From NCBI GenBank assembly GCA_011774835.1, contig JAACAK010000046.1, positions 1 to 64,000 on the forward strand: a stretch of 64,000 nucleotides of DNA, in the 5' to 3' direction. A program made the translations under genes and the position numbers. A model generated the notes under the pieces. That model was not told the origin of the DNA and did not search any database. It saw only the letters and a list, made by a program, of their open reading frames with translations. This DNA comes from Candidatus Kutchimonas denitrificans. Its GTDB lineage: Bacteria; Gemmatimonadota; Gemmatimonadetes; Palauibacterales; KS3-K002. Below are positions 1 to 64,000 of the stretch, in pieces (the first letter of the stretch is position 1; each line of letters starts with the position of its first letter).

Positions 1-272
1 GTCTTCTGACTGGCAGGTGACGACGACCTCCAACCCGCCGTCGTCCTTTACCGTCCATCTGCCCCAGATGATCTTCTCTTCGCCGATTTTCGGCCTCCGT
101 GCCCGTCGTTACATGACCGCACCGGCCAAGAGGGTAAGGGCTCGATATCGTGCCGTCCAGTGCCGAGGAACGCCGGAACCGGCTCGTGGGTAGTAATTTC
201 GCCCGCCTCGCATCTGTCCTCCCGGACGCTCGCCACCGGGCCACTACAGCTTCACACCAAAGGAGAGAACCG

Positions 273-848
273 ATGCGAACCCTCAACCTGCGTCTCGCCA
301 GCGTCCTCTTGGCGGCGGCGTTTCTCGGCTGTGGTGGTGACTCTACGGGCACCGACGGCGAAGCGATGACCGAGGAGGCAGCGGCGGTCATGGCGGGCGA
401 GATTCTCGGTGCCCTGGTCGGCGCCCTCGATTCACCCAGCGGAGCCCCCGCGCCGTCCGCGCCGGTGGCGATCAACGTCCAGTATTCGCACAGACACTTC
501 TGCCCCGCCGCCGGCCACGTCGATGTCAGCGGCAGTCTGACCGGGTCTTTCGACTCCGAGACCGGCTCTGGCTCCGCCTGGCTGCAGGTCCTCGCAACGC
601 TCACCGATTGCACATTCGAGGTGAACGGGATAGCCAGCGTCCTCAACGGCGATCCCTATCTGTCGACGACCGGCTCGTTCACCTGGCTCAACGGTGCGCC
701 GGCGACGCAGCAGTCCATCGACATCGGTGGAGCGCTGGACCGCGACGGGCAGTTCTGCGCCATCAATCTCAGCGTCATCTACTCGATTGACGGGACGACG
801 ACCTACAGCGGTACGGTGTGCGGGTACTCGATCAACGGCAGCGTCTGA
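273..848 (+). CDS. Putative small lipoprotein of unknown function
   Basis: Predicted 191-residue exported protein. The ATG at 273 is chosen because AAAGGAGA lies just upstream and a signal sequence follows at once: MRTLNLR, then a hydrophobic run ending in FLGC with Cys20, which looks like a lipobox, although -3 is Phe rather than Leu. A start at 150 would bury this signal 42 residues inside. The mature part is Gly/Ser/Thr rich and has four further cysteines, enough for two disulfides, consistent with a periplasmic or surface location. I recognise no family. It stands alone and converges on hisA. Confidence is good that it is a real exported protein; function is unknown. Confidence 0.7.
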   Translation: MRTLNLRLASVLLAAAFLGCGGDSTGTDGEAMTEEAAAVMAGEILGALVGALDSPSGAPAPSAPVAINVQYSHRHFCPAAGHVDVSGSLTGSFDSETGSGSAWLQVLATLTDCTFEVNGIASVLNGDPYLSTTGSFTWLNGAPATQQSIDIGGALDRDGQFCAINLSVIYSIDGTTTYSGTVCGYSINGSV

Positions 849-877
849 GCTGAGGCGCGGCGAGTTTCCGTTCGGGG

Positions 878-908
878 GCGGCGGCACGGGCCGGGGTTGG
901 GCCGCCGC
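878..908. other. GC-rich hairpin between convergent genes
   Basis: GCGGCGGC (878-885) and GCCGCCGC (901-908) are perfect inverted arms around a 15-nt loop, between the stop of the lipoprotein gene and the stop of hisA. No T-run follows on either strand, so it is not a standard intrinsic terminator. Its position between convergent genes still suggests a role in ending or stabilising transcripts. Confidence 0.35.
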
Positions 909-941
909 GAGCCCCTCGAGCTCTGCCACACCAGCGGCTGC

Positions 942-1661
942 TCACACGCCGCCGGCCGCGACGTTCGCTTCGGCGATGGTGAGGATCCCACCGTAGAAGG
1001 CGCTGCCGATGATGCATCCCGCGGCGCCGGCGTCACGTATCCGCTCGATATCCTCCAGGGTCGCCACTCCTCCCGAGATGACGACCCTGAACCCTTCCGC
1101 CACCATCTGCGTCGTCAGCTCCTGGTTGGGGCCGATGAGTATCCCGTCGCGCGTCACATCGGTGCACACCAGCCAGCGTACGTTCAGAGCCCTCAGTTTC
1201 TCGAGCACCTGCTCCACCGTCCGTGCCGACTCCGACTCCCGCCCCTGGACGACCAGCTTGCCATCCCGCATGTCCAGCGCCGCCGCGACGCGATCCGGGT
1301 CCCATCCCTCCAGCACCTTCTGGAGCAGCCGGGGGTCCTCCGCGGCGGCCGTGCCGAGGACGATACGGTCAACCCCGGCCTTCAGCAGCCGCGAGGCGAG
1401 GGCGAAGGTCCGGATGCCGCCTCCCACCTGGAGCGGAACGCTCACCACCTCTCGGATCCGGTAAATCCAGTCGAGGTTCCGGGCCTTGCCGAGTCGCGCC
1501 CCGTCCAGGTCGACGATGTGAAGACCCAGCGCGCCGCCCTCGACGAAGGACCGGGCCACGCTGACCGGATCCTCCGAGTGCACGGTGGCCTCGTCGAACC
1601 GACCCTGCCGCAAGCGCACGCAGCGGCCGTCCAGCAGATCGATGGCCGGGTAGACTAGCAT
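942..1661 (-). CDS. hisA: Phosphoribosylformimino-5-aminoimidazole carboxamide ribotide isomerase (HisA)
   Basis: Cytoplasmic (beta/alpha)8 enzyme of histidine biosynthesis that opens the ribose ring of ProFAR by an Amadori rearrangement, giving PRFAR for HisFH. The start at 1661 yields 239 residues beginning MLVYPAIDLLDG, the usual length and N-terminus; 32 further residues are open upstream but look unlike the family. Visible features: catalytic Asp8 in PAIDLLDG and a second acidic residue at Asp130, and phosphate-binding loops VGGGIR (about 79-84), ISGGVA (195-200) and IIGSAFY (217-223). No other his biosynthesis gene is adjacent, which is unusual because hisA normally sits between hisH and hisF. 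The next gene, transcribed divergently, is the catabolic hutH. Confidence 0.93.
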   Translation of the reverse strand: MLVYPAIDLLDGRCVRLRQGRFDEATVHSEDPVSVARSFVEGGALGLHIVDLDGARLGKARNLDWIYRIREVVSVPLQVGGGIRTFALASRLLKAGVDRIVLGTAAAEDPRLLQKVLEGWDPDRVAAALDMRDGKLVVQGRESESARTVEQVLEKLRALNVRWLVCTDVTRDGILIGPNQELTTQMVAEGFRVVISGGVATLEDIERIRDAGAAGCIIGSAFYGGILTIAEANVAAGGV

Positions 1662-1822
1662 CGCTGCGGGACGCGGACGCCTGGAATCGAAATGGCAGCC
1701 TCCGACCTTTGAAACGAGCAACGCCCGCTGCGTGAGAACGGGCGAAACGGACTTCACGGCCCCCGGGTCTGTCGGTCGGTCCTGCGATCCGACAGGCCGG
1801 ACGTAGAGAGGATGATTTCTTC

Positions 1823-1851
1823 AGCATGCCGCACCCTTGACCCCCTGTCAA
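1823..1851 (-). promoter_or_regulatory. Possible sigma70-type promoter for hisA
   Basis: On the minus strand a perfect -35 TTGACA (complement of 1846-1851) is followed after 17 nt by CATGCT (complement of 1823-1828), a weak -10. It points to hisA with a leader of about 155 nt. The -35 and spacing are good but the -10 is poor. Confidence 0.4.
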
Positions 1852-1868
1852 GCCACGCTCACCCTTAA

Positions 1869-1977
1869 TCGTACTCGTACTCCTACCCGTGATCGTACCC
1901 GTACTCCTACTCGAACCAGACCGGTGCTAGATTCGAGTACGGGTAGGAGACGGGTACGGTCGCCTGCACGAGTACGA
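1869..1977. repeat. 109-bp imperfect palindrome built of GTACTCGTAC-type units
   Basis: The 347-base gap between hisA and hutH holds a long interrupted palindrome. The outer arms TCGTACTCGT (1869-1878) and ACGAGTACGA (1968-1977) are perfect complements. Inside them, variants of CGTACCCGTACTCCTAC on the left pair with GAGTACGGGTAGGAGACGGG on the right. The left arm is itself a set of short near-direct repeats (gtactcctac and gtaccc units). It could fold into one long RNA or DNA hairpin just ahead of the hutH ribosome-binding site. It resembles intergenic palindromic repeat families more than a single operator. Confidence 0.6.
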
Positions 1978-2008
1978 TGCGGGTCAAGAAACGGCTCGGG
2001 AGGGATGG

Positions 2009-3532
2009 ATGCTCGAGATCGATGGTCACAATCTCGCTCTGGAGGACGTCCAAAGGGTGGCCAGCGGCCGCGAGCGCGAGGTCAGGCTCGCCGCTGCCGC
2101 GCGATCGGCGATCGACGCGTCGCGCCGCGTGATCGAGGAGGCCCTCGAGGGGGGCGAGCCCGTGTACGGCGTGACCACGGGTTTCGGCCGCCTGTCCGAG
2201 GTGGCGGTACCGCCCGAACGTCGACTCGAGATGCAGGAGAATTTGATTCGAAGCCACGCCAGTGGGTTCGGGCAACCGTTGGGCCGCGAGATCAGCCGGG
2301 CTGTCGTGCTGCTGCGCGCCAACTCGCTGGCTCGGGGCAACTCGGGTATCAGACGCCAGGTGGTCGAGCTGTTGCTGGAAACCCTGGCCCATGGCATAGA
2401 CCCCGTGATCCCCGAGTTCGGGTCGGTGGGTGCGAGCGGAGATCTGGCGCCGCTTGCCCACGTCGCCCTCTGCCTCATCGGTGAAGGAACCGTCCACGGA
2501 GACGTTGAGTCGGAAGCCGCGGGCCGGGCGCTGGAACGAGCGGGGCTACAGCCGGTCCGATTGCGGGAGAAGGAAGGGCTGGCCCTGATCAACGGCACCC
2601 AGGCCACCACAGCTCAGGGCGTCCTCGCGACCCTGCGCGCCGAGGACGCGATAGAGACGGCGGAACTGGCCGGCGCCATGTCACTCGAAGGGTTGATGGG
2701 CACGCCGACGCCCTTCGATGAGCGGGTCCACCTCAGCCGCCCACACGCCGGGCAGATCACCAGCGCGGCTCGCCTGCGGGCGCTCCTCGCCGAGAGCGAG
2801 ATTCGGGAAGCGCATCGGCACGGCGATCCTCGCGTCCACGACGCCTATTCTCTGCGCTGCATGCCACAGGTCCATGGCGCCGCCCGTGAGGTGCTGACGT
2901 TCGTGCGACAGGTGCTTCAGGTCGAAATCAACAGCTCGACCGACAACCCTCTTGTCTTCGCCGAGGCCGGGGACGTCGTGAGCGCCGGGAATTTCCACGC
3001 TCAGCTGCCCGCACAGGCTCTCGACTTCCTGACCATCGCCTGCACCGATCTCGCCTCGATCAGCCTGCAGAGAGTCGAACGCCTGCTCAACCCCGATCTC
3101 TCTGGCCTGCCGCCGTTTCTCGCCGGCGAGCCCGGTGTGGAGTCCGGGTTCATGATCGCCCAGGTCGCGGCCGTCGACGTACTGTCCGAGCTTCGCGTGC
3201 TGTCGCACCCGGCGAGCGTCGATTCGGTGACGACCAGCGCGAACAAGGAGGATCACGTCTCGATGGGCATGGAGTCGGCGCGCAAAGCCTGGCGTGCGGT
3301 TTCTTGTCTGCAATACGTGCTGGCGGTGGAGCTGATGTGCGCCGCTCAGGCCCTCGACCTGCTGAAGCCGCTGCGACCGGGGGTTGGTGTCCTGGCCGGG
3401 TATGAGCTGGTGCGCCAGCACGTCGAGCCACTCGCCGGTGACCGGGTGCTCGGTGGCGACGTCGAGGCGCTCAAGCGGCTCGTCGACGAAGGAGCCTTCA
3501 GGGACATCGTGAGGGGGCTCGCGGGGTCGTGA
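2009..3532 (+). CDS. hutH: Histidine ammonia-lyase
   Basis: Converts L-histidine to trans-urocanate and ammonia, the first step of histidine breakdown. The 507-residue length is typical. The Ala-Ser-Gly triad at about 142-144 in GSVGASGDLAPL forms the autocatalytic MIO electrophile, and Tyr53 lies in the conserved YGVTTGFG. Later family blocks such as STDNP and SVGASGD-adjacent helices are intact. Two nearby ATGs exist (2005 and 2009); only 2009 is in frame and it has GGGAGGG immediately upstream. No hutU, hutI or hutG follows, so any pathway partners lie elsewhere. It neighbours the biosynthetic hisA but is divergent from it. Related aromatic lyases (PAL/TAL) share the MIO fold; the overall sequence reads as HutH. 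Confidence 0.93.
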   Translation: MLEIDGHNLALEDVQRVASGREREVRLAAAARSAIDASRRVIEEALEGGEPVYGVTTGFGRLSEVAVPPERRLEMQENLIRSHASGFGQPLGREISRAVVLLRANSLARGNSGIRRQVVELLLETLAHGIDPVIPEFGSVGASGDLAPLAHVALCLIGEGTVHGDVESEAAGRALERAGLQPVRLREKEGLALINGTQATTAQGVLATLRAEDAIETAELAGAMSLEGLMGTPTPFDERVHLSRPHAGQITSAARLRALLAESEIREAHRHGDPRVHDAYSLRCMPQVHGAAREVLTFVRQVLQVEINSSTDNPLVFAEAGDVVSAGNFHAQLPAQALDFLTIACTDLASISLQRVERLLNPDLSGLPPFLAGEPGVESGFMIAQVAAVDVLSELRVLSHPASVDSVTTSANKEDHVSMGMESARKAWRAVSCLQYVLAVELMCAAQALDLLKPLRPGVGVLAGYELVRQHVEPLAGDRVLGGDVEALKRLVDEGAFRDIVRGLAGS

Positions 3533-3643
3533 ATGGAGAAGCGCGCGAAACAGCCGGTTCTTCGGGCTCGTAGGACCACTCGAGGCCGCTGACGGCCTCA
3601 TCGAGTTCACAGCGAATAAACGCCACCGATATAACCGATATAC

Positions 3644-3904
3644 ATGAATCTTGTCGCCTGGATCATTTTCGGCTTCATCGCCGGCACGATCGCCAAGATG
3701 CTCCATCCTGGCCGCGACCCCGGCGGCTGTATCGTCACGATCCTGTTGGGAGTCGGCGGGGCGATGGTCGGCGGCTGGATCGGCACCCGGCTGGGCTGGG
3801 GTGGGGTCGACGAATGGTCGTGGCGGGCTCTCGGATTGGCGGTGATGGGATCGCTGGCGATCCTTATCGCTTTCCGAATTCTATTTGGCAAGAGAAGGGA
3901 CTGA
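3644..3904 (+). CDS. GlsB/YeaQ/YmgE-type small membrane protein
   Basis: An 86-residue protein with three hydrophobic segments (about residues 2-18, 30-47 and 63-81) separated by short polar turns and ending in a basic GKRRD tail. The glycine-rich pattern IIFGFIAGTIAK ... GGCIVTILLGVGGAMVGGWIGTRLG is characteristic of the transglycosylase-associated / GlsB stress family found in many bacterial inner membranes. The molecular function of the family is not established; members are often stress induced. It is a single gene, 110 bases after hutH and 280 bases before the prepilin-like operon. Confidence 0.85.
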   Translation: MNLVAWIIFGFIAGTIAKMLHPGRDPGGCIVTILLGVGGAMVGGWIGTRLGWGGVDEWSWRALGLAVMGSLAILIAFRILFGKRRD

Positions 3905-4032
3905 CGTCGACTCCCAACGGTCAACCTGACCGCCATCGCGGCCCGCGCCGGGCCGACGTTCGCATCCTTCGATCTCACAATCGGTTAGGCGAACCGGACC
4001 CTCTCCCAGCCGCACACCTGCCGTCGTAAACA

Positions 4033-4069
4033 TTTGCGGTCAAAATGCAAAGGTTTGCCGGTCATAATG
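4033..4069 (+). promoter_or_regulatory. Two direct repeats upstream of the prepilin-like operon
   Basis: TTTGCGGTCAAAATG (4033-4047) and TTTGCCGGTCATAATG (4054-4069) repeat with starts 21 nt apart, about two helical turns, roughly 115-150 nt before the first prepilin-like gene. The second copy contains CATAAT, which could serve as a -10. The arrangement suggests a regulator site pair or a promoter with an overlapping operator. A related GCGGTCAAA motif occurs near the pilin gene at 14.8 kb. No experimentally defined motif is claimed. Confidence 0.35.
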
Positions 4070-4184
4070 TCGGCCCGTTCTCTAAGTCATTGCATGGCAA
4101 CATCTGCTCGATGGCACGAAGATGGCATTGTGACCGAGACCCAGACCCGTCGAAACGACCCGCGAGGAAAGGGATTCGAAGCGG

Positions 4185-4610
4185 ATGCTGTGGGTAAATG
4201 GCAGGAGAGGATACACGCTGGTGGACATGACCGTGGTACTGATCATCATCGGCGCCGTCCTGTCCATGAGCGCCCCGCTGAGCCGACGGGTGATCGCGAA
4301 CTACCAGCTGAACACGGCGGTGCAAACGCTGACTTCGGACCTGGCGCAGACGAAGATCCGGGCGATCCAGGCGAACGAGGTGTCGACGGTGAAGCTCGAG
4401 TCCGAGAGCTACTACCGGGCCGCCGGCCATCCGCGCGAGCTGCCGGGGATGGTGAAGTTCGACGGGTCGAGCAGCGACTCGGTGGCGTTCAACGGTCTGG
4501 GTGCAGTGACCGACGGGACGGCCCATGCCTTCCTGCTGGTGAACACGTACGGCGAGACGAGGGAAGTGCGGATCTATGCCGCCGGCGGCCACGAGGTGAG
4601 GAAGCCGTGA
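4185..4610 (+). CDS. GspH/FimT-like prepilin-type protein
   Basis: A 141-residue minor pseudopilin candidate. It has a nine-residue basic leader ending in Gly, then Y-T-L-V-D and a 20-residue hydrophobic helix, the type III signal processed by prepilin peptidase. The usual Glu at mature position 5 is Asp. Family knowledge suggests GspH/FimT-like proteins sit at the tip of a type IV pilus or type II secretion pseudopilus. The ATG at 4185 has GAGGAAAGGG upstream. It is the first gene of a five-gene set of prepilin-like proteins and overlaps the next gene at GTGA. The assembly ATPase, PilC-like platform and secretin are not nearby, so pilus versus secretion cannot be decided here. Confidence 0.75.
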   Translation: MLWVNGRRGYTLVDMTVVLIIIGAVLSMSAPLSRRVIANYQLNTAVQTLTSDLAQTKIRAIQANEVSTVKLESESYYRAAGHPRELPGMVKFDGSSSDSVAFNGLGAVTDGTAHAFLLVNTYGETREVRIYAAGGHEVRKP

Positions 4611-5014
4611 GACAGCGAGATGGATTTACCCTGGTAGAGCTGGTCGTCTCACTGGTGATCTTCGCCTTCGGCGTGCTGGCCGGTGCTGCGCTGTTGGGCA
4701 CCGGTCACAAGTGGGAGGGGCAGGCCGAGCTGGAGACGCAGCTGACCGTTGCAGGCGAGATGAAGATCGAGCAGCTGAAGGCCATCGCCGGGACGGATCT
4801 TCCTGACACCGTTGCCCTGGTTCCCGGCGGTGGCCTCGAGTCGAACGTAGCCGGCTACTTCGACGCCGTGGAGATCGACGCTAGGACCTTCCGGCGGCGC
4901 TGGCGGGTGGAGCCGGGCCCGGCCGGTACACGGCAGGTGGTGGTTCGGGTGGTGCCGTTGATACCCCCGGCCGGGGGCCGGGCTGAACTGTGGACCAACG
5001 TGATCCATGAATAG
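4607..5014 (+). CDS. PilV/GspI-like prepilin-type protein
   Basis: A 135-residue protein starting at GTG 4607, which overlaps the previous stop (GTGA). The short leader VRQRDG is followed by FTLVELVVSLVIFAFGVLAG, a canonical class III signal with Glu at mature position 5. The remainder is a small globular domain without recognisable repeats. Length and N-terminus fit PilV/GspI-type minor pilins, which prime pilus or pseudopilus assembly. The frame is open upstream to 4034, but that stretch runs through the preceding gene and lacks pilin features, so the late start is preferred. Confidence 0.75.
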   Translation: MRQRDGFTLVELVVSLVIFAFGVLAGAALLGTGHKWEGQAELETQLTVAGEMKIEQLKAIAGTDLPDTVALVPGGGLESNVAGYFDAVEIDARTFRRRWRVEPGPAGTRQVVVRVVPLIPPAGGRAELWTNVIHE

Positions 5015-5618
5015 CCTCACCGAGATCAAGGCCGAGTCCCGACGAGTGGCGGGGTTCAGCACGCTGGGGATGATCGTCGCCCTCCTGTTGCTGGGTGTCC
5101 TACTTGCGCCGATGCTGGGCACGATCATCGCCGCGCAAGACGGCTTCGTGGATAGTCGCGAGCGGGCGCGAGCGGTCGGCAACGTCCGCTACGCCCATCT
5201 CGCGCTCACGCGATACATGCGCCTGGCCGGCAGCAGCCCGGTCGGGCTGCCTTTGCCGGGGATCGATCCGGACCCCGACGCGAACGGGGCCTTCGACGAT
5301 GTGAGGCTGCGCGCCGACTACAACCCGCCGGACGGCGACACCGATGATCTCGGCGAAGACCTCACGTTCTATGTGGCGGCCGACACGATGTACGTGCAGA
5401 CGGGCGGTGAAGATGACACGACCGAGCCCTATCTCATCGGTGTCGATTCGCTGGCTTTTGAATACTTCGATCGCTACGGCGTGCTGATCACCGATCCGGA
5501 CAAGGTCGGCACCCACGCGATCTCCGCCGCCGTGACCATCCGTGCCGTCGGGGAGCGAAGCTTCGAACCGACCGAGCGCTTGATCCACGGTGAAGTCCGC
5601 CTGCGTAACGGGAAGTGA
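5007..5618 (+). CDS. PilW-like prepilin-type protein lacking Glu5
   Basis: A 203-residue protein, overlapping the previous gene by 8 bases. A 16-residue leader ends RRVAG and is followed by FSTLGMIVALLLLGVLLAP, a hydrophobic helix of the pilin type but with Gly at mature position 5 instead of Glu. The middle carries acidic loops with Asp-rich repeats (DPDPDANGAFDD, DGDTDDLGED) that resemble calcium-binding loops. The order after GspH- and GspI-like genes and before PilX-like genes matches minor pilin operons, supporting a PilW/GspJ role. Loss of Glu5 is rare among pilins and may affect methylation or packing. Confidence 0.65.
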   Translation: MNSLTEIKAESRRVAGFSTLGMIVALLLLGVLLAPMLGTIIAAQDGFVDSRERARAVGNVRYAHLALTRYMRLAGSSPVGLPLPGIDPDPDANGAFDDVRLRADYNPPDGDTDDLGEDLTFYVAADTMYVQTGGEDDTTEPYLIGVDSLAFEYFDRYGVLITDPDKVGTHAISAAVTIRAVGERSFEPTERLIHGEVRLRNGK

Positions 5619-5623
5619 TCGCC

Positions 5624-6943
5624 ATGTCGACCAGGATGATTCGGAACGAAACAGGACTCGCGCTGCTGGCCGTGCTGCTGGCCATGGCGCTCCTCACGGC
5701 GATCGGCGCCGCGCTCACCGCGGTCGGGATCGTCGAGTACCGGACCTCCCTCAACCATCGCTCGGCGACCCGGGCTCTGCTCCTCGCCGATGGTGGAGCG
5801 ACCCACGCCCTGGGGCTGATGCGAGGTCCGCTCGCCGGCTACACCTACACCGACATCATTCTCGGCGCTGACAGGACCCCCAACACCGCGGACGACGGTC
5901 TGCTGGACGGGTTCCTGGGCCTCGACAGCGACGACGCGCTTCCCGATGGCGGCGTCACTCTGCCGCACGGCCGCTACTCGGTCCGGATCGTGAACGACGA
6001 TGGGGACCCTAGCGGTGACCCGTACATCGATACGAACAACCGGTTCATCGCCCTCTGCCGTGGCGAGACACCGGATGGCGGCGTGGCCGAGGTACGGGTG
6101 ATGCTGGCCGCGCCGAGCTACCCGGCCGTGGCCACCCGGGGGGACCTGTACGTACCGGGCGACCCCGCGGTGCTGGGCCGTCCGGGGAAGTGCGGGGGCG
6201 TTCACGCCAACCGGGTGATCTCGGTGAGCGGGCACCCGATCATCGACGGGGGCGTGACCGCGACCGAGGACGTCATCGTCTCCGGTACGATCTACGACTC
6301 GTTCGGAAACATCGTGGAGCCTGCGTACGCGCCGCCGATAGAGATCCCGGACTACGAGCCGATGGATTACTGCGCGTCGGCGGACTTCGTGCTGCGGGAC
6401 AAAAAGATTTATGTCACCGGTCCACCGGAGGAAATGTATCCGTTGAACCCTGGCAAATTTTCCGGCTGGCAGTGGGACACGGAGGAGAGCGCGTACGTTC
6501 TTAACGCCAGCGATGCGGTGGAAGGGACCGTCTGTGCCGACGGCAACATCAAGGTGAACGGAAACCTGGGGAGCACCGGTGATCCCTTCAATATCTCGTT
6601 CCTCGCGACCGGCTCCGTCCAGCTTGGTGGTACGCCGATTATCGAGGCGGCGCACCCCGACGGCATCCTGGTGATGGCCGGGGGCGACGCCCAGCTGGGT
6701 GGTAACCTGTCGGGCTCCACGCCCTATTACGCCGGTATGATCTACGCTGGCGCCCAGTGCCAGGTGAACGGTAACCCTCTCGTCGAAGGCCATATCGTGT
6801 GCGCCGATAACGAGGACCCGTACGGGGCGAACGACCTCTTCGACGACAACAAGATCAACGGTACGCCCACCATCAACTACGACTGCTCCGGCGTGCAGAG
6901 GCGCACGCTGATGGCCGCCTGGTGGGAATCCCGGACGCTCTAA
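5624..6943 (+). CDS. PilX-like prepilin-domain protein, copy 1
   Basis: About 439 residues. The N-terminus STRMIRNETG precedes a hydrophobic stretch LALLAVLLAMALLTAIGAAL, the PilX/GspK-like membrane anchor. The helix continues with EYRTSLNHRSATRAL. The long C-terminal part is beta-rich, with blocks CRGETPDGG, AGAQCQ and a closing YDCSGVQRR...WWESR. ATG 5624 has GGAAG upstream; GTG 5615, which overlaps the previous stop, is an alternative. The C-terminal region is predicted to be extracytoplasmic and contains a few cysteines that could pair. It is closely similar along its length to the next gene, showing a tandem duplication. Likely a pilus-tip or adhesin-like minor pilin; exact function unknown. 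Confidence 0.7.
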   Translation: MSTRMIRNETGLALLAVLLAMALLTAIGAALTAVGIVEYRTSLNHRSATRALLLADGGATHALGLMRGPLAGYTYTDIILGADRTPNTADDGLLDGFLGLDSDDALPDGGVTLPHGRYSVRIVNDDGDPSGDPYIDTNNRFIALCRGETPDGGVAEVRVMLAAPSYPAVATRGDLYVPGDPAVLGRPGKCGGVHANRVISVSGHPIIDGGVTATEDVIVSGTIYDSFGNIVEPAYAPPIEIPDYEPMDYCASADFVLRDKKIYVTGPPEEMYPLNPGKFSGWQWDTEESAYVLNASDAVEGTVCADGNIKVNGNLGSTGDPFNISFLATGSVQLGGTPIIEAAHPDGILVMAGGDAQLGGNLSGSTPYYAGMIYAGAQCQVNGNPLVEGHIVCADNEDPYGANDLFDDNKINGTPTINYDCSGVQRRTLMAAWWESRTL

Positions 6944-6969
6944 TTCTGCTATAAGCTAGAGAGCCCGCC

Positions 6970-8286
6970 ATGGACGCCGCGCGATGCCCATACCGTGAGA
7001 GCGAGTCGGGCATCGCGCTCATCGCCGTCCTGCTGGCCATGGCGTTGATTACCGTCATCGGCGCCGCGCTCACCGCCGTCGGCGTGGTCGAGTACCGCGC
7101 TTCGATCAATCATCGGTCCGCGAGCCAGGCCCTGCAGCTCGCCGACGCCGGCGCGATCCACGCGCTGGCGGCGATGCGCGGACCGCTCAGCCAGCTTAGC
7201 TACAGCGATCTATTGAGAGGCCACGATGGTCTCGCCGGAACCGCGGACGACGGCGTGCTCGACGGGTTCGGTCTCGACGAGTTCGATGCCTTGCCCGATA
7301 CCGGCGTGCTGTTGGGCGGCGGGCGCTACTACGTGAAGCTGCAGAACGACGATGCCGATCCCAGCGGTGACCCGACAACCGATCAGAACGACCGGGTTGT
7401 CGCGGTATGCCGCGGCGAAACGCCCGACGGCGGCAAAGCGGAGGTCAGGATCGTACTGGCCGCGCCGGCGTTCCCCGCGATCGTCAGCAACGGCGACCTG
7501 CTGCTGCCCGGCAACCCCGATGTCCTGGGTCCCTGCGCCGGCGTACACGCCAACAAAACCCTTACGGCGCTCGGATCCCCGGTTGTCGATGGAACGGTTA
7601 CCGCGTCGGACACGGTCATCTTGAGCGGCACGATCCGTGACGCCTTCGGATATGTGGTGACGCCGGGTTACGGGCCACCGGTGGAAGTGCCGGAGTACGA
7701 TATAGACGAGCACTGCGAAGAGGCGGAGTACTTGCTCCACAACGGCTGGGTGGTCACGGTCGGGCCGCCCCGCGACAGCGCGGAAGCGAAGGGTGCGGGT
7801 CACCTCGGCTGGAAGTGGCAATCATCGACGGATACCTACACGCTGTCGGGGAGCCAGGCGGTCACCGGCACGCACTGCGTGATCGGAAACGTCGAGCTGA
7901 ACGGCAACGCCGGGAGCGCAGGAAACCCGCTGCAGATCAGCCTGCTGGCCACCGGGTCCGTGCAGGTGACGGGCAATCCCAGAATCACGGCCGACCATTC
8001 CGAAGGGATATTGATTTTGGCGGAGGGGGACGTCGAGATCGGCGGGGTCGCGTCGGGAAGCACGCCGTCCTATTCCGGTCTGGTCTACGCCGGCGCCCAG
8101 TGCCAGATGCACGGTACGCCCAGCGTCGACGGACATATCCTCTGCTACGATGCCGGGGATCCGGTCGGTGCGGCCGACATCACCATCGGCAACGAGTTCA
8201 ACGGGACACCGACCGTGACCTACGACTGCTCGGGAGTGCGGCGAAGCACGATGATCGCGTCCTGGTGGGAGTCCCGGGCCCGGTGA
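6970..8286 (+). CDS. PilX-like prepilin-domain protein, copy 2
   Basis: A 438-residue paralogue of the preceding gene. Shared blocks include the anchor ALIAVLLAMALITVIGAAL, EYRASINHRSASQAL, DPSGDP, CRGETPDGGKAEVR, GVHANK, LLATGSVQ, AGAQCQ and NGTPTVTYDCSGVRR..WWESR. Differences are concentrated in the central region, which suggests divergence of the exposed surface after duplication. Start ATG 6970 follows the previous stop by 26 bases and gives a 14-residue leader ending in Gly. It is the last gene of the prepilin-like operon and is followed by a probable terminator. No PilY1-like gene follows, unlike many pilX operons. Confidence 0.7.
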   Translation: MDAARCPYRESESGIALIAVLLAMALITVIGAALTAVGVVEYRASINHRSASQALQLADAGAIHALAAMRGPLSQLSYSDLLRGHDGLAGTADDGVLDGFGLDEFDALPDTGVLLGGGRYYVKLQNDDADPSGDPTTDQNDRVVAVCRGETPDGGKAEVRIVLAAPAFPAIVSNGDLLLPGNPDVLGPCAGVHANKTLTALGSPVVDGTVTASDTVILSGTIRDAFGYVVTPGYGPPVEVPEYDIDEHCEEAEYLLHNGWVVTVGPPRDSAEAKGAGHLGWKWQSSTDTYTLSGSQAVTGTHCVIGNVELNGNAGSAGNPLQISLLATGSVQVTGNPRITADHSEGILILAEGDVEIGGVASGSTPSYSGLVYAGAQCQMHGTPSVDGHILCYDAGDPVGAADITIGNEFNGTPTVTYDCSGVRRSTMIASWWESRAR

Positions 8287-8375
8287 GTCGGGACGCGAAC
8301 GAGATCCATCGGGGCACGAACGAGATCTTCACGAGCGAGATCCGATAGAAGCTTTCCTACCCGCCAAGTCGAAAC

Positions 8376-8407
8376 GAGGCGTTCCACGATCGCGGCGCGC
8401 CTCTTTT
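8376..8407 (+). terminator. Probable intrinsic terminator of the prepilin-like operon
   Basis: GAGGCG (8376-8381) pairs with CGCCTC (8398-8403) and is followed by TTTT (8404-8407). It lies between the plus-strand operon and the convergent diguanylate cyclase gene. The stem is short and the loop long, so the call is moderate. Confidence 0.5.
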
Positions 8408-8439
8408 CGTAAGCGATGTTGTGGCGATCGGAGTCGGCG

Positions 8440-9891
8440 CTAAGAGAAGTCGGTCCAGGTCAGCACGGGGCTGTCGAGCGCCGAGCGTGGGTCCAACCGC
8501 GCCCGGAACATGGCGCCGTCGGCCTCGGACACGAGTCGTTCGACGATGCCGTCGAAGCCCGGCAAGCCGCGCTCCTTGTACCCTTCCTCTCCCGGCTCCA
8601 TCGAGGCGACGCCCATCGACACCGTCAACTGTGGCAAGCTGTCGGGCCAAGGACGGCCGCTCTGACGCCCCAGAGCGCCATACAGTCTCTGTACCGCGGT
8701 GTGTGCGCCCTCCTGGTTGGCATCGATCAGAACGACCAGAAACTCGTCGCCCCCGAAGCGTCCTACGATGTCCGAGTCCCGCACGTTCCGTCTGAGTAGC
8801 TGCCCCAGGTGGCGGAGCGCGCGGTCGCCGGCCACGTGGCCGTACTGTTCGTTGACGTCTCTGAAGTGATCGATGTCGATCATCACGACCGAGACGGGGA
8901 ACTCCTTGCGCCAGGCGAGCTTGAGCGTTTCGCTGAGCCGCTCGAGCGTGAACGCTTTGCGGAAGACCCGGGTGGTCGCATCGATCGTGGCGAGCTCGTA
9001 GAGCGCCGCGTTGCGGATCGCCGATGCCGCCTGCGCCGCATACACCCTCAGCAGGTCGGCGTCACGTTCCGTCGGCGCCGGCCGGCTCAGATAGGCCAGG
9101 CCGAGGACATGCTCTGCCAGGGTCAGCGGCAAGACGCCGTGGCGCCCGTCGATGAGCTGTTCCCCCTCCTCGACCGCGCGCTTCAACAGACTCGCGGGGA
9201 GCTTCGGCAGCTGGTCCAGCGTGGCCCCATGCGGCACGCTGTCGTTCGTGACGGCACCGACCACGAAGTCTTCCACGGTCTGGGTATCGGAGTCGCCTTC
9301 CTCCAGCCGGGGCTTGCCGATCGGGTCGCTCAACCGGGCCGCGACGAACTCCGGGTGGCCACCCACGAGTTCGCCGACCTGGGCGAGGATCGCTTCCAGC
9401 ACGTTCTCGATCGATTGGAGGCGGTGCAGCTCGGGCACCGCGTCGAGCACGCGCTGCAGGCCCGACCGGGTTCGCCGGACGGCCGCCGATTGATTGGCCA
9501 ACACAAGCGCCGCCCGCACCCACAGGCGCAACGCGTCGCTGCCATGCTCCTTGTCGTGGTAGCCGAAGATGTCGTGGGCGCGGCAGAAGGACCGGAAGCG
9601 ATCGTCCGGCGCCCCGGTGGCGGTGAGCACGATCGGCGCACCTGGAGCCCGCTCTCTCAGGTCGCCCAACGGGTCGGCCCCGTCCATGTCGAGGAGAGCG
9701 ACCTCGACGACCAGCAGCTGGGGCGTCTGGTCGGCCAGGAAGTTGGCGGCGGCGATGAGATCTTCGGCGCCCCAGGCGCGGTGGCCGTCCTCGGCGATCA
9801 GCTGGCAGTTCCAGCTCAAGAAGCCGGGATCGCTGTCGACCAGAAGTACGCTCAGTCCATCCGTCGCCTGCACCGTAGCTCGACCTGACAT
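8440..9891 (-). CDS. Diguanylate cyclase with degenerate receiver and GAF-like domain
   Basis: Makes c-di-GMP from two GTP. Start chosen at ATG 9891 (483 residues), where the receiver-like domain begins; a longer open frame upstream looks non-coding. Order: receiver-like fold (about 10-130), a GAF-like sensory region (about 160-320), then GGDEF (about 325-475). The active site reads RFGGDEF and is intact, and RDSD five residues before it matches the RxxD inhibitory I-site. In the receiver the acidic pair (VDSD) and a lysine (HDK) are present, but the phospho-acceptor position in LLVVEVALLDMDG is Glu instead of Asp. It may therefore act without phosphorylation. It stands alone between the prepilin-like operon and a quinone oxidoreductase gene. 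Confidence 0.88.
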   Translation of the reverse strand: MSGRATVQATDGLSVLLVDSDPGFLSWNCQLIAEDGHRAWGAEDLIAAANFLADQTPQLLVVEVALLDMDGADPLGDLRERAPGAPIVLTATGAPDDRFRSFCRAHDIFGYHDKEHGSDALRLWVRAALVLANQSAAVRRTRSGLQRVLDAVPELHRLQSIENVLEAILAQVGELVGGHPEFVAARLSDPIGKPRLEEGDSDTQTVEDFVVGAVTNDSVPHGATLDQLPKLPASLLKRAVEEGEQLIDGRHGVLPLTLAEHVLGLAYLSRPAPTERDADLLRVYAAQAASAIRNAALYELATIDATTRVFRKAFTLERLSETLKLAWRKEFPVSVVMIDIDHFRDVNEQYGHVAGDRALRHLGQLLRRNVRDSDIVGRFGGDEFLVVLIDANQEGAHTAVQRLYGALGRQSGRPWPDSLPQLTVSMGVASMEPGEEGYKERGLPGFDGIVERLVSEADGAMFRARLDPRSALDSPVLTWTDFS

Positions 9892-10067
9892 ATGACCGCT
9901 CGCGTTCTGCGCCCCAGGGCACACTTTCGGTGTGTCGTGGATGTCGGGAATGCGGGGGATTGATAAGACGGCGGGAGGGGTCGTAATTCTATACCCGGAA
10001 GCAGCCACGAGGTTCGCGTGGCGCGGTCCCTCTTTTCGCCGGCGGTCGAGCCGGGAGGGTGACTGAA

Positions 10068-11066
10068 ATGGTGGCCATGAGGGCGCTGGTGATCAGCGAG
10101 CCGGGAGGACCCGAGGCGCTCGAGACGCGGGAGGTCCCGCTCCGCGAGCCGGGCCGGGGCGAGATTCGAGTGGCGGTCCACTACGCGGGAGTGAACCGCG
10201 CCGACCTCTTACAGCGCCGTGGCCACTACCCGCCGCCGCCCGGGTGGCCCGAGGAGATCCCGGGTCTGGAGTACGGCGGCCTGATCGAGGGGATCGGTGA
10301 TGAGGTCGAAGGGTGGAGGGTCGGCGATCGGGTGATGGGGCTGGTCGGTGGCGGCGGCTACGCCGAATACGTGATCGTCTCGGCCCGCGAAGCGCTGCCC
10401 GTCCCGGAACTCCTTTCGCTCCGGGAGGCCGCCGCGGTGCCCGAGGTGTTCATCACCGCCCATGACGCGCTCTTCTCCCAACTCGACCTCGATCTGGGCG
10501 ATCGGCTGTTGATCCACGCCGTGGGGAGCGGCGTGGGTACCGCGGCGCTGCAGCTGGCGAAGGTTGCCGGCGCGACCGTGATCGGCACTTCGCGCAGCGA
10601 ATGGAAGTTGCAGAAGGCGACCGAGTACGGCCTCGATGTGCTGATCGACACCTCTCAGCACGATTTCGTCGACGCGATCAGCCGGGCCACCGGAGGGAAG
10701 GGGGTCCACGCGATACTCGACCTGGTCGGCAGCCCCTACCTGGCCGGAAACCTGTCGTCGCTGACGGATAAAGGACGGATGATCATCGTCGGCCTGATCG
10801 GTGGCCGGACCGCGAACCTCGACATGTCGACGGTGCTGCGGAAGCGTCTGCGGATCATTGGGACCGCGCTGCGCCATCGGCCGATCGAGGAGAAGATCGC
10901 GGCGGCGCGGGCGTTCGAGCGTGAGGTCGGTTCGCTGCTGGCGGCCGGGCAGGTTCGCCCCATCGTCCACAGCGTCTTCCCGTTCGAGAAGGCGGCCGAA
11001 GCGCACCGCCTCATGGAGAAGAACGAGAACTTCGGGAAGATCCTGCTGGAGGTCGTTCCGGAGTAG
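10068..11066 (+). CDS. NAD(P)H quinone oxidoreductase, PIG3/Qor-like MDR family
   Basis: A zinc-independent medium-chain dehydrogenase/reductase of about 332 residues, predicted to reduce quinones with NADPH in the cytoplasm. The N-terminal catalytic domain has the family block NRADLLQRRGHYPPP and GLEYGG, close to human TP53I3 (PIG3). The Rossmann domain carries HAVGSGVGTAALQLAK for nucleotide binding. ATG 10068 has GGGAGGG eight bases upstream; the alternatives GTG 10059 and ATG 10077 change only a few residues. The zinc-ligand cysteines of alcohol dehydrogenases are absent. It is a single gene with a hairpin terminator after it. The true substrate cannot be read from sequence. Confidence 0.88.
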   Translation: MVAMRALVISEPGGPEALETREVPLREPGRGEIRVAVHYAGVNRADLLQRRGHYPPPPGWPEEIPGLEYGGLIEGIGDEVEGWRVGDRVMGLVGGGGYAEYVIVSAREALPVPELLSLREAAAVPEVFITAHDALFSQLDLDLGDRLLIHAVGSGVGTAALQLAKVAGATVIGTSRSEWKLQKATEYGLDVLIDTSQHDFVDAISRATGGKGVHAILDLVGSPYLAGNLSSLTDKGRMIIVGLIGGRTANLDMSTVLRKRLRIIGTALRHRPIEEKIAAARAFEREVGSLLAAGQVRPIVHSVFPFEKAAEAHRLMEKNENFGKILLEVVPE

Positions 11067-11070
11067 CCGT

Positions 11071-11106
11071 GGCCCGGGTGTCAGCGACCGCCCGGGCCGG
11101 GTCTTT
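11071..11106 (+). terminator. Probable intrinsic terminator after the quinone oxidoreductase
   Basis: GGCCCGGG (11071-11078) and CCCGGGCC (11091-11098) form a perfect 8-bp stem with a 12-nt loop, followed by GGGTCTTT. The T-run is short and interrupted. Confidence 0.5.
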
Positions 11107-11195
11107 CGGCGTGCATCACTGAAGCCCATACCTGACGGTCATCCCGAGTCGGGGTAGTCGGGATCCAGCCCAGAAGGTGTGGCTCCAGTCCATCC

Positions 11196-11948
11196 CTAAC
11201 CTCCGGTCGGGGACAGGTTCGGGATCGCCGTGGCCAGCGTATCGTTGTGCCACTGGATCAGCCTCCGAAGGTACGTGCCGATTCGATCGGCGCTGGCGAA
11301 CCCGGCCGAGCGCGCCCCGGCCTCTTTCTTGTCGTCCGGGATATCGGCGCTGGCGGCGAAGTGTCTGATGTCCCGGTAGAAGCCGATCGTGTACGAGTCC
11401 CAGTGGGCGCCGGCTACCCGCTTGAAGATCAGGTTCTCCGGCAGGCCGATCGCGGCCCGGTACCGGTTCTCCATCCGCCGCTCCTCCAATAGCGCCTCCC
11501 GCTGACCCGGCAACGCCACGAACATCTCGACGTGATAATAGGAGTTCTCCCCGAACGCCTCCGCCACCACGTCCGGTGGCGGACCGAGGACGTACACCTC
11601 CTCACGCCAGGCCACAAGCTGTTCGACGGCCCGTTCGAACGCCGGCCACGGCAGGCGGGCCGCCCGCCCGGCGGTCGCCCGTCGGAAGGCGCGCTCCTGA
11701 CTGTAATACTCGCTAAAGCTGCCCATGGGGAAGAGCAGCAGCAGGTCCCAATGGTCGCCCTGGCTGTGGCGCATCATGAACGGCGGCTCGCCGATCATCC
11801 GGTAGGTGGGCATGCGGTCGACGTACATGTCGATGACGTCGAGCAGCTCACCGGGCGCGGCCCGCAACAACAGAGTTCGGTACAGGTACTCGCCCTCGTT
11901 CGCGGGCGCTTGGAATGCGAGTGTGACGGCGAGAAGGATGGCGATCAT
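11196..11948 (-). CDS. Exported protein with two GxHWD half-repeats, unknown function
   Basis: About 250 residues. ATG 11948 is preferred because GTGAGGGA just upstream can act as ribosome-binding site; a GTG at 11960 is the alternative. The N-terminus MIAILLAVTLAFQAPA is a signal peptide. The mature protein reads as two similar halves. Each has a Leu-rich helix, a Tyr/Pro segment (MPTYRMIGEPP, NRYRAAIGLPE), then a strand with G-D-H-W-D or G-A-H-W-D, then an aromatic strand and helix. This looks like a tandem alpha-beta barrel of the NIPSNAP/ABM kind, but that is inference from pattern only. It lies 219 bases from yqeC on the same strand. Confidence 0.65.
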   Translation of the reverse strand: MIAILLAVTLAFQAPANEGEYLYRTLLLRAAPGELLDVIDMYVDRMPTYRMIGEPPFMMRHSQGDHWDLLLLFPMGSFSEYYSQERAFRRATAGRAARLPWPAFERAVEQLVAWREEVYVLGPPPDVVAEAFGENSYYHVEMFVALPGQREALLEERRMENRYRAAIGLPENLIFKRVAGAHWDSYTIGFYRDIRHFAASADIPDDKKEAGARSAGFASADRIGTYLRRLIQWHNDTLATAIPNLSPTGG

Positions 11949-11976
11949 CGTGTCCCTCACTCGTTGGGGTGTTCGG

Positions 11977-12729
11977 CTATCGCGAGACCACGGCTACCAG
12001 GCGATCGGGTGACAGATGGCAGGTCAGCACGATACGGTCGTATCGATCGGTCATCTCCAGCGCGGCCTCGGCGGCCTCCAGGGCGGCCGTCTCCAGCTCC
12101 TTGTTGTCGACCATGTTGAGGATCGGGATAACCCGCATCTCACCGGTGCCTTTCAGGGACCCGTCGGGGTCGGCCAGCAGCCGCGCGATGTGGGCCGGCC
12201 GGACCGTTTCGCCGTAGCGGGCGCCGGTTACCTTTTCCACGCGGTGAAGCCGATGGGCGATCTGCTCGGTCAACGGCTCGCCCATCGCCCGGGCGGAGAC
12301 GACGGGAAGGACGGTGGTCGTGCCGATCGGGATCACGGGCTCGTCCGCGGTGGGGGCCTTGATCCAGCGCCTGCGTGCCCCGTCGCCTTTCACCAGCAGG
12401 AGATCGAAGACGCGGGCCTCCTGGATCTCTTCCAGCAGCTGTGAGCTGAGGCCGCCGTAACGGGCCCGCTTGACCTCCGGCCGGGCGAAGGCGACCAGGG
12501 GGTGGCGCCTGGCGGCCTGGAGCACGGCGTCGACCAGCTCGCCCCCCTCGGCGATCACTTCGTAGGCTCCGAGCCGACTGGGAAAGCGCGCGGTAGGTAC
12601 GGTGGAGGTGAGGCCAACGCGACCGGGGTGGGTTGTCGCGAGGTGATACAGCGTGGTCTTCTTGCCTCCGGCACCGACGGCGCAGGATGTGCCCGTGCGG
12701 CTCTCCAGGACATCGACCAGGTCGTTCAT
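11977..12729 (-). CDS. yqeC: YqeC-like selenium cofactor biosynthesis protein
   Basis: A 250-residue protein matching the YqeC family, associated in other bacteria with selenium-dependent molybdenum hydroxylases. The N-terminal AVGAGGKKTTLYHLA resembles a P-loop-like nucleotide site, and LLLVKGDGARRRWIKAP and EPVIPIGTT are family blocks. The start at 12729 gives the expected N-terminus and overlaps the stop of the upstream BNR gene by ATGA, implying translational coupling. No selD, mocA or molybdenum hydroxylase genes are nearby, which is unusual because family members often cluster with them. The biochemical role of YqeC is not established. Confidence 0.82.
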   Translation of the reverse strand: MNDLVDVLESRTGTSCAVGAGGKKTTLYHLATTHPGRVGLTSTVPTARFPSRLGAYEVIAEGGELVDAVLQAARRHPLVAFARPEVKRARYGGLSSQLLEEIQEARVFDLLLVKGDGARRRWIKAPTADEPVIPIGTTTVLPVVSARAMGEPLTEQIAHRLHRVEKVTGARYGETVRPAHIARLLADPDGSLKGTGEMRVIPILNMVDNKELETAALEAAEAALEMTDRYDRIVLTCHLSPDRLVAVVSR

Positions 12730-13715
12730 CGGACCGCCCCTCCGTCGAGCACCGTCGCCTCGACCGAGAGGATGCGGGGCAGGAATCCGGCGATGATCTC
12801 CCAGCTGTCGCCGCTGTCGCGGCTGACGAACAGATGCCCGCTCGAAGTCCCGAAATAGATGCCAGGCGGGTCCAGCGAGTCGACATCGATCGCCTCGCGG
12901 AGGATCGTCACGTAGGCGTTTTCTCGGGGCAGGCCCCCGGTCAGCGGGGACCAGGTCGCCCCCGCATCGCGGCTGCGATAGACCGTGATGGCGCCGCCCA
13001 CGGTGGTTCGCATGTGACTGCTCTCTTCCGGGATGACGAAGACGGTGTCGGCATCGTGCGGGAGGGTGGCGATGGCGTATCCGAAATCGCTCGGCAGACC
13101 CTCGGTGATCTCGTTCCAGCTCGCACCCCGGTCGTCGCTCCGATAGCTGCCGGTATGGCTCTGCTCGTACAGCCTGTCCGGGTTCGCCGGGCTCATCACG
13201 ATCCGGTGCACGCAGTGCCCCGTCTCCGGCCGCGTGTCGGCCAGGTACTCGGCTCGCACCCCCCGGTTGCAAGGCGTCCAGGATCCGCCGCCGTCGTCGG
13301 TTCGGTAGACACCGCCTGCGGACACCGCGGCGTAGATCCGATTGCCGTCACGCGGGTCGACGTAGATCGAATGTAGCGCCAGGCCCCCCTTCGCCGGTTG
13401 CCACGTACTCGCCGTCGGGTGCCGGTTGAGACTCGAGACCGCCTCCCAGCTGTCGCCGCGATCCCGACTCACGAACAGACCGGCGGGCTCGATCCCCGCG
13501 TACAGCGTCTCGGGATCCTCCGAGTGACCCACCGCCAGGTACCAGATCGCGCTGGCCTCGCCGGCTTCCGCCGGGCCGTGTCGGGGCACCTCCGGCAGAA
13601 CCTGCCAGCTCCGGCCGCCGTCCTCGCTTCGGTAGACGTGGACCCCCCACACCATGTGAGTCACCGCGGCATAGGCGTATCGGGGGTCGCGGGGATCCAG
13701 GATGGCGTGATACAC
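12726..13715 (-). CDS. Asp-box (BNR/sialidase-like) beta-propeller protein, start uncertain
   Basis: The 329-residue open part from GTG 13715 contains six Asp-box motifs of the S-x-D-x-G-x-S/T-W kind: SEDGGRSW, SRDRGDSW, TDDGGGSW, SDDRGASW, SRDAGATW and SRDSGDSW. These mark a six- or seven-bladed propeller of the VPS10/BNR type, seen in sialidases and many proteins of unknown role. The frame continues upstream without a stop to 13905 and encodes RVVLLVGTRKGLF and an EW-x5-GP-x3-GYEVYH block, the usual N-terminus of this family. However, no ATG, GTG or TTG occurs there. An ATC at 13839-13841 sits just after GGGAGGG and could be the start. Alternatively the start codon has been lost. It overlaps yqeC by ATGA. 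Confidence 0.75.
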   Translation of the reverse strand: MYHAILDPRDPRYAYAAVTHMVWGVHVYRSEDGGRSWQVLPEVPRHGPAEAGEASAIWYLAVGHSEDPETLYAGIEPAGLFVSRDRGDSWEAVSSLNRHPTASTWQPAKGGLALHSIYVDPRDGNRIYAAVSAGGVYRTDDGGGSWTPCNRGVRAEYLADTRPETGHCVHRIVMSPANPDRLYEQSHTGSYRSDDRGASWNEITEGLPSDFGYAIATLPHDADTVFVIPEESSHMRTTVGGAITVYRSRDAGATWSPLTGGLPRENAYVTILREAIDVDSLDPPGIYFGTSSGHLFVSRDSGDSWEIIAGFLPRILSVEATVLDGGAVR

Positions 13716-13841
13716 CTCGTAGCCGGGCAGAAGCGGGCCCTCCAGCCGCCATTCGCGCCGGGCGCCATCCGCGATGGCGCGGAAGAGCCCCTTTCGCGTG
13801 CCTACCAGCAGTACGACTCGCTGCCCGCCGTCCCGGTCGAT

Positions 13842-14175
13842 TTTTCCCTCCCCGTCAGAGTATGCCGAGATCCCTCCCCGACGTGCCCTGAATCTTTCCG
13901 GTCACCCACTCGCGGACAAGATGGCAGATTATCGGTGGAGATCTACCGAAGCGTCTGGAGTCTCGATGTATGGAAGCGAGCCTGGTGGAGGGCGGCCGGG
14001 CCGGCGTCCTGTGGTGGGCATCGGCTATTGGAAAAGCCGCGAGAACCTATGGGCGCGCATCATCGTCCACGCCCTCCACGCCCTCATCGACGCTTTTCCC
14101 GCGATGACACTCATCAAGTCAGGCTAGACGGACAGTCGGTGATTTGGTATGTCTAAAAGGGATAGGGCAGTTCCG
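13842..14175. other. Gap without a supported gene
   Basis: About 330 bases between the extended BNR reading frame and the pilin stop. Short open frames occur on both strands but none has a ribosome-binding site with a plausible protein, and I see no hairpin with a T-run. Nothing further can be supported here. Confidence 0.5.
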
Positions 14176-14610
14176 TCATTCTGTGCAGACGATCTTGCCG
14201 TCCGTCGTGACCGGGATGCCGGCAGGTGGGGAGGCGTTACCGATGTATAAGCCGCACTCGACTGGGGTCGCCGCGTGCACCGCCTTCGCGGACCAGCCGT
14301 TGCCGGCGACTTCGGTGATGTTCACCGTCACGTTCGGGGTCTTGTTGAATTCGAGCTTGGAAACGTCGTCCGCGTAGGCATTGTAATGGCTGAAGTACGA
14401 CTCCTGGGCCGAGATCAATGAGTGGAGATCGCCCTGCAACTGCGCACGGTACGCCTTCTCCCGCGCCGACCCGAACTGCGGTATCGCGATGGCGGTGAGC
14501 AGTCCGATGAGCACGACGACGATGAGCAACTCGATGAGCGTGAAACCGGTGGCAGACCTCCTCACGGACGGTGCAGCCGTTTTCCTATCGCTCACTGCGA
14601 TGTCTGCCAT
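14176..14610 (-). CDS. Type IV pilin (PilA/PilE-like)
   Basis: A 144-residue prepilin. A 22-residue leader ending in RRSATG is followed by FTLIELLIVVVLIGLLTAIA, the canonical prepilin peptidase site with Glu5 and the N-terminal assembly helix. The globular part ends with VECGLYIG and KIVCTE, whose two cysteines could form the D-region disulfide. The minus-strand ATG at 14610 has GGGAGGT upstream. The leader is longer than the usual 5-8 residues of type IVa pilins. The gene is alone, divergent from a membrane-protein/ndh operon. Strong candidate for a major pilin subunit; a pseudopilin GspG is an alternative, although the C-terminal GspG calcium site is not apparent. Confidence 0.87.
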   Translation of the reverse strand: MADIAVSDRKTAAPSVRRSATGFTLIELLIVVVLIGLLTAIAIPQFGSAREKAYRAQLQGDLHSLISAQESYFSHYNAYADDVSKLEFNKTPNVTVNITEVAGNGWSAKAVHAATPVECGLYIGNASPPAGIPVTTDGKIVCTE

Positions 14611-14780
14611 CTATCTAACCTCCCGAGGCTGGGTCAACTCGCCCGAAACCTCAGTCGACGAGAGAGCAATGTTCGTGCCCGGGTGGTCGAGAACTTAAAT
14701 AGTTGTCAGGTAACGACATACGATTTCCAGTCGTGCCGTATCTTGCATCGGTTGTTGGTTCCCGACCGCATATTGCAAAG

Positions 14781-14813
14781 CCGCACGCGGAGTGCGGCGG
14801 TCAAACTGACCGC
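14781..14813. promoter_or_regulatory. Adjacent inverted repeats, possible operator between pilin and membrane-protein gene
   Basis: Two perfect inverted repeats abut in the 383-base divergent region: CCGCAC-N5-GTGCGG (14781-14797) and GCGGTCA-AAC-TGACCGC (14797-14813). They lie directly upstream of a sigma70-like promoter at 14823. The second is a good dimeric-regulator site and shares GCGGTCAAA with the repeat ahead of the 4-kb prepilin-like operon. Which gene it controls is unknown. The rest of 14611-14993 holds the promoter below and no gene I can support. Confidence 0.4.
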
Positions 14814-14822
14814 TTGCGAGGA

Positions 14823-14851
14823 TTGACCCTGGCGCAGGTGCCCTATATTAC
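14823..14851 (+). promoter_or_regulatory. Sigma70-type promoter for the membrane protein-ndh operon
   Basis: TTGACC (14823-14828) followed by TATATT (14844-14849, 15-nt spacer) or TATTAC (14846-14851, 17-nt spacer). The leader to the ATG at 14994 is about 140 nt and contains a GAACGC...GCGTTC inverted repeat. Confidence 0.5.
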
Positions 14852-14993
14852 AAACACTCGCCCGAGCCCTTCGATACAACGCGGCAGTGCCGGTGGCGGT
14901 TGGGAACGCCGGATCCCCGGACGCGTTCAGTAGTGGAGCACGCTGAAGTGACGCGGAGGCGGTAGGGCGACGATCAATGAGAAAGAGCCGAGC

Positions 14994-15455
14994 ATGAACG
15001 TACTACACCCGTTGTTCGTGCACCTTCACATCGCGTTTCTGCTGATGGCGTTTCTTGCCATGGGCTACTGGCTGGCCAAGGGGTTGGGCTCGTCGGTGTT
15101 CGACGACAAGATCTATCGTTTCGCGCGTGCATGCACGAAACTGGGCGTGGTGTTCATCGTGCTGTCGATGTTGGCAGGGGTGAGAGATGGATTTCAGGGG
15201 ACGATCGCCCGGTTCAGCGGGCCGCACGGGGGGTGGCTGGCGGCGAAAGCGTCGGCGGCGACGTTGATGTTGGCGGTCTACGGGCTCTTCCTCTACTTCA
15301 GCGGGAAGAAGCCTCGCTACCTGCAGGAGGATCCCCGGATCCTAGCCTGGTGCCTGACCACCCAGCTGGTGGGAGTGCTGTTGATGATCGCGATCACGAC
15401 GATCGGGACGATGTTGGTGTACTATAGAGGCTCTTTGCCCGCCTTCGCCCTCTAG
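14994..15455 (+). CDS. Four-helix integral membrane protein of unknown function
   Basis: A 153-residue protein with four strongly hydrophobic helices (about 8-28, 45-65, 82-102, 120-143) and short loops. The first helix region carries His5, His10 and His12 in LHPLFVHLHIAF, an arrangement seen in DUF2231-like predicted membrane proteins that may bind haem. It ends five bases before the NDH-2 gene and is probably co-transcribed with it, which hints at a respiratory or redox role. That link is inference; no catalytic motif is visible. Confidence 0.7.
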   Translation: MNVLHPLFVHLHIAFLLMAFLAMGYWLAKGLGSSVFDDKIYRFARACTKLGVVFIVLSMLAGVRDGFQGTIARFSGPHGGWLAAKASAATLMLAVYGLFLYFSGKKPRYLQEDPRILAWCLTTQLVGVLLMIAITTIGTMLVYYRGSLPAFAL

Positions 15456-15459
15456 CACG

Positions 15460-16728
15460 ATGGGTCCACGAATCGTCATAGCCGGCGGTGGTTTTGGAGG
15501 TCTGTACGCCGCGCTGTATCTGGCTCGCTCGCCGGATCGTCCCCGTGGCATGACGATCACGCTCATCGACCGAAAGAACTTCTTCACCTTCACGCCGTTG
15601 CTCACCGAGGTGGGGAGTGGCTCGCTGGGGCGCGAGCACGTGACGCAGCCGTATCGCGTCTTTTCATCGAAGCACGACTTCGATTTTCTCCAGGCGAAGA
15701 TCGAGCGGCTGAACGTGGCGGACGGTGAAGTGGTGACCAACGTAGGGTCGGTGCCCTATGACTATCTGGTTCTGGCCCTCGGCAACGAGCCGCGCTATTT
15801 CGGTCTCGAGGATGTGGAACGTGCCGCCATGCCGTTTCAGACGCTGCGCCACGCCCTCGCTCTGCGCAATCGGGTCGCCGGTCTGGTGGAACGGATCGAG
15901 CACGAGCCCGATGAGGAGGCCCGGTCGGCGATGCTGTCTTTCGTGGTCGCCGGTGGAGGACCGGCGGGGACCGAGGTCGCCAGCGAGCTGCGCCATCTGC
16001 TGCGCGAAGTCGTCCCGCTCTATTACGAGATCGATGTCCGGCCCCGCATCGCTCTGGTGGAGGCCGACGACGAGATCCTCGGCGGCTTCGATCCCCAGTT
16101 GGCGGCCGAGGGCCGTCGCGTCCTGGAACGCCGTGGCGTCGAGGTCTGTGTGGGCGTCCGCGTGGCCGGTTACGAAGACGGCGAAGTACGTCTGAGCGAT
16201 GGGCAACGGATCCGCGCCTCCACGCTCATCTGGACCGCTGGCGCGGAACCGAGCCGGGTCATACGCGAGAGCGATCTGCCGCGGAGCGACGGCGGGGGCG
16301 TTGCGGTGGATGACTACCTGCGGGTGGAAGGCCACCCGAACATCTACACGGTCGGCGATTGCAGCCACGTGATCAACGCCCGCACCGGCGAACCCTATCC
16401 TAACGTCGCGCCGATCGCGATCAACCAGGGCGTGCGTGCGGCGGGCAACATCGAGAACGACATTGTCGGACGACCGCTGGAAGAGTATCAGGCGCACTAC
16501 GCGGGGAAGATCGTGTCGTTGGGCGCCGGGCAGGCCCTGGTGGAGACGCTGGGATTTCGATGGACCGGTCGGCCGGCGTGGTGGATGTATCGTCTCGTCT
16601 ATCTGTTGAAGCTGGTGGGTGCCCGGCCGAAGGCCCGGGTCGCGGTCACGCTGGCCCTGAACCGAATGTTCGCGCCCGATCTGAGCTACGAGGGGCTGGC
16701 GGGCGAGCCGTTGCCCGGCGAGAACTGA
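15460..16728 (+). CDS. ndh: Type II NADH dehydrogenase (NDH-2)
   Basis: A 422-residue FAD-containing oxidoreductase that passes electrons from NADH to quinone at the inner membrane without proton pumping. Two Rossmann signatures are present: IVIAGGGFGGLYAAL near the N-terminus for FAD and VVAGGGPAGTEVASEL around residue 165 for NADH. Family blocks NFFTFTPLLTEV and NIYTVGDCSHV (FAD-binding Asp) are intact. The C-terminal region has the amphipathic/hydrophobic segment WWMYRLVYLLKLVG expected for membrane attachment. It follows a small membrane protein gene by five bases. No Complex I genes are in the window, so its relative contribution to NADH oxidation is unknown. Confidence 0.93.
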   Translation: MGPRIVIAGGGFGGLYAALYLARSPDRPRGMTITLIDRKNFFTFTPLLTEVGSGSLGREHVTQPYRVFSSKHDFDFLQAKIERLNVADGEVVTNVGSVPYDYLVLALGNEPRYFGLEDVERAAMPFQTLRHALALRNRVAGLVERIEHEPDEEARSAMLSFVVAGGGPAGTEVASELRHLLREVVPLYYEIDVRPRIALVEADDEILGGFDPQLAAEGRRVLERRGVEVCVGVRVAGYEDGEVRLSDGQRIRASTLIWTAGAEPSRVIRESDLPRSDGGGVAVDDYLRVEGHPNIYTVGDCSHVINARTGEPYPNVAPIAINQGVRAAGNIENDIVGRPLEEYQAHYAGKIVSLGAGQALVETLGFRWTGRPAWWMYRLVYLLKLVGARPKARVAVTLALNRMFAPDLSYEGLAGEPLPGEN

Positions 16729-16763
16729 AGGGGTCGTGGGATCGTCGGGTCTGCCGGAAATTG

Positions 16764-16792
16764 TTGACAGTGGCGGATCCTGGATTTACTGT
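16764..16792 (+). promoter_or_regulatory. Sigma70-type promoter for rpsU
   Basis: Perfect TTGACA (16764-16769), 17-nt spacer, TACTGT (16787-16792), about 70 nt ahead of the rpsU ATG. Consistent with strong expression of a ribosomal protein. Confidence 0.65.
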
Positions 16793-16860
16793 TCATGGCT
16801 CGGTAGTGGGCCGGCTGGGCAGGCCACCTTAGCGGGAACCCGAGGGGGTGTAAGCAGAGA

Positions 16861-17055
16861 ATGGTAGAGGTCACGGTCAACGAAGGCGACGATCTCGAGC
16901 GCGTGCTTCGACGCTTCAAGCGGCAGGTGCAGAAGGCCGGAATCTTCACTGACCTCAAGCGCAAGAAGCACTACGAGAAGCCGAGCGAGACCCGCAAGCG
17001 TAAGCGGAACGCGGCCCGACGGCGAAGTCGCCGCACCCGGCGCTCCGACAGGTAG
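16861..17055 (+). CDS. rpsU: 30S ribosomal protein S21
   Basis: A 64-residue basic protein of the small ribosomal subunit that binds near the anti-Shine-Dalgarno region of 16S rRNA and aids initiation. [26 protein letters not shown] and the [20 protein letters not shown] tail are typical in composition and length. The gene has its own promoter and a strong terminator, so it is probably monocistronic. It sits ahead of tilS and hpt rather than with dnaG-rpoD as in enterobacteria. Confidence 0.96.
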
Positions 17056-17077
17056 ATGCCCCACCACCTCCGCCCCG

Positions 17078-17110
17078 GCCCCGGCCCGATCGTCGGCGCC
17101 GGGGCTTTTT
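17078..17110 (+). terminator. Intrinsic terminator after rpsU
   Basis: GCCCCGG (17078-17084) pairs with CCGGGGC (17099-17105), followed by TTTTT (17106-17110). It separates rpsU from tilS. Confidence 0.85.
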
Positions 17111-17131
17111 CATTGCGATCCTGGATGACGG

Positions 17132-18505
17132 ATGACAGGACTGGCTGAACGCTTCCGATCACACGTGGAGACACGGAGACTCCTGCCCGACGACGCGGCG
17201 ATCACCGTCGCTCTGTCGGGAGGGCTCGATTCGACCGTCCTGTTCCACTTGCTCCTCGAGGCGGCGCCGCGCCATAGGTGGTCGGTCTCGGCGGGGCATT
17301 TCGACCATCGGATGCGGACCGGCAGCGCCGACGACGCGGCCTGGGTGGCGGAGCTGTGCGAGAGGCATGGCGTGCCTTGCGTCACCGGCCGCGCCTCCCG
17401 AGTCCCGCGCAGCGAGGCCGACGCCCGCAGGCTTCGTTACGAGTTTCTCCACGCCGCCTGTCTGCAGCTCGGGTCCGAGCTGTTGGCCACCGCTCATCAC
17501 GCGGACGACCAGGCCGAGACCGTACTCTTCCGTCTGCTTCGCGGCAGCGGTATGAGGGGGTTGGCAGGGATCCCGGCGCGTCGCGATCCCGGCGTGGTCA
17601 GGCCGCTTCTCCCCTTCTGGCGCCGCGAGCTCGAGGCGTTCGCTCGCGAACGGGGTCTCGACCACCGCGTCGACCCCGGCAACGCCGATCCCTCGTTCGC
17701 TCGCAACCGCCTCCGCGGTCAGCTGATCCCCTCACTGGAGGCTCGGGGGCACCCCCGACTCCGTGAACGCCTGCACCGCTTGGCCGAGCTGGCGAGCCGG
17801 GCCTCGGCGGTCGTGGAGCAGCGCGTGATGGAAGCGGCGGTTCCTCTGGTTTTGGAGGCCTCGGAAAGCCGTATAGTAGTTGCACGTACAGGTTTGCTGG
17901 CCTATGATACGAGTGCCCGGGCACATCTCTTGCGCGCGCTCGCGGCGCGCGTGGCGAAACGCCCGGGACGGGTCGGAACGCACGTCGCCCTCGCGTTTAT
18001 TAACAGCTGTTCAAGTGGGCGCCGGATCGACCTCGCCGGCGGTCTTTCGATCGCCCGGGAGTTCGATCGGTTCATCATCGAGAGGCGATCGAGCGCGCCG
18101 GCCCGGGATGACGTCCTCAACTTGCCCGACGTTAGAGAGGGTGAGGACGGGCTTTGGATCGGCGGCCGGCACTGGCGAGTGCGCTGGTCGTGGGCCGATC
18201 GGGGCCAGGCGGTGCCGGACCGAGCCGCGGCGGCCTGCTTCGCTGTCGAGGAGCTCCGACCGCCGGTCACGCTGCGGAGCTGGGAGCCCGGTGATCGGAT
18301 CGAGCTGCCTTCGGGCACCCGGAAGCTGAAGAAGTTGTTCTGCGACCGGAAGGTCCCTCGATCGCAGCGTTCTCGGTACCCGCTGCTCGCCGATCGAGAT
18401 GGAGTGCTCTGGGTGGTGGGCCTGGCACGGAGCCGTCGGGCCGTGCCCGGGGTCGATGTCGGTGAAGGGCGGGTCCTCGCGGTCAGGGTGGTGCGTGAGA
18501 GATGA
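17132..18505 (+). CDS. tilS: tRNA(Ile)-lysidine synthetase
   Basis: Attaches lysine to C34 of the CAU-anticodon tRNA-Ile, changing its reading from AUG to AUA. The 457-residue protein has the PP-loop SGGLDS at about 29-34 in the N-type ATP pyrophosphatase domain, ATAHHADDQAETVLFRLLRGSG with conserved His/Asp, and a C-terminal RPPVTLRSWEPGDRI...KKLFCDRKVPRSQR block of the TilS C domain. Start ATG 17132 begins MTGLAERF; the PP-loop position is normal for it. It overlaps hpt by ATGA, the classic tilS-hpt-ftsH arrangement. Confidence 0.95.
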   Translation: MTGLAERFRSHVETRRLLPDDAAITVALSGGLDSTVLFHLLLEAAPRHRWSVSAGHFDHRMRTGSADDAAWVAELCERHGVPCVTGRASRVPRSEADARRLRYEFLHAACLQLGSELLATAHHADDQAETVLFRLLRGSGMRGLAGIPARRDPGVVRPLLPFWRRELEAFARERGLDHRVDPGNADPSFARNRLRGQLIPSLEARGHPRLRERLHRLAELASRASAVVEQRVMEAAVPLVLEASESRIVVARTGLLAYDTSARAHLLRALAARVAKRPGRVGTHVALAFINSCSSGRRIDLAGGLSIAREFDRFIIERRSSAPARDDVLNLPDVREGEDGLWIGGRHWRVRWSWADRGQAVPDRAAAACFAVEELRPPVTLRSWEPGDRIELPSGTRKLKKLFCDRKVPRSQRSRYPLLADRDGVLWVVGLARSRRAVPGVDVGEGRVLAVRVVRER

Positions 18506-19059
18506 GCGAGCTCGCAACCCGGTATCCCGATCTCGAACGGGTCGTGTTCAGCCAGGAGCAGATCGCGGCCCGGGTTGAAGAGCTCGGTCGTGAGATCGAC
18601 TCGTTCTATGGCCCCGAGGACGAGCTGCTCGTCGTCGGCCTGTTGAAGGGCGCGTTCGTGTTCACGAGCGACCTGGTTCGGCAGTTGGAGGGGCGCGCGG
18701 TGACGGTCGATTTCCTCACCGCGGCGCTTTACGGCCACGGAACTGACTCGAGCCGCGAGGTGCGGTTGCACCAGGACCTGACGGCATCGGTGGAAGAGCG
18801 CCACGTGCTGCTGATCGAGGACATCGTCGACAGCGGGAAGACGCTCAACCGAATCGGCGATCTGCTGGCGGCGCGAAAGCCGCGGTCGTTGGAGGTATGC
18901 GCGTTCCTGCACAAGCGTATCGCAGACGGGTTGAGGTACGAGCCCCGTTGGGTCGGGTTCGACGCTCCGCCCGATTGGCTAGTGGGTTACGGGCTCGACC
19001 TCGGGGAGCGGTACCGACACCTGCCATTCGTCGGCGCCATCGCGACCGGGGAAGAGTGA
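18502..19059 (+). CDS. hpt: Hypoxanthine phosphoribosyltransferase
   Basis: Salvages hypoxanthine and guanine with PRPP to make IMP and GMP. The 185-residue protein contains the PRPP-binding motif VLLIEDIVDSGKTL and the flexible-loop region; GFDAPPDWLVGYGLD near the C-terminus is the purine-binding strand typical of HPRT. ATG 18502 overlaps the tilS stop. The neighbouring ftsH follows after 24 bases, the same order as in many bacteria. Confidence 0.95.
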   Translation: MSELATRYPDLERVVFSQEQIAARVEELGREIDSFYGPEDELLVVGLLKGAFVFTSDLVRQLEGRAVTVDFLTAALYGHGTDSSREVRLHQDLTASVEERHVLLIEDIVDSGKTLNRIGDLLAARKPRSLEVCAFLHKRIADGLRYEPRWVGFDAPPDWLVGYGLDLGERYRHLPFVGAIATGEE

Positions 19060-19083
19060 GTCAAGAGTTAGAGGTCCATAGAG

Positions 19084-21107
<2,024 letters not shown>

Positions 21108-21111
<4 letters not shown>

Positions 21112-22019
21112 TGGCAAGAACCGCGGCGCGTGAGGGGAACCCCCATTCTCTTCCGGCCGTGGACCGCAGATACTGGCGCACGGCGCGCCGGACGATCGAC
21201 CTCGAGAAACCGGTGTTGATGGGCATTCTGAACGTCACGCCGGATTCTTTTTCCGACGGAGGTCGCTTCTTCGATCGGGACTCGGCGCTTCGCCAGGCGG
21301 ACGCTCTGGTCGAGGGCGGTGCCGACATCGTGGACGTGGGCGGCGAGTCGACGCGTCCGGGTTCGGCTCCCGTGGATGTCGACGAAGAACTGCGGCGCGT
21401 TCTGCCGGTGATCGAAGCCGCGGTCGACCGGGTGGACGTCCCGATCTCGATCGACACGACGAAGGCGGCCGTGGCGCAGGCCGCGCTGGACGCGGGCGCG
21501 GAGATCGTCAACGACATCTCAGGTCTGCGATTCGACCCCCAGCTGGCCTCGGTCGTGGCCGAAGCGGGGGCCGGCCTGGTCGTCATGCACATCCGCGGGC
21601 AGCCGCGGACGATGCAGCAGGACACGCACTACGACGACCTCGTCGGCGAGGTCATGGCGGGGCTGCGCGAGTCGACGAGCCGGGCGATCGCCGCCGGCTG
21701 CGAGGCAGACGGGGTCGTGATCGATCCGGGGATCGGTTTCGGCAAGACGGCGGAGGGCAACGTGATCCTCCTGAACTCGCTCGATCGGTTCCAGGAGCTG
21801 GGATTCCCGATTCTGGTCGGGCCGTCCCGTAAATCGTTCATCGGCAAGATCCTGGATCTCGACGTGGGGGAGCGGGTCGAGGCGACGATCGCAGCCTGCG
21901 TCGTTTCGTTCATGAGGGGAGCGAGGATTTTCAGGGTGCACGATGTCCAGCCGACACGTCGCGCGCTGGACATGGCGAGTGCGATAGCCAGGTGGGGAAG
22001 CGGTGCAGAGTCTGATTGA
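21108..22019 (+). CDS. folP: Dihydropteroate synthase
   Basis: Condenses 6-hydroxymethyl-dihydropterin diphosphate with p-aminobenzoate in folate synthesis and is the sulfonamide target. The TIM-barrel motifs are clear: MGILNVTPDSFSDGG at about 38-52, VDVGGESTRPGS, a central EIVNDISG, VMHIRG and VIDPGIGFGKT, and near the end GPSRKSFIG. The protein is 303 residues, with about 35 extra N-terminal residues compared with compact homologues. It overlaps ftsH upstream and cdaA downstream by 17 bases. The folP-cdaA pairing is also found in other phyla. Confidence 0.95.
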
Positions 22020-22872
22020 ACGAATCAGCTTCCTCAGGCCCGATATCTCGGACCTGATCCAGATCGCGGTAGTGGCGTATCTCTTCTATCGCCTCCTGCT
22101 GCTCTGGGCCGGCACGCGTGCCCTCCAGATGCTGTTGGGTCTGATCCTGTTGTTCGCCGCCTACGCGCTGGCCGAGATCCTGCAGCTGGAGCTTCTCCGC
22201 TACCTCCTGGGCTTCGTGTTCACCTACGGCGTGCTGGCGGCGATCATCATCTTCCAGCCCGAGCTTCGCGGCGCGCTGACGCGTCTCGGCCAGACCCGGT
22301 TCTGGCGCTACCTGTCCCGACCCGAGCAGCGCTCCGAGACCCTCGAAGGTCTCTCGCAGGCGGTCGAGACGCTGGCCCGCAAGCGGATCGGGGCGATCAT
22401 AGCCATCGAGCGCGAGGTGGGCCTCGAGGAGTACGCTCGTCGTGGGGCGCCGGTCAACGCGCCGGTCACCCCGGAGCTGATCGAAGCGATCTTCACCCGC
22501 TACGGCCCGCTCCACGACGGGGCCGTAATCATCCGCGGACAGAACATCCTCGCCGCGCGCTGCATCCTGCCCCTCACCCAATTTCCGGTCACCGACCGCA
22601 GCCTCGGCACCCGTCATCGCGCGGCGATCGGCCTCTCCGAGGAGACCGATGCGATCGTGATCGTGGTCTCCGAGGAGACCGGCGCCATCTCCATTTCGCA
22701 GCGCGGGCGGTTGGATCGCAACGTGTCGGGCGAGCGTTTGCGCGAGGTTCTGGGCGCGAAAGGCTCCAGCCGCTCGCAGTTGGCCGCCAGCGCGGGCGCC
22801 CCCCAGCAAGCCCCATCGGGCAGCGCCTCCGGCGAGCTCAGTCTCGTTGACAGGAGCAGCTCGGCGTCGTAG
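22003..22872 (+). CDS. cdaA: Diadenylate cyclase CdaA
   Basis: Membrane enzyme that makes c-di-AMP from two ATP. The 289-residue protein has three transmembrane helices in the first 90 residues, then the DAC domain with both signature motifs, DGAVII and RHRAAIG, intact. The GTG start at 22003 follows GGTGGGGAAG and lies inside the end of folP. In Firmicutes cdaA is followed by cdaR and glmM; neither is here. The Ser/Ala-rich tail after residue 255 is variable. The window thus encodes both c-di-AMP and c-di-GMP synthesis. Confidence 0.95.
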   Translation: MQSLIERISFLRPDISDLIQIAVVAYLFYRLLLLWAGTRALQMLLGLILLFAAYALAEILQLELLRYLLGFVFTYGVLAAIIIFQPELRGALTRLGQTRFWRYLSRPEQRSETLEGLSQAVETLARKRIGAIIAIEREVGLEEYARRGAPVNAPVTPELIEAIFTRYGPLHDGAVIIRGQNILAARCILPLTQFPVTDRSLGTRHRAAIGLSEETDAIVIVVSEETGAISISQRGRLDRNVSGERLREVLGAKGSSRSQLAASAGAPQQAPSGSASGELSLVDRSSSAS

Positions 22873-22947
22873 GCTTTCCTGTTAGCATCAGCACGTACAG
22901 AAGGCAGGGTCGGGCCCGAACGCGGCCATGGAACAGCGAGGTTTCCC

Positions 22948-23598
22948 TTGCAATCGGAAGCTCAGTACGCACTACTCGAGCTGTTCAGGGACGGGGGCGT
23001 GTTCATGTACTTCCTCGTACTCTGTTCGCTCCTGGCTCTCGGGGTGATGATCGCCAAGTTCTACTTGCTGTTCGTGGCCCATCGCGAGAGCAAGCGGCTG
23101 CTGGATGACGTGCAGGAGAAGTCGAAGAGCCCCGACAATATCGAGGGGATCATCGAGATGGCGGACGAGACCGAGGGCCCGGTGGCGGCGATCCTGTCGT
23201 CCGGGCTGCGGCGCGTGCGGGAGCGGGGCCAGGGCGACAAGGACGTGGAGAAGGCGATCCAGACGACCGGCTCCATCGAGCTGGGATTTCTGGAGCGCGG
23301 GATGGTGGTGCTGGCCACGATCGCCAACGTGGCGCCCATGCTGGGTTTCCTCGGAACGGTGGCCGGTATGATCGTGGCGTTTGGTGCCGTGGCCGAGGCG
23401 GGTCAGATCGAGGCCGCACTCGTGGCCGGCGGCATCAAGGTGGCGCTGATCACCACCGCCACCGGACTGACGATCGCCATCCCGGTGAACATCGCCTACA
23501 ACTTCTTCGTGACCCGCATCGACCAGCTGATCATCGACATGGACCGGGGAGCCGACATCGTCCTCGACATGTCCGCTCTCGCTAGGGCGCGCAGCTGA
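22948..23598 (+). CDS. exbB: MotA/TolQ/ExbB proton channel family protein
   Basis: Inner-membrane proton channel subunit that powers TonB-dependent transport with ExbD. The 216-residue chain has an N-terminal membrane helix (about 18-38) and two more around residues 110-135 and 155-180, with the family GFLGTVAGMIVAF and VALITTATGLTIAIPVNIAYN. Start is TTG 22948 after GCGAGG; no in-frame ATG fits. It heads an exbB-exbD-exbD-tonB operon, which separates it from a Tol-Pal system; no tolB or pal is present. Confidence 0.92.
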   Translation: MQSEAQYALLELFRDGGVFMYFLVLCSLLALGVMIAKFYLLFVAHRESKRLLDDVQEKSKSPDNIEGIIEMADETEGPVAAILSSGLRRVRERGQGDKDVEKAIQTTGSIELGFLERGMVVLATIANVAPMLGFLGTVAGMIVAFGAVAEAGQIEAALVAGGIKVALITTATGLTIAIPVNIAYNFFVTRIDQLIIDMDRGADIVLDMSALARARS

Positions 23599-23620
23599 CC
23601 GGAGAACAGGAAACGAAGTC

Positions 23621-24046
23621 ATGGCGCTGCTGAACAGAAAGACCAAGGTAAGCGACGAGATCCCCACCGCCTCGATGGCGGATATCGCGTTCCTGCTTCT
23701 GATCTTCTTCCTCACCGCCACGGTGTTCGAGGAGGAGAAGGGGCTGCCGATCGTGTTGCCGGAAGCCGCCGCCGAGCAGGTCGAGGTCTCGCAGAAGAAC
23801 ATCATCCACTTCCTCGTCAACGAGGACGGCTCGGTCACGATTCGCCGCGGAGAGAGCCAGGCCGAGCAGGTGGTCGCCGCCAGCGAGGTGGAAGGGATCA
23901 TGCGTCAGGAGATCGGCGCCAATCCCGACATCATCGCGGCGGTCAAGACAGCGCCCAACGCTCCGTACCGACACATGATCGCCGTGCTGGACGGATTGCA
24001 GGCGGCGGCGGCGCAGCGGATCTCACTACAGCTCTGGGAGAGGTAG
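23621..24046 (+). CDS. exbD: ExbD/TolR family biopolymer transport protein (first copy)
   Basis: A 141-residue partner of ExbB with one transmembrane helix, IAFLLLIFFLTATVF, directly after IPTASMAD; the conserved Asp in this block (ASMADIAFLLL) carries protons. The rest is a small periplasmic domain. The gene lies 22 bases after exbB and five before a second exbD. The two copies share the N-terminal KVSDEIPTASMADIAFLLL/KVASEIPTASMADIAFLLL segment but diverge in the periplasmic part, suggesting a heteromeric ExbD pair. Confidence 0.92.
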   Translation: MALLNRKTKVSDEIPTASMADIAFLLLIFFLTATVFEEEKGLPIVLPEAAAEQVEVSQKNIIHFLVNEDGSVTIRRGESQAEQVVAASEVEGIMRQEIGANPDIIAAVKTAPNAPYRHMIAVLDGLQAAAAQRISLQLWER

Positions 24047-24050
24047 CGAT

Positions 24051-24500
24051 ATGGCGGGGAAAGGCGGTCCCTTCGAACGCAAGTCGAAGGTAGCGAGCGA
24101 GATTCCCACCGCCTCGATGGCGGATATCGCGTTCCTGCTCCTCATCTTCTTCATGGTGTCGACGACTATCCGTCGTGAGCAGGACCGCGACCTGGTCTTC
24201 CCGAAGGCCGAGGCGACTCAGAAGATCGACGAAAAGCGGAAGAACATTTTGCACGTCTGGATCGAACCGGACGGCGAAGTGTATATTAATGATAGAAATA
24301 TACCCATGGATCTCGTGGCCGAGACGGTCCTGCCCCTCTACCGGGAGAGCGACCGCCGGCTGATGGTGGCGATCCGGGGTGACCGCGATGTTCCCTATCG
24401 GTTCGTTAACGCCGTTACGGAGCAGTTGCGCGAAGCGAACGCCGTCCGGGTCTTCTTCCACACCGACAAGGAGAGCCGGGTCCGGCGCGAGAGGAGGTAG
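24051..24500 (+). CDS. exbD: ExbD/TolR family biopolymer transport protein (second copy)
   Basis: A 149-residue paralogue of the preceding ExbD with the same Asp-containing membrane entry ASMADIAFLLLIFFMVST. Its periplasmic part is different: KRKNILHVWIEPDGEVYIND and RLMVAIRGDRDVPYRFVNAV. It is followed after five bases by tonB. Two adjacent exbD genes between exbB and tonB are common in Bacteroidetes and Gemmatimonadota and are thought to form one transporter complex. Confidence 0.92.
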   Translation: MAGKGGPFERKSKVASEIPTASMADIAFLLLIFFMVSTTIRREQDRDLVFPKAEATQKIDEKRKNILHVWIEPDGEVYINDRNIPMDLVAETVLPLYRESDRRLMVAIRGDRDVPYRFVNAVTEQLREANAVRVFFHTDKESRVRRERR

Positions 24501-24505
24501 TCCCA

Positions 24506-25186
24506 ATGGCAGAGAAGAGCGCGGAAGAGAAGCACGCGTACCACGTAAACGCGAACGACCGGTTCAAGCGCTCGGCCGAACAGTGGCTTTACGGCGGCAT
24601 CATCGTCGCCACCGTGTTCCACTTCGGCCTCTTCAAGTTCTTCCCCGAGCTCACGGCCTCCGATGTCAGCTTCGGCGTCAACGAGTTCGAGGCGATCGAG
24701 CTGCCGCCCGAGGTCGACATTCCGCCGCCGCCGGAGCAGATCTCCCGGCCCGCGGTGCCCGTCGTCGCCGCGGCGGAGCTCGAGGAGGACATCACCATCG
24801 CGCCGACCACCTTCGAAGAGAACCCGGTGGAGAACCTGCCGCCGCCCCCCTCGGACGCCAGCCGGCTCGGCGACCAGCCGGTGTTCACGCCGATGGAGGT
24901 GCGGCCGGAACTGAAAAACTCGCGTGAGATCCAGCGCCTCCTCGATCGACTGTATCCAAAGATGCTGAAGGATGCCGGCATCGGCGGCACCGTCCAAGTA
25001 TACGTCTTTATCGATACCGAGGGGAACGTCCAAAACGCACAGGTGAACGAGAGCTCGGGGTACGAGGCGCTCGACCAGGCGGCGCTCGAAGCCGCTTACC
25101 AACTGAGGTTTAGCCCGGCCCTCAACCGGGACAAGAAGGTCCCGGTGTGGATCTCGCAGAACATCACGTTCAGCGTCACGGGCTGA
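24506..25186 (+). CDS. tonB: TonB family energy-transducing protein
   Basis: A 226-residue TonB-like protein that couples the proton gradient to outer-membrane receptors. It has a cytoplasmic N-terminus of about 30 residues, one membrane helix around 32-50, a Pro/Glu-rich linker (PPEVDIPPPPEQI, PPPPSDASRL) and a C-terminal TonB domain from about 135 with GIGGTVQVYVFIDTEGNV and a YQLRFSPALNRDKKVPVWI end. It closes the exbB-exbD-exbD-tonB operon and is followed by a strong terminator. Confidence 0.93.
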   Translation: MAEKSAEEKHAYHVNANDRFKRSAEQWLYGGIIVATVFHFGLFKFFPELTASDVSFGVNEFEAIELPPEVDIPPPPEQISRPAVPVVAAAELEEDITIAPTTFEENPVENLPPPPSDASRLGDQPVFTPMEVRPELKNSREIQRLLDRLYPKMLKDAGIGGTVQVYVFIDTEGNVQNAQVNESSGYEALDQAALEAAYQLRFSPALNRDKKVPVWISQNITFSVTG

Positions 25187-25215
25187 GCGGCCGGCTGAGA
25201 AGCCGGGGCGTTCCG

Positions 25216-25251
25216 GCCCGGTGCCGCCTTTCCGGTGGCGCCGGGCTTTTT
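25216..25251 (+). terminator. Intrinsic terminator of the exbB-tonB operon
   Basis: GCCCGG (25216-25221) pairs with CCGGGC (25241-25246), and the stem can extend inward as TGCCGCC against GGTGGCG with mismatches. TTTTT follows at 25247-25251. Confidence 0.85.
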
Positions 25252-25291
25252 ACTTGATCGGCCTATACAGGCCGCGTAACTTTGCTTGATT

Positions 25292-25987
25292 ATGTATCTT
25301 GAGCGACTAGAGCGGTCGCTGGCCGATGTGCGCCGCCGCATCAGCGAAGCCTGTGAGCGCGTCGGGCGTTCCGACCCCGAGGCCGTGACGCTGGTGGCGG
25401 TCACCAAGGGCCATCCGCTCCCGGCGCTCGAGGCCGCCCGGGACGCCGGCCTGGAAGTGATCGGCGAGAGCCGGGTACAGGAGGCCGAGGAGAAGTTCGA
25501 GATGGCGGGCGACCTGGGCCTCGACTGGCACATGGTCGGCCATCTGCAGCGCAACAAGGTGAAGACCGCACTGCCGATGTTCGAGCTGATCCACTCGGTC
25601 GACTCGCGTCGGCTGGCTCGGGAGATCGAGAAGGAATCGGGGAAGCGAGGACGCGAGACGTCGGTTCTCGTCCAGGTGAACGCGTCGGGCGAGGCGAGCA
25701 AGTACGGTTTCGCCGTCGAAAGTGCATCCGATGAAGTGCACGAGATCTGCGCCCTCGAGAACGTCAGGGTGCTGGGGCTCATGACGATGGCGCCGTATAC
25801 TGACGAAGAGGCCGTGCTGCGGAAGACATTCCGGCGCACCCGGGAGCTGTTCGACCGTTGTGCGGACGGGATCGCCCGATTCGAGGCGCGGCATCTGTCG
25901 ATGGGCATGACGAACGACTTCGAGATCGCCGTGGAAGAGGGCGCCACTATGGTGCGGTTGGGCACAGCGCTGTTTGGGGAGAGGTAG
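25292..25987 (+). CDS. yggS: YggS/PROSC family PLP homeostasis protein
   Basis: A 231-residue PLP-binding TIM-barrel protein that maintains pyridoxal phosphate and amino-acid balance rather than catalysing a defined reaction. The motif VAVTKGHPL contains the PLP lysine, followed by GESRVQEAEEKFE, WHMVGHLQRNKVK, SVDSRRLA, VLVQVNASGEASKYGF and LSMGMTNDFEIAVEEGATMVRLGTALFG, all canonical. ATG 25292 is chosen over the in-frame TTG 25286. It starts a new unit and is followed after six bases by divIVA, as in many Gram-positive bacteria. Confidence 0.93.
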   Translation: MYLERLERSLADVRRRISEACERVGRSDPEAVTLVAVTKGHPLPALEAARDAGLEVIGESRVQEAEEKFEMAGDLGLDWHMVGHLQRNKVKTALPMFELIHSVDSRRLAREIEKESGKRGRETSVLVQVNASGEASKYGFAVESASDEVHEICALENVRVLGLMTMAPYTDEEAVLRKTFRRTRELFDRCADGIARFEARHLSMGMTNDFEIAVEEGATMVRLGTALFGER

Positions 25988-25993
25988 GTCGCT

Positions 25994-26659
25994 ATGATAG
26001 ACCTGACACCACTCGACGTACGAAAGAAGAAGGGCGACTTCCGGCGCTCGGTCCGGGGGTACGACCCGGAGCTGGTCGACGATTTCCTCGACATGGTAGC
26101 GGAGCGGCTCGAGGAGCTGGTCAAGCAGAACGTCGCGTTGACCGAACGGGCCGAGCACCTGCAGGAACAGGTCGCGTCGTTTCGCGAGCGCGAGAAAGCA
26201 CTCAACGAAGCCCTCGTCACCGCGCAGCAGCTGCGCACCGACGCCCAGGCGCAGGCCGACCGGGAAGCCGAACTCGTCCGCCGCGAGGCGCAGAGCCAGG
26301 CCGAGCGGATCATCGAGGAGGGGCAGCGTTCGGCGCGAGAGCTTCAGCGCGACATCGAAGCGCTTCATGCACGGCGCCGTCAGTTCATCCGGGCGTTCCG
26401 TACGTTGATCGACCGCTACCTGTCCGAGCTCGAGGTCGAGGAAGCGCGGCTGAGCGAGATCTCGAGCGATGCGGGCCCGGCCCGAACGTCGGCGTCCCCG
26501 GGACCGGAGGCCGACGCTGATCGCGTGGAGCCCGAGGGCCCGTCGGGCGAAGCCGACTCCGGCGACGCGCCGGCGCAAGACGAGGAGAGCGAAAAGGCAC
26601 AGAAGGAATGGCTCTCTTCGCTCGTGTTGGAAGGTGACCAGAAGGACCAGGACTCATGA
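25994..26659 (+). CDS. divIVA: DivIVA domain-containing protein
   Basis: A 221-residue polar or septal scaffold protein. The N-terminal LTPLDVRKKKGDFRRSVRGYDPELVDDFLD is the DivIVA lipid-binding signature, and residues 35-135 form a long heptad-rich coiled coil. The last 70 residues are acidic and low complexity. The yggS-divIVA order and proximity to ileS and lspA match the layout in Gram-positive bacteria, but here it is in a diderm and far from the dcw cluster. It overlaps punA by ATGA, so polarity and purine salvage genes are coupled at translation. Confidence 0.9.
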   Translation: MIDLTPLDVRKKKGDFRRSVRGYDPELVDDFLDMVAERLEELVKQNVALTERAEHLQEQVASFREREKALNEALVTAQQLRTDAQAQADREAELVRREAQSQAERIIEEGQRSARELQRDIEALHARRRQFIRAFRTLIDRYLSELEVEEARLSEISSDAGPARTSASPGPEADADRVEPEGPSGEADSGDAPAQDEESEKAQKEWLSSLVLEGDQKDQDS

Positions 26660-27495
26660 GTCGTCCCGACGCTGCTGATCTGCTCAAGCGCATCAGGGAC
26701 ACGGTCGCGGCCGTCCGCGAGCATACGAAGCTCGAGCCCCGACTGGCCGTGATCCTGGGCACCGGCCTGGGCCGGCTGGCGGAGGAGATCGAGACCGAGA
26801 CGTCCATCCCGTACGAGGAGCTCCCGGATTTCCCGATCCCCACGGTCGAGAGCCATAGCGGGCGACTGCTGTTCGGCCAGCTCGCCGGTCAGCCGGCCGT
26901 GGCGATGCAGGGTCGCTTTCACCTGTACGAAGGGTATAGCCTGGAGCAGGTGACTTTTCCGGTGCGGGTGATGCGCGCGCTCGGCGCCGAGACGCTGATC
27001 GTGTCCAACGCCTGCGGTGGGATGAACCCGTTGTGGAGCGTGGGTGACCTCATGCTCATCGACGATCACATCAACCTCCTGGGCGACAACCCGCTCATCG
27101 GCCCGAACCCCGACGAGCTCGGACCGCGCTTTCCGGACATGTCGGAGCCGTACGACGCGGAGTTGCAGCGGCTGGCGATCGATGTGGCGATGGAGGAGAA
27201 GATCACGCTGCGCCGTGGGGTCTACGTGGCCGTGCCAGGCCCCAACCTGGAGACACGCGCCGAATATCGCTTCCTGCGGACGATCGGAGCCGACGTAGTC
27301 GGCATGTCCACAGTCCCCGAGGTGATCGTGGCCGTGCACGGCGGAATGAAAGTGCTCGGGATCTCGATCATCACCGATCGCTGTCTGCCCGACGCCCTCG
27401 AGCCGGCCAGCGTGGAAGAGATCATCCGCGTCGCGGGCGAGGCGGAGCCGAAGCTGACGCGATTGATCACGGGCGTGGTGGCCCGTTTGGGCTGA
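26656..27495 (+). CDS. punA: Purine-nucleoside phosphorylase (trimeric type)
   Basis: Phosphorolyses inosine and guanosine to the base and ribose-1-phosphate. The 279-residue protein has the trimeric-family blocks VILGTGLGRLA, ESHSGRLLFGQL, MQGRFHLYEGY, VSNACGGMNP, DDHINLLGDNPLIGPN and GVYVAVPGPNLETRAEYRFL, then MSTVPEVIVAVHGG. Start ATG 26656 overlaps divIVA. With hpt upstream it provides a second step of purine salvage. It is distinct from the hexameric DeoD family. Confidence 0.93.
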   Translation: MSRPDAADLLKRIRDTVAAVREHTKLEPRLAVILGTGLGRLAEEIETETSIPYEELPDFPIPTVESHSGRLLFGQLAGQPAVAMQGRFHLYEGYSLEQVTFPVRVMRALGAETLIVSNACGGMNPLWSVGDLMLIDDHINLLGDNPLIGPNPDELGPRFPDMSEPYDAELQRLAIDVAMEEKITLRRGVYVAVPGPNLETRAEYRFLRTIGADVVGMSTVPEVIVAVHGGMKVLGISIITDRCLPDALEPASVEEIIRVAGEAEPKLTRLITGVVARLG

Positions 27496-27501
27496 TGCGA
27501 T

Positions 27502-30500
27502 ATGAGCGACAAGCTATACCGAGAGATACCCGAGAACCCGAACGAGCTCGAGGAAGACGTCCTCGCCGCTTGGGAACGGGAGAACACTTTTCAGCGCTCG
27601 CTGGAGGTAACGAGCGCAGGCGAGCCCTTCGTCTTTTATGAAGGCCCCCCGACCGCGAACGGGCGGCCGGGCATCCATCACATCATCGCGCGCACCCTCA
27701 AGGACACCTTCTGCCGCTATCACACGATGCTGGGGCGCTCGGTCACGCGCCTGGCCGGCTGGGACACCCACGGACTGCCGGTCGAGGTCGAGGCGGAGAA
27801 GGCGCTGGGCATCTCGGGCAAGCCCGAGATCGAGAAGGTGGGGATCGAGAAGTTCACCCAGGTGGCCCGCGAGCACATCTTCACCTACAAAGAAGATTGG
27901 GAGAAGCTGTCGCAGCGCATCGGGTTCTGGCTCGATTACTCTCGAGCCTACATCACCTTCTCGGCCAATTACGTGGAGAGCGTCTGGTGGGCCCTCTCCC
28001 GCTTCCACGAGAAGGGCTTGCTGTACCGCGGGCACAAGGTCGTTCCGTTCTGCCCACGTTGCGGCACGGGGCTGTCCAGCCACGAGGTGGCCCTCGGCTA
28101 CGAGGACGTCACCGAGCCGGCGGTCACGGTGAAGTTCCCCATCGAGGGCCGGCCCGGCGAATACCTCCTCGCGTGGACGACCACCCCCTGGACGCTGCCG
28201 GGCAACATCGCCCTCGCGGTGAGCCCGATGATCGCCTACGTGAGGGCCCGGGTCGGGGACGCGGTGTTCTACGTCGCCGAGCGCCGGGCCGAGGATGTGC
28301 TGGGCGAGGAGCCCGAGGTCCTGGAGACCATGCCCGGCGGTGATCTGGCCGGGCTGCGCTACGAGCCGCCGTTCCCCTATCTGGCGGACGCCGTCGGCCG
28401 CGAGAACGGGTGGTTCGTGGCCGAAGCCGACTTCGTGACGGCGGAGGAAGGGACCGGGATCGTGCACACGGCCGTGATGTACGGCCAGGACGACTACGAG
28501 CTCGGTGTAGAACTGGGCTTGCCGATGCACCATCTGGTGGACGAGGAGGGTCGCTTCAAGGCCGAAGTCGAGCCGTGGGCGGGTGTGTTCGTCAAAGACG
28601 CCGATCCCCAGATCATCGAGGCGCTGAGAGAGTCGGGACGGCTTCTGGAGACGTCCGACTACACACACTCCTACCCCTTCTGCTGGCGGTGCAGCACACC
28701 GCTCCTCTATTACGCCCGCGACTCGTGGTACCTGCGCACCACGGCGGTGAAGGACGGTCTGCTGGCGAACAACGCCAGCGTCAACTGGCATCCGCCGGAG
28801 ATCGGGCGCGGCCGCATGGCGGAGTGGCTCGAGAACAACGTCGACTGGGCGCTGTCGCGCGACCGCTACTGGGGCACGCCGCTGCCGGTCTGGATCTGCG
28901 ATCGCGACGCTGGGCACATCGAGGTGATCGGCAACTACGAGGCGCTGGCCGAACGGGCGGGCATCGCGATCGACGGGGAGTTCGATCCCCACAAGCCGTA
29001 CATCGATGAGCTGTCGTGGAAGTGCGGAGAGTGCGGCGGCACGATGAACCGAACCCCTGAGGTCATCGACACCTGGTTCGACTCGGGCGCCATGCCCTTC
29101 AGCCAGTGGCACTACCCGATGGAGAATCAGGACGCGTTCGATACGCACTTTCCCGCGGACTTCATCGCCGAGGGTGTCGATCAGACACGCGGCTGGTTCT
29201 ACTCCCTGCTCGCGATCTCGACGGTTCTGTTCGATCGTTCGCCCTACCGGAACGTCGTCGTGAACGACCTGGTTCTCGACGCCGAGGGCGTCAAGATGTC
29301 GAAGTCGCGCGGCAACGTGGTCGATCCGTGGGATGCGATCGCCCAGTTCGGGGCCGACGCCATCCGCTACTACCTGCTGGCGGTCAGCAACCCCTGGTTG
29401 CCGAAGCGCTACGATCCGAAAGCGATCAGCGAAGTTCGGCGCAGATTCTTCAGCACGCTGACCGCGACGTACCGGTTCTTCGAGCTCTACGCCAACACCG
29501 AGGCCTGGAGGCCCGACGAGTTGCCACCGATCGAAGACCGGCCGCTGATGGACCGCTGGCTGCTGTCGCGTCTCGACGCACTCACCGCGGCCTGCGCGGA
29601 CGACCTGAGACACTACGACGTAACCCACGCGATTCGGCGCATCGGCGAGTTCGTCGTCGACGACCTGTCCAACTGGTACGTGCGCCGTTCCCGGGCGCGC
29701 TTCTGGGGCACGCGAGCCGCGTCGCGCGAGACAATGAACGCCGCCTTCGCCACGCTCCACGAAGCGCTGGTCGCCGTCTGCCGGCTGCTCGCGCCCATGG
29801 CGCCGTTCCACAGCGAGTGGATTCACCGTGAGCTTACGGGCGGTTCCGTCCATCTGGAGCGGTATCCGGTGCCGGCCGGCCGCAACGACGCCTTGCTCGA
29901 CGAGGCGATGACGTTGACCCGCAGGATTGCCGGGCTGGGCCGCGGCGCTCGCGACGGCGTCGGCATCAAAGTACGGCAGCCGCTGCGCGTCCTGTACGTC
30001 AGCGTCCCGGGCGGTCGCCCGGCGGGCATGAGCGACGAGATCATCGAGATCGCCAGTGACGAGCTGAACGTGCACAAAGTCGAGTTCGTGGCGGGGCCGG
30101 AGGAACTGGTCACCTACCGGGCCGAGCCGAATTTCGCCGCTCTCGGCCCGCGATTCGGTGGCCGTGCCCAGGAGATCGGTGCGGCGATCCGCAAGCAGGA
30201 CAGCGATGGGCTGGTCGCGTGGCGACAGGAGGGCGGTGACCTGGACGTCGATGTCGACGAGGAGACCGTGCAGGTCCCCGCCGAGGCCGTGACGCTGGTC
30301 GAGGAGCCGCGAGAGGGGCTGGCGATCGGGTCCGAGGCGGGCGTGGTGGTCGGCCTCGATACGCGCCTCGACGATGAGCTGCGGCGCGAGGGAACGGCGC
30401 GGGAGCTGATCAACCGCATCCAACGGCTGCGCCGGGAAGCGGGCCTCGAACTGGACGACCGGATCCGTTTGGGTATCTTTGGGGCTCCCGAGGTCGCCAC

Positions 30501-30654
30501 GGCGGCGGAAGCTCACCGCGATTACATCGCCGGCGAAGTGCTGGCTGTCGAGGTAGAGATCGGGCCGGGCGCCCCGGGTGGCGACGGGTACGAACACCTG
30601 AGGGAAATCAAGCTGGACGGCCGTGAAGCCGTGATCGGGGTCGAGGTCAGCTGA
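27502..30654 (+). CDS. ileS: Isoleucyl-tRNA synthetase (type 2-like)
   Basis: Charges tRNA-Ile with isoleucine in the cytoplasm. The 1050-residue class I synthetase has the HIGH region as GRPGIHH in GPPTANGRPGIHHIIART and KMSKS as VKMSKSRGNVVDP. The editing domain (CP1) contains LAWTTTPWTLPGN and GTGIVHTA. The GIHH form and the block WDTHGLPVEVEAEKALGI match the Bacteroidetes-type IleRS, related to the eukaryote-like IleS2 clade, which is often mupirocin tolerant; that tolerance is an inference. The C-terminal region (about 760-1050) is the anticodon-binding part. Start ATG 27502 follows punA by six bases. Confidence 0.96.
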   Translation: MSDKLYREIPENPNELEEDVLAAWERENTFQRSLEVTSAGEPFVFYEGPPTANGRPGIHHIIARTLKDTFCRYHTMLGRSVTRLAGWDTHGLPVEVEAEKALGISGKPEIEKVGIEKFTQVAREHIFTYKEDWEKLSQRIGFWLDYSRAYITFSANYVESVWWALSRFHEKGLLYRGHKVVPFCPRCGTGLSSHEVALGYEDVTEPAVTVKFPIEGRPGEYLLAWTTTPWTLPGNIALAVSPMIAYVRARVGDAVFYVAERRAEDVLGEEPEVLETMPGGDLAGLRYEPPFPYLADAVGRENGWFVAEADFVTAEEGTGIVHTAVMYGQDDYELGVELGLPMHHLVDEEGRFKAEVEPWAGVFVKDADPQIIEALRESGRLLETSDYTHSYPFCWRCSTPLLYYARDSWYLRTTAVKDGLLANNASVNWHPPEIGRGRMAEWLENNVDWALSRDRYWGTPLPVWICDRDAGHIEVIGNYEALAERAGIAIDGEFDPHKPYIDELSWKCGECGGTMNRTPEVIDTWFDSGAMPFSQWHYPMENQDAFDTHFPADFIAEGVDQTRGWFYSLLAISTVLFDRSPYRNVVVNDLVLDAEGVKMSKSRGNVVDPWDAIAQFGADAIRYYLLAVSNPWLPKRYDPKAISEVRRRFFSTLTATYRFFELYANTEAWRPDELPPIEDRPLMDRWLLSRLDALTAACADDLRHYDVTHAIRRIGEFVVDDLSNWYVRRSRARFWGTRAASRETMNAAFATLHEALVAVCRLLAPMAPFHSEWIHRELTGGSVHLERYPVPAGRNDALLDEAMTLTRRIAGLGRGARDGVGIKVRQPLRVLYVSVPGGRPAGMSDEIIEIASDELNVHKVEFVAGPEELVTYRAEPNFAALGPRFGGRAQEIGAAIRKQDSDGLVAWRQEGGDLDVDVDEETVQVPAEAVTLVEEPREGLAIGSEAGVVVGLDTRLDDELRREGTARELINRIQRLRREAGLELDDRIRLGIFGAPEVATAAEAHRDYIAGEVLAVEVEIGPGAPGGDGYEHLREIKLDGREAVIGVEVS

Positions 30655-30671
30655 AACGGAACAGTCGGAGC

Positions 30672-30689
30672 CCGGTGAGCGTTCACCGG
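30672..30689 (+). other. Hairpin upstream of dksA
   Basis: CCGGTGA-GCGT-TCACCGG (30672-30689) is a perfect 7-bp stem with a tetraloop between ileS and the DksA-like gene, without a T-run. It may be an operator or an mRNA stability element. Confidence 0.35.
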
Positions 30690-30708
30690 TAATGCGAGGT
30701 AGAATAGA

Positions 30709-31095
30709 ATGCCACTAGCCAAGAAAGATCTGGCGCACTTCGAGCAGCGCCTTCTCGAGGAGCGAGAGAAGATAGTCAAGCAGTTGGCACAGTTCGACGA
30801 GTCCTTCTCTGATACGCTCCAGGGTTCGGACGGTGACCTGTCGGCCTACAGCTTTCACATGGCGGACCAGGGGACCGATGCGATGGAGCGCGAGAAGGCG
30901 TTCCTCTTCGCCAGCAAGGAAGGCCGTTTCCTGTACCACATCGACGAGGCCTTGCGCCGCCTCTACCAGACGCCGGAAGCCTACGGCTACTGCCAGGAAT
31001 GCGGCAACGAGATCGGTTTCGAGCGGCTGGATGCCCTGCCGCACGCTCGACTGTGCATCAGGTGCAAAGAGCGCGAGGAGAACGGTGACTCCTAA
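30709..31095 (+). CDS. dksA: TraR/DksA family zinc-finger protein
   Basis: A 128-residue protein related to DksA, which binds the RNA polymerase secondary channel and modulates transcription with ppGpp. The coiled-coil N-terminal part ends around residue 85, followed by a zinc finger with CxxC (GYCQECGNEI) and a second CxxC (LCIRCK). The DxxDxA tip motif of E. coli DksA is not clearly conserved, so ppGpp-dependent action is uncertain. It overlaps the start of lspA; the dksA-lspA order occurs in several phyla. Confidence 0.85.
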   Translation: MPLAKKDLAHFEQRLLEEREKIVKQLAQFDESFSDTLQGSDGDLSAYSFHMADQGTDAMEREKAFLFASKEGRFLYHIDEALRRLYQTPEAYGYCQECGNEIGFERLDALPHARLCIRCKEREENGDS

Positions 31096-31657
31096 CGGCT
31101 ATTCCCGGGCGGAGGAAGCGACGCGGCGCGAGGAACTAGCTAGCGGGGTGGGCGTGCGCAGCAAGTTGGGCATACTCGCTGCTACCACCGGGTCGATCCT
31201 GTTCCTGGACCTGTTGACCAAGTTCGGGGTGCAAAACTCGCTGCATCTCTACGACTCGATACCGGTCATCGGCGACTTCTTTCGTCTAACCTATATCCAT
31301 AACCCGGGCGCTGCGTTCGGGTTGCATCTGGGACCCTATTCGCGGTTCATCTTTCTGGGTCTCGCTTTCGTTGCGCTCGGCGTGTTGCTGGTCATGTATC
31401 GGCAGACGCCGGCCGAGGACAAGCTGCGGCTGTTCGCTATCGGCTCGATAGCGGGCGGCGCGTTGGGAAATGTCATCGATCGGATCCGATCGGCCGCAGG
31501 CGTGGTCGACTTTCTCGATTTCGGGATCGGGAACCTGCGCTGGCCGGTCTTCAACATCGCGGACACCGCGGTGACGATCGGTGCGATCCTGCTGCTCGCC
31601 TCGCTCTGGGCGGAGGACCAGCAGCAGCGCGAAAAAGGGACGAGTGAAACGAATTGA
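31085..31657 (+). CDS. lspA: Lipoprotein signal peptidase
   Basis: Inner-membrane aspartic protease that removes the signal peptide of diacylated prolipoproteins. About 190 residues with four membrane helices. Conserved blocks: NPGAAFGL, GGALGNVIDRI and FNIADTAVTIGA, the last two with the catalytic Asp pair. GTG 31085 is chosen because GAGGAG precedes it; it overlaps dksA. Starts at GTG 31148 or 31154 would remove a charged N-terminal extension. It overlaps rluD by 14 bases, the common lspA-rluD pairing. Confidence 0.93.
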   Translation: MTPNGYSRAEEATRREELASGVGVRSKLGILAATTGSILFLDLLTKFGVQNSLHLYDSIPVIGDFFRLTYIHNPGAAFGLHLGPYSRFIFLGLAFVALGVLLVMYRQTPAEDKLRLFAIGSIAGGALGNVIDRIRSAAGVVDFLDFGIGNLRWPVFNIADTAVTIGAILLLASLWAEDQQQREKGTSETN

Positions 31658-32618
31658 GGATGCGGACGGCACGGTAATCCATACGCTCCATGTGGACGAG
31701 CCCAGCGGGGAAAGGCTCGACCGCTATCTCGCCCAGGTCCTCTCGCTCTCCCGCTCACAATCCGCCGCGCTGATCGAGGCCGGCAACGTCAAAGTCAACG
31801 GGCAGACCCCCAAGAAGAGCCACGTCCCGGCGGTCGGGGACGAGATCGTCGCCGTGGTTCCGCCGCCCGATCCTCTGGAGGTCGAGCCCGAACCGATCCC
31901 AGTCGAGATTCTGTACGAGGACGATGCCCTGCTGGTCGTGAACAAGCCGGCCGGCATGGTCGTCCACCCCGCGCCCGGCCATTCGGCCGGTACGCTGGTC
32001 AACGCCCTGCTGCATCACGCTGGCAGTTTGTCGTCGATCGGCGGTTCGAGTCGCCCCGGCGTCGTTCATCGGCTCGATAAGGACACCTCTGGTCTGATCA
32101 TCGTGGCCCGGGACGAATCGGCGCACCGACGCCTGTCTACGGCGCTGGCCCGCCGTCGCATATCGCGGAGTTATCTGGCGGCGTGCTGGGGACATCTGCC
32201 GCAGGACGAGATGGTAGTCGAGGCGGAGGTCGGACGCCATCGCCGCGATCGCAAGCGCATGGCAGTGGTCCCCGAAGGCCGACCGGCGATCACCGAGCTG
32301 CAGCTGCTCGAGCGCTGGCGGGCCGCCGACCTGCTGAGCGTTCGGCTGGGTACGGGCCGAACTCACCAGATCCGGGTCCACCTGCTGCACATCGGGCACC
32401 CGGTGGTGGGGGACCGGCAATACGCCGAAGGCTGGGAGCGCGGCATGTCTGGGGTGGGCCGATGGGCGCGGGACCTGGCGAATCGGGTGCCGCGGCAGTT
32501 CCTCCACGCGACGGAACTCCGTTTCCGACACCCACTTACGGGTCGTGAGCTGGAGTTCGTCGCGCCGTTGCCGGAGGACCTGGCGGAGGCCGCCGAGTGG
32601 GCCCGCCGGACGAGTTGA
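31644..32618 (+). CDS. rluD: RluA family pseudouridine synthase
   Basis: Makes pseudouridine in 23S rRNA (RluD-type at positions near 1911-1917 in E. coli). The 324-residue protein has an N-terminal S4-like domain (GERLDRYLAQVL, VKVNGQ) and the catalytic core with VVHRLDKDTSGL, whose Asp is the nucleophile, plus ILYEDDALLVVNKPAGMVVHP and RTHQIRVHL. Start is GTG 31644 inside lspA; an earlier in-frame start runs through lspA and is rejected. RluD versus RluB/C target cannot be fixed from sequence alone. Confidence 0.92.
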   Translation: MKRIEDADGTVIHTLHVDEPSGERLDRYLAQVLSLSRSQSAALIEAGNVKVNGQTPKKSHVPAVGDEIVAVVPPPDPLEVEPEPIPVEILYEDDALLVVNKPAGMVVHPAPGHSAGTLVNALLHHAGSLSSIGGSSRPGVVHRLDKDTSGLIIVARDESAHRRLSTALARRRISRSYLAACWGHLPQDEMVVEAEVGRHRRDRKRMAVVPEGRPAITELQLLERWRAADLLSVRLGTGRTHQIRVHLLHIGHPVVGDRQYAEGWERGMSGVGRWARDLANRVPRQFLHATELRFRHPLTGRELEFVAPLPEDLAEAAEWARRTS

Positions 32619-32643
32619 CCGGCGTCTTAGTCGTTATTATACT
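32615..32643 (+). promoter_or_regulatory. Strong sigma70-type promoter of the chemosensory operon
   Basis: TTGACC (32615-32620), exactly 17 nt, then TATACT (32638-32643). The -35 overlaps the rluD stop codon. The first gene starts about 68 bases downstream and all following genes to 48233 overlap or nearly touch, so this is likely the main promoter of a 15.5-kb operon. Confidence 0.7.
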
Positions 32644-32710
32644 TATACTTCCGCGTATCCCTCCCCCCAGGAAATTCCCCTGACCTTTGACCGTTTCGAG
32701 GTGCGACCCG

Positions 32711-33208
32711 GTGTCTCGTTCCGCCAGGCGCCAGATCCTGTTTGAAGTCGGCCCTCACCTGCTCGCTGCCGATGCTCAAGAGATTTGCGAAGTGCGAGAG
32801 CCGTCCAGAGCCACGCCGGTCCCCGGCTCGGTTCCCGGGATAGCGGGGCTCATCAACCTGCGCGGCACGCTCGTGGTTGCCGGCGAGCTTGCAACGCTGC
32901 TTGGTCTCGAGCCGCTGAAGAGCGAGGAGGCGACTCTGATTGTCTTTGAGGAGAGCGAACAACGCATCGCGCTGGAAGTCGATCGGTTGGTCGGTGTGAG
33001 CGAAGTCGATCGGGAGGAGCTCGATGTGAAGGGCGATCTTCTGGAGGCGCTCGGCGCGCGCGATCTGGTGGCGGGTGTCGGCCAGTACGAAGACCGCCCG
33101 TTCTTCCAGCTCGATATGAAGGCGTTGTTCGCACGCGTTCTCGACCGGGAAGGCGACGGTGATGGTGCGCGACAGCTCGGATCGCCAGGAGGATGGGAAG
33201 CCACATGA
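32711..33208 (+). CDS. cheW: CheW-like coupling protein
   Basis: A 165-residue CheW domain that links chemoreceptors to CheA. The fold is visible in RRQILFEVGPHLLAADAQEI, PGIAGLINLRGTLV and the VGVSEVDREELDVKG segment. GTG 32711 is preferred; a TTG at 32687 in frame would add eight residues. It overlaps the next gene by ATGA and opens the chemosensory operon. A second protein with two CheW domains closes the operon. Confidence 0.85.
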   Translation: MSRSARRQILFEVGPHLLAADAQEICEVREPSRATPVPGSVPGIAGLINLRGTLVVAGELATLLGLEPLKSEEATLIVFEESEQRIALEVDRLVGVSEVDREELDVKGDLLEALGARDLVAGVGQYEDRPFFQLDMKALFARVLDREGDGDGARQLGSPGGWEAT

Positions 33209-33567
33209 GCCGGACAGTTCTGATCGTCGATGACGCGATGTTCATGCGCACGATGATAGCCGACATTCTCAAGGGTGCCGATTTCGAGGTCGTTGGCGAA
33301 GCGTCGTCGGGCGTCGAAGCGGTTCAGAAATACCGAGAACTGAAGCCCGACCTCGTCACGATGGACATCGTGATGCCCGACATGGGCGGCATCGATGCGG
33401 TGCGCGAGATCATCAAAGAGGATCCGGACGCCAGGATCCTCATGTGCAGCGCTATGGGGCAGCAGGGACTGGTGGTGGAGGCGATACAGGCAGGGGCTCG
33501 CGACTTCGTGGTCAAACCCTTCCAGCCCTCCCGAGTGCTCGAAGCTGTCCAGCGTCTACTGGGATGA
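33205..33567 (+). CDS. cheY: CheY-like single-domain response regulator
   Basis: A 120-residue receiver domain. Acidic pocket IVDDA at the start, phospho-acceptor Asp54 in TMDIVMPDMGG, switch residues CSAMGQQG and Lys in DFVVKPF. ATG 33205 lies in the ATGA overlap with cheW and has GGGAAG upstream; an upstream ATG 33193 adds four residues. It overlaps cheA by ATGA. There is no output domain. Since no flagellar motor genes are in the window, the target may be a motility machine such as type IV pili or another operon product. Confidence 0.9.
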   Translation: MSRTVLIVDDAMFMRTMIADILKGADFEVVGEASSGVEAVQKYRELKPDLVTMDIVMPDMGGIDAVREIIKEDPDARILMCSAMGQQGLVVEAIQAGARDFVVKPFQPSRVLEAVQRLLG

Positions 33568-35264
33568 GCCAGCAGGAAAAATACGCAGAGCTGTTTGCGG
33601 CTGAAGCGCGCGAGCATCTGGCTGAGATGAGTCGTGCGCTCGTCGTTCTCGAGAGCGAGCCGGGGGATCGCGACTCGCTCGACGCGATCTTCCGCTCGGT
33701 TCACACGATCAAGGGAATGGCGGCGGCGATGGGTTACGAGGTCGCGGCCCGGCTCGCTCACGCTATCGAGTCGGTCCTCGACGAGCTGCGTCAGGACAGA
33801 CGCCAGGTCGACTCGGAAGTGATCGATTTGCTGCTCGACGGCACCGATCAGCTCGAGGAGGTCGTCGTCGCCACCGTCGAGGGCGAGAAGCTCCCCGACC
33901 CGGCCGTGACCATCGAGCGCCTCGTGCTCTGGAGACTGGCTGCGGACCAGGCGGACGACGCGGAGGATTCCGATGCCGATTCCGAGCCCGCTGAGACGAC
34001 CGCAACGTCGCGGAGCAAGGCCGGCGCGATCGGGCCGGTGCCGGCAGGCCGTGGCCGACCCGGGCTCGGCGGTCGTGCCGATAGCCGGGTCCGTGTCGAC
34101 ATCCGGCGGCTCGACGCTCTGATGAACCTGATCGGTGAGCTGGCAATCGTTCGCGGACGGTTGCGGGCGCTGGCTGCCGAGACGGGCTTGAACCCGCTTC
34201 AGGAGGCCGTCGAGCGAGCGGGCGGCCTGATCAGCGAGATGCAGAGCGAGGTCATCGAGAGTCGCATGGTTCCGGTATGGCAGGTCTTCGACCGTTTTCC
34301 GCGCCTGGTCCGGGACGCAGCCCGCAAGCTGGACAAGGAGGTCGAATTCGAGATGAGCGGGAAGAACCTCGAGCTCGATCGCGCCCTGCTGGACGCGATC
34401 AGCGACCCGCTGGTCCATCTGCTTCGGAATGCCGTGGACCATGGCCTCGAGACGGCGGCGCAGCGCGCGAAAGCGGGCAAGCCGGCGGCAGGGCGGATCG
34501 AGCTGGCGGCCAGGCGCGAGAAGTCACGGGTGATCATCGAGGTCAGCGATGACGGCCGCGGCATCGACCGGGACGCCGTATTGAAGCAGGCGCGGGCCCA
34601 GGGGTTGATCGATGGCGACGGCACGACCTCCGACCAGGAGCTGTTCAGGATTATGGCGCGGCCGGGCTTCTCGACAGTGGAGAACGTGACCGAGCTCTCC
34701 GGCCGCGGCGTCGGACTCAACGTCGTCGAAGACGCGATCCGCGGATTGGGCGGTTCGGTCGAGCTCCAGACCGAGAAAGGCGTCGGGACGACCTTCAGGA
34801 TGGAGATGCCCGTCACGCTGGCCATCCTTCGCGCGTTGCTCGTGGAGATCGGTGGCCAGGTCTACGCGATCCCCGCCACGTTTACCCGGGAAAGCATCGA
34901 GCTCGATGGGACGGCCGTCGCTCGGGCGCATGGCCGCGAATGGATCAGGTGGCGCGAGGATCGCGTGCCGCTCCTCCGGCTCGGGCGGCTGTTCGATGCC
35001 GAGCGTGGATCCGAGGTCGATAGCGATGACCTCCTGCATGTGGTGGCGCTGGAATTCGGCAGCTCGTTCCTGGCTGTCTCGGTGGATCGCTTCTTGGGTG
35101 AGGAGGAGATCGTCGTCAAGCCATTCGCCATGCCACTCGGTGCCGTTCCGGTCTTCTCAGGTGCGACCGTGCGACCGAACGGGTTGGCCGCGCTGGTCAT
35201 CGATGTCGGCAGCCTCGCGAGATGGCCCGAAGAGCCGGACGCCCGAATACCATTAGCCAGCTAA
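33564..35264 (+). CDS. cheA: Chemotaxis histidine kinase CheA (without P2)
   Basis: A 566-residue kinase. HPt domain with His47 in SVHTIKG; an acidic/Ser linker (about 130-170); dimerisation domain from about 175; ATP-binding domain with NAVDHGLE (near 290), DDGRGID and LSGRGVGLNVV (near 380); and a C-terminal CheW-like domain (about 430-560). There is no recognisable P2 CheY-binding domain, as the linker after HPt is low complexity, so transfer to CheY may be less specific. Start ATG 33564 overlaps cheY. The next gene, cheC, starts four bases after the stop. Confidence 0.95.
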   Translation: MSQQEKYAELFAAEAREHLAEMSRALVVLESEPGDRDSLDAIFRSVHTIKGMAAAMGYEVAARLAHAIESVLDELRQDRRQVDSEVIDLLLDGTDQLEEVVVATVEGEKLPDPAVTIERLVLWRLAADQADDAEDSDADSEPAETTATSRSKAGAIGPVPAGRGRPGLGGRADSRVRVDIRRLDALMNLIGELAIVRGRLRALAAETGLNPLQEAVERAGGLISEMQSEVIESRMVPVWQVFDRFPRLVRDAARKLDKEVEFEMSGKNLELDRALLDAISDPLVHLLRNAVDHGLETAAQRAKAGKPAAGRIELAARREKSRVIIEVSDDGRGIDRDAVLKQARAQGLIDGDGTTSDQELFRIMARPGFSTVENVTELSGRGVGLNVVEDAIRGLGGSVELQTEKGVGTTFRMEMPVTLAILRALLVEIGGQVYAIPATFTRESIELDGTAVARAHGREWIRWREDRVPLLRLGRLFDAERGSEVDSDDLLHVVALEFGSSFLAVSVDRFLGEEEIVVKPFAMPLGAVPVFSGATVRPNGLAALVIDVGSLARWPEEPDARIPLAS

Positions 35265-35268
35265 TCGA

Positions 35269-35889
35269 ATGAACGAGTCACAGCAGCTCCGCGATCTCGA
35301 GCTCGACGCCTTGAAGGAAGTCGCGAACGTAGGCGCCGGCCATGCCGCCACGGCGCTCAGCCAGCTGACCAACCGCCGCGTCATGATCGACGTGCCCGAG
35401 GTCGCGGTCTGCCCCATCGAGGAGGCCGCCAACGCCGTCGGCAACGGGAATTCCGTCGTGGCCGCCGTGCTGATGCACGTCCTCGGCGACCTGACGGGGC
35501 GCAGCCTCTTGTTGTTCGAGAAGGAGTGCGCGATGCGGCTGGCTCAGATGCTCCTCGATCGAGAAGAGAGCGCCAGCCGGGTATTCGGGGAGCTGGAGCA
35601 GTCATCCATCAAAGAGACGGCCAACATACTGACCGGCGCGTACCTGAACGGATTGTCCGATCTTCTCGGTTTGATGCTAATCCCGTCGGTCCCCAGCCTG
35701 GCTGTGGATCTGTGCGGCGCGATCCTGTCGACCACGTACCTGAACTTCGGTCACGATCGCAGCTACGTCATAATCCTGGATACGCGGTTCAAATTCGAGC
35801 CCGGCGAATCGAGCATGGAGGGTCATTTCGTCCTGCTGCCGGACCCGGCGAGCCTGCGGGTGATCCTGAAAGCGGCACGGGTAAAGTAG
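35269..35889 (+). CDS. cheC: CheC-type phosphatase
   Basis: A 206-residue CheC homologue that dephosphorylates CheY-P and in other systems is enhanced by CheD. Both active-site signatures of the D/S-x3-E-x2-N kind are present: DALKEVANVGAG (residues about 12-23) and SSIKETANILTG in the second half. That makes it a two-site CheC rather than a one-site CheX. CheD is encoded 10 kb downstream in the same operon, consistent with a CheC-CheD pair. Confidence 0.92.
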   Translation: MNESQQLRDLELDALKEVANVGAGHAATALSQLTNRRVMIDVPEVAVCPIEEAANAVGNGNSVVAAVLMHVLGDLTGRSLLLFEKECAMRLAQMLLDREESASRVFGELEQSSIKETANILTGAYLNGLSDLLGLMLIPSVPSLAVDLCGAILSTTYLNFGHDRSYVIILDTRFKFEPGESSMEGHFVLLPDPASLRVILKAARVK

Positions 35890-35892
35890 GGC

Positions 35893-38613
35893 ATGGCAAA
35901 AGCCGTTCACTCCGAGGGCGATCTCCGAGTTCTGCGGGCGCTCTCGAATCGTATCGACCCCGGTGACGCGGGCGCGTTCAACAACCTGGGCGTCGTGTAC
36001 TATCAGAAGGGGCTGTTCGAAGAGTCGATCGAGCAGTTCCGGCGCGCGCTCGCCATCGATCCCAAGATGGAGGTGGCGCGCCGCAACCTCGACATCGCCT
36101 ACCATCAGACCGGCTTCTACGACCGACAGATCGCGGGTCTGCTCGAGCGGCTCCGTGGCGACGAGTCCGACGACGACGCGCGCATGAAACTAGCCGAGGC
36201 CTACCTGCAGACCGGACGTGCCGACGACGCGATCGGTCATTACGAGACGCTGATCGCGAAGCGGCCGGGCGACGTTCAGGTGCTGGTCAAGCTGGGCACG
36301 GCCGAGAAGAGCCGCGGCGAGCTGAAGAAGGCGATCGACTGGTTCGAGCGGGCGCGGCGTGTCGACCCCGAGCGCCCGCTGGTCTACCTGCAACTGGGCG
36401 AGATCCTCTACAACCAGGGGATGAACGAAGAGGCGATCGCCCACCTGCGAAAAGCGCTGAAGTTGAACCCGGCGATCGCGGAGGCTCACCACCTGTTGAG
36501 CTTCGTGTACGGCGACATCGGGGATACCGAACGCGCCTCGCAGCACGCGCAGCGGGCGGCGGAGCTGAATCCTGCGGCGACGAAGGCTCAGACCAACCTG
36601 TCCCTCGATCGCTACAGCTCGGCGCGCTACGTCGAGCTGACCGGCAGCGAGGATCCGACGCTGTCCACCGACGGGAAGCAGGCGTTCGCCCACTACAGCC
36701 TGGGTGTCGCGTTCCGCGCCCGCGGCCTGTACGAGGAGGCGCGGCGCGAATTCCAGCGGGGACGCGAGGCCGGCGAGGACGAGGCCCTGCTGGACCAGGC
36801 GGAAGCCGAATTGGCTCTGTTGGAGGGCGATGCCGAGGGTGCTCTGCGCCGCTATGACAAGCTCCTCGCCGCGACGCCCGAGAGTCCGAAATTGTGGAAC
36901 GAGCGCGGCGTAACCGTGCACCAGGTGGGACGCCTGGATGAGGCCGAGGAGTGTTACAACCGTGCGCTGCGGATCGATAGCGGCTATGCCCTGGCCTGGA
37001 ACAACGTGGGGGTTCTGAACGCGCACCGCGTGGACACCGCCGCCGCCGAACGGGCGCTGCGGCGGGCGCTCGACGCCCGGCCCGAGCTGGACGACGCGCG
37101 GCTGAACCTGGGCCTGTTGTGGATGAAGAACGGTCGGCACGACGCGGCGCTGCAGCTCTACAGCGACATGCTGCGGGCGGACCCGCAGCGTGCCGATGCG
37201 TGGAACGGCCTCGGCTCGGCGCTGATCGCGCTGGGACAGCTGGAGGAGGCGCGTAACGCCTTCGCCCGGTCGGTGGAAGCGAACCCCAACTATCCGCCCG
37301 CCCGCTACAACCTGAGCTTCGTCCTCGCCCGTCTCGGTGATCACGCGGGTGCATTGCGTGAGACCAAGGCGGCACTCGAGCTCGACCCGTATTACACGGC
37401 ACCGCGCTACAAGCTGTCCATCGATCTTCAATACGAGGCCGGCGATGTCTGGGCTCCCGAGCTGGCTGCCCCGGAGCGGGTGGAGCCGCGTGGCCCCGGG
37501 GTTCGCGACTTCCGTTTCGATCCCGGCGAGCTGGAGAGCGTCTTCCAGGAACTGGACGTCGGGGAAGAGGCGCCCGATGAGGCGGCCGAGGAACGCCCGG
37601 TCGCCGAGGACCTCTTCGCGCTGGCCCGGGATTACCTGGCCAACGGGATGTACGAGCGCGCGCTCGCCGAAGCGACGCACGGCGTTCGTGAAGGTGGCGA
37701 CGCCGTCGAGGGCGCCCTGATCATCGGCGAAACGTACTTCCAGCGTGGGCTGCACGGCGAAGCGCTCGAGCGATTCCGGAAGGCACGCGCCGCCCGACCG
37801 GACGATACCAACGCGTTGGCGGGGGTCACGCGCTGTCTCTTGCAGCTCGATCGGCTGGACGAGGCGCGGGAGGTGGCTGAAGAGCTGCAGCCGCTGGCGG
37901 GAGCCAACGTGGAGCATCTGCTGATCGTTGGCGAGGCGTTGACCCGTGCGGGGGAGGCGAAGCGGGCGGTCGAGGTGCTCGATGCCGCTGCCCAGCTCGC
38001 GCCTGCCGATCCGGTCGTGCATCGCCACGTGGCACAGGCCGCACTGGCCGTGGGAAACCGACGGCGGGCGAAAGACGCCTATCGGAAAGCCATCGCCGAC
38101 GACCCCGACTTCGCCGCGGCCCGGGTCGAGCTCGGACGGATCCTGATCGACGAAGGAGCGTACAGAGAGGCAGAAGGCGAGATCCAGCAGGCGCTGGAGC
38201 TGATGCCGACTTACGCCGAGGCCAGTCTGGTGTTGGCCGATCTGATGGCGCGCCAGGGTCGAACGCGCGAGACGATCAACCTGCTGGCCGGGATGCTCCA
38301 ATCGCAGCCCTACAATCCCGAGGCTTTGGAGCTGCTGGGGGAATCGCTGGCCAAGGAGGGGAGGCGCAGAGATGCCGAACAGGCTCTGTTGCGCGCCGTC
38401 CGTTTCGACCCCGAACGACCGACCGCGCTCTTGCGGTTGGGTGAGCTGGCGGGAGAGTCGGGCCGATATCGGGAGGCATTGGGCTACTGGCGTCGCCTCA
38501 TAGAGCTGGATCCGGACAGCGAGGTCGCCGCCCGGGCTCGGATCCAGGCGCGTATGACGTTGGGTGGTGCCCAGGGTTCGCTCGAGGGTGCACCGACGGG
38601 GAGTGGTGCCTGA
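35893..38613 (+). CDS. Large tetratricopeptide-repeat protein
   Basis: A 906-residue protein made almost entirely of TPRs, some twenty in number, each recognised by the A-x3-L-G-x2-Y-x3-G-x3-EA-x4-AL-x3-P spacing. A more acidic, Pro-rich break occurs around residues 515-575, between two TPR blocks. There is no signal peptide or membrane helix, so it is cytoplasmic. It starts at ATG 35893, three bases after cheC. In this setting it is probably a scaffold for proteins of the chemosensory/polarity system. The partner cannot be read from sequence. Confidence 0.85.
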   Translation: MAKAVHSEGDLRVLRALSNRIDPGDAGAFNNLGVVYYQKGLFEESIEQFRRALAIDPKMEVARRNLDIAYHQTGFYDRQIAGLLERLRGDESDDDARMKLAEAYLQTGRADDAIGHYETLIAKRPGDVQVLVKLGTAEKSRGELKKAIDWFERARRVDPERPLVYLQLGEILYNQGMNEEAIAHLRKALKLNPAIAEAHHLLSFVYGDIGDTERASQHAQRAAELNPAATKAQTNLSLDRYSSARYVELTGSEDPTLSTDGKQAFAHYSLGVAFRARGLYEEARREFQRGREAGEDEALLDQAEAELALLEGDAEGALRRYDKLLAATPESPKLWNERGVTVHQVGRLDEAEECYNRALRIDSGYALAWNNVGVLNAHRVDTAAAERALRRALDARPELDDARLNLGLLWMKNGRHDAALQLYSDMLRADPQRADAWNGLGSALIALGQLEEARNAFARSVEANPNYPPARYNLSFVLARLGDHAGALRETKAALELDPYYTAPRYKLSIDLQYEAGDVWAPELAAPERVEPRGPGVRDFRFDPGELESVFQELDVGEEAPDEAAEERPVAEDLFALARDYLANGMYERALAEATHGVREGGDAVEGALIIGETYFQRGLHGEALERFRKARAARPDDTNALAGVTRCLLQLDRLDEAREVAEELQPLAGANVEHLLIVGEALTRAGEAKRAVEVLDAAAQLAPADPVVHRHVAQAALAVGNRRRAKDAYRKAIADDPDFAAARVELGRILIDEGAYREAEGEIQQALELMPTYAEASLVLADLMARQGRTRETINLLAGMLQSQPYNPEALELLGESLAKEGRRRDAEQALLRAVRFDPERPTALLRLGELAGESGRYREALGYWRRLIELDPDSEVAARARIQARMTLGGAQGSLEGAPTGSGA

Positions 38614-39746
38614 TGCCGATCGAGGGTTCGCTACGTGAGTTCGCGCTCCACGACATCTTCCAGCTGCTCCACCTGTCGCGGAAGACGGGCGAGTTGGAAA
38701 TCAGACGGGAGCCGTCGGGCGCTCGCGGCGTAGTCGTGTTCAACGGGGGAGCCGTGGTGGGCGCAGAGGTGGATGAGGAAACGCCGCGCCTGGGGTACAT
38801 GCTGCTCAACGCCGGCAAGATCACGGAAGCCGACCTTCACCGAGCTGACCAACTGCACTCCGAGCAACCGTCTCGAAGCTGGGCCGACATCTTTGGATCG
38901 CTGGCCGTGATGGAGCCGGAGGATTTGGAGCAGTACATGAAGTTTCAGGTCGAGGAGTTCATTTACGAGATCCTTGACTGGCAGGACGGTCGCTTCTGGT
39001 TTGGCGAGCGCCCGGTTCAAGAATCGGAATGCTTCACGTGGATACCGGTCGAGTCGCTGCTCATGGAAGGTGCGCGGCGCGCCGATGAGCTGTCGCAACT
39101 GTCCACGGCCATCGAAGGCCGTCACGCGGTACCACGCCTGTCCGAGCGCGCAGCGAGCGAGAACAGTGTCCTCGACCTGAAACCGGATGAGTGGGAGATA
39201 CTGGGTCGTGTCGATGGCGTGAGCGACGTGAAGTCGATTGCCACCACCCTGGGGAGAAGCGAGTTCGACGTCAGCAAAGTGGTTTCCACCCTGGCCGAGC
39301 GTGGGTTGTTGGAGATCAGCTCGCAGGACGGCCTCCGAACTCGGCCACCGCACGAGACCATGCTGGATCGCGTGGCCGACCTGATCGAGCGTGGACAGCT
39401 CGCTGAGGCGGGCGACAAGCTGGCCTCGGTCCTCGACGCTCTACCGGAGGAGCCACGTGCTCACTATCTGGGCGCGCGAATTCTGGAGCGGGAAGGGAAG
39501 CTGAACGAGGCGGTAGCCGGCTACGAGAAGGCGCTGAGTCTGGATCCGTTGGCAGCCGAGGCGCGGGAGCGACTCGGGCTGGTGAAGCTGAAGCTGGGTG
39601 ATATCGAGGGTGCCTCGCACGAATGGAAGGCGTATCTGCGCATGGCGGCCGATACCCCGGAGCGGCGGCGCGTGGAGCGAGCGATGACCGCGCTGCATGA
39701 TCTGGAGATCGTACTGAGCGAGTTGGATGGAAGAGAGCACCCGTAG
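38613..39746 (+). CDS. PATAN/DUF4388 protein with C-terminal TPR (copy 1)
   Basis: A 377-residue protein. The N-terminal 170 residues form a DUF4388/PATAN-like domain: EGSLREFALHDIFQLLHLSRKTGELEI, GRFWFGE and ESLLMEGARRADEL. A winged-helix-like stretch (about 185-235: VDGVSDVKSIATTLGRSEFD) follows, then a TPR-like region. PATAN domains in cyanobacteria are linked to pilus-based phototaxis, which fits this operon. It starts at the TGATG junction with the TPR gene and overlaps the next gene by 20 bases. It is paralogous to the gene at 43185. Confidence 0.82.
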   Translation: MPIEGSLREFALHDIFQLLHLSRKTGELEIRREPSGARGVVVFNGGAVVGAEVDEETPRLGYMLLNAGKITEADLHRADQLHSEQPSRSWADIFGSLAVMEPEDLEQYMKFQVEEFIYEILDWQDGRFWFGERPVQESECFTWIPVESLLMEGARRADELSQLSTAIEGRHAVPRLSERAASENSVLDLKPDEWEILGRVDGVSDVKSIATTLGRSEFDVSKVVSTLAERGLLEISSQDGLRTRPPHETMLDRVADLIERGQLAEAGDKLASVLDALPEEPRAHYLGARILEREGKLNEAVAGYEKALSLDPLAAEARERLGLVKLKLGDIEGASHEWKAYLRMAADTPERRRVERAMTALHDLEIVLSELDGREHP

Positions 39747-40539
39747 GTCGCTCGAGGAGCTGAGCGCCGAGGTCGCGTCGAATCCGAACTCGACGGCGTT
39801 CGTCGAGCTCGCCGCGGCATACCGTGCGCGCGGTGATCTCGAGCGCGCCATGCGCCTCTGCCTGCGCGGCCTGCAGCGACACCCAACCCACGTGGAAGCC
39901 CACTTCGAGCTGGGCCGGATCTACGAAGCGAGGGGCGAGCGCGAGCTGGCTCTCGATGAATGGGGCGTCGTGCTGCAGCTGGCACCCGAGCACCTGAACA
40001 CGCGGCTCACGCTCGTTCGGCTGTATCTCGACGAGGGCCGGCAGTCCGACGCGACGGCCGAGCTGGAACGGGCGGAGACGATCGCGCCCGGCGACCCGCG
40101 TTTGAACGAGTTCCGCGGCCTGCTGGACTCCGGTCTTGCGCCGCCGGAGGCCGAGGGCGAATCCGGAAACGGCCGCGGACATGTGTTCGAGTCCCTGGGC
40201 GAGGATCATCCGGGCACGCTCGGCATTCTGCTGGTCGATGCCGAGGGTGAGATAATCGAGAGCCACATGCCGGCGGAGAACGGGGATGTTCAGGCGGCTC
40301 TGGGTACGGACTTGATCGAAGCGCGGGCGGAAGCGGAACGGGTGGCGTCGTATCTGCAGCTGGGCGAGCTGAAAGGGATGGTGGTAGAGAGCAAGAGTGC
40401 GCGGCTCACGGTTTCGCCGGTGGGACGGGATGTGGTCATCGTCGCCACCCGCACGGATCTGCCCGCCGGACAGGCGGCCCTCGTCGTGCAGCGGGCTTGG
40501 GATCTGGCCGAGTCGTACCTGAGCAACCTGAATCGGTGA
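39727..40539 (+). CDS. TPR protein with C-terminal Roadblock/LC7 domain
   Basis: A 270-residue protein. The first 135 residues have three or four TPRs (ELAAAYRARGDLERAMRLCLRGL, ELGRIYEARGERELALDEW). The C-terminal 110 residues resemble a Roadblock/LC7 domain (LGILLVDAEGEIIES, SARLTVSPVGRDVVIVATR), the fold of MglB, the GAP for the polarity GTPase MglA. The start overlaps the previous gene. It is the first of three consecutive Roadblock-type genes directly upstream of mglA. Confidence 0.75.
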   Translation: MEESTRRSLEELSAEVASNPNSTAFVELAAAYRARGDLERAMRLCLRGLQRHPTHVEAHFELGRIYEARGERELALDEWGVVLQLAPEHLNTRLTLVRLYLDEGRQSDATAELERAETIAPGDPRLNEFRGLLDSGLAPPEAEGESGNGRGHVFESLGEDHPGTLGILLVDAEGEIIESHMPAENGDVQAALGTDLIEARAEAERVASYLQLGELKGMVVESKSARLTVSPVGRDVVIVATRTDLPAGQAALVVQRAWDLAESYLSNLNR

Positions 40540-40901
40540 TGGATACGGGCTACGGGGATCTATTGGCTGACGTGATGAAGCAGCCCGGTGTGCGGGGTGC
40601 TCTCGTCGTCGCGGTGCGCGACGGACTGGTCGTCGACGGCCGGGTCCACGTCGGTGTGCGTGGCGACGCGGCGGCGGCGTTGGCCGCCGCGCTGTTTCGC
40701 CGGGCCCGCCAGGCGACATCGAACGGCGAGGGGCGGATTCGTTTCGTCGAGGTCGATGCCGAGCAAGGCCGGATCATGATGGCGGGCCCCGAGGCGGTGG
40801 CCCTGCTGGCCGTACTCGAGACGCGGGCCAACCCCGGTCAGGTGCGGCTCGCGGTACGCCGCGCCGCCGACGAGCTTGCGGCTATGGAGGGAGCGAAGTG
40901 A
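40539..40901 (+). CDS. Small Roadblock/LC7-like protein
   Basis: A 120-residue protein. The pattern DVMKQPGVRGALVVAVRDGLVVDG followed by a helix and RIRFVEVDAEQGRIMMAG resembles a Roadblock/LC7 fold. ATG 40539 is in the TGATG junction; GTG 40536 is possible. It overlaps the next gene by GTGA. Probably a regulator or subunit of the MglA/MglB module. The fold call is moderate because the domain is short and divergent. Confidence 0.65.
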   Translation: MDTGYGDLLADVMKQPGVRGALVVAVRDGLVVDGRVHVGVRGDAAAALAAALFRRARQATSNGEGRIRFVEVDAEQGRIMMAGPEAVALLAVLETRANPGQVRLAVRRAADELAAMEGAK

Positions 40902-41389
40902 CCGGTCAGCCGAACCTGCGGCAGATCCAGGACGCCTTCTCCGGGCCGCTGGAAGATTTCGTCCGAGAATCGGGCGTCAGGCTGGCGGTTCTCATCAACC
41001 GCAGCGGCCAGGTCCTGGCCCAGGTCGGGTTCGACCGCGTATTCGATCTGGTCGGTGTGGCGTCGCTGGCCGCGGGGATCAACGCCTCGAGCCGGGCGCT
41101 GGCCAATCAGCTGGGCCAGGAGGAGTTCGAGCACCTCCACCACGCCGGGCGCCGGCGGCAGCTCTTTTTGGGACACTTCGAATCGGCCGCCGGCCAGCTG
41201 ATGGTCGTCACCGTGTTCAACGATGAATCCTCGATCGGTCTGGTGCGTGTCTTTTTCGAGGAGTTCGTGAAGCAGATACAGCGACTTCCGGCGATGGATG
41301 CCGCGCGAAGAGCGGTGCAGGCTCGCGATTTCGAGGCCGAGCTGGAGACCAGCCTCGATCGATTCTTCCAAGACCTGATAGGCGGCTGA
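40898..41389 (+). CDS. mglB: MglB-like Roadblock/LC7 protein
   Basis: A 163-residue Roadblock/LC7 protein. The strand-helix pattern VRLAVLINRSGQVLAQVG ... SLAAGINASSRALANQLGQ ... LFLGHFESAAGQLMVVTVFNDESSIGLVR is typical of MglB, which is the GTPase-activating partner of MglA in Myxococcus and others. It has an additional helical C-terminus (about 120-163). It lies two bases before mglA and is the most MglB-like of the three Roadblock genes. Confidence 0.82.
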   Translation: MTGQPNLRQIQDAFSGPLEDFVRESGVRLAVLINRSGQVLAQVGFDRVFDLVGVASLAAGINASSRALANQLGQEEFEHLHHAGRRRQLFLGHFESAAGQLMVVTVFNDESSIGLVRVFFEEFVKQIQRLPAMDAARRAVQARDFEAELETSLDRFFQDLIGG

Positions 41390-41391
41390 TC

Positions 41392-42033
41392 ATGTCGCTA
41401 GTCAACTACGCCACTCGGGAGATCACCTGCAAGATCGTCTACTACGGGCCCGGGCGATCCGGCAAGACGACGAACCTGCAGTATATCCACAGCCGCGTGC
41501 CGTGGGACCGGAAAGGCGAGATGGTCTCGCTCGCCACCGATGCCGACCGAACGCTCTTCTTCGATTTCCTTCCGCTGGAGCTCGGTCGGATCTCCGGCTT
41601 CACCACCCGGTTCCAGCTCTATACCGTGCCGGGCCAGGTCTATTACAACGCGACGCGTAAGCTGGTGCTGCAGGGTGCGGACGGGGTCGTTTTCGTGGCG
41701 GACAGCCAGAAGTCGCAGATCGATGCGTCGCTGGAGTCGTTTCGCAACCTGCACGAGAATCTGCTCGAGCACGGCATCGATATCCGCGACATCCCGGTCG
41801 TCATTCAGTACAACAAACGAGACCTGCCCAATGTGTTCAGCATCGAGGAACTGGAAGAGGAGATCAACTTCCGCAACGTCCCCAGTTTTCCCGCCTCCGC
41901 CCTCTTGGGAGAAGGCGTTTTCGACACCCTGCGCTCGGCCAGCGAGGGCGTGCTGAAGAAGCTCGCCAGCAAGCTGGACATTACCGCCGACGTCCCCGCG
42001 TCCGAGGAGGCGCCGAGTGACGGATTCCGTTGA
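41392..42033 (+). CDS. mglA: MglA-type small Ras-like GTPase
   Basis: A 213-residue GTPase that marks a cell pole and controls motility machinery in bacteria such as Myxococcus. Motifs: P-loop GPGRSGKTT (19-27), G3 variant TVPGQ with the MglA-specific Thr-Val-Pro in place of DxxG, and NKRD for guanine specificity. A C-terminal extension of about 15 residues is Glu/Pro rich. It overlaps the next gene by 17 bases. Its position among che genes and next to mglB supports a polarity or motility role. Confidence 0.95.
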   Translation: MSLVNYATREITCKIVYYGPGRSGKTTNLQYIHSRVPWDRKGEMVSLATDADRTLFFDFLPLELGRISGFTTRFQLYTVPGQVYYNATRKLVLQGADGVVFVADSQKSQIDASLESFRNLHENLLEHGIDIRDIPVVIQYNKRDLPNVFSIEELEEEINFRNVPSFPASALLGEGVFDTLRSASEGVLKKLASKLDITADVPASEEAPSDGFR

Positions 42034-43201
42034 TCCGAAACTGACCTTCGACTCCTTCGTCGTCGGGCCCGAGAACCGGCTCGCCTGGGAGGCCGCCCGC
42101 ACGGCCGCGGAGTTGCCCGGTTCCGCCTATAATCCGCTCTTCATCTACAGCGACACGGGACTCGGCAAGACCCATCTGCTCATCGCCATCGCCAACCGGG
42201 CTCGCGAGTTGCACCCCGAGGTCGAGATCGCCTACACACCCCTCGAGCAGCTGTTGCGCCAGCTGCAGGGCCAGAACGGCGAAAGCGAGGACTACCGGTC
42301 GACGGAGATCCTGCTCATCGATGACCTCCAATTTATCGGCCCGAAAGGCGAGAGCCACCAGATCCTCTTCCACCTGCTCGATCACCTGCTGATGTCGGGC
42401 CGGCAGGTCGCCCTCGCCTGCGATCGGCCGCCGCTCGAACTGGGCGAGCTGGATGACCGCTTGCTGTCGCGCTTCAGCGGAGGTCTCGTGGTCGACATCG
42501 GCCGACCGAACCTCGAGACCCGGCGTGCTATCCTCGAGCTACGGCTCGCCGCCGTCGACGCGTCGCTTCGCCCCGAGGTCATCGATGCCATCGCGCGCCT
42601 CGCGATCGAGAACGTCCGCCAACTCAAGGGGGCTCTCAATCGCGTGCTCGCCGCGCAGAAGTCCGAGAATCGCGACGTCACCGCCGACGAGGTGGACCGA
42701 CTGCTCGCCGACGTCGTCTCCGACCCCGAATTGCCGTGGCTGGCCGAAGCGAAGCAGCAGACGGGGGCCGAATTCGATGACTTCCTCGCCGATGTATCCT
42801 CTGCCGTCGAGGAGGCGCTCGGCGCGCCCAAGTGGAGGGAGGATCTGGCGAGGGCGATACTGAAGTGGGAGTCGGAGGGTTACGAGACCAAGCGGCTCGA
42901 GATGTTCCTCGATGGCGAGGAGGCGATCGATTCCGAGCAGGTGATCGCCGCCTACGAGCGAGATGTGGAGAAGCTGAGGTCGATAGAGGAGGAACTGCGT
43001 CGACTGGGAACGGAGCTCCCTCAGGATGGCAGTCTGCGGGATCCTGACCGATGCGATGCGCTCCGCGCGCTGCTCGCCGATGTCCAACGTTCGGATTCCG
43101 CCATCGACGACTTCTTCCTCGACGATGAAAAGATCATTTGGGAGTGGCCGCTGAACGAGGGTCGGCTGATCGAAAGCTGGGACGATGGCGATAAAGGGTA
43201 G
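42017..43201 (+). CDS. DnaA-type AAA+ ATPase lacking the DNA-binding domain
   Basis: A 394-residue protein with the AAA+ core of DnaA and no domain I or IV. Walker A SDTGLGKTH (45-53), Walker B LLIDDLQFI (about 99-107), arginine-finger region DDRLLSRFSGGLVVDI (about 146-161) and sensor II NVRQLKGALNR (199-209) are all close to DnaA. The DnaA-box-binding helix-turn-helix is missing. Instead residues 245-394 are acidic and helical, with a WESEGYETKRLEMFLDGE block and a short coiled coil. GTG 42017 follows GAGGAGG and overlaps mglA; the operon context suggests a nucleotide switch in polarity or chemosensing. It is not the replication initiator. Confidence 0.85.
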   Translation: MTDSVDPKLTFDSFVVGPENRLAWEAARTAAELPGSAYNPLFIYSDTGLGKTHLLIAIANRARELHPEVEIAYTPLEQLLRQLQGQNGESEDYRSTEILLIDDLQFIGPKGESHQILFHLLDHLLMSGRQVALACDRPPLELGELDDRLLSRFSGGLVVDIGRPNLETRRAILELRLAAVDASLRPEVIDAIARLAIENVRQLKGALNRVLAAQKSENRDVTADEVDRLLADVVSDPELPWLAEAKQQTGAEFDDFLADVSSAVEEALGAPKWREDLARAILKWESEGYETKRLEMFLDGEEAIDSEQVIAAYERDVEKLRSIEEELRRLGTELPQDGSLRDPDRCDALRALLADVQRSDSAIDDFFLDDEKIIWEWPLNEGRLIESWDDGDKG

Positions 43202-44813
43202 CCTCAAAGAAGCAAGCCTTCCCGACGTCTTTCAGCTCCTGACCATGGGTGGAAAGACCGGGTGCCTGTCCGTCACCGATCGACAGAGCTTCGGGTACAT
43301 CTATTTCGAAGATGGCCGGATCGTCTACGCCTCCCTACTCAATCGGCGCGATCGGCTCGGTGACATTCTCGTGCGCGGGAACGCGATCTCCCGCGAGGAC
43401 CTCGACCGGGCCATCGACGAGCAGAGCCAGACACGCGACGGGCGTCGGCTGGGCGAGATCCTCAAGGACAACGGGGCGATCGACGAGAAGACGCTCCAGC
43501 GGTACGTGAAGCACCAGATCGAAGAGGCCGTGTATCACCTGTTCACCTGGGGCCAGGGCACCTTTTACTTCGAGCCGGGCCAGCGGCCGGAGCGCGAACA
43601 AATCCTGGTTTCCATCGACCCCGAGAGCCTGCTGCTGGAGGGAGCACGCCGGGTCGACGAGTGGAGCCAGATCGAGAACAAGATCCAGTCGCTCGACGTG
43701 ATCTTCTCGCTCGATTCCGACAAATCGGCCACGATCTCGACGCTGAACCTGACACCGGAGCAGGAGGCGATCCTCCCTTACCTAGACGGCACGCACGCCG
43801 GCTGGGAGATGGTCGAGGAGACCGCGCTGGGCGACTTCGAGGTAGGGAAGGCGCTGTACGGCCTGGCGACCGCCGGGCTCGTCCGCAAGACGGGCAAACG
43901 GGAACGGCTGAAAGCCCGAAACGAGGCGCCGGCGCGTCTGGACGAACACCGCAACCTGGGCATCGCGTTCTATCGCACGTCGATGTTCGACGAGGCGATC
44001 CGAGAGTTGGAGCAGGTGCTCAAGCTGGAACCCCAGGCCCTCGATGCCGAGTTCTACCTCGGCCTCGTCGAGTTGCGGCAGGGTGACCTGTCCGGGGCGG
44101 AAAAGAGGTTTCGGGGCATACTCAAGCGCGGCGGAGCCCAGGCCGCGGTCTTAAACAACCTGGCTCATGTGTTGGCCGTGCAGGGCAAGCTGGACGAGGC
44201 GTTGAAGCTTCTGGACGAAGGCCTAAAGAAGCAGCCGCCGAGTCCCAGGCTCCATCTGAGCAAGGCTCAGTTGCAGCTGCAGAGCGGCGATGTGCCGGGC
44301 GCACGGGCGACGCTGGATGTGTACGCCGATCAGAGGGGCAAACGCCTGCCGCCGCTCTATTTCTCGACGCGGATGCTCGTCGAGGCGCTGTCGACGAACC
44401 TCGACGCGGCGGTGCGGCTCGCCGAGGAGGGGCTGGAGCGCCATCCGAACTCGGCGCCGCTGGCGAACAACGCCGGCGTGGTCCAGGAGCGGAAAGGCGA
44501 TATCGATCGGGCGCGGGAGCTGTACGAGCGGGCGTTCGAGCTCGACGCCAACCTACCGCAGACGTCGAAGAACCTGGGCGATCTGCTGTACCGCGACGGT
44601 CGGTACGAGGAGGCGGCCGAGGTATACGAGCGAGCGCTGCGGGCGGACAGCGACCTGGGCGACGATGTCTACGCGAAGTTGGGCAACGTGTACTACAAGC
44701 GTCGCGAACGGGACAAGGCGATCGAGATGTGGGCGCGGGCGCTATCGCTCAATCCGGAGAATGAGGTGGTTCGAACCAACCTCGAGTTCGTCAAGGGAGG
44801 CGCCGGTGAGTAG
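43185..44813 (+). CDS. PATAN/DUF4388 protein with TPR array (copy 2)
   Basis: A 542-residue protein. The N-terminal PATAN/DUF4388 domain (KGSLKEASLPDVFQLLTMGGKTGCLSV, FGYIYFEDGRIVYAS, LGDILVRGNAISREDL, GTFYFE) spans about 1-160, followed by a winged-helix-like part and at least six TPRs from 265 to the end. It overlaps the DnaA-like gene by 17 bases. It is the closest relative in the window of the gene at 38613 and brackets the Roadblock-MglA-AAA+ block. Probable scaffold or regulator. Confidence 0.82.
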   Translation: MAIKGSLKEASLPDVFQLLTMGGKTGCLSVTDRQSFGYIYFEDGRIVYASLLNRRDRLGDILVRGNAISREDLDRAIDEQSQTRDGRRLGEILKDNGAIDEKTLQRYVKHQIEEAVYHLFTWGQGTFYFEPGQRPEREQILVSIDPESLLLEGARRVDEWSQIENKIQSLDVIFSLDSDKSATISTLNLTPEQEAILPYLDGTHAGWEMVEETALGDFEVGKALYGLATAGLVRKTGKRERLKARNEAPARLDEHRNLGIAFYRTSMFDEAIRELEQVLKLEPQALDAEFYLGLVELRQGDLSGAEKRFRGILKRGGAQAAVLNNLAHVLAVQGKLDEALKLLDEGLKKQPPSPRLHLSKAQLQLQSGDVPGARATLDVYADQRGKRLPPLYFSTRMLVEALSTNLDAAVRLAEEGLERHPNSAPLANNAGVVQERKGDIDRARELYERAFELDANLPQTSKNLGDLLYRDGRYEEAAEVYERALRADSDLGDDVYAKLGNVYYKRRERDKAIEMWARALSLNPENEVVRTNLEFVKGGAGE

Positions 44814-45609
44814 CGACGAAGCAGCCTACGCCGATCTGTTCGACCGGCTGGAACGCGAGCGTGGCTTTCGCGGCAACCTTTACCGCCAGAAGTGTCTGCG
44901 GCGGCGCGTCGCCGTTCGTATGCGGGCTCGTGGGGTGGCCGACGTGAGTGACTACTCGGCTCTGCTCGACAACGATCCCGAGGAGTACGAACGGCTGCTG
45001 CGTGTGTTGACGATCAACGTCAGCAAGTTCTTCCGGAATCAGGAGACCTGGGTCGTGATTCGCGAGGAGGTGATGCCGGAGCTCCTGCAGCGAGGGGGTC
45101 CGCTGCTCATGTGGAGCGCCGGGTCGGCCTGCGGCGAAGAGGCGTACAGCCTGGCGATTCTGGCGTGGGACTGGCTCGCACGAACCGGGTTCGGTGGCTG
45201 GAACGGAATCCGCATCATCGGTACCGACATCGATGGTCGGAGTCTGGATGCGGCACGGACAGGGGAGTACCCGGCGGCGGCACTGGATGAGACACCGGCG
45301 GACCTCAAGCGGCAATGGTTCGAGGCCGATGGCCCTTACCGGCTCAAGGAGCCGATTCCGCGGCTGGTCGAGTTTCGGCAGCGGGATATCCTGGCCGGCC
45401 GGCCGGAGTTCGATGCCGATCTGATCCTATGCCGCAACCTGCTGATCTATCTGGACAGGGAAGCACAGCGGCAGGTGTTCGAGATCTTTGTCGAGACGCT
45501 GCGCTCCGGGGGTTTTCTGGTGCTGGGTCGGGTCGAGATGCTCGACGCCCGGGTCCGCGACGTATTCGAAGTGGTCAACCCCCGGGAGAGGATCTACCGC
45601 AAGCGATGA
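44806..45609 (+). CDS. cheR: Chemotaxis protein methyltransferase CheR
   Basis: Methylates receptor glutamates with S-adenosylmethionine. The 267-residue protein has the N-terminal all-helical CheR domain (NLYRQKCLRRRVAVRMRA, INVSKFFRN) and the Rossmann domain with WSAGSACGEEAYSLA, IIGTDIDGRSLDAA and LILCRNLLIYLD. The GTG start at 44806 follows AAGGGAGG and overlaps the previous gene. Presence of cheR and cheB shows that an adapting receptor exists somewhere in the genome, although no receptor is in this operon. Confidence 0.93.
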   Translation: MSSDEAAYADLFDRLERERGFRGNLYRQKCLRRRVAVRMRARGVADVSDYSALLDNDPEEYERLLRVLTINVSKFFRNQETWVVIREEVMPELLQRGGPLLMWSAGSACGEEAYSLAILAWDWLARTGFGGWNGIRIIGTDIDGRSLDAARTGEYPAAALDETPADLKRQWFEADGPYRLKEPIPRLVEFRQRDILAGRPEFDADLILCRNLLIYLDREAQRQVFEIFVETLRSGGFLVLGRVEMLDARVRDVFEVVNPRERIYRKR

Positions 45610-46085
45610 GGCATTTCGTCGCGGCGGGCGAACGTCGAGTTGGCAGGAGCGAAGGGACGTTCTCTGTTTTGGGTCTGGGATCGTGTGTCGTGATCGCGCT
45701 CTACGATGGCTCGAGCCAGGTGGGAGGCATGGCTCATGTCCTCCTTCCCGACCCGTCGTACAACGAGAGCCCCGCCCGCCTCTGGCGCTACGCGACCAGC
45801 GCCATACCGGCGCTCATCGAGGAAACGATCGCCGCGGGTGCCCGGCGCGGCCGCCTGAGCGCTCGCCTCGTCGGCGGCGCCTGCATGTTCCGGGACCTGT
45901 TGCCTCGTGACCAGCCGAACATAGGTGAACGCAACGTGGCGGCCGCCAGGCTGACCCTCGCGCAAGCGGGGATACGGGTGATCGGCGAGGATGTCGGCGG
46001 CGAGTTCGGTCGCTCCGTCTTCTTCCGTCTCAGCGACGGTCGGGTCCGGGTTCAGGCCCATGGACGGGAACATGTCGAGATCTGA
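45606..46085 (+). CDS. cheD: Receptor glutamine deamidase CheD
   Basis: A 159-residue CheD. LGLGSCVVIALYD holds the catalytic Cys and MAHVLLPDP the catalytic His; RLVGGACMF and IGERNVAAARLTLAQAGIRVIGEDVGGEFGR are further family blocks. It deamidates receptor glutamines and binds CheC. It overlaps cheR by ATGA and cheB by 14 bases, giving cheR-cheD-cheB. Confidence 0.93.
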   Translation: MRHFVAAGERRVGRSEGTFSVLGLGSCVVIALYDGSSQVGGMAHVLLPDPSYNESPARLWRYATSAIPALIEETIAAGARRGRLSARLVGGACMFRDLLPRDQPNIGERNVAAARLTLAQAGIRVIGEDVGGEFGRSVFFRLSDGRVRVQAHGREHVEI

Positions 46086-47160
46086 ATCGGGCTCGATCCG
46101 CTCGGTGCTGGTCGTGGACGACAGCATCTTCATGCGGCGCATGATCTCCGACATGATCGAGCGGTTCCCCGGCTACCGCGTGGTCGCGACCGCTGCCGAC
46201 GGGGAAGAGGCGCTCCGGCTGATCGAGCGGCACGATCCCGATCTGGTCACTCTGGACATAGAGATGCCGCGGCTGGACGGATTCGGTGTTCTGAAACGGG
46301 TCATGGGGTCGAGGCCGCGCCCGTGCGTCGTCCTATCGGCCTACACCGCGACGGGCTCCGAGGCGGCGCTGCGGGCGCTCGAGCTGGGCGCCGTCGAGTT
46401 CGTGGCAAAGCCCTCGGGGCCCATCTCCTTCGATGTGGCCAAGGTTGAGGGACATCTGTTCGAGGCGCTGGAAGCCGCCGCGGCGGCCGATCTCGACGCG
46501 CTGCTCGAAGAACGACGCGGTGAGATCACCCGCCCCGTGGCGCTGGCCGTGGAGGGCGAAGAGTCGGTGGTCGTCATCGCCGCATCGACCGGCGGACCTC
46601 GGGCGCTGTCTTTCCTGCTCGGGACCTTGCCCGCGAGCCTGGAAGCGGCCGTCCTGGTGGTCCAACACATGCCGGCCGGCTTCACCGCCACGCTGGCCGC
46701 CCGGCTGGACGGGGTCAGCAAGTTGCCGGTAACGGAGGCGACCGGAGGAGAAACGGTCGTGGCGAACCATGTCTGGTTGGCGCCGGGCAATTTCCACATG
46801 CGTTTGCGGCGGTTCGAGCGTGAAGTGCGGATCGTTCTGGATCAACGCGAGCCGCTGCGGGGTACACGCCCGGCCGCTGACGCCCTGTTCCCGACCGCGG
46901 CCGCGCTGTACGGCAAGCGGTGTATCGGCGTCGTCCTCACCGGCATGGGACGGGATGGCGCCGATGGGCTGGCCGCGATCCGGGCGGCGAGCGGACGTAC
47001 CATCGTGCAGGACGAGGCGACCAGCGTGGTGTTTGGCATGCCCGGCAGAGCCATCGCTCAGGGCGCCGCGGAACAGGTCGTTCCTCTGGACAGGGTTCCC
47101 GAGGCGATCGTCGAATGCCTCAGCGCGATCGCCGAGCGGGGCAGAGACACGACGACATGA
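46072..47160 (+). CDS. cheB: Chemotaxis methylesterase/glutaminase CheB
   Basis: A 362-residue response regulator methylesterase. Receiver with VVDDS, Asp62 in TLDIEMPRLDG, and Lys in FVAKP; then a linker and the methylesterase with IAASTGGPRAL, VVQHMPAGFT and LTGMGRDGADGL, containing the Ser-His-Asp triad. ATG 46072 has ACGGGA upstream; ATG 46060 would add four residues. It overlaps cheD and the double-CheW gene. Confidence 0.94.
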   Translation: MSRSESGSIRSVLVVDDSIFMRRMISDMIERFPGYRVVATAADGEEALRLIERHDPDLVTLDIEMPRLDGFGVLKRVMGSRPRPCVVLSAYTATGSEAALRALELGAVEFVAKPSGPISFDVAKVEGHLFEALEAAAAADLDALLEERRGEITRPVALAVEGEESVVVIAASTGGPRALSFLLGTLPASLEAAVLVVQHMPAGFTATLAARLDGVSKLPVTEATGGETVVANHVWLAPGNFHMRLRRFEREVRIVLDQREPLRGTRPAADALFPTAAALYGKRCIGVVLTGMGRDGADGLAAIRAASGRTIVQDEATSVVFGMPGRAIAQGAAEQVVPLDRVPEAIVECLSAIAERGRDTTT

Positions 47161-48233
47161 AGGAGCTGCTCAGGTTTCGCGTCGGCGCCTCACGCTACGC
47201 CTTGCCGGCGGAGCTGATCGCCGAGATCGTCGAGATCGGGGCCATCTCGCAGCGTCTCCCCGCCAGCGAGGGAGAGGGTCCATGTCTCACCCGGGTGCGC
47301 GGACGCTGGGTGCCCGTGCTCGACCTGGCGGACGTCCTGCCGGATGCCGAGCCGGTTTCTCCCGACGAGGACTCGCTCCTGTTGCTGTTGGGGAAGGGGC
47401 CCGGCCGTCTGGGGCTGCGGGTTGAGAGGCTCGACGAGGTCGCGGTGGAGGCCCGGCGGCTGACCGCCTCGGGCGGCGACTCCGATCTGGTCGAACTGGA
47501 TGGCCAGCTGGTCCGGCTGCTGGATGTTTCGACGCTGTTGCCCGCGCACGCCGACGTACTCGACGCCGAGGAAGATAGGATGATGAAGATGAGCGACAAT
47601 CGGACGGCTTCGGAGCGCACTCAGTTCGTCGCCTTCAGGCTCTGCGAGGACGAGTTCGGAGTCGACGTGATGAAAACCTTCGAGGTGCTGAAGCCGGCCG
47701 ACGTGCGGAAGGTGCCGAAAACGCCCGATTTCATCGAGGGGATGATCAGCTTTCGGGATTCGGTGGTCCCGATCATCGACATGCGCAAACGGCTCAGCTT
47801 GCCCGAACGATCCGACGGGGAGACGGCCCGGCTGCTGGTCGCGGCGATCGGCGACAGCAAGGTCGGACTGCTGGTGGACGACGTGCCTGATGTCGTCGAG
47901 TTACCCTCCGATTCGATCAGTCCGGCGCCCGGTCTGTTCCGGGGGCTCGAGAGCCGCTACCTGGACGGGATCGCACGTGATGGAGACCGTCTCATGATCC
48001 TCCTGAATCTGGAGGAGGTCCTCACTTCGAAGGAGCGAATCGCCCTCGAGAAGGCGATCGATGAGGCGACTGCCCAGACCGGGAAGGCGAGCGAACCGAC
48101 CGCGGGTGGCGACGGCGAAGAGGACGCGAAGGCGTCCAGGTCGTCGAAAAAGGTGAGAAAGAAGAAGAAGAAGTCTGAAGAGAAGGATAAGAAGAAGACC
48201 CGTCGGGGTGCCAAAAAGGCCACCGACAAGTAA
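47157..48233 (+). CDS. cheW: Double CheW-domain protein with lysine-rich tail
   Basis: A 358-residue protein. CheW domain 1 (about 1-135: LLRFRVGASRYALPAELIAEIVE, RVRGRWVPVLDLADVL) and CheW domain 2 (about 150-295: TQFVAFRLCEDEFGVDVMKTFEV, PDFIEGMISFRDSVVPIIDMRK). The last 60 residues are charged and contain a lysine cluster (KKVRKKKKK, KDKKKTRR). The two domains are joined by a MMKMSDNRTAS linker, so a fusion of two former genes is possible. It closes the operon. A dual coupling protein could bridge two receptor arrays or the CheA and polarity parts. The tail may bind nucleic acid or membrane lipid. Confidence 0.85.
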   Translation: MKELLRFRVGASRYALPAELIAEIVEIGAISQRLPASEGEGPCLTRVRGRWVPVLDLADVLPDAEPVSPDEDSLLLLLGKGPGRLGLRVERLDEVAVEARRLTASGGDSDLVELDGQLVRLLDVSTLLPAHADVLDAEEDRMMKMSDNRTASERTQFVAFRLCEDEFGVDVMKTFEVLKPADVRKVPKTPDFIEGMISFRDSVVPIIDMRKRLSLPERSDGETARLLVAAIGDSKVGLLVDDVPDVVELPSDSISPAPGLFRGLESRYLDGIARDGDRLMILLNLEEVLTSKERIALEKAIDEATAQTGKASEPTAGGDGEEDAKASRSSKKVRKKKKKSEEKDKKKTRRGAKKATDK

Positions 48234-48369
48234 GTCGCCACCTTACGGAAGCCACTACCGGTCTGGTCGGCCTTTCCCGGGTCCCCATCCGGCCGTCTCG
48301 GTACACATCCCACCTCCCGGGCAGTACCTTAAGTTGCGAAGGCTGGAAATTGGAAACCCTGGCGCGTGG

Positions 48370-49437
48370 ATGGCGGACCTTCAGTTTCAAGGTTGTCGTC
48401 CGAGATCCCCGAGGCTGGCCCGGAGGACGAGCACGAGCACCTTAACGAGCAGGAGCAGGAGAGGCGGGAGGTGGATCGCCGACGTCCATCTGGTGTTCTT
48501 GCTCCTCTGCGTCTCGACGACCGCGCTCGCCCAGCGAGGCATGCACGAGGTCGCCAGCGGTCCGTTGCTCTTTCGGGCCTGGCCCGGTCAGGCCGAGCTC
48601 GCGCGCGCCCTGGCCGAGGCGTTCGCCCGTTCGCCCGCTCCACCCGGTCTGCCACCGGACGTGCTGAGTGATCGGAGGGTCATCGTCTTCCTGCCTCCGG
48701 ATCGGGCGACCTTCGACTCGCTGGCTCCTGCCGCACCCGATTGGGCGGCCGGACTGGCTTTCCCGGAAGGGAATCGAATCGTCCTTCCCACCTTCGCCTA
48801 TCGGGAAGGCGGTCGCCTGGTCACGGTGCTGCGCCACGAGGTCGCCCACATCGCGGTGCGTCGCTACCTGGGCCCGAGTGCGCCACGATGGTTCCACGAA
48901 GGGTACGCGCAACTGGCCGCGGGCAGCTGGCAGGCGGACCAGGCCTGGAAGCTGCGATTCGCGATCCTGATGGGCCGAGTGCCCTCGCTTCAATCGCTCA
49001 GCCTCGACTTCGGCCGTCGACGCCTGAACGCCGAGCATGCCTATCTCCTTTCGTATACGGCCGTCGAGTATCTGTACCGTCTGGGCGGCGACCAGGGGTT
49101 CACGCGGTTGCTGGCCCGCTGGCGTGAGAGCGGTCAGCTCGACCGCTCCCTCCGCGAGACCTACGGAATCACCCTCAGTCAGTTCGAGCGCCTCTGGCGC
49201 CGGGACGTCGCCAACCGCTTCGGCTGGCTCCTGGTGCTGGGGCAGACCGCGGTCTTCTGGAGCATCCTGACGATCTTATTGCTCGTTCTGGGGTACTGGA
49301 AGAAAAGGCGAAATCGTCGGAAATTGGCGGCGCTGGAGGCGGCGACGGCCGGAGCGCAGGCCGACGAGGAGGCCCGATCCTTTGGTGAAGTAGCTGACAC
49401 CCATTTTCCGATTGACGAGGAAGAGGGAACCGAATAG
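48370..49437 (+). CDS. Membrane-anchored HExxH metallopeptidase, peptidase MA-like
   Basis: About 356 residues. A hydrophobic signal or anchor (VHLVFLLLCVSTTALAQ) lies near residue 40, followed by a catalytic domain with LRHEVAHIAVRRYLG and WFHEGYAQLAAG, an HExxH plus downstream Glu arrangement of the gluzincin/peptidase-MA type. Near the C-terminus a single membrane helix (TAVFWSILTILLLVLGYW) is followed by a basic, then acidic tail. The ATG at 48370 is an uncertain start; an earlier one at 48208 overlaps the chemosensory operon. Substrate is unknown. It is followed by a DUF3098-like small membrane protein. Confidence 0.7.
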   Translation: MADLQFQGCRPRSPRLARRTSTSTLTSRSRRGGRWIADVHLVFLLLCVSTTALAQRGMHEVASGPLLFRAWPGQAELARALAEAFARSPAPPGLPPDVLSDRRVIVFLPPDRATFDSLAPAAPDWAAGLAFPEGNRIVLPTFAYREGGRLVTVLRHEVAHIAVRRYLGPSAPRWFHEGYAQLAAGSWQADQAWKLRFAILMGRVPSLQSLSLDFGRRRLNAEHAYLLSYTAVEYLYRLGGDQGFTRLLARWRESGQLDRSLRETYGITLSQFERLWRRDVANRFGWLLVLGQTAVFWSILTILLLVLGYWKKRRNRRKLAALEAATAGAQADEEARSFGEVADTHFPIDEEEGTE

Positions 49438-49450
49438 GTTGTAGCGGTTC

Positions 49451-49762
49451 ATGCCAAACGCAAATCCCCGGAAGAGATCTCGACGCGGGTCCCGTGAGAC
49501 TCGCGGATCGCATAGAGCGGCAGGGGCGCAGGAGGGACAGGAGGTGCGAGGTGCGGCAGGATCGTCACCATCGACCGGCCTGAACCCCCGGGCGCTGCAG
49601 TTCACCCGGCTGAACTGGATCCTCCTCGGGAGCGCGGCCGTTTTGATGACGGTTGGCTACCTGGCACTCGCGTCCGATTCGCCGTTCCTGTCGACGGTTC
49701 TGGCGCCGGTGCTCCTGGTTGGAGCCTACGCGGTGCTGATCCCGCTGGGGTTGATCCTGTGA
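49451..49762 (+). CDS. DUF3098-like small membrane protein
   Basis: A 103-residue protein. The N-terminal half is basic and Ser/Arg rich; the C-terminal half has two membrane helices, LNWILLGSAAVLMTVGYLAL and VLAPVLLVGAYAVLIPLGLIL, matching DUF3098 proteins of Bacteroidetes and Gemmatimonadota. Function is unknown. It starts 13 bases after the metallopeptidase gene and ends 57 bases before tRNA-Val. The true start could be later, as the N-terminal segment is poorly conserved in type. Confidence 0.65.
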   Translation: MPNANPRKRSRRGSRETRGSHRAAGAQEGQEVRGAAGSSPSTGLNPRALQFTRLNWILLGSAAVLMTVGYLALASDSPFLSTVLAPVLLVGAYAVLIPLGLIL

Positions 49763-49819
49763 TCGATGGCCGGGTAAGTGGGGGCGCGTGTCGTGCAACT
49801 CCCACGTCGAACGGCGGTG

Positions 49820-49893
49820 GGGCGCGTAGCTCAGCTGGCGAGAGCGCTGCCCTTACAAGGCAGAGGCCCCTGGTTCGAGTCCAGGCGCGCCCA
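49820..49893 (+). tRNA. tRNA-Val (anticodon TAC)
   Basis: A full cloverleaf is visible. Acceptor GGGCGCG (49820-49826) pairs with CGCGCCC (49886-49892), discriminator A at 49893. D-arm GCTC...GAGC, anticodon stem CTGCC/GGCAG with loop CTTACAA giving anticodon TAC (reads GUA/GUG), and T-arm CCTGG-TTCGAGT-CCAGG. The CCA end is not encoded. Confidence 0.95.
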
Positions 49894-49993
49894 TCGGCGG
49901 TTCCACGAGGGACTGCACAGGTCGGCAGGGAAGCAATCGCAAAGCGCGGGCGGGTTCCCGCTTGGAAGCACCTCAAGCCGTGAGAGAAAACCC

Positions 49994-51760
49994 ATGAAGT
50001 CGCGTATCGCCAGGTCAAGAAGGGCCCTTTCGAGAGTTCTGATGGTCTCGATCGGGCTTTCGGTCGCAGCCCTGTCTCTCGTGTCCGAGGCGCGATCCGC
50101 CGTTTTGCAGCAGGAGCCGGGCGGACGATTTCGCGTCCTCGTCGTCCCGCTGGAATCGAGCCAGCTGGACGACGACTTCGGAGAGGACGTCGCGGATCGG
50201 CTGCGCGACCGACTCGATGATTTCACCACCCACGCGCCGATCGCCGAGCGTGAGTACAAACGGGCGTTGAAGCGGTACGAGGTCGAGGAGGAAGACCTCA
50301 ACAAGATCCGCGCACGCCAGCTCGGCAACCTGATGGGCGCCCAGGTCGTCTACTACGGAACGGTGACCGAGCAGCCGAACCGGACCTACCAGGTCGACGC
50401 CACGTTCATCGACGTCGCGACGGGCGATGAGGTCACGGTCCCGACGATGACGATACGCGACGACAGCGACGACACGGTTCAACAGGTCGCGCAGGCTTCG
50501 CTGCAGGCCTTCGAACAGCAGGTCCGGTTCCTCCGCGCCCGCGCCTTCTGTGCCGACTACGTCGGCAGTCAGCAGCCCGAGAGCGCGCTGCGCAACTGCA
50601 ACGAGGCGCTGTCCATCAACCCGAACAGCGTGCCGGCGCTCTATAACAAGGGGATCGCCTTCCGTCAGCTGTACGAGGCGAATCAGGAGACCGCAACCAG
50701 CGGCACCGACGGTTGGGCCGACTCCGCCGTCAGCTACTTCGAGGAGGTTCTGCAGAACAGTCCTGGACACCGGGAGGCGATCCAGCAGGCGGCCTACATG
50801 TATTCGCTCATGGGTGAGGCGGAGAAGGCGGCCGAGCTGTACCGTCAGTACCTGGAGCTCGATCCGGGCAACGTTCCGGTTCGCCTCAAGGTGGCCGACG
50901 ATCTGAAGAACGCCGGCCTGATGGAGCAAGCGGTCAAGATCATTCAGGACGGGCTCGAGTACACGCCCAACGATGTGGACCTGCTCCAGTTCCTCGGCGA
51001 CTACGCGTTGAACTACTCCTCCGAAGATTCCAGCTATGTCGATGTCGCCCTCGATGCTTACGAGAAGATCCTGGAGATTAAGGGTGAGGAGACCGATCCG
51101 AGAATCATCCTGAACGCCATCGCCGCCTACACGGCCGCCGGCCGCACCGATGAGGCCATCGCTTTCGCCGAGCGGGCGCTGCAGTCGCAGTCGGACAACG
51201 CCCGGCTGTGGTCTCTGTACGCCGACGCCCTCGCCCGCAACGATCGCCACTCCGATGCCGTCTCTGCGATGGACACCGTCCTTGCCATCGATCCCTCGTA
51301 CGCCAACGGCTACGCCAGACGCGGCCAGTTCAAGCTGGAGGCTGGCGACAAGCAGGGCGCCATGGCCGATTTCAACCAGGCGATCGAGAGCGGAAGCTCC
51401 ACTCGGGAAAGCGTCTTCAACCTCTTCTTCGGCCGCGCCATCACGGCCCGCAACGAAGGGAACATGACCGCCGCACTCGACGATTTCGAGCTCGCCGCCG
51501 AGTTCGCGCCGGCCGACAAACGGCAGGAAGTCCAGTTCTGGTGGGGCTATACCCACTACCAGATTGGCGAGCGCCTCGCCGATCCCGACGATGCGGGGCT
51601 TCGTCAGCTGCAGCGTGCCCAGCGAAACTTCACCGCGGCCAAACAGCACTTCCAGCAGGCTGGCTCGGTGCGTCCCGATGTGCCGCGATTCCTCGAAGCC
51701 ACCGACACGTGGCTGCTCAACGTCGAGGCACGCATCAAGCAGATCCAGAGAGGCCGCTGA
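49994..51760 (+). CDS. Secreted TPR protein with N-terminal CsgG/TolB-like domain
   Basis: A 588-residue exported protein. Signal peptide MKSRIARSRRALSRVLMVSIG...SEARSA at the N-terminus, then a domain of about 130 residues with FRVLVVPLESS and GAQVVYYGTVTE, resembling the TolB/CsgG-type N-terminal fold. From about 200 to the end there are eight or more TPRs (NCNEALSINPNSVPALYNKGI, LYRQYLELDPGNVPVRLKVADDL). ATG 49994 is chosen because earlier frame start sites run through the tRNA. It is a single gene with a good terminator. Role unknown; such proteins often act in periplasmic assembly. Confidence 0.75.
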   Translation: MKSRIARSRRALSRVLMVSIGLSVAALSLVSEARSAVLQQEPGGRFRVLVVPLESSQLDDDFGEDVADRLRDRLDDFTTHAPIAEREYKRALKRYEVEEEDLNKIRARQLGNLMGAQVVYYGTVTEQPNRTYQVDATFIDVATGDEVTVPTMTIRDDSDDTVQQVAQASLQAFEQQVRFLRARAFCADYVGSQQPESALRNCNEALSINPNSVPALYNKGIAFRQLYEANQETATSGTDGWADSAVSYFEEVLQNSPGHREAIQQAAYMYSLMGEAEKAAELYRQYLELDPGNVPVRLKVADDLKNAGLMEQAVKIIQDGLEYTPNDVDLLQFLGDYALNYSSEDSSYVDVALDAYEKILEIKGEETDPRIILNAIAAYTAAGRTDEAIAFAERALQSQSDNARLWSLYADALARNDRHSDAVSAMDTVLAIDPSYANGYARRGQFKLEAGDKQGAMADFNQAIESGSSTRESVFNLFFGRAITARNEGNMTAALDDFELAAEFAPADKRQEVQFWWGYTHYQIGERLADPDDAGLRQLQRAQRNFTAAKQHFQQAGSVRPDVPRFLEATDTWLLNVEARIKQIQRGR

Positions 51761-51789
51761 CCGCGCCTGCGTCGCTCGTCGGACATCAG

Positions 51790-51820
51790 AGAGCCTGGGT
51801 TTCCCGGGCTCTTATTTTTT
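51790..51820 (+). terminator. Intrinsic terminator after the TPR gene
   Basis: AGAGCCTGGG (51790-51799) pairs over ten positions (one G-U) with CCCGGGCTCT (51803-51812), loop TTT, followed by TATTTTTT (51813-51820). Confidence 0.9.
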
Positions 51821-51901
51821 GTGGGGTGCCGTCGACCGGGGATAGCCAGTAAATGGCGCCGCCATGCGGCTTTCCCGAACACAAACCGAAGGCGAAACTC
51901 C

Positions 51902-51930
51902 TTGACGGAGTGGAGAAGGTGCGCTAGCTT
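51902..51930 (+). promoter_or_regulatory. Sigma70-type promoter of the dcw cluster
   Basis: TTGACG (51902-51907), 17-nt spacer, TAGCTT (51925-51930), about 105 nt before mraZ. Repeated GTGGGGAAG/GTGGGGAGC elements at 51941-51962 resemble MraZ-binding repeats (GTGGG), which would suggest autoregulation as known for mraZ. Confidence 0.6.
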
Positions 51931-52035
51931 GGGGTTCGGAGTGGGGAAGAGTGGGGAGCAGTGGTTCGGCTGCCCATCAACGCGCCGGGTCCCGCCAGCC
52001 CGGTCCGACATCAGCCTGCCGCGAGAGGGTGTCAC

Positions 52036-52470
52036 GTGACCGGCTTCCTTGGGAGCTACCTTCATCAGCTGGATGAGAAGGGCCGCCTCGCGCTGCCGGC
52101 CTCGTTTCGACGAGGCGCCGGAGGGGACGAACGGTTCGTGCTCATCCATGCCCAGGGATCGGCGCTCTTTCTCTACCCGGCTCAGGCGTGGGCCGTCCGG
52201 GAGCAGGAGCTGATGGATCTGATGCGGAGGCAGCCCGAAGCGCGGCCGCTGGTGTTGAGCCTCACGGCGAACGCGGTGGAGACGATACCGGACAAGCAGG
52301 GACGGATCTTGATCCCGGAGCGCCTGCAGAAGGTGGCGAAGCTGGACGGCAAGGTGCTGGTGGTGGGAGCTCTGGAGAAGATCGAGATCTGGAACCCGGA
52401 GATATTCGAAAGCGAAACGAAGGAAGCGAAGCCGGAGCTGGAGGGCTTCGTTCGTCAGATTTTGGTGTAA
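52036..52470 (+). CDS. mraZ: Transcriptional regulator MraZ
   Basis: A 144-residue AbrB-fold DNA-binding protein, the first gene of dcw clusters, which binds GTGGG-type repeats upstream of itself. N-terminal FLGSYLHQLDEKGRLALPASFR and the second half TIPDKQGRILIPERLQKVAKL each carry the SpoVT-AbrB signature. The GTG start at 52036 is preceded by GAGAGGG. Between mraZ and rsmH there is a 468-base gap holding repeats, which is unusual since these genes are normally adjacent. Confidence 0.94.
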   Translation: MTGFLGSYLHQLDEKGRLALPASFRRGAGGDERFVLIHAQGSALFLYPAQAWAVREQELMDLMRRQPEARPLVLSLTANAVETIPDKQGRILIPERLQKVAKLDGKVLVVGALEKIEIWNPEIFESETKEAKPELEGFVRQILV

Positions 52471-52626
52471 CGGACGTCTGGAAACGGGTTGGGATGGGTC
52501 GACGTGAGGATGATGAGAGTGATGACGAGCGTGGTCCGGTACGACCGGGCGTCGACCCTGACCAGCCGGTCCGAAACAGAGGGACGGTGGGCAGGTGGCA
52601 GGGGGAGGGTATGTGTGGACCTAGGG

Positions 52627-52670
52627 GTAGGGCAAGGCCATCTGTCTGCCGTCTCTGTTGGTAGTGGGAA
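52627..52670 (+). repeat. Direct repeat copy 1 in the mraZ-rsmH gap
   Basis: A 44-base copy containing GCCATCTGTCTGCCGTCT, identical at about 37 of 44 positions to 52774-52817. It starts 147 bases before the second. The gap 52471-52938 contains no gene I can support; it also has short tandem GGGGATTC units at 52687-52710. Confidence 0.7.
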
Positions 52671-52773
52671 TGATGGAAGGCGATTCGGGGATTCGGGGAT
52701 TCGGGGATACGGGGAGGTGGCGAGGTCCTGGCCCCCCGACTTCGTTTCGAGAGATAGAGAACGCGACATCGAG

Positions 52774-52817
52774 GTAGGGCGAAGCCATCTGTCTGCCGTC
52801 TTTATTCTTAATGGGAA
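52774..52817 (+). repeat. Direct repeat copy 2 in the mraZ-rsmH gap
   Basis: Second copy of the same 44-base element. The flanking GCGACATCGAGGT at 52763-52775 recurs at 52916-52928, showing that a unit of about 150 bases has been duplicated and ends just before rsmH. Confidence 0.7.
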
Positions 52818-52938
52818 CGGCGATTGTCGAAGACGATTCGCCTATTCCAGCCTTCGGGGATTCGAGCATGTTGGAAGGCCTGGTGCGTCCGGATATTCGC
52901 CTATGGAGTTGGGGCGCGACATCGAGGTGGCGACGATC

Positions 52939-53865
52939 GTGACGGAGAGCTCGTATCACGAAGCGGTAATGGTCGACCAGGTGCTCGAGGCGCTCGAGCC
53001 CGACCGTGGTGGCGTCTACCTCGACGGCACGGTGGGGGGCGGCGGTCACGCGGCCGCCCTGCTCGAGGCGAGCGCCGATGCGCGCCTGCTGGGCATCGAT
53101 CGTGATGACGAAGCTCTGGCGGCGGCCCGGGCACGGTTGGCGCCGTTCGGCGATCGCGTCCAGCTCGAACGAGGCGATTACGCGGAGGCCAGCGAGCTGT
53201 TCGATCTGGGGGAGGGCGCATTGGCTGGAGTATTGCTGGACCTGGGGGTGTCCTCCCGCCAGGTCGATTCGTCCGAGCGAGGCTTCTCGTTTCGTCCCGA
53301 CACGCCGCTGGACATGCGGATGTCGGGCGAAGGGCCGAGCGCGGCCGACTTGCTGAACACGTTGGAGGCGGAGGAGCTGGCCGCGATCTTCCGTGACTAC
53401 GGCGAACAGAGACGGGCGGGGCAGCTGGCCCGCGAGGTGGTGGCCCGGCGCGAACGCGCGCCGTTCGGCCGTAGCGACGATCTTCTCGCGGCCATGGAGG
53501 CGGTCTATCGGAAGCCCGTCAGGGCAACGGATGCGGCCCCGGTCTTCCAGGCGCTGCGGATCGCGGTGAACCGGGAGCTGGAGTCGTTGGAGCGAGCACT
53601 GCCGACGCTCCGGGACCGGTTGGCGCCGGGCGGCCGGATGGTCGTCCTCGCCTATCATTCCCTGGAGGACCGTCGGGTGAAGCGGGCGTTCCGGGAGTGG
53701 AGCCGCGACTGCATCTGTCCGCCCGAGCTCCCCGAATGCCGATGCCGGGGCCGGGCACTGGGCCGCGAGTTGGTGAAGCGACCTTTGCGTCCATCGACGG
53801 AAGAGGTGGCGCGGAACCCGCGGGCGCGGAGCGCGCGGCTGCGCGCCTGGGAGCGAGGCGAATGA
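52939..53865 (+). CDS. rsmH: 16S rRNA (cytosine(1402)-N4)-methyltransferase RsmH
   Basis: Methylates N4 of C1402 in 16S rRNA. GTG 52939 yields 308 residues starting TESSYHEAVMVDQVLEALEP, the usual RsmH opening; GAGGTGG precedes it. In-frame upstream starts such as ATG 52903 lie inside the duplicated repeat and are disfavoured. Motifs: LDGTVGGGGHAAALLE (SAM site), LGIDRDDEAL, LLDLGVSSRQVD, RGFSFRPDTPLDMRM and LAYHSLEDRRVKRAF. It overlaps ftsL by ATGA. Confidence 0.94.
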   Translation: MTESSYHEAVMVDQVLEALEPDRGGVYLDGTVGGGGHAAALLEASADARLLGIDRDDEALAAARARLAPFGDRVQLERGDYAEASELFDLGEGALAGVLLDLGVSSRQVDSSERGFSFRPDTPLDMRMSGEGPSAADLLNTLEAEELAAIFRDYGEQRRAGQLAREVVARRERAPFGRSDDLLAAMEAVYRKPVRATDAAPVFQALRIAVNRELESLERALPTLRDRLAPGGRMVVLAYHSLEDRRVKRAFREWSRDCICPPELPECRCRGRALGRELVKRPLRPSTEEVARNPRARSARLRAWERGE

Positions 53866-54161
53866 GGCTGCGGGGGATTCTGACGGCTTTCTCGGCGATG
53901 CTTCTGCTGGCCGGCATGTTCGTGGCCGTACACCGGGGCACCCGCGGCCGTGCGATCGAGGAGCGGATCAAGGAGCTGGACGAGAGCCGCGAGGCGGCGG
54001 AGACGCGAGCGGCGGAGCTGGCGCAGGATGTGGAACGGCTGCGCGGCCGCACCCGAATCGAACGGGCGGGACGCGAGTTGGGCCTGCACGTTCCGGAGGG
54101 CGATGAGCTGGTGTATCTGTTCATCGGCGGGGTAGCCACGGCGACGGGAGACGGGTCGTGA
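53862..54161 (+). CDS. ftsL: FtsL-like cell division protein
   Basis: A 99-residue bitopic membrane protein of the divisome. A short cytoplasmic tail is followed by one membrane helix (about 5-24: ILTAFSAMLLLAGMFVAV), then a heptad-type periplasmic coiled coil (RIKELDESREAAETRAAELAQDVERL) and a short tail. Position between rsmH and the ftsI-type PBP is diagnostic; sequence identity is always low in this family. It overlaps rsmH and ftsI. Confidence 0.85.
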   Translation: MRLRGILTAFSAMLLLAGMFVAVHRGTRGRAIEERIKELDESREAAETRAAELAQDVERLRGRTRIERAGRELGLHVPEGDELVYLFIGGVATATGDGS

Positions 54162-56188
54162 GGTCGGAAGTCCGGCAGGCGCGGCGACGACACTTGCGGC
54201 ACGGCCTGCTGCAGCTGGCGCTGCTGCTGGCGGTGGCGGGGATTCTCCTGCGCGCGTTCCAGCTCCAGGTGGTCCAGCACGATCATTGGGAGCAGCTGTC
54301 GCTCAGCCAGAACCAGCAGCGCATCCCGGTGGCGGCGCCGCGTGGAACGATCTACGACCGGGAGGGCCGCGTGCTGGCGGTGGGTCGCACGACCTACGAG
54401 ATCGCGGTGGCGACCAACGAGCTGACGAACCGCGAGGCGGCGGCCCGAGCCGTGCGAGAGGTGCTCGGCGTCCGGGCCGAAGTGGCTCGAGAGATCGTGA
54501 AAGGCGAGCGCCGCTGGATCCCCTTGCCCGGTCGGCATTCGGCGGTGAAGAAGGAAACGCTCGAGGCGCGCATCGAGGGGGGCATCCATTTCACCCGGGT
54601 CGTGGACCGCTTCTATCCCCGAGGCCGGCTGGCCGCCGAGATCATCGGGCGCGTGGACGCGGAGGGTCGGGGCCAGAGCGGGCTGGAGCTCGGGTTCGAC
54701 TCGCTGCTCGCCGGTCAGCCCGGCGTGGCGTTGCGGCGACGGATCGCCGGCGGCGCGTCGACCGTCTGGGTGACCGAGGACCTGACGCCGCCTTCACCCG
54801 GCGGCGATCTCTACCTGACCATAGACGCCGAGATGCAGTCGATCGCCGAGTCGGTGCTGGAAGATGCCGTTCGCAACTCGGGCGCCGAGGGCGGCGACCT
54901 TCTGGTGGTCGATCCGAATACCGGCGAGCTGCTGGCGGCCGCCAGCCTGCGCGTCGGGCAGCCGCCGCACCTGGCGCACCTGGCGGCGGCCACCGAGCCG
55001 TTCGAGGCCGGTTCGACGCTGAAACCGTTTACCGCCGCGGCCCTTCTCGAGGAGGAGCTGGCGGGTTTATCCGATATCGTGGACACCGGCGCTGGGCTGT
55101 ACCGCACCGCGGGGCGGACGATACATGATGAACATCCCCACGGAAGACTGAACCTGGCCCAGACCCTGACGGTCTCGAGCAACGTGGGCATGGCGATGTT
55201 CGCCGAGCGGTTGCCCACCGGGGTCCAGTTCAGTTACCTGCGCGATTTTGGCTTCGGAACACCCACCGGCCTGACGTACCCTTCTGAATCCTCCGGTACT
55301 TTGCGTCGCCCGGCGGAGTGGTCAGCCCAGAGCCGTGCCTCACTCGCCATCGGTTACGAGGTCGCCGTCACGCCCCTGCAGCTGGCTATGGCGTACGCGA
55401 CGATCGCCAATGGCGGCCTGCTGATGCGGCCGCAGCTGGTTCGCGAAGCGCGCGGCCCCGACGGCGCGACCCGTTGGGCGACGCGCCCCGAGCTGATCCG
55501 CCGTGTCATCAGCGGTGCGGTGGCCTCGGAGATTCGCGGCGTGCTGGCTCACGCGGTCACCGAGGGGACGGGGCAGGGCGCCGGCGTTCGCGGCCTGAGC
55601 GTGGCGGGGAAGACAGGAACCGCCTGGCGTTTCGACCGCGAGCAGGGCTACGCGGGCGGAGCGTACACGGCATCGTTCGTCGGGCTTATCCCTTCGGACG
55701 ATCCGCAGCTGGTCATTCTGGTCAAGCTCGACAAACCGAGCGGCGCGTACTACGGGGGAGCGACGGCCGCACCGGTCATGCGCTCCGCTCTGCGCGCCGC
55801 TCTCGCGGGAAGCTACTGGTCGGTGCCGCCGCTGATGGGGGAGCCGGAAATTCCGGACAAACAGGCGGGAGTAACAGCGGGTCAGGCGCCGGCCAGTGGC
55901 CCCTACGTGTTCGCGCTCGACGCGCCGCTGATGCGGGCGCAGGGCGAAAACGATCGGCGACAGCTCGACGATGGAGCGACGGTCCCGAACGTCACGGGCC
56001 TGTCGTTCCGCGCGGCCGCGCACCGGCTGCACCGATCGGGGTGGCGTGTCATCGTGCAGGGAGGTGGACGTGTGGAATCGACGCGACCGCCGGTCGGCAC
56101 CCGGCTGCGCCGGGGCGAGGCCGTGGTTCTTCTGGGCAGCGGTCGCAGTCCGCCTGACAGGCCGACGAACGGATCGAGGCGACGGTGA
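54158..56188 (+). CDS. ftsI: Septal class B penicillin-binding protein with PASTA domain
   Basis: A transpeptidase for septal peptidoglycan. The 676-residue protein has an N-terminal membrane helix (about 18-38), a dimerisation domain with PRGTIYDREGRVLA, and the transpeptidase domain with active-site STLK in FEAGSTLKPF, SSN in TVSSNVGMAM, and KTGT in VAGKTGTAWRF. The last 60 residues resemble one PASTA domain (ATVPNVTGLSFRAA, GTRLRRGEAVVLLG), as in SpoVD/PBP2x. GTG start at 54158 overlaps ftsL. PASTA-bearing FtsI is more typical of Gram-positives but is known in several other phyla. Confidence 0.93.
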   Translation: MRSEVRQARRRHLRHGLLQLALLLAVAGILLRAFQLQVVQHDHWEQLSLSQNQQRIPVAAPRGTIYDREGRVLAVGRTTYEIAVATNELTNREAAARAVREVLGVRAEVAREIVKGERRWIPLPGRHSAVKKETLEARIEGGIHFTRVVDRFYPRGRLAAEIIGRVDAEGRGQSGLELGFDSLLAGQPGVALRRRIAGGASTVWVTEDLTPPSPGGDLYLTIDAEMQSIAESVLEDAVRNSGAEGGDLLVVDPNTGELLAAASLRVGQPPHLAHLAAATEPFEAGSTLKPFTAAALLEEELAGLSDIVDTGAGLYRTAGRTIHDEHPHGRLNLAQTLTVSSNVGMAMFAERLPTGVQFSYLRDFGFGTPTGLTYPSESSGTLRRPAEWSAQSRASLAIGYEVAVTPLQLAMAYATIANGGLLMRPQLVREARGPDGATRWATRPELIRRVISGAVASEIRGVLAHAVTEGTGQGAGVRGLSVAGKTGTAWRFDREQGYAGGAYTASFVGLIPSDDPQLVILVKLDKPSGAYYGGATAAPVMRSALRAALAGSYWSVPPLMGEPEIPDKQAGVTAGQAPASGPYVFALDAPLMRAQGENDRRQLDDGATVPNVTGLSFRAAAHRLHRSGWRVIVQGGGRVESTRPPVGTRLRRGEAVVLLGSGRSPPDRPTNGSRRR

Positions 56189-57645
56189 TTCCGATCCGCG
56201 TTGTTCTCGACCGTCTCGTCGCTCACGGCCTCCTGGCGTCACCCGGCCCGGAGACCGATCGCGCCGTCACCGGGATCACCGACGACTCGCGAGCGGTCCG
56301 GGCCGGAGATCTCTATGTGGCCGTCAGGGGTTACGTACACGACGGCCATGACTATCTGAAGGACGCGGCTGAGGCAGGCGCGGTCGCCGCACTGGTCGAG
56401 ACTCCCAACGCGGCCGTTCACCTGCCTCAGTTCCGCGTCACCGACGGACGGCGCGCCGCGGCGGTGGCGGCGTCCGTCGTTTTCGGTCATGGCGCCGGGG
56501 GACCGCGGCTGGTCGGTGTGACCGGCACCAACGGGAAGACGACCACCGTCCACATCGCCCGGCACCTGCTGTCGGCGTCCATGCCGACGGCGTCGATCGG
56601 CACGCTGGGCGTGGTGGACGCCGAGGGCCGACGAGAGGCGACGCAGCTGACCACGCCCGGGCCGGTGGACTTCCAGCGGCGGCTGGCGGCGCTTCGCGAG
56701 GGGGGCGCCGAATGCGTGGTGGCCGAGGTCTCTTCCCACGCGCTGACGCAGGGGCGCGTGGAAGGTGCGGCCTTCGAGGTGGCGGCTTTCACGAACCTGA
56801 CTCGCGACCACCTCGACTACCACGCGGACGCCGACGCTTACCGGGCGGCGAAAGCCCGGTTGGCCGACCTGGTGACCGGCGACGGCACCCTGGTGGTCAA
56901 CGCCGACGAGGCGGCCTGGGCCGACCTCCCCCGCGACCGACGCTGGATCCGCTTCGCTCTCGAGGCCGAGGCGGACTACCGTGCCCGCGAGATCGAGCTG
57001 GGACCTCACGGGTCTCGTTGGACCCTCTCGGCCCCCGATGTGGAGCTCGACGTCACGTTGCCGTTGCCCGGCGACTTCAACGTGGCGAACGCGCTGGCCG
57101 CGGTCGGCATCGCCCGGGCGTTCGGCCTCGACATCGGCGTGACCGCCGACCTGCTGGCGACGGTTCCGCCGGTGCCGGGCCGGCTGGAGGTGATCGCGTC
57201 TACCCCGCTGGTGATCCGGGACTACGCCCACACTCCGGAAGCCCTGCGTCGCGCCCTGGCCGCGCTGCGACCCGCGGTGGCCGGCCGGCTGATCGTGGTC
57301 TTCGGGTGCGGAGGCGATCGTGATGCCGGGAAACGGCCGCTGATGGGGCAGGCCGCCGTCGAAGGCGCCGACCACGCCATCGTCACCTCGGACAACCCGC
57401 GCCACGAGCCGCCCGACGCGATCATCGCCGACATCGTGCCGGGGATGGGCTCGGGGTCGTACGAGGTGATCGTGGATCGGCGCCGTGCCATCGCCCGCGC
57501 CCTAAAGTTGGCCGATGCCGGCGACGCCGTGCTGCTCGCCGGCAAGGGGCACGAGGAATACCAGATCGTCGGTGACGAACGGCGGCCGTTCGATGAAGCC
57601 GTCTTGGTGGGCGAGCTGCTGGCGGAAAAGCGGGGGGACGCGTGA
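56185..57645 (+). CDS. murE: UDP-MurNAc-tripeptide synthetase, meso-DAP type (MurE)
   Basis: Adds the third residue to the peptidoglycan stem peptide. The 486-residue ligase has GVTGTNGKTTT (ATP), EVSSHAL, FTNLTRDHLDYH and the C-terminal DNPRHEPPDAI; the DNPR motif is the marker for meso-diaminopimelate rather than lysine. The GTG start overlaps ftsI by GTGA. The murF start overlaps its stop. Confidence 0.95.
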   Translation: MIPIRVVLDRLVAHGLLASPGPETDRAVTGITDDSRAVRAGDLYVAVRGYVHDGHDYLKDAAEAGAVAALVETPNAAVHLPQFRVTDGRRAAAVAASVVFGHGAGGPRLVGVTGTNGKTTTVHIARHLLSASMPTASIGTLGVVDAEGRREATQLTTPGPVDFQRRLAALREGGAECVVAEVSSHALTQGRVEGAAFEVAAFTNLTRDHLDYHADADAYRAAKARLADLVTGDGTLVVNADEAAWADLPRDRRWIRFALEAEADYRAREIELGPHGSRWTLSAPDVELDVTLPLPGDFNVANALAAVGIARAFGLDIGVTADLLATVPPVPGRLEVIASTPLVIRDYAHTPEALRRALAALRPAVAGRLIVVFGCGGDRDAGKRPLMGQAAVEGADHAIVTSDNPRHEPPDAIIADIVPGMGSGSYEVIVDRRRAIARALKLADAGDAVLLAGKGHEEYQIVGDERRPFDEAVLVGELLAEKRGDA

Positions 57646-59030
57646 TGTCCGGCTTCGTCTGGACCCGCGACCGGGTGCGGGCCGCCCTGGGCCTGCCGGA
57701 GGAGGGCGGCCCGGCGAAGGGGTACGCCGGGATCTCCACCGATACGCGGACCCTGGAGCCGGGCGAGCTGTTCGTGGCGCTGCCCGGTGCCCGCTTCGAC
57801 GGTGCCGAGTTCGTCTCGGCGGCCATCGAGCGGGGCGCCGCGGGGGCGATCGCCCAGCGCCAGCTCGATGACGTTCCGGACGGGTTCGACTTCTTCCTGG
57901 TCGACGATGCCATCGAGGCGCTGGGCCGGCTGGCGGGTGAGCGCCGCCGGGAGATCGATCCGACCGTGGTCGCGATAACGGGGACCAGCGGCAAGACGAC
58001 GACGCGGGAGTTGACCGCGGGGGCGCTGGGCGATGGGGCCTACGCCAGCCCGGCGAACTTCAACAACCGGGTCGGCCTGCCGCTGTCGATTCTGCGCGCC
58101 CCGGCCGATGCGGGGATCTGGATCCTCGAGCTGGCGTCGAACCAGCCGGGCGAGATCGCGGCGCTGGGCGCGGTGGCGGAGCCCGACATCGCCGTGATCA
58201 CTTCGGTGAGCGAGGGTCACCTCGAGGGGTTGGGCGACCTCCAGGGCGTGCTGGCCGAGAAGCTGTCGCTGCTCCGGTCGCTGCGTGACGGTGGCGTCGC
58301 ACTGGTCGCCGACGAGCCGCCGGACCTGCCGCGAGCCGCCGGGGAAGTCTGGCCGGACGTCAGGACCGTGGGGCTCGGTCCGACGGCCGACGAACGGCCC
58401 GAGCGCTGGTCGATGAGCGAGCGAGGCGTCGCCTGGCGCTGGCACGACGTCGACTTCGAGCTTCACGGCTTCGGGTCGCATCTGATCCGCAATGCCCTCT
58501 TCGCCTGCTGCGTTGCGCATCTCCTGGGCATCGAGCCGGAAGATGCGGCCCGAAGGCTCGGCGATGTCGAGCTGCCGCCCATGCGGGGCGAGGTCCGTCG
58601 TCTCGACGGGCTCACGTTGCTGATCGATTGCTACAACGCGAACCCGGCATCGTTTCGGGCAGCGATCGATGGGCTGGACGCGCTGGCCGCCGGTCGCCGT
58701 CGGGCCGTGCTGGCGGGCACCATGCTCGAGCTGGGCGGCCGCTCGGAGACGCTGCACCGTCAGGTGGCGCGTTGGATGATCGAGGCTGACATCGAGCTGA
58801 TCGCCGCCATCGGCGAGTTCCGCGAGGCGTTCGCGAAGATAGACAGGGACGGCCTCATCCTCGAATCGGATCTGGAGACCGCCTATCGCCGCCTGGCCGA
58901 CGAGCTGAGCGGCGACGAGGCGGTGCTGATCAAGGCATCGCGCGGTATGAAGTTCGAGCGGGCGGTGGAGATGTTCCAGCGGGACTTCGGCACCGACCGA
59001 GGATCGAGCGAGACGAGAACACGAGGCTAG
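57645..59030 (+). CDS. murF: UDP-MurNAc-tripeptide-D-Ala-D-Ala ligase (MurF)
   Basis: Adds D-Ala-D-Ala, completing the pentapeptide precursor. 461 residues; ATP site ITGTSGKTTTREL, EASP/ELASNQPGEI region and LIDCYNANPASFRAAID are clear family blocks. ATG 57645 is in the TGATG junction with murE; GTG 57642 is an equal alternative adding one residue. The next gene, mraY, starts 10 bases later. Confidence 0.94.
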   Translation: MSGFVWTRDRVRAALGLPEEGGPAKGYAGISTDTRTLEPGELFVALPGARFDGAEFVSAAIERGAAGAIAQRQLDDVPDGFDFFLVDDAIEALGRLAGERRREIDPTVVAITGTSGKTTTRELTAGALGDGAYASPANFNNRVGLPLSILRAPADAGIWILELASNQPGEIAALGAVAEPDIAVITSVSEGHLEGLGDLQGVLAEKLSLLRSLRDGGVALVADEPPDLPRAAGEVWPDVRTVGLGPTADERPERWSMSERGVAWRWHDVDFELHGFGSHLIRNALFACCVAHLLGIEPEDAARRLGDVELPPMRGEVRRLDGLTLLIDCYNANPASFRAAIDGLDALAAGRRRAVLAGTMLELGGRSETLHRQVARWMIEADIELIAAIGEFREAFAKIDRDGLILESDLETAYRRLADELSGDEAVLIKASRGMKFERAVEMFQRDFGTDRGSSETRTRG

Positions 59031-59040
59031 CGAGGAGAAA

Positions 59041-60147
59041 GTGCTCTACGAGTTTCTGTTTCCCCTGGCTGACAAGCACATCGTCTTCAACCTGTTCCAG
59101 TACATCACGTTCAGGGCGGGCGGTGCCATGGTCACCGCCCTGCTGATCGCGTTCATCCTGGGGCCGCCCATCCTGCGCTGGCTGAACCGGCAAGAGGTTG
59201 GCCAGGTGATCCGATTGGACGGCCCGCACGCCCATCTGGCCAAGGCCGGGACGCCCACCATGGGCGGCCTGATCATTCTGGCGGCCGTGGTGATACCGAC
59301 CGTGCTCTGGGCGCGTCTCGACAACGCTTACCTGCTCATCGCCCTCGGCGTCACCGCCGCCATGGGGGCCCTCGGTTTCGTCGACGACTATCTGAAGGTG
59401 GTCCAGCGTGAATCGCGGGGTCTGGTGGCCCGCTACAAGTTCGTTGGCCAGTTCCTGCTGGGGCTGACTCTGGGCTACGTCATCTGGCGCTACCCGCTCA
59501 GCGAGTACCAGGTCAACCACACGATGCTGCCCTTCTTCAAGGAATGGCGGCTGGTCATTTGGGCGCCGTTCTTCCTCCCGTTCGTCGCCATCGTGGTGAG
59601 CGGCAGCGCCAACGCCGTCAACCTGACCGACGGCCTCGACGGGCTGGCCGCCGGCCTCTGCTCGATCGCCGGCGGAACGTTCGGCGTCTTCGCCTATCTC
59701 ATCGGACGGGTCGACACGTCGGACTACTTGGGTCTTTTCTACCTGCCGGGCGTGGGCGAGCTCTCGGTCTTCTGCGCCGCGTTGGCCGGCGGTGCGCTGG
59801 GGTTCCTGTGGTTCAACAGCCATCCCGCCGAGGTGTTCATGGGCGACACCGGCTCGCTGGCCCTGGGCGGCGCGCTGGGGACCGTGGCCGTGCTGATCAA
59901 GGGCGAGTTCCTGCTCCTGATCATCGGCGCCGTCTTCGTGGCCGAGGCGCTGTCGGTCATCCTGCAGACCAGCTGGTTCAAGTACACCCGCAAGCGCTAC
60001 GGGGAGGGCCGGCGCGTCTTTCGGATGGCCCCGCTGCATCATCACTTCGAGCAGCTGGGCTGGTCCGAATCGAAGGTGGTCGTGCGCTTCTGGATCGTGG
60101 GCGTGATGGCCGCACTTATCGCCCTGAGCACGCTGAAGATACGATGA
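59041..60147 (+). CDS. mraY: Phospho-MurNAc-pentapeptide transferase (MraY)
   Basis: Inner-membrane enzyme that transfers phospho-MurNAc-pentapeptide to undecaprenyl phosphate, giving lipid I. 368 residues with ten hydrophobic helices. Conserved cytoplasmic motifs: TMGGLIIL, FVDDYLKV (the Mg-binding Asp pair), NAVNLTDGLDGLA, and GRRVFRMAPLHHHFE. Start is GTG 59041 after AGGAGAAA. It overlaps murD by ATGA. Confidence 0.96.
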   Translation: MLYEFLFPLADKHIVFNLFQYITFRAGGAMVTALLIAFILGPPILRWLNRQEVGQVIRLDGPHAHLAKAGTPTMGGLIILAAVVIPTVLWARLDNAYLLIALGVTAAMGALGFVDDYLKVVQRESRGLVARYKFVGQFLLGLTLGYVIWRYPLSEYQVNHTMLPFFKEWRLVIWAPFFLPFVAIVVSGSANAVNLTDGLDGLAAGLCSIAGGTFGVFAYLIGRVDTSDYLGLFYLPGVGELSVFCAALAGGALGFLWFNSHPAEVFMGDTGSLALGGALGTVAVLIKGEFLLLIIGAVFVAEALSVILQTSWFKYTRKRYGEGRRVFRMAPLHHHFEQLGWSESKVVVRFWIVGVMAALIALSTLKIR

Positions 60148-61529
60148 TGAAGAACGGAGCGAACGTCTGGTCCGAGCGCCGCGTCGGCGTGCTGGGGCTG
60201 GGTCGCAGCGGCCGGGCCGCCACCCGGCTGCTCGCCGGGGCCGGGGCGGAGGTCTACGCCAGCGACAGGGCATACTCTGCCGAGCTGCGGGCCTGGGGCG
60301 ACAAGATCAGCGCTCCCCGGGTCGAGGTGGAGCTGGGTGGGCACGACGTGGCGCGGCTCGAGACATGTGACGTCCTGGTGGTCAGTCCCGGGATCGCGCC
60401 GACCGCCGACGTCCTGCAGTCGCCCGAGGTGCGGGGGATCCCTCTCATCTCGGAGATCGAGCTGGCCTACGGGTTCATCGACGCGCCGCTCATCGCGGTG
60501 ACGGGGACCAACGGCAAGACGACGACCACGGCGTGGATCGGCTCGCTGCTGCAGCGGGCAGGCCTGAGGGTGGGCGTGGGCGGCAACATCGGGCTGGCGC
60601 TCTCGGAGCTCGCGGCCGAAGCGGTGGACTACGAGTGGATCGTGGTCGAGGTCAGCTCGTTCCAGCTGGTCTACACCCGAAGCTTCAAGCCGGCGGTCGG
60701 CGTCCTGCTGAACCTCTATCCCGACCACATCGACTGGCACGGGACCGAGGCGGAGTACTACGCGGCCAAGCGGCGCCTGTTCGAGAACGCCGACGCCGAC
60801 AGCCGCTGGGTGCTGAACGGTGAAGACAGCAAGGTGCTGGATCTGGCCGCCGGTCAGCCCGGGACCGCCCGCCACTTTCGCGTGGAATCGCCGCTGGCCA
60901 ACGGCGTGGACGGCGCGTACCTGGCGCCGGACGGCATGCTGGTGATGCGGATCGCGGGGCAGGAGATCGAGCTCGTCGCCGCCGACGGGCTGAAGACGCT
61001 GGGCCTGCACAACGTGGCCAACGCGCTGGCCAGCAGCATCGCCGCCAGCTACGCCCAGGTCCCGACCGAGGCGATCCGCGACGGGCTGCGCGACTTCGAG
61101 CCGTTGCCGCATCGGCTGCAGCCGGTTGCCGAGACGGACGGCGTACTATTCATCAACGATTCGAAGGCGACGAACGTCGCCTCGGCGCGCGTGGCGCTCC
61201 GTGCCATGGATCGGCCGGTCGTGCTGCTGCTGGGCGGCCGCGCCAAGGGCGAGAGCTTCGCGTCGCTGATCCCCGAGATGAAGGGACGGGTACGGTCGGT
61301 CATTGCGTTCGGCGAGGCCGGCGAACGGGTCGAGGCGGAGTTGGACGACGCGGTGGCCGTGATTCGGGTTCAGGACGGGTTTGCCGATGCCGTGCGGGCG
61401 GCGGCGGAGTCGGCCCGGCCGGGTGACGTGGTTCTCCTGGCTCCCGCGTGCGCCAGCTTCGACATGTTTCGCGACTATGAGGAGCGCGGCGCGCGGTTCG
61501 CCGAGCTGGCAAGGCAGTTGGTGGCATGA
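60144..61529 (+). CDS. murD: UDP-MurNAc-L-alanine:D-glutamate ligase (MurD)
   Basis: Adds D-Glu to UDP-MurNAc-L-Ala. 461 residues with a Rossmann-like N-terminal domain (VGVLGLGRSGRAATRLL), SPGI, ATP site AVTGTNGKTTTTAW, VEVSSFQL, LYPDHIDWHG and PHRLQPVAETDGVLFINDSKATN. The start overlaps mraY; an in-frame extension upstream runs through mraY and is rejected. It overlaps ftsW by ATGA. Confidence 0.96.
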   Translation: MMKNGANVWSERRVGVLGLGRSGRAATRLLAGAGAEVYASDRAYSAELRAWGDKISAPRVEVELGGHDVARLETCDVLVVSPGIAPTADVLQSPEVRGIPLISEIELAYGFIDAPLIAVTGTNGKTTTTAWIGSLLQRAGLRVGVGGNIGLALSELAAEAVDYEWIVVEVSSFQLVYTRSFKPAVGVLLNLYPDHIDWHGTEAEYYAAKRRLFENADADSRWVLNGEDSKVLDLAAGQPGTARHFRVESPLANGVDGAYLAPDGMLVMRIAGQEIELVAADGLKTLGLHNVANALASSIAASYAQVPTEAIRDGLRDFEPLPHRLQPVAETDGVLFINDSKATNVASARVALRAMDRPVVLLLGGRAKGESFASLIPEMKGRVRSVIAFGEAGERVEAELDDAVAVIRVQDGFADAVRAAAESARPGDVVLLAPACASFDMFRDYEERGARFAELARQLVA

Positions 61530-62671
61530 GGGATCTCGTGGGCGCGGTGACGGTCGACGCCTATGTGCCCGCCGCGGGCAGTGCGCGGCGCGATGCGGGT
61601 GCGTTGCTGGCGGTGGCCATCTTCCTGGTCCTCGTCGGTCTGCTCACGGTCTACAGCTCCAGCTCGTTCTCTGCCCAGCGGGAGGGGCTGCCCGACCACT
61701 TCTTCCTGCGGCAGCAGGCCAGCCGGGCGCTGGTCGGGCTCATCGCCCTCTACGTCCTGGCCCGGGTCGATTATCGCGTCTACCGGCCGCTGGCCTGGCC
61801 GCTCCTCGGTGCGACCGTGCTGGCGCTGCTCCTGCTGGTGCTGCCGGGCACCGAGGCGATCGCGCCGCCGCGGAACGGGGCGCGCCGCTGGCTGGAGCTG
61901 GGCGTGAGCGTGCAGCCGTCGGAGATCGCCAAGCTGACCATGGTCATCTGGGCGGCGGCCCTGGCGGTGAAGAAAGGCGAGCGGCTACGCAGCCTGCGCT
62001 GGGGGCTGGCGGCGTACGGCGTCATCTGCGCCGTGGTCGGCTTTCTGATCATGCTGGAGCCGGATCTGTCGTCGGTGGCGCTGATCGGACTGCTCTGCGC
62101 CATCGTGCTGTTCGCGGCGGGCGCGCGCATCGGCCACTTCATCCTGATCGGCCTCGCCGCCGTCCCGATCTTCTGGGAGGTGATCCGCTCGGCCAGCTAC
62201 CGGGTGGCCCGGCTGGTCACGTTCCTGAACGTCGGCTCGGACCCGCAGGGCGCCGGCTACCAGCTCCACCAGTCGCTGATCGCCGTCGGCTCCGGCGGAA
62301 TGTTCGGAGTGGGGTACGGCGAGAGCACGCAGAAGTTCTTTCTGCCGGAGCCGCACAACGATTTCGCCTTCGCGATCGTGGCGGAGGAGTGGGGGCTGAT
62401 CGGCGTGACGGCGGTGGCGATCGCGGTCGCCCTGATCGGATTTCTCGGTCTGAGGATCGCGCGGCGTGCCCCGGACGCTTTCGGCTTTCTGTTGGCGGTG
62501 GGGCTGACGGCGCTGATCGTGGTGAGCGCTCTGATACACATGTGCGTGACGATGGCCCTGCTGCCGACCACCGGCATCACGCTGCCGTTCATCAGCTACG
62601 GCGGCTCGAGCCTGGTGGTGTCGCTGGCGGCGGTGGGGATGCTCTTGAACATAGGAAGTTGGCGAGCCTGA
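61526..62671 (+). CDS. ftsW: Septal peptidoglycan polymerase FtsW
   Basis: SEDS-family glycosyltransferase that polymerises lipid II at the septum with the FtsI-type PBP. 381 residues with about ten membrane helices. Family blocks: GARRWLELGVSVQPSEIAKL, LIMLEPDLSSVAL, GAGYQLHQSLIAVGSGGMFGVGYG, PEPHNDFAFAIVAEEWG and TTGITLPFISYGGSSL. The catalytic Asp region in EPDLSS is present. Location between murD and murG is standard. Confidence 0.95.
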   Translation: MRDLVGAVTVDAYVPAAGSARRDAGALLAVAIFLVLVGLLTVYSSSSFSAQREGLPDHFFLRQQASRALVGLIALYVLARVDYRVYRPLAWPLLGATVLALLLLVLPGTEAIAPPRNGARRWLELGVSVQPSEIAKLTMVIWAAALAVKKGERLRSLRWGLAAYGVICAVVGFLIMLEPDLSSVALIGLLCAIVLFAAGARIGHFILIGLAAVPIFWEVIRSASYRVARLVTFLNVGSDPQGAGYQLHQSLIAVGSGGMFGVGYGESTQKFFLPEPHNDFAFAIVAEEWGLIGVTAVAIAVALIGFLGLRIARRAPDAFGFLLAVGLTALIVVSALIHMCVTMALLPTTGITLPFISYGGSSLVVSLAAVGMLLNIGSWRA

Positions 62672-62675
62672 CGAC

Positions 62676-63824
62676 GTGGACCACCGTGCGATCATCGCGG
62701 GCGGTGGAACGGGCGGGCACCTGTACCCGGCCCTCAACCTGGCGGAGGCGCTCGCGCGCCGCGCCAAAAGAGGGGGAGAATCGATCGATGTCTTGCTGGT
62801 CGGAGCGCAGCGGGGAGTGGAGGCGCGGGTTCTCGCCGAGCGCGGCGTACCGCACCGGCTGCTGCCACTCGAGCCGATCCACCGGTCTCGGCCGTGGCGC
62901 AACTGGCGGCTGGTCCCGTCGGCTTTCGCCAGCAGCCGCGCGATCCTGCGGCTGTTCCGGGAGTTCGAGCCCGATCTCGTCGTGGGCACCGGCGGCTATG
63001 CCGCGGGGCCCGTAGTGGCCTGGGCGCTCCTGCGGGGGCTGCCCACAGCGATACAGGAGCAGAACAGCTATCCGGGTCTGACGACCCGCTGGTTGGCACC
63101 GTACGTGGATCAAATACACCTGGGATATGGGGAGGCGATGAGGATGTTGTGGCCAGGTCCAAACACCGATGTTCGAGTTCATGGCAACCCGATCCGCTGG
63201 CCTGAAGAGAGGCCGCACCCGGAAGTCGTAAGGCAGGAGTTCGGGCTCGGGCCCGGACGCGTCGTGCTGGTGATCGGCGGCAGCCAGGGCGCCGCGCCGC
63301 TGAACGAAGCGCTACTCGCCGCGCTGGGCGTGATGAACGCCGGGCGCTTGCCGCCGTTGCCGGCGGACGCGCAGCTGCTCTGGGCGACGGGCCCCGCTCA
63401 CTTCAAGGAAGTGCGTCGCCGGCTGGAGCCGTTGCGTGGCCGGGTCGCCGTCCGAACCGTCCCGTACATCTCGGAGGTCGAGCGGGCGCTATCGATCACG
63501 TCCCTGGCCGTATCCCGGGCGGGCGCGCTGGCCCTCTCGGAGCTGTGCGCCTGGGGCGTCCCATCGGTGCTGGTGCCGCTGCCGCACGCGGCAGCCGACC
63601 ACCAGCGGATGAACGCCCGGTCGCTGGCCGCGGACGGGGCGGCGGTGGTGGTCGAGGAGCGGGACATGCGGAACGACCCCGGATCCCTGTGGCAAACCAT
63701 CGTTCACCTGCTGCAGGGCGCCACCTTGCTGGAGGAGATGGGCGCCGCCTCTCAGGCGCGCGGCCGACCGAGAGCGGCCGATGCCATCGCCGACGACCTG
63801 TGGCGTCTGATGGAGGATCGTTGA
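62676..63824 (+). CDS. murG: UDP-GlcNAc:lipid I N-acetylglucosaminyltransferase (MurG)
   Basis: Peripheral inner-membrane GT-B enzyme that converts lipid I to lipid II. 382 residues. GGGTGGHLYPALNLAEAL at the N-terminus, VVGTGGYAAGPVV, QEQNSYPG, VIGGSQGAAPLNEAL and the C-terminal SRAGALALSELCAWGVPSVLVPLP are canonical. GTG start at 62676, four bases after ftsW. It overlaps murC at TTGA. Confidence 0.95.
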   Translation: MDHRAIIAGGGTGGHLYPALNLAEALARRAKRGGESIDVLLVGAQRGVEARVLAERGVPHRLLPLEPIHRSRPWRNWRLVPSAFASSRAILRLFREFEPDLVVGTGGYAAGPVVAWALLRGLPTAIQEQNSYPGLTTRWLAPYVDQIHLGYGEAMRMLWPGPNTDVRVHGNPIRWPEERPHPEVVRQEFGLGPGRVVLVIGGSQGAAPLNEALLAALGVMNAGRLPPLPADAQLLWATGPAHFKEVRRRLEPLRGRVAVRTVPYISEVERALSITSLAVSRAGALALSELCAWGVPSVLVPLPHAAADHQRMNARSLAADGAAVVVEERDMRNDPGSLWQTIVHLLQGATLLEEMGAASQARGRPRAADAIADDLWRLMEDR

Positions 63825-64000
63825 GAGTCGATCACGGTATCGTCGAGCTGATCGAGGACGGCGCCCGGATCCACCTGATGGGGATCGGTGGGGCCGGCAT
63901 GGCCGGGCTCGGTACCCTCGCGCAGGCGCTGGGGGCCGCGGTGGACGGCTGCGACCTGGAGCCGGGCGCGGCCGCCCGCGGACTCCTCGATCGCGGGATC
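63821..64000 (+). CDS. murC: UDP-MurNAc:L-alanine ligase MurC, N-terminal part (cut by window end)
   Basis: Only the first 60 codons are visible. TTG 63821 overlaps the murG stop (TTGA) with TGGAGGATCG upstream. The opening contains IHLMGIGGAGMAGLGTLAQALG, the nucleotide-binding start of MurC, followed by VDGCDLEPG. MurC adds L-Ala to UDP-MurNAc. Continues beyond 64000. Confidence 0.9.
   Translation, partial: MRVDHGIVELIEDGARIHLMGIGGAGMAGLGTLAQALGAAVDGCDLEPGAAARGLLDRGI

Follow-up and report, generated by a model that had tools for sequence, protein, structure and literature searches.

How bacteria switch the target held by a type IV pilus is a question that brings into focus the subunits at the end of the fibre, and two described systems stand close to the locus reported here. 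According to the sections of the Myxococcus report drawn on here (PMC7541494), Myxococcus PilX and GspK are without the glutamate at mature position 5 (Glu5) and lie at the top of the pilin stack, in Myxococcus under PilY1. The structure of ComZ, in the parts of its report cited here (PMC6561018), is that of a GspK-like pilin with a solenoid placed between its last two strands; the nearest solved folds are FfIBP (solenoid) and GspK (pilin part), a long loop with a short helix (216-301) joins the solenoid ends, and position 5 is Gly. The same parts of that report describe DNA binding that involves K98 and K233, located between the two domains, report ComZ to be without a positive patch, and argue that a pilin of this type fits only at the tip and not inside the fibre.

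The window (the whole stretch of DNA that was analysed, 64,000 nucleotides) comes from a Gemmatimonadota MAG with an assembly of 3.76 Mb in 149 contigs. Two neighbouring prepilin-type proteins of about 440 residues had been pointed out by the first-pass annotation, and both open reading frames (A and B hereafter) were confirmed on the plus strand at the positions listed in Table 1. They are the last genes of an operon, H-V-W-A-B, in which H, V and W directly precede A on the plus strand with gaps that are small or nil, and A and B are spaced by 26 bp.

Table 1. Positions in the window of the genes of the minor-pilin operon and of the most divergent stretch of A
Feature	Position	Strand	Remarks
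H: FimT/GspH-like minor pilin	4185..4610	+	Prepilin leader RRG-YTLVD
V: PilV-like minor pilin	4607..5014	+	GTG start overlaps H
W: PilW-like minor pilin, without Glu5	5007..5618	+	Leader AG-FSTLG
A: PilX/GspK-type large minor pilin, predicted beta-solenoid	5624..6943	+	ATG at 5624; 439 aa
B: paralogue of A	6970..8286	+	438 aa
Most divergent stretch of A	6338..6523	+	About residues 239-300; coordinates converted by hand from residue numbers

H matched the NCBIfam models of Verru_Chthon D, ComGD and GspH, all below the cut-off, and its orthologue was found in four related neighbourhoods (L024-L027). For V, the N_methyl match was 29.3 bits (cut-off, 21.2) and the IV_pilin_GFxxxE match was also above the cut-off; the best NCBIfam match was PilV, yet under the cut-off (the start of V at 4607 was read by eye, and the V protein scanned for domains started at 4610). 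There was no match to W in the Pfam scan, and W was named PilW-like from its operon position and its orthologues. Mature residue 5 of W is Gly in all five genomes compared, and Glu5 is missing from three of the five pilins of the window operon (W, A and B). The operon is flanked by a histidine ammonia-lyase-type gene and a Transgly_assoc gene on one side and by a GGDEF gene on the other; genes for an aromatic amino acid lyase (PF00221), Transgly_assoc, GGDEF and a zinc-type dehydrogenase are conserved flanks in all five genomes (window, G001, G003, G004 and G006). The GGDEF/DUF3369 protein (8440-10008), which also has a response-regulator match slightly below the cut-off, is encoded convergently to the pilin operon and adjacent to it in all five genomes, and may connect pilus use with c-di-GMP. 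Scanning for promoters and terminators gave results no better than chance.

The label "PilX-like" previously attached to the pair stood as far as the Glu5-less leader and the operon position are concerned and fell short in the Pfam score, PilX_N (PF14341) being matched with 11.0 bits by A (scanned without its start Met) and with 18.3 bits by B against a cut-off of 25.5. The prepilin leader ends in Gly and mature residue 5 is Ala, not Glu, in 9/9 family proteins, and A occupies the PilX position, following FimT-, PilV- and PilW-like genes in the window and in four relatives. The Verru_Chthon and GspK families were tried and rejected for A and B; the scores were 16.5 and 25.9 bits against 332.3 for Verru_Chthon cassette protein A (TIGR02600), in the leader region only, and, with the N-termini, 17.3 (A) and 20.8 (B) bits against 130 for GspK (NF037980). 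The weak GspK matches would fit A and B being tip pilins of another system, for example a type II-like secretion pseudopilus in which they would take the GspK role, but the scores lie far under the GspK cut-off, no secretion gene was among the four flanking genes checked, and a PilT-family ATPase was found above the cut-off in 11/11 genomes searched, although it need not serve this operon; we consider this explanation improbable. DUF7305 (PF23981) was matched with 18.5 and 18.1 bits (cut-off, 27), over residues 302-394 of A; the model matches 9/12 members of the A/B family at E <= 0.1 and, at E <= 1, also Thermus composti below the cut-off (1 of 14 control genomes). A literature search on DUF7305 found no paper. 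The sequence searches for a solved relative of A/B gave no pilin, and the few matches look like chance; ComZ (6qvi) was not matched with B alone at E <= 1, nor with two profiles at E <= 10.

Structure prediction, which the first-pass annotation had suggested as a check, was performed with AlphaFold from a nine-row alignment (mean pLDDT: 74.9 for A and 75.2 for B). Both models have an N-terminal pilin helix of low-to-middling confidence, a pilin domain of low confidence (blocks mostly <70) and a beta-solenoid of high confidence at about 165-421 (ten-residue blocks of 171-420 average pLDDT 75-97). After the solenoid, a strand (428-435) is found in model A and a two-residue bridge in model B, all with pLDDT <50, as are the last 17 residues in both models, so that a ComZ-like insertion of the solenoid into the end of the pilin fold is a tentative placement. 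The divergent stretch (Table 1) interrupts the predicted solenoid with a short helix and hairpins. In VIA-align, which re-scored Foldseek candidates only, the top matches were ice-binding proteins (Z 15.7 for A and 15.9 for B; about 180 residues, rmsd about 3.2, mainly solenoid). ComZ (6qvi) was matched with Z 14.1 by the A model (rmsd 3.9, 223 aligned residues, range 74-427) and with Z 14.7 by the B model (rmsd 8.3, 326 aligned residues, range 39-424); after the ice-binding proteins and ComZ, the lists fall below Z 8, and ComZ is the sole row above Z 8 that starts before residue 129 (A) or 165 (B). For the A model, no match from Foldseek itself reached E <= 0.001. The models support a beta-solenoid of the ice-binding-protein type in A and B, and the link to ComZ rests on this predicted fold. 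From the order along the chain, rather than a residue-level alignment, the insert of A and B would correspond to the loop of ComZ. The view that the two proteins are of a pilus-tip type is supported as to type, and the tip is where they would presumably be located. Just before the solenoid, both proteins have an acidic motif, GxDxxxxTxDD (window positions 5864-5899 in A and 7219-7254 in B), which is found in 10/10 aligned family members, including that of G329, and which we take to resemble a metal-binding loop.

The window genome (G000) was compared with G003, G001, G006 and G004, whose A, B or single copy (X) are identical, start residue aside, to those of CP070823, CP070812, CP070815 and CP070722, respectively, the nearest named relatives in the genome collection (Gemmatimonadota MAGs). 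BLAST of the operon proteins showed the order H-V-W-A-B in the window, G001, G003 and G006, and H-V-W-X, with one full-length copy, in G004; of the five family genomes in which the locus is intact, that of the window among them, four carry both copies, and the synteny is conserved. Eight family genomes comprise four with the pair, one with a single full-length copy, one that is contig-cut inside W, and two (G002 and G005) in which neither W nor a full-length X was found. True absence was rejected for G007, where the W match reaches the end of a 4484-base contig. One of the patterns that the first-pass annotation had set against its own reading was both copies occurring as single-copy orthologues throughout the phylum; this was half borne out, being found in most of the family and not in the phylum, where 8/395 genomes match at 1e-10. 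With a broader profile, 36/394 genomes of the class match at 1e-8; full-length members are in 8 genomes (those matching at 1e-10; four carry the pair and four a single copy), all full-length proteins of which were themselves in the profile, and the other 28 have an N-terminal match only (about 59-87 profile positions, one reaching position 188). A first scan of the genome contigs with B alone gave no match.

In the phylogenetic tree, A was separated from B (clade supports, 90/92 and 91/90, below the starred level); when the distant outgroup X_G329 was added, the B clade was without support (28/0). Trees in which A and B were forced to pair within G000, within G003, or within G001+G006 differed by -43.5, -47.8 and -48.7 log units, respectively, and pairing within the genome or genus was rejected in 3/3 tests (p-AU 0.0002-0.005). 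The mean A-B identity differs by <=0.06, in either direction, between the same and different genomes over 15 alignment blocks. Recent duplication and homogenisation by gene conversion were ruled out by these tree tests and block identities. The comparison of the duplication placed before and after the split of G004 gave p-AU 0.312. The data support an old duplication that preceded the split of the genera carrying the pair, with A and B as separate orthologue groups in four genomes; the pair, retained in several genera of a single family, is ancient rather than recent and is not demonstrably fast-evolving.

A and B are tandem paralogues, as had been proposed from the first reading of the window, with an identity of 56% (BLAST; pairwise alignment) or 55% (multiple alignment). 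The cysteine motifs and the C-terminal ending that they were said to share were also recovered: each of the 7 cysteines of A aligns with one in B, and both proteins end in YDCSGV.R.T..A.WWESR, of which W433, W434, E435 and R437 are invariant across the nine family proteins; this conserved end lies after the solenoid. The middle had been described as different, and the divergence along A and B is indeed not uniform: in the window genome the lowest 40-column window has an identity of 0.200 (columns 246-288; P = 0.0004), the permutation mean for such a window being 0.378 (5000 permutations). For the other three pair-carrying genomes, P was 0.0018, 0.010 and 0.0024, and the beyond-chance window lies inside columns 230-318 in 4/4 A-B pairs. 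Within the same genome, the A-B identity in columns 211-300 is 31-48%. Orthologues, too, are least alike in these columns (inside the A or B group, 30-column blocks have a mean identity of 46-55% here and of 59-87% in the twelve remaining blocks), so that they are the freest part of the protein generally, to which the A-B difference is added. A local identity minimum beyond chance (0.05) was found in 3/4 orthologue comparisons, and that of B_G000 versus B_G003 was within chance (P = 0.14). At three alignment columns the A group and the B group are each fixed for a different residue (I/V 241, K/W 261 and L/A 315, A numbering); the X protein of G004 carries V, W and L there. Of 12 family members, 9 have cysteines 250 and 304 together and 3 have neither, never one singly, a pattern that suggests a disulfide at the insert. 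The two cysteines are kept in 4/4 A and lost in 3/4 B; these counts take no account of common descent, and a single event may explain all three losses.

The first-pass annotation had taken the exposed middle to be diversifying, in line with tip adhesins or surface ligands under selection, and dN/dS by region (Nei-Gojobori method with Jukes-Cantor correction) bears on a reading of tip adhesins diversifying under positive selection, together with the lowest-identity windows of the four A-B pairs, which agree with it. Of the three regions, the middle (columns 211-300) shows the highest dN/dS in 8/8 comparisons, and between A and B of one genome it ranges over 0.36-1.11 in the four genomes. The value of 1.11 [0.67-1.77] is that of A_G006 versus B_G006 (1.38 [0.73-3.11] in columns 241-300), and for A and B of the window it is 0.67 [0.32-1.11] (0.88 [0.36-1.70] in columns 241-300); every interval for the A-B middle extends below 1, the four quoted here include 1, and the ratios are rough, because the synonymous differences amount to 0.47-0.59 per site over the whole gene. 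Against the reading stand the closest orthologues (G001 versus G006, same genus): the whole-gene dN/dS is 0.12 (A) and 0.16 (B), for the middle the A pair gives 0.18 [0.08-0.40] and the B pair 0.29 [0.13-0.50], and pN >= pS was found in 0/82 windows of 30 codons in the A pair and 0/82 in the B pair. The copies are, moreover, stable, syntenic, single orthologues. The middle is mainly under weaker purifying selection; it evolves fast between orthologues as well, the claim of positive selection was not borne out, and we regard diversifying adhesins as a quite unlikely explanation. The locus offers a case in which the divergent middle of paralogues resembles diversifying selection while the orthologues show mainly weaker constraint.

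Our preferred explanation, to which we give about even chances, is that A and B both cap the pilus tip in the manner of ComZ, probably as alternatives to each other and with different ligands. Both would be minor pilins of the PilX/GspK position built like Thermus ComZ, with an N-terminal prepilin helix without Glu5, presumably processed by the prepilin peptidase, a small pilin domain, which the conserved strand at the C-terminus probably closes, and, between the helix and the C-terminal end, a large beta-solenoid that would be located at the end of the fibre. The gene would have been duplicated before the pair-carrying genera split, and purifying selection would have maintained both copies, which stayed in one operon. 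Most probably either A or B can cap the H-V-W priming complex, so that one machine would make pili tipped with A or with B, and each tip would contact a different ligand through the divergent insert in its solenoid. Alternative caps seem the simplest arrangement because the operon has one H, one V and one W, because one copy suffices in G004, and because the PilX/GspK position tops the stack in the published description cited above (PMC7541494). The main rival is a joint tip, in which A and B belong to one complex, one as the cap and the other beside or just below it, making an obligate heteromeric tip instead of alternatives. The retention of both copies in the same operon order in four genomes and the similar, though unequal, branch lengths of A and B would suit such a complex, and the absence of Glu5 from W in 5/5 genomes means that the priming complex may tolerate more than one Glu5-less subunit; G004, however, has the same operon with one full-length copy, which suffices there, and a solenoid of the ComZ kind is argued, in the sections cited (PMC6561018), not to fit inside the fibre. 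We hold the joint tip to be possible but clearly the less likely arrangement.

The ligand of A and B would be, in the first place, extracellular DNA and, in the second, a glycan or protein on a surface. The likeness to ComZ speaks slightly for DNA, as does the co-occurrence with ComEC, which hints at competence: ComEC was found in 6/6 family genomes holding the operon (one contig-cut; the G003 match covers only part of the domain) and in 0/2 lacking it, a comparison that covers eight genomes and in which the two without ComEC are of 2.4 and 1.7 Mb, the latter 83% complete. DNA is disfavoured by the ectodomains, which are acidic (pI 4.05-4.73 in 10 proteins), an unusual look for a DNA receptor, though a positive patch is likewise missing from the published description of ComZ, and by DprA, which does not track ComEC, being strong in G002, present as fragments only in the window genome and as a piece below the cut-off in G005, with none found in G001. 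PilY1 is the usual tip adhesin; the PilY1 search gave no match in 9/10 genomes, the window's included, and one match, in G006, which is the evidence for its sensitivity, as 0/14 control genomes matched. With PilY1 in 1/10 genomes, A and B may take over its place. A more far-reaching version, which we put forward tentatively, is that two interchangeable ComZ-like caps stand side by side, mostly without PilY1, as the outcome of an ancient split of one tip receptor into two that would differ in ligand, with the fixed K261 in A and a fixed tryptophan in B at the same site of the insert, and that the machine would choose its tip. Should the alternative caps be real, a ComZ-like solenoid tip pilin would exist in a phylum distant from Thermus, and a natural pair of tips long kept side by side would make "one machine, two tips" testable.

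Other pilin genes were observed in these genomes. The window genome has 21 N_methyl matches on 11 contigs; in the window itself a separate prepilin gene (14176-14610, minus strand) has an N_methyl match above the cut-off and a ComP_DUS match below it (21.1 bits versus 27.3). At L031 (6191-14390; contig C116 of the window genome), FimT-, PilW- and PilX-like genes occur twice, as two successive minor-pilin sets, and L032 (5652-7463) encodes a further protein of 603 residues with a PilX_N leader below the cut-off. L055 of G329 (3579-8332) has V-W-X(solenoid) genes followed by genes for further small pilins and for a protein whose PilX_N leader scores slightly below the cut-off, and minor-pilin sets seem to be repeated in G329 too.

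Among known systems, the operon is like the FimU-PilV-PilW-PilX-PilY1 complexes of Myxococcus xanthus clusters 1-3 in having a minor-pilin set with a Glu5-less PilX, and the service of one machine by several paralogous sets, as given in the sections of that report used here, is a likeness to the A/B operon; in Myxococcus, however, whole clusters are repeated, each with PilY1, whereas here only the last gene of the operon is doubled (PMC7541494). Minor-pilin paralogues are also described in Xylella fastidiosa (PilX1/2 and FimT1-3), where, in the portion of the report consulted (PMC9956873), their roles differ in motility and DNA uptake and they lie mostly in two separate genome regions, in contrast to the tandem pair that ends one operon. 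The closest likeness is to ComZ of Thermus thermophilus (6qvi), a large Glu5-less pilin with an ice-binding-protein-like beta-solenoid on the pilin domain, a loop with a short helix interrupting the solenoid and a gene cluster with small pilins, as far as the cited parts describe it (PMC6561018). A and B differ from it in being without detectable sequence similarity and in length (about 440 residues versus 518 in the crystallised ComZ chain), in the number of genes (two here versus one in the Thermus locus as described in those parts), and in that DNA binding is a demonstrated feature of ComZ there, whereas A and B are known from sequence and models. Duplicated minor pilins and a solenoid pilin are already known; to judge from the literature searched, what is new here is that both are combined in one operon.
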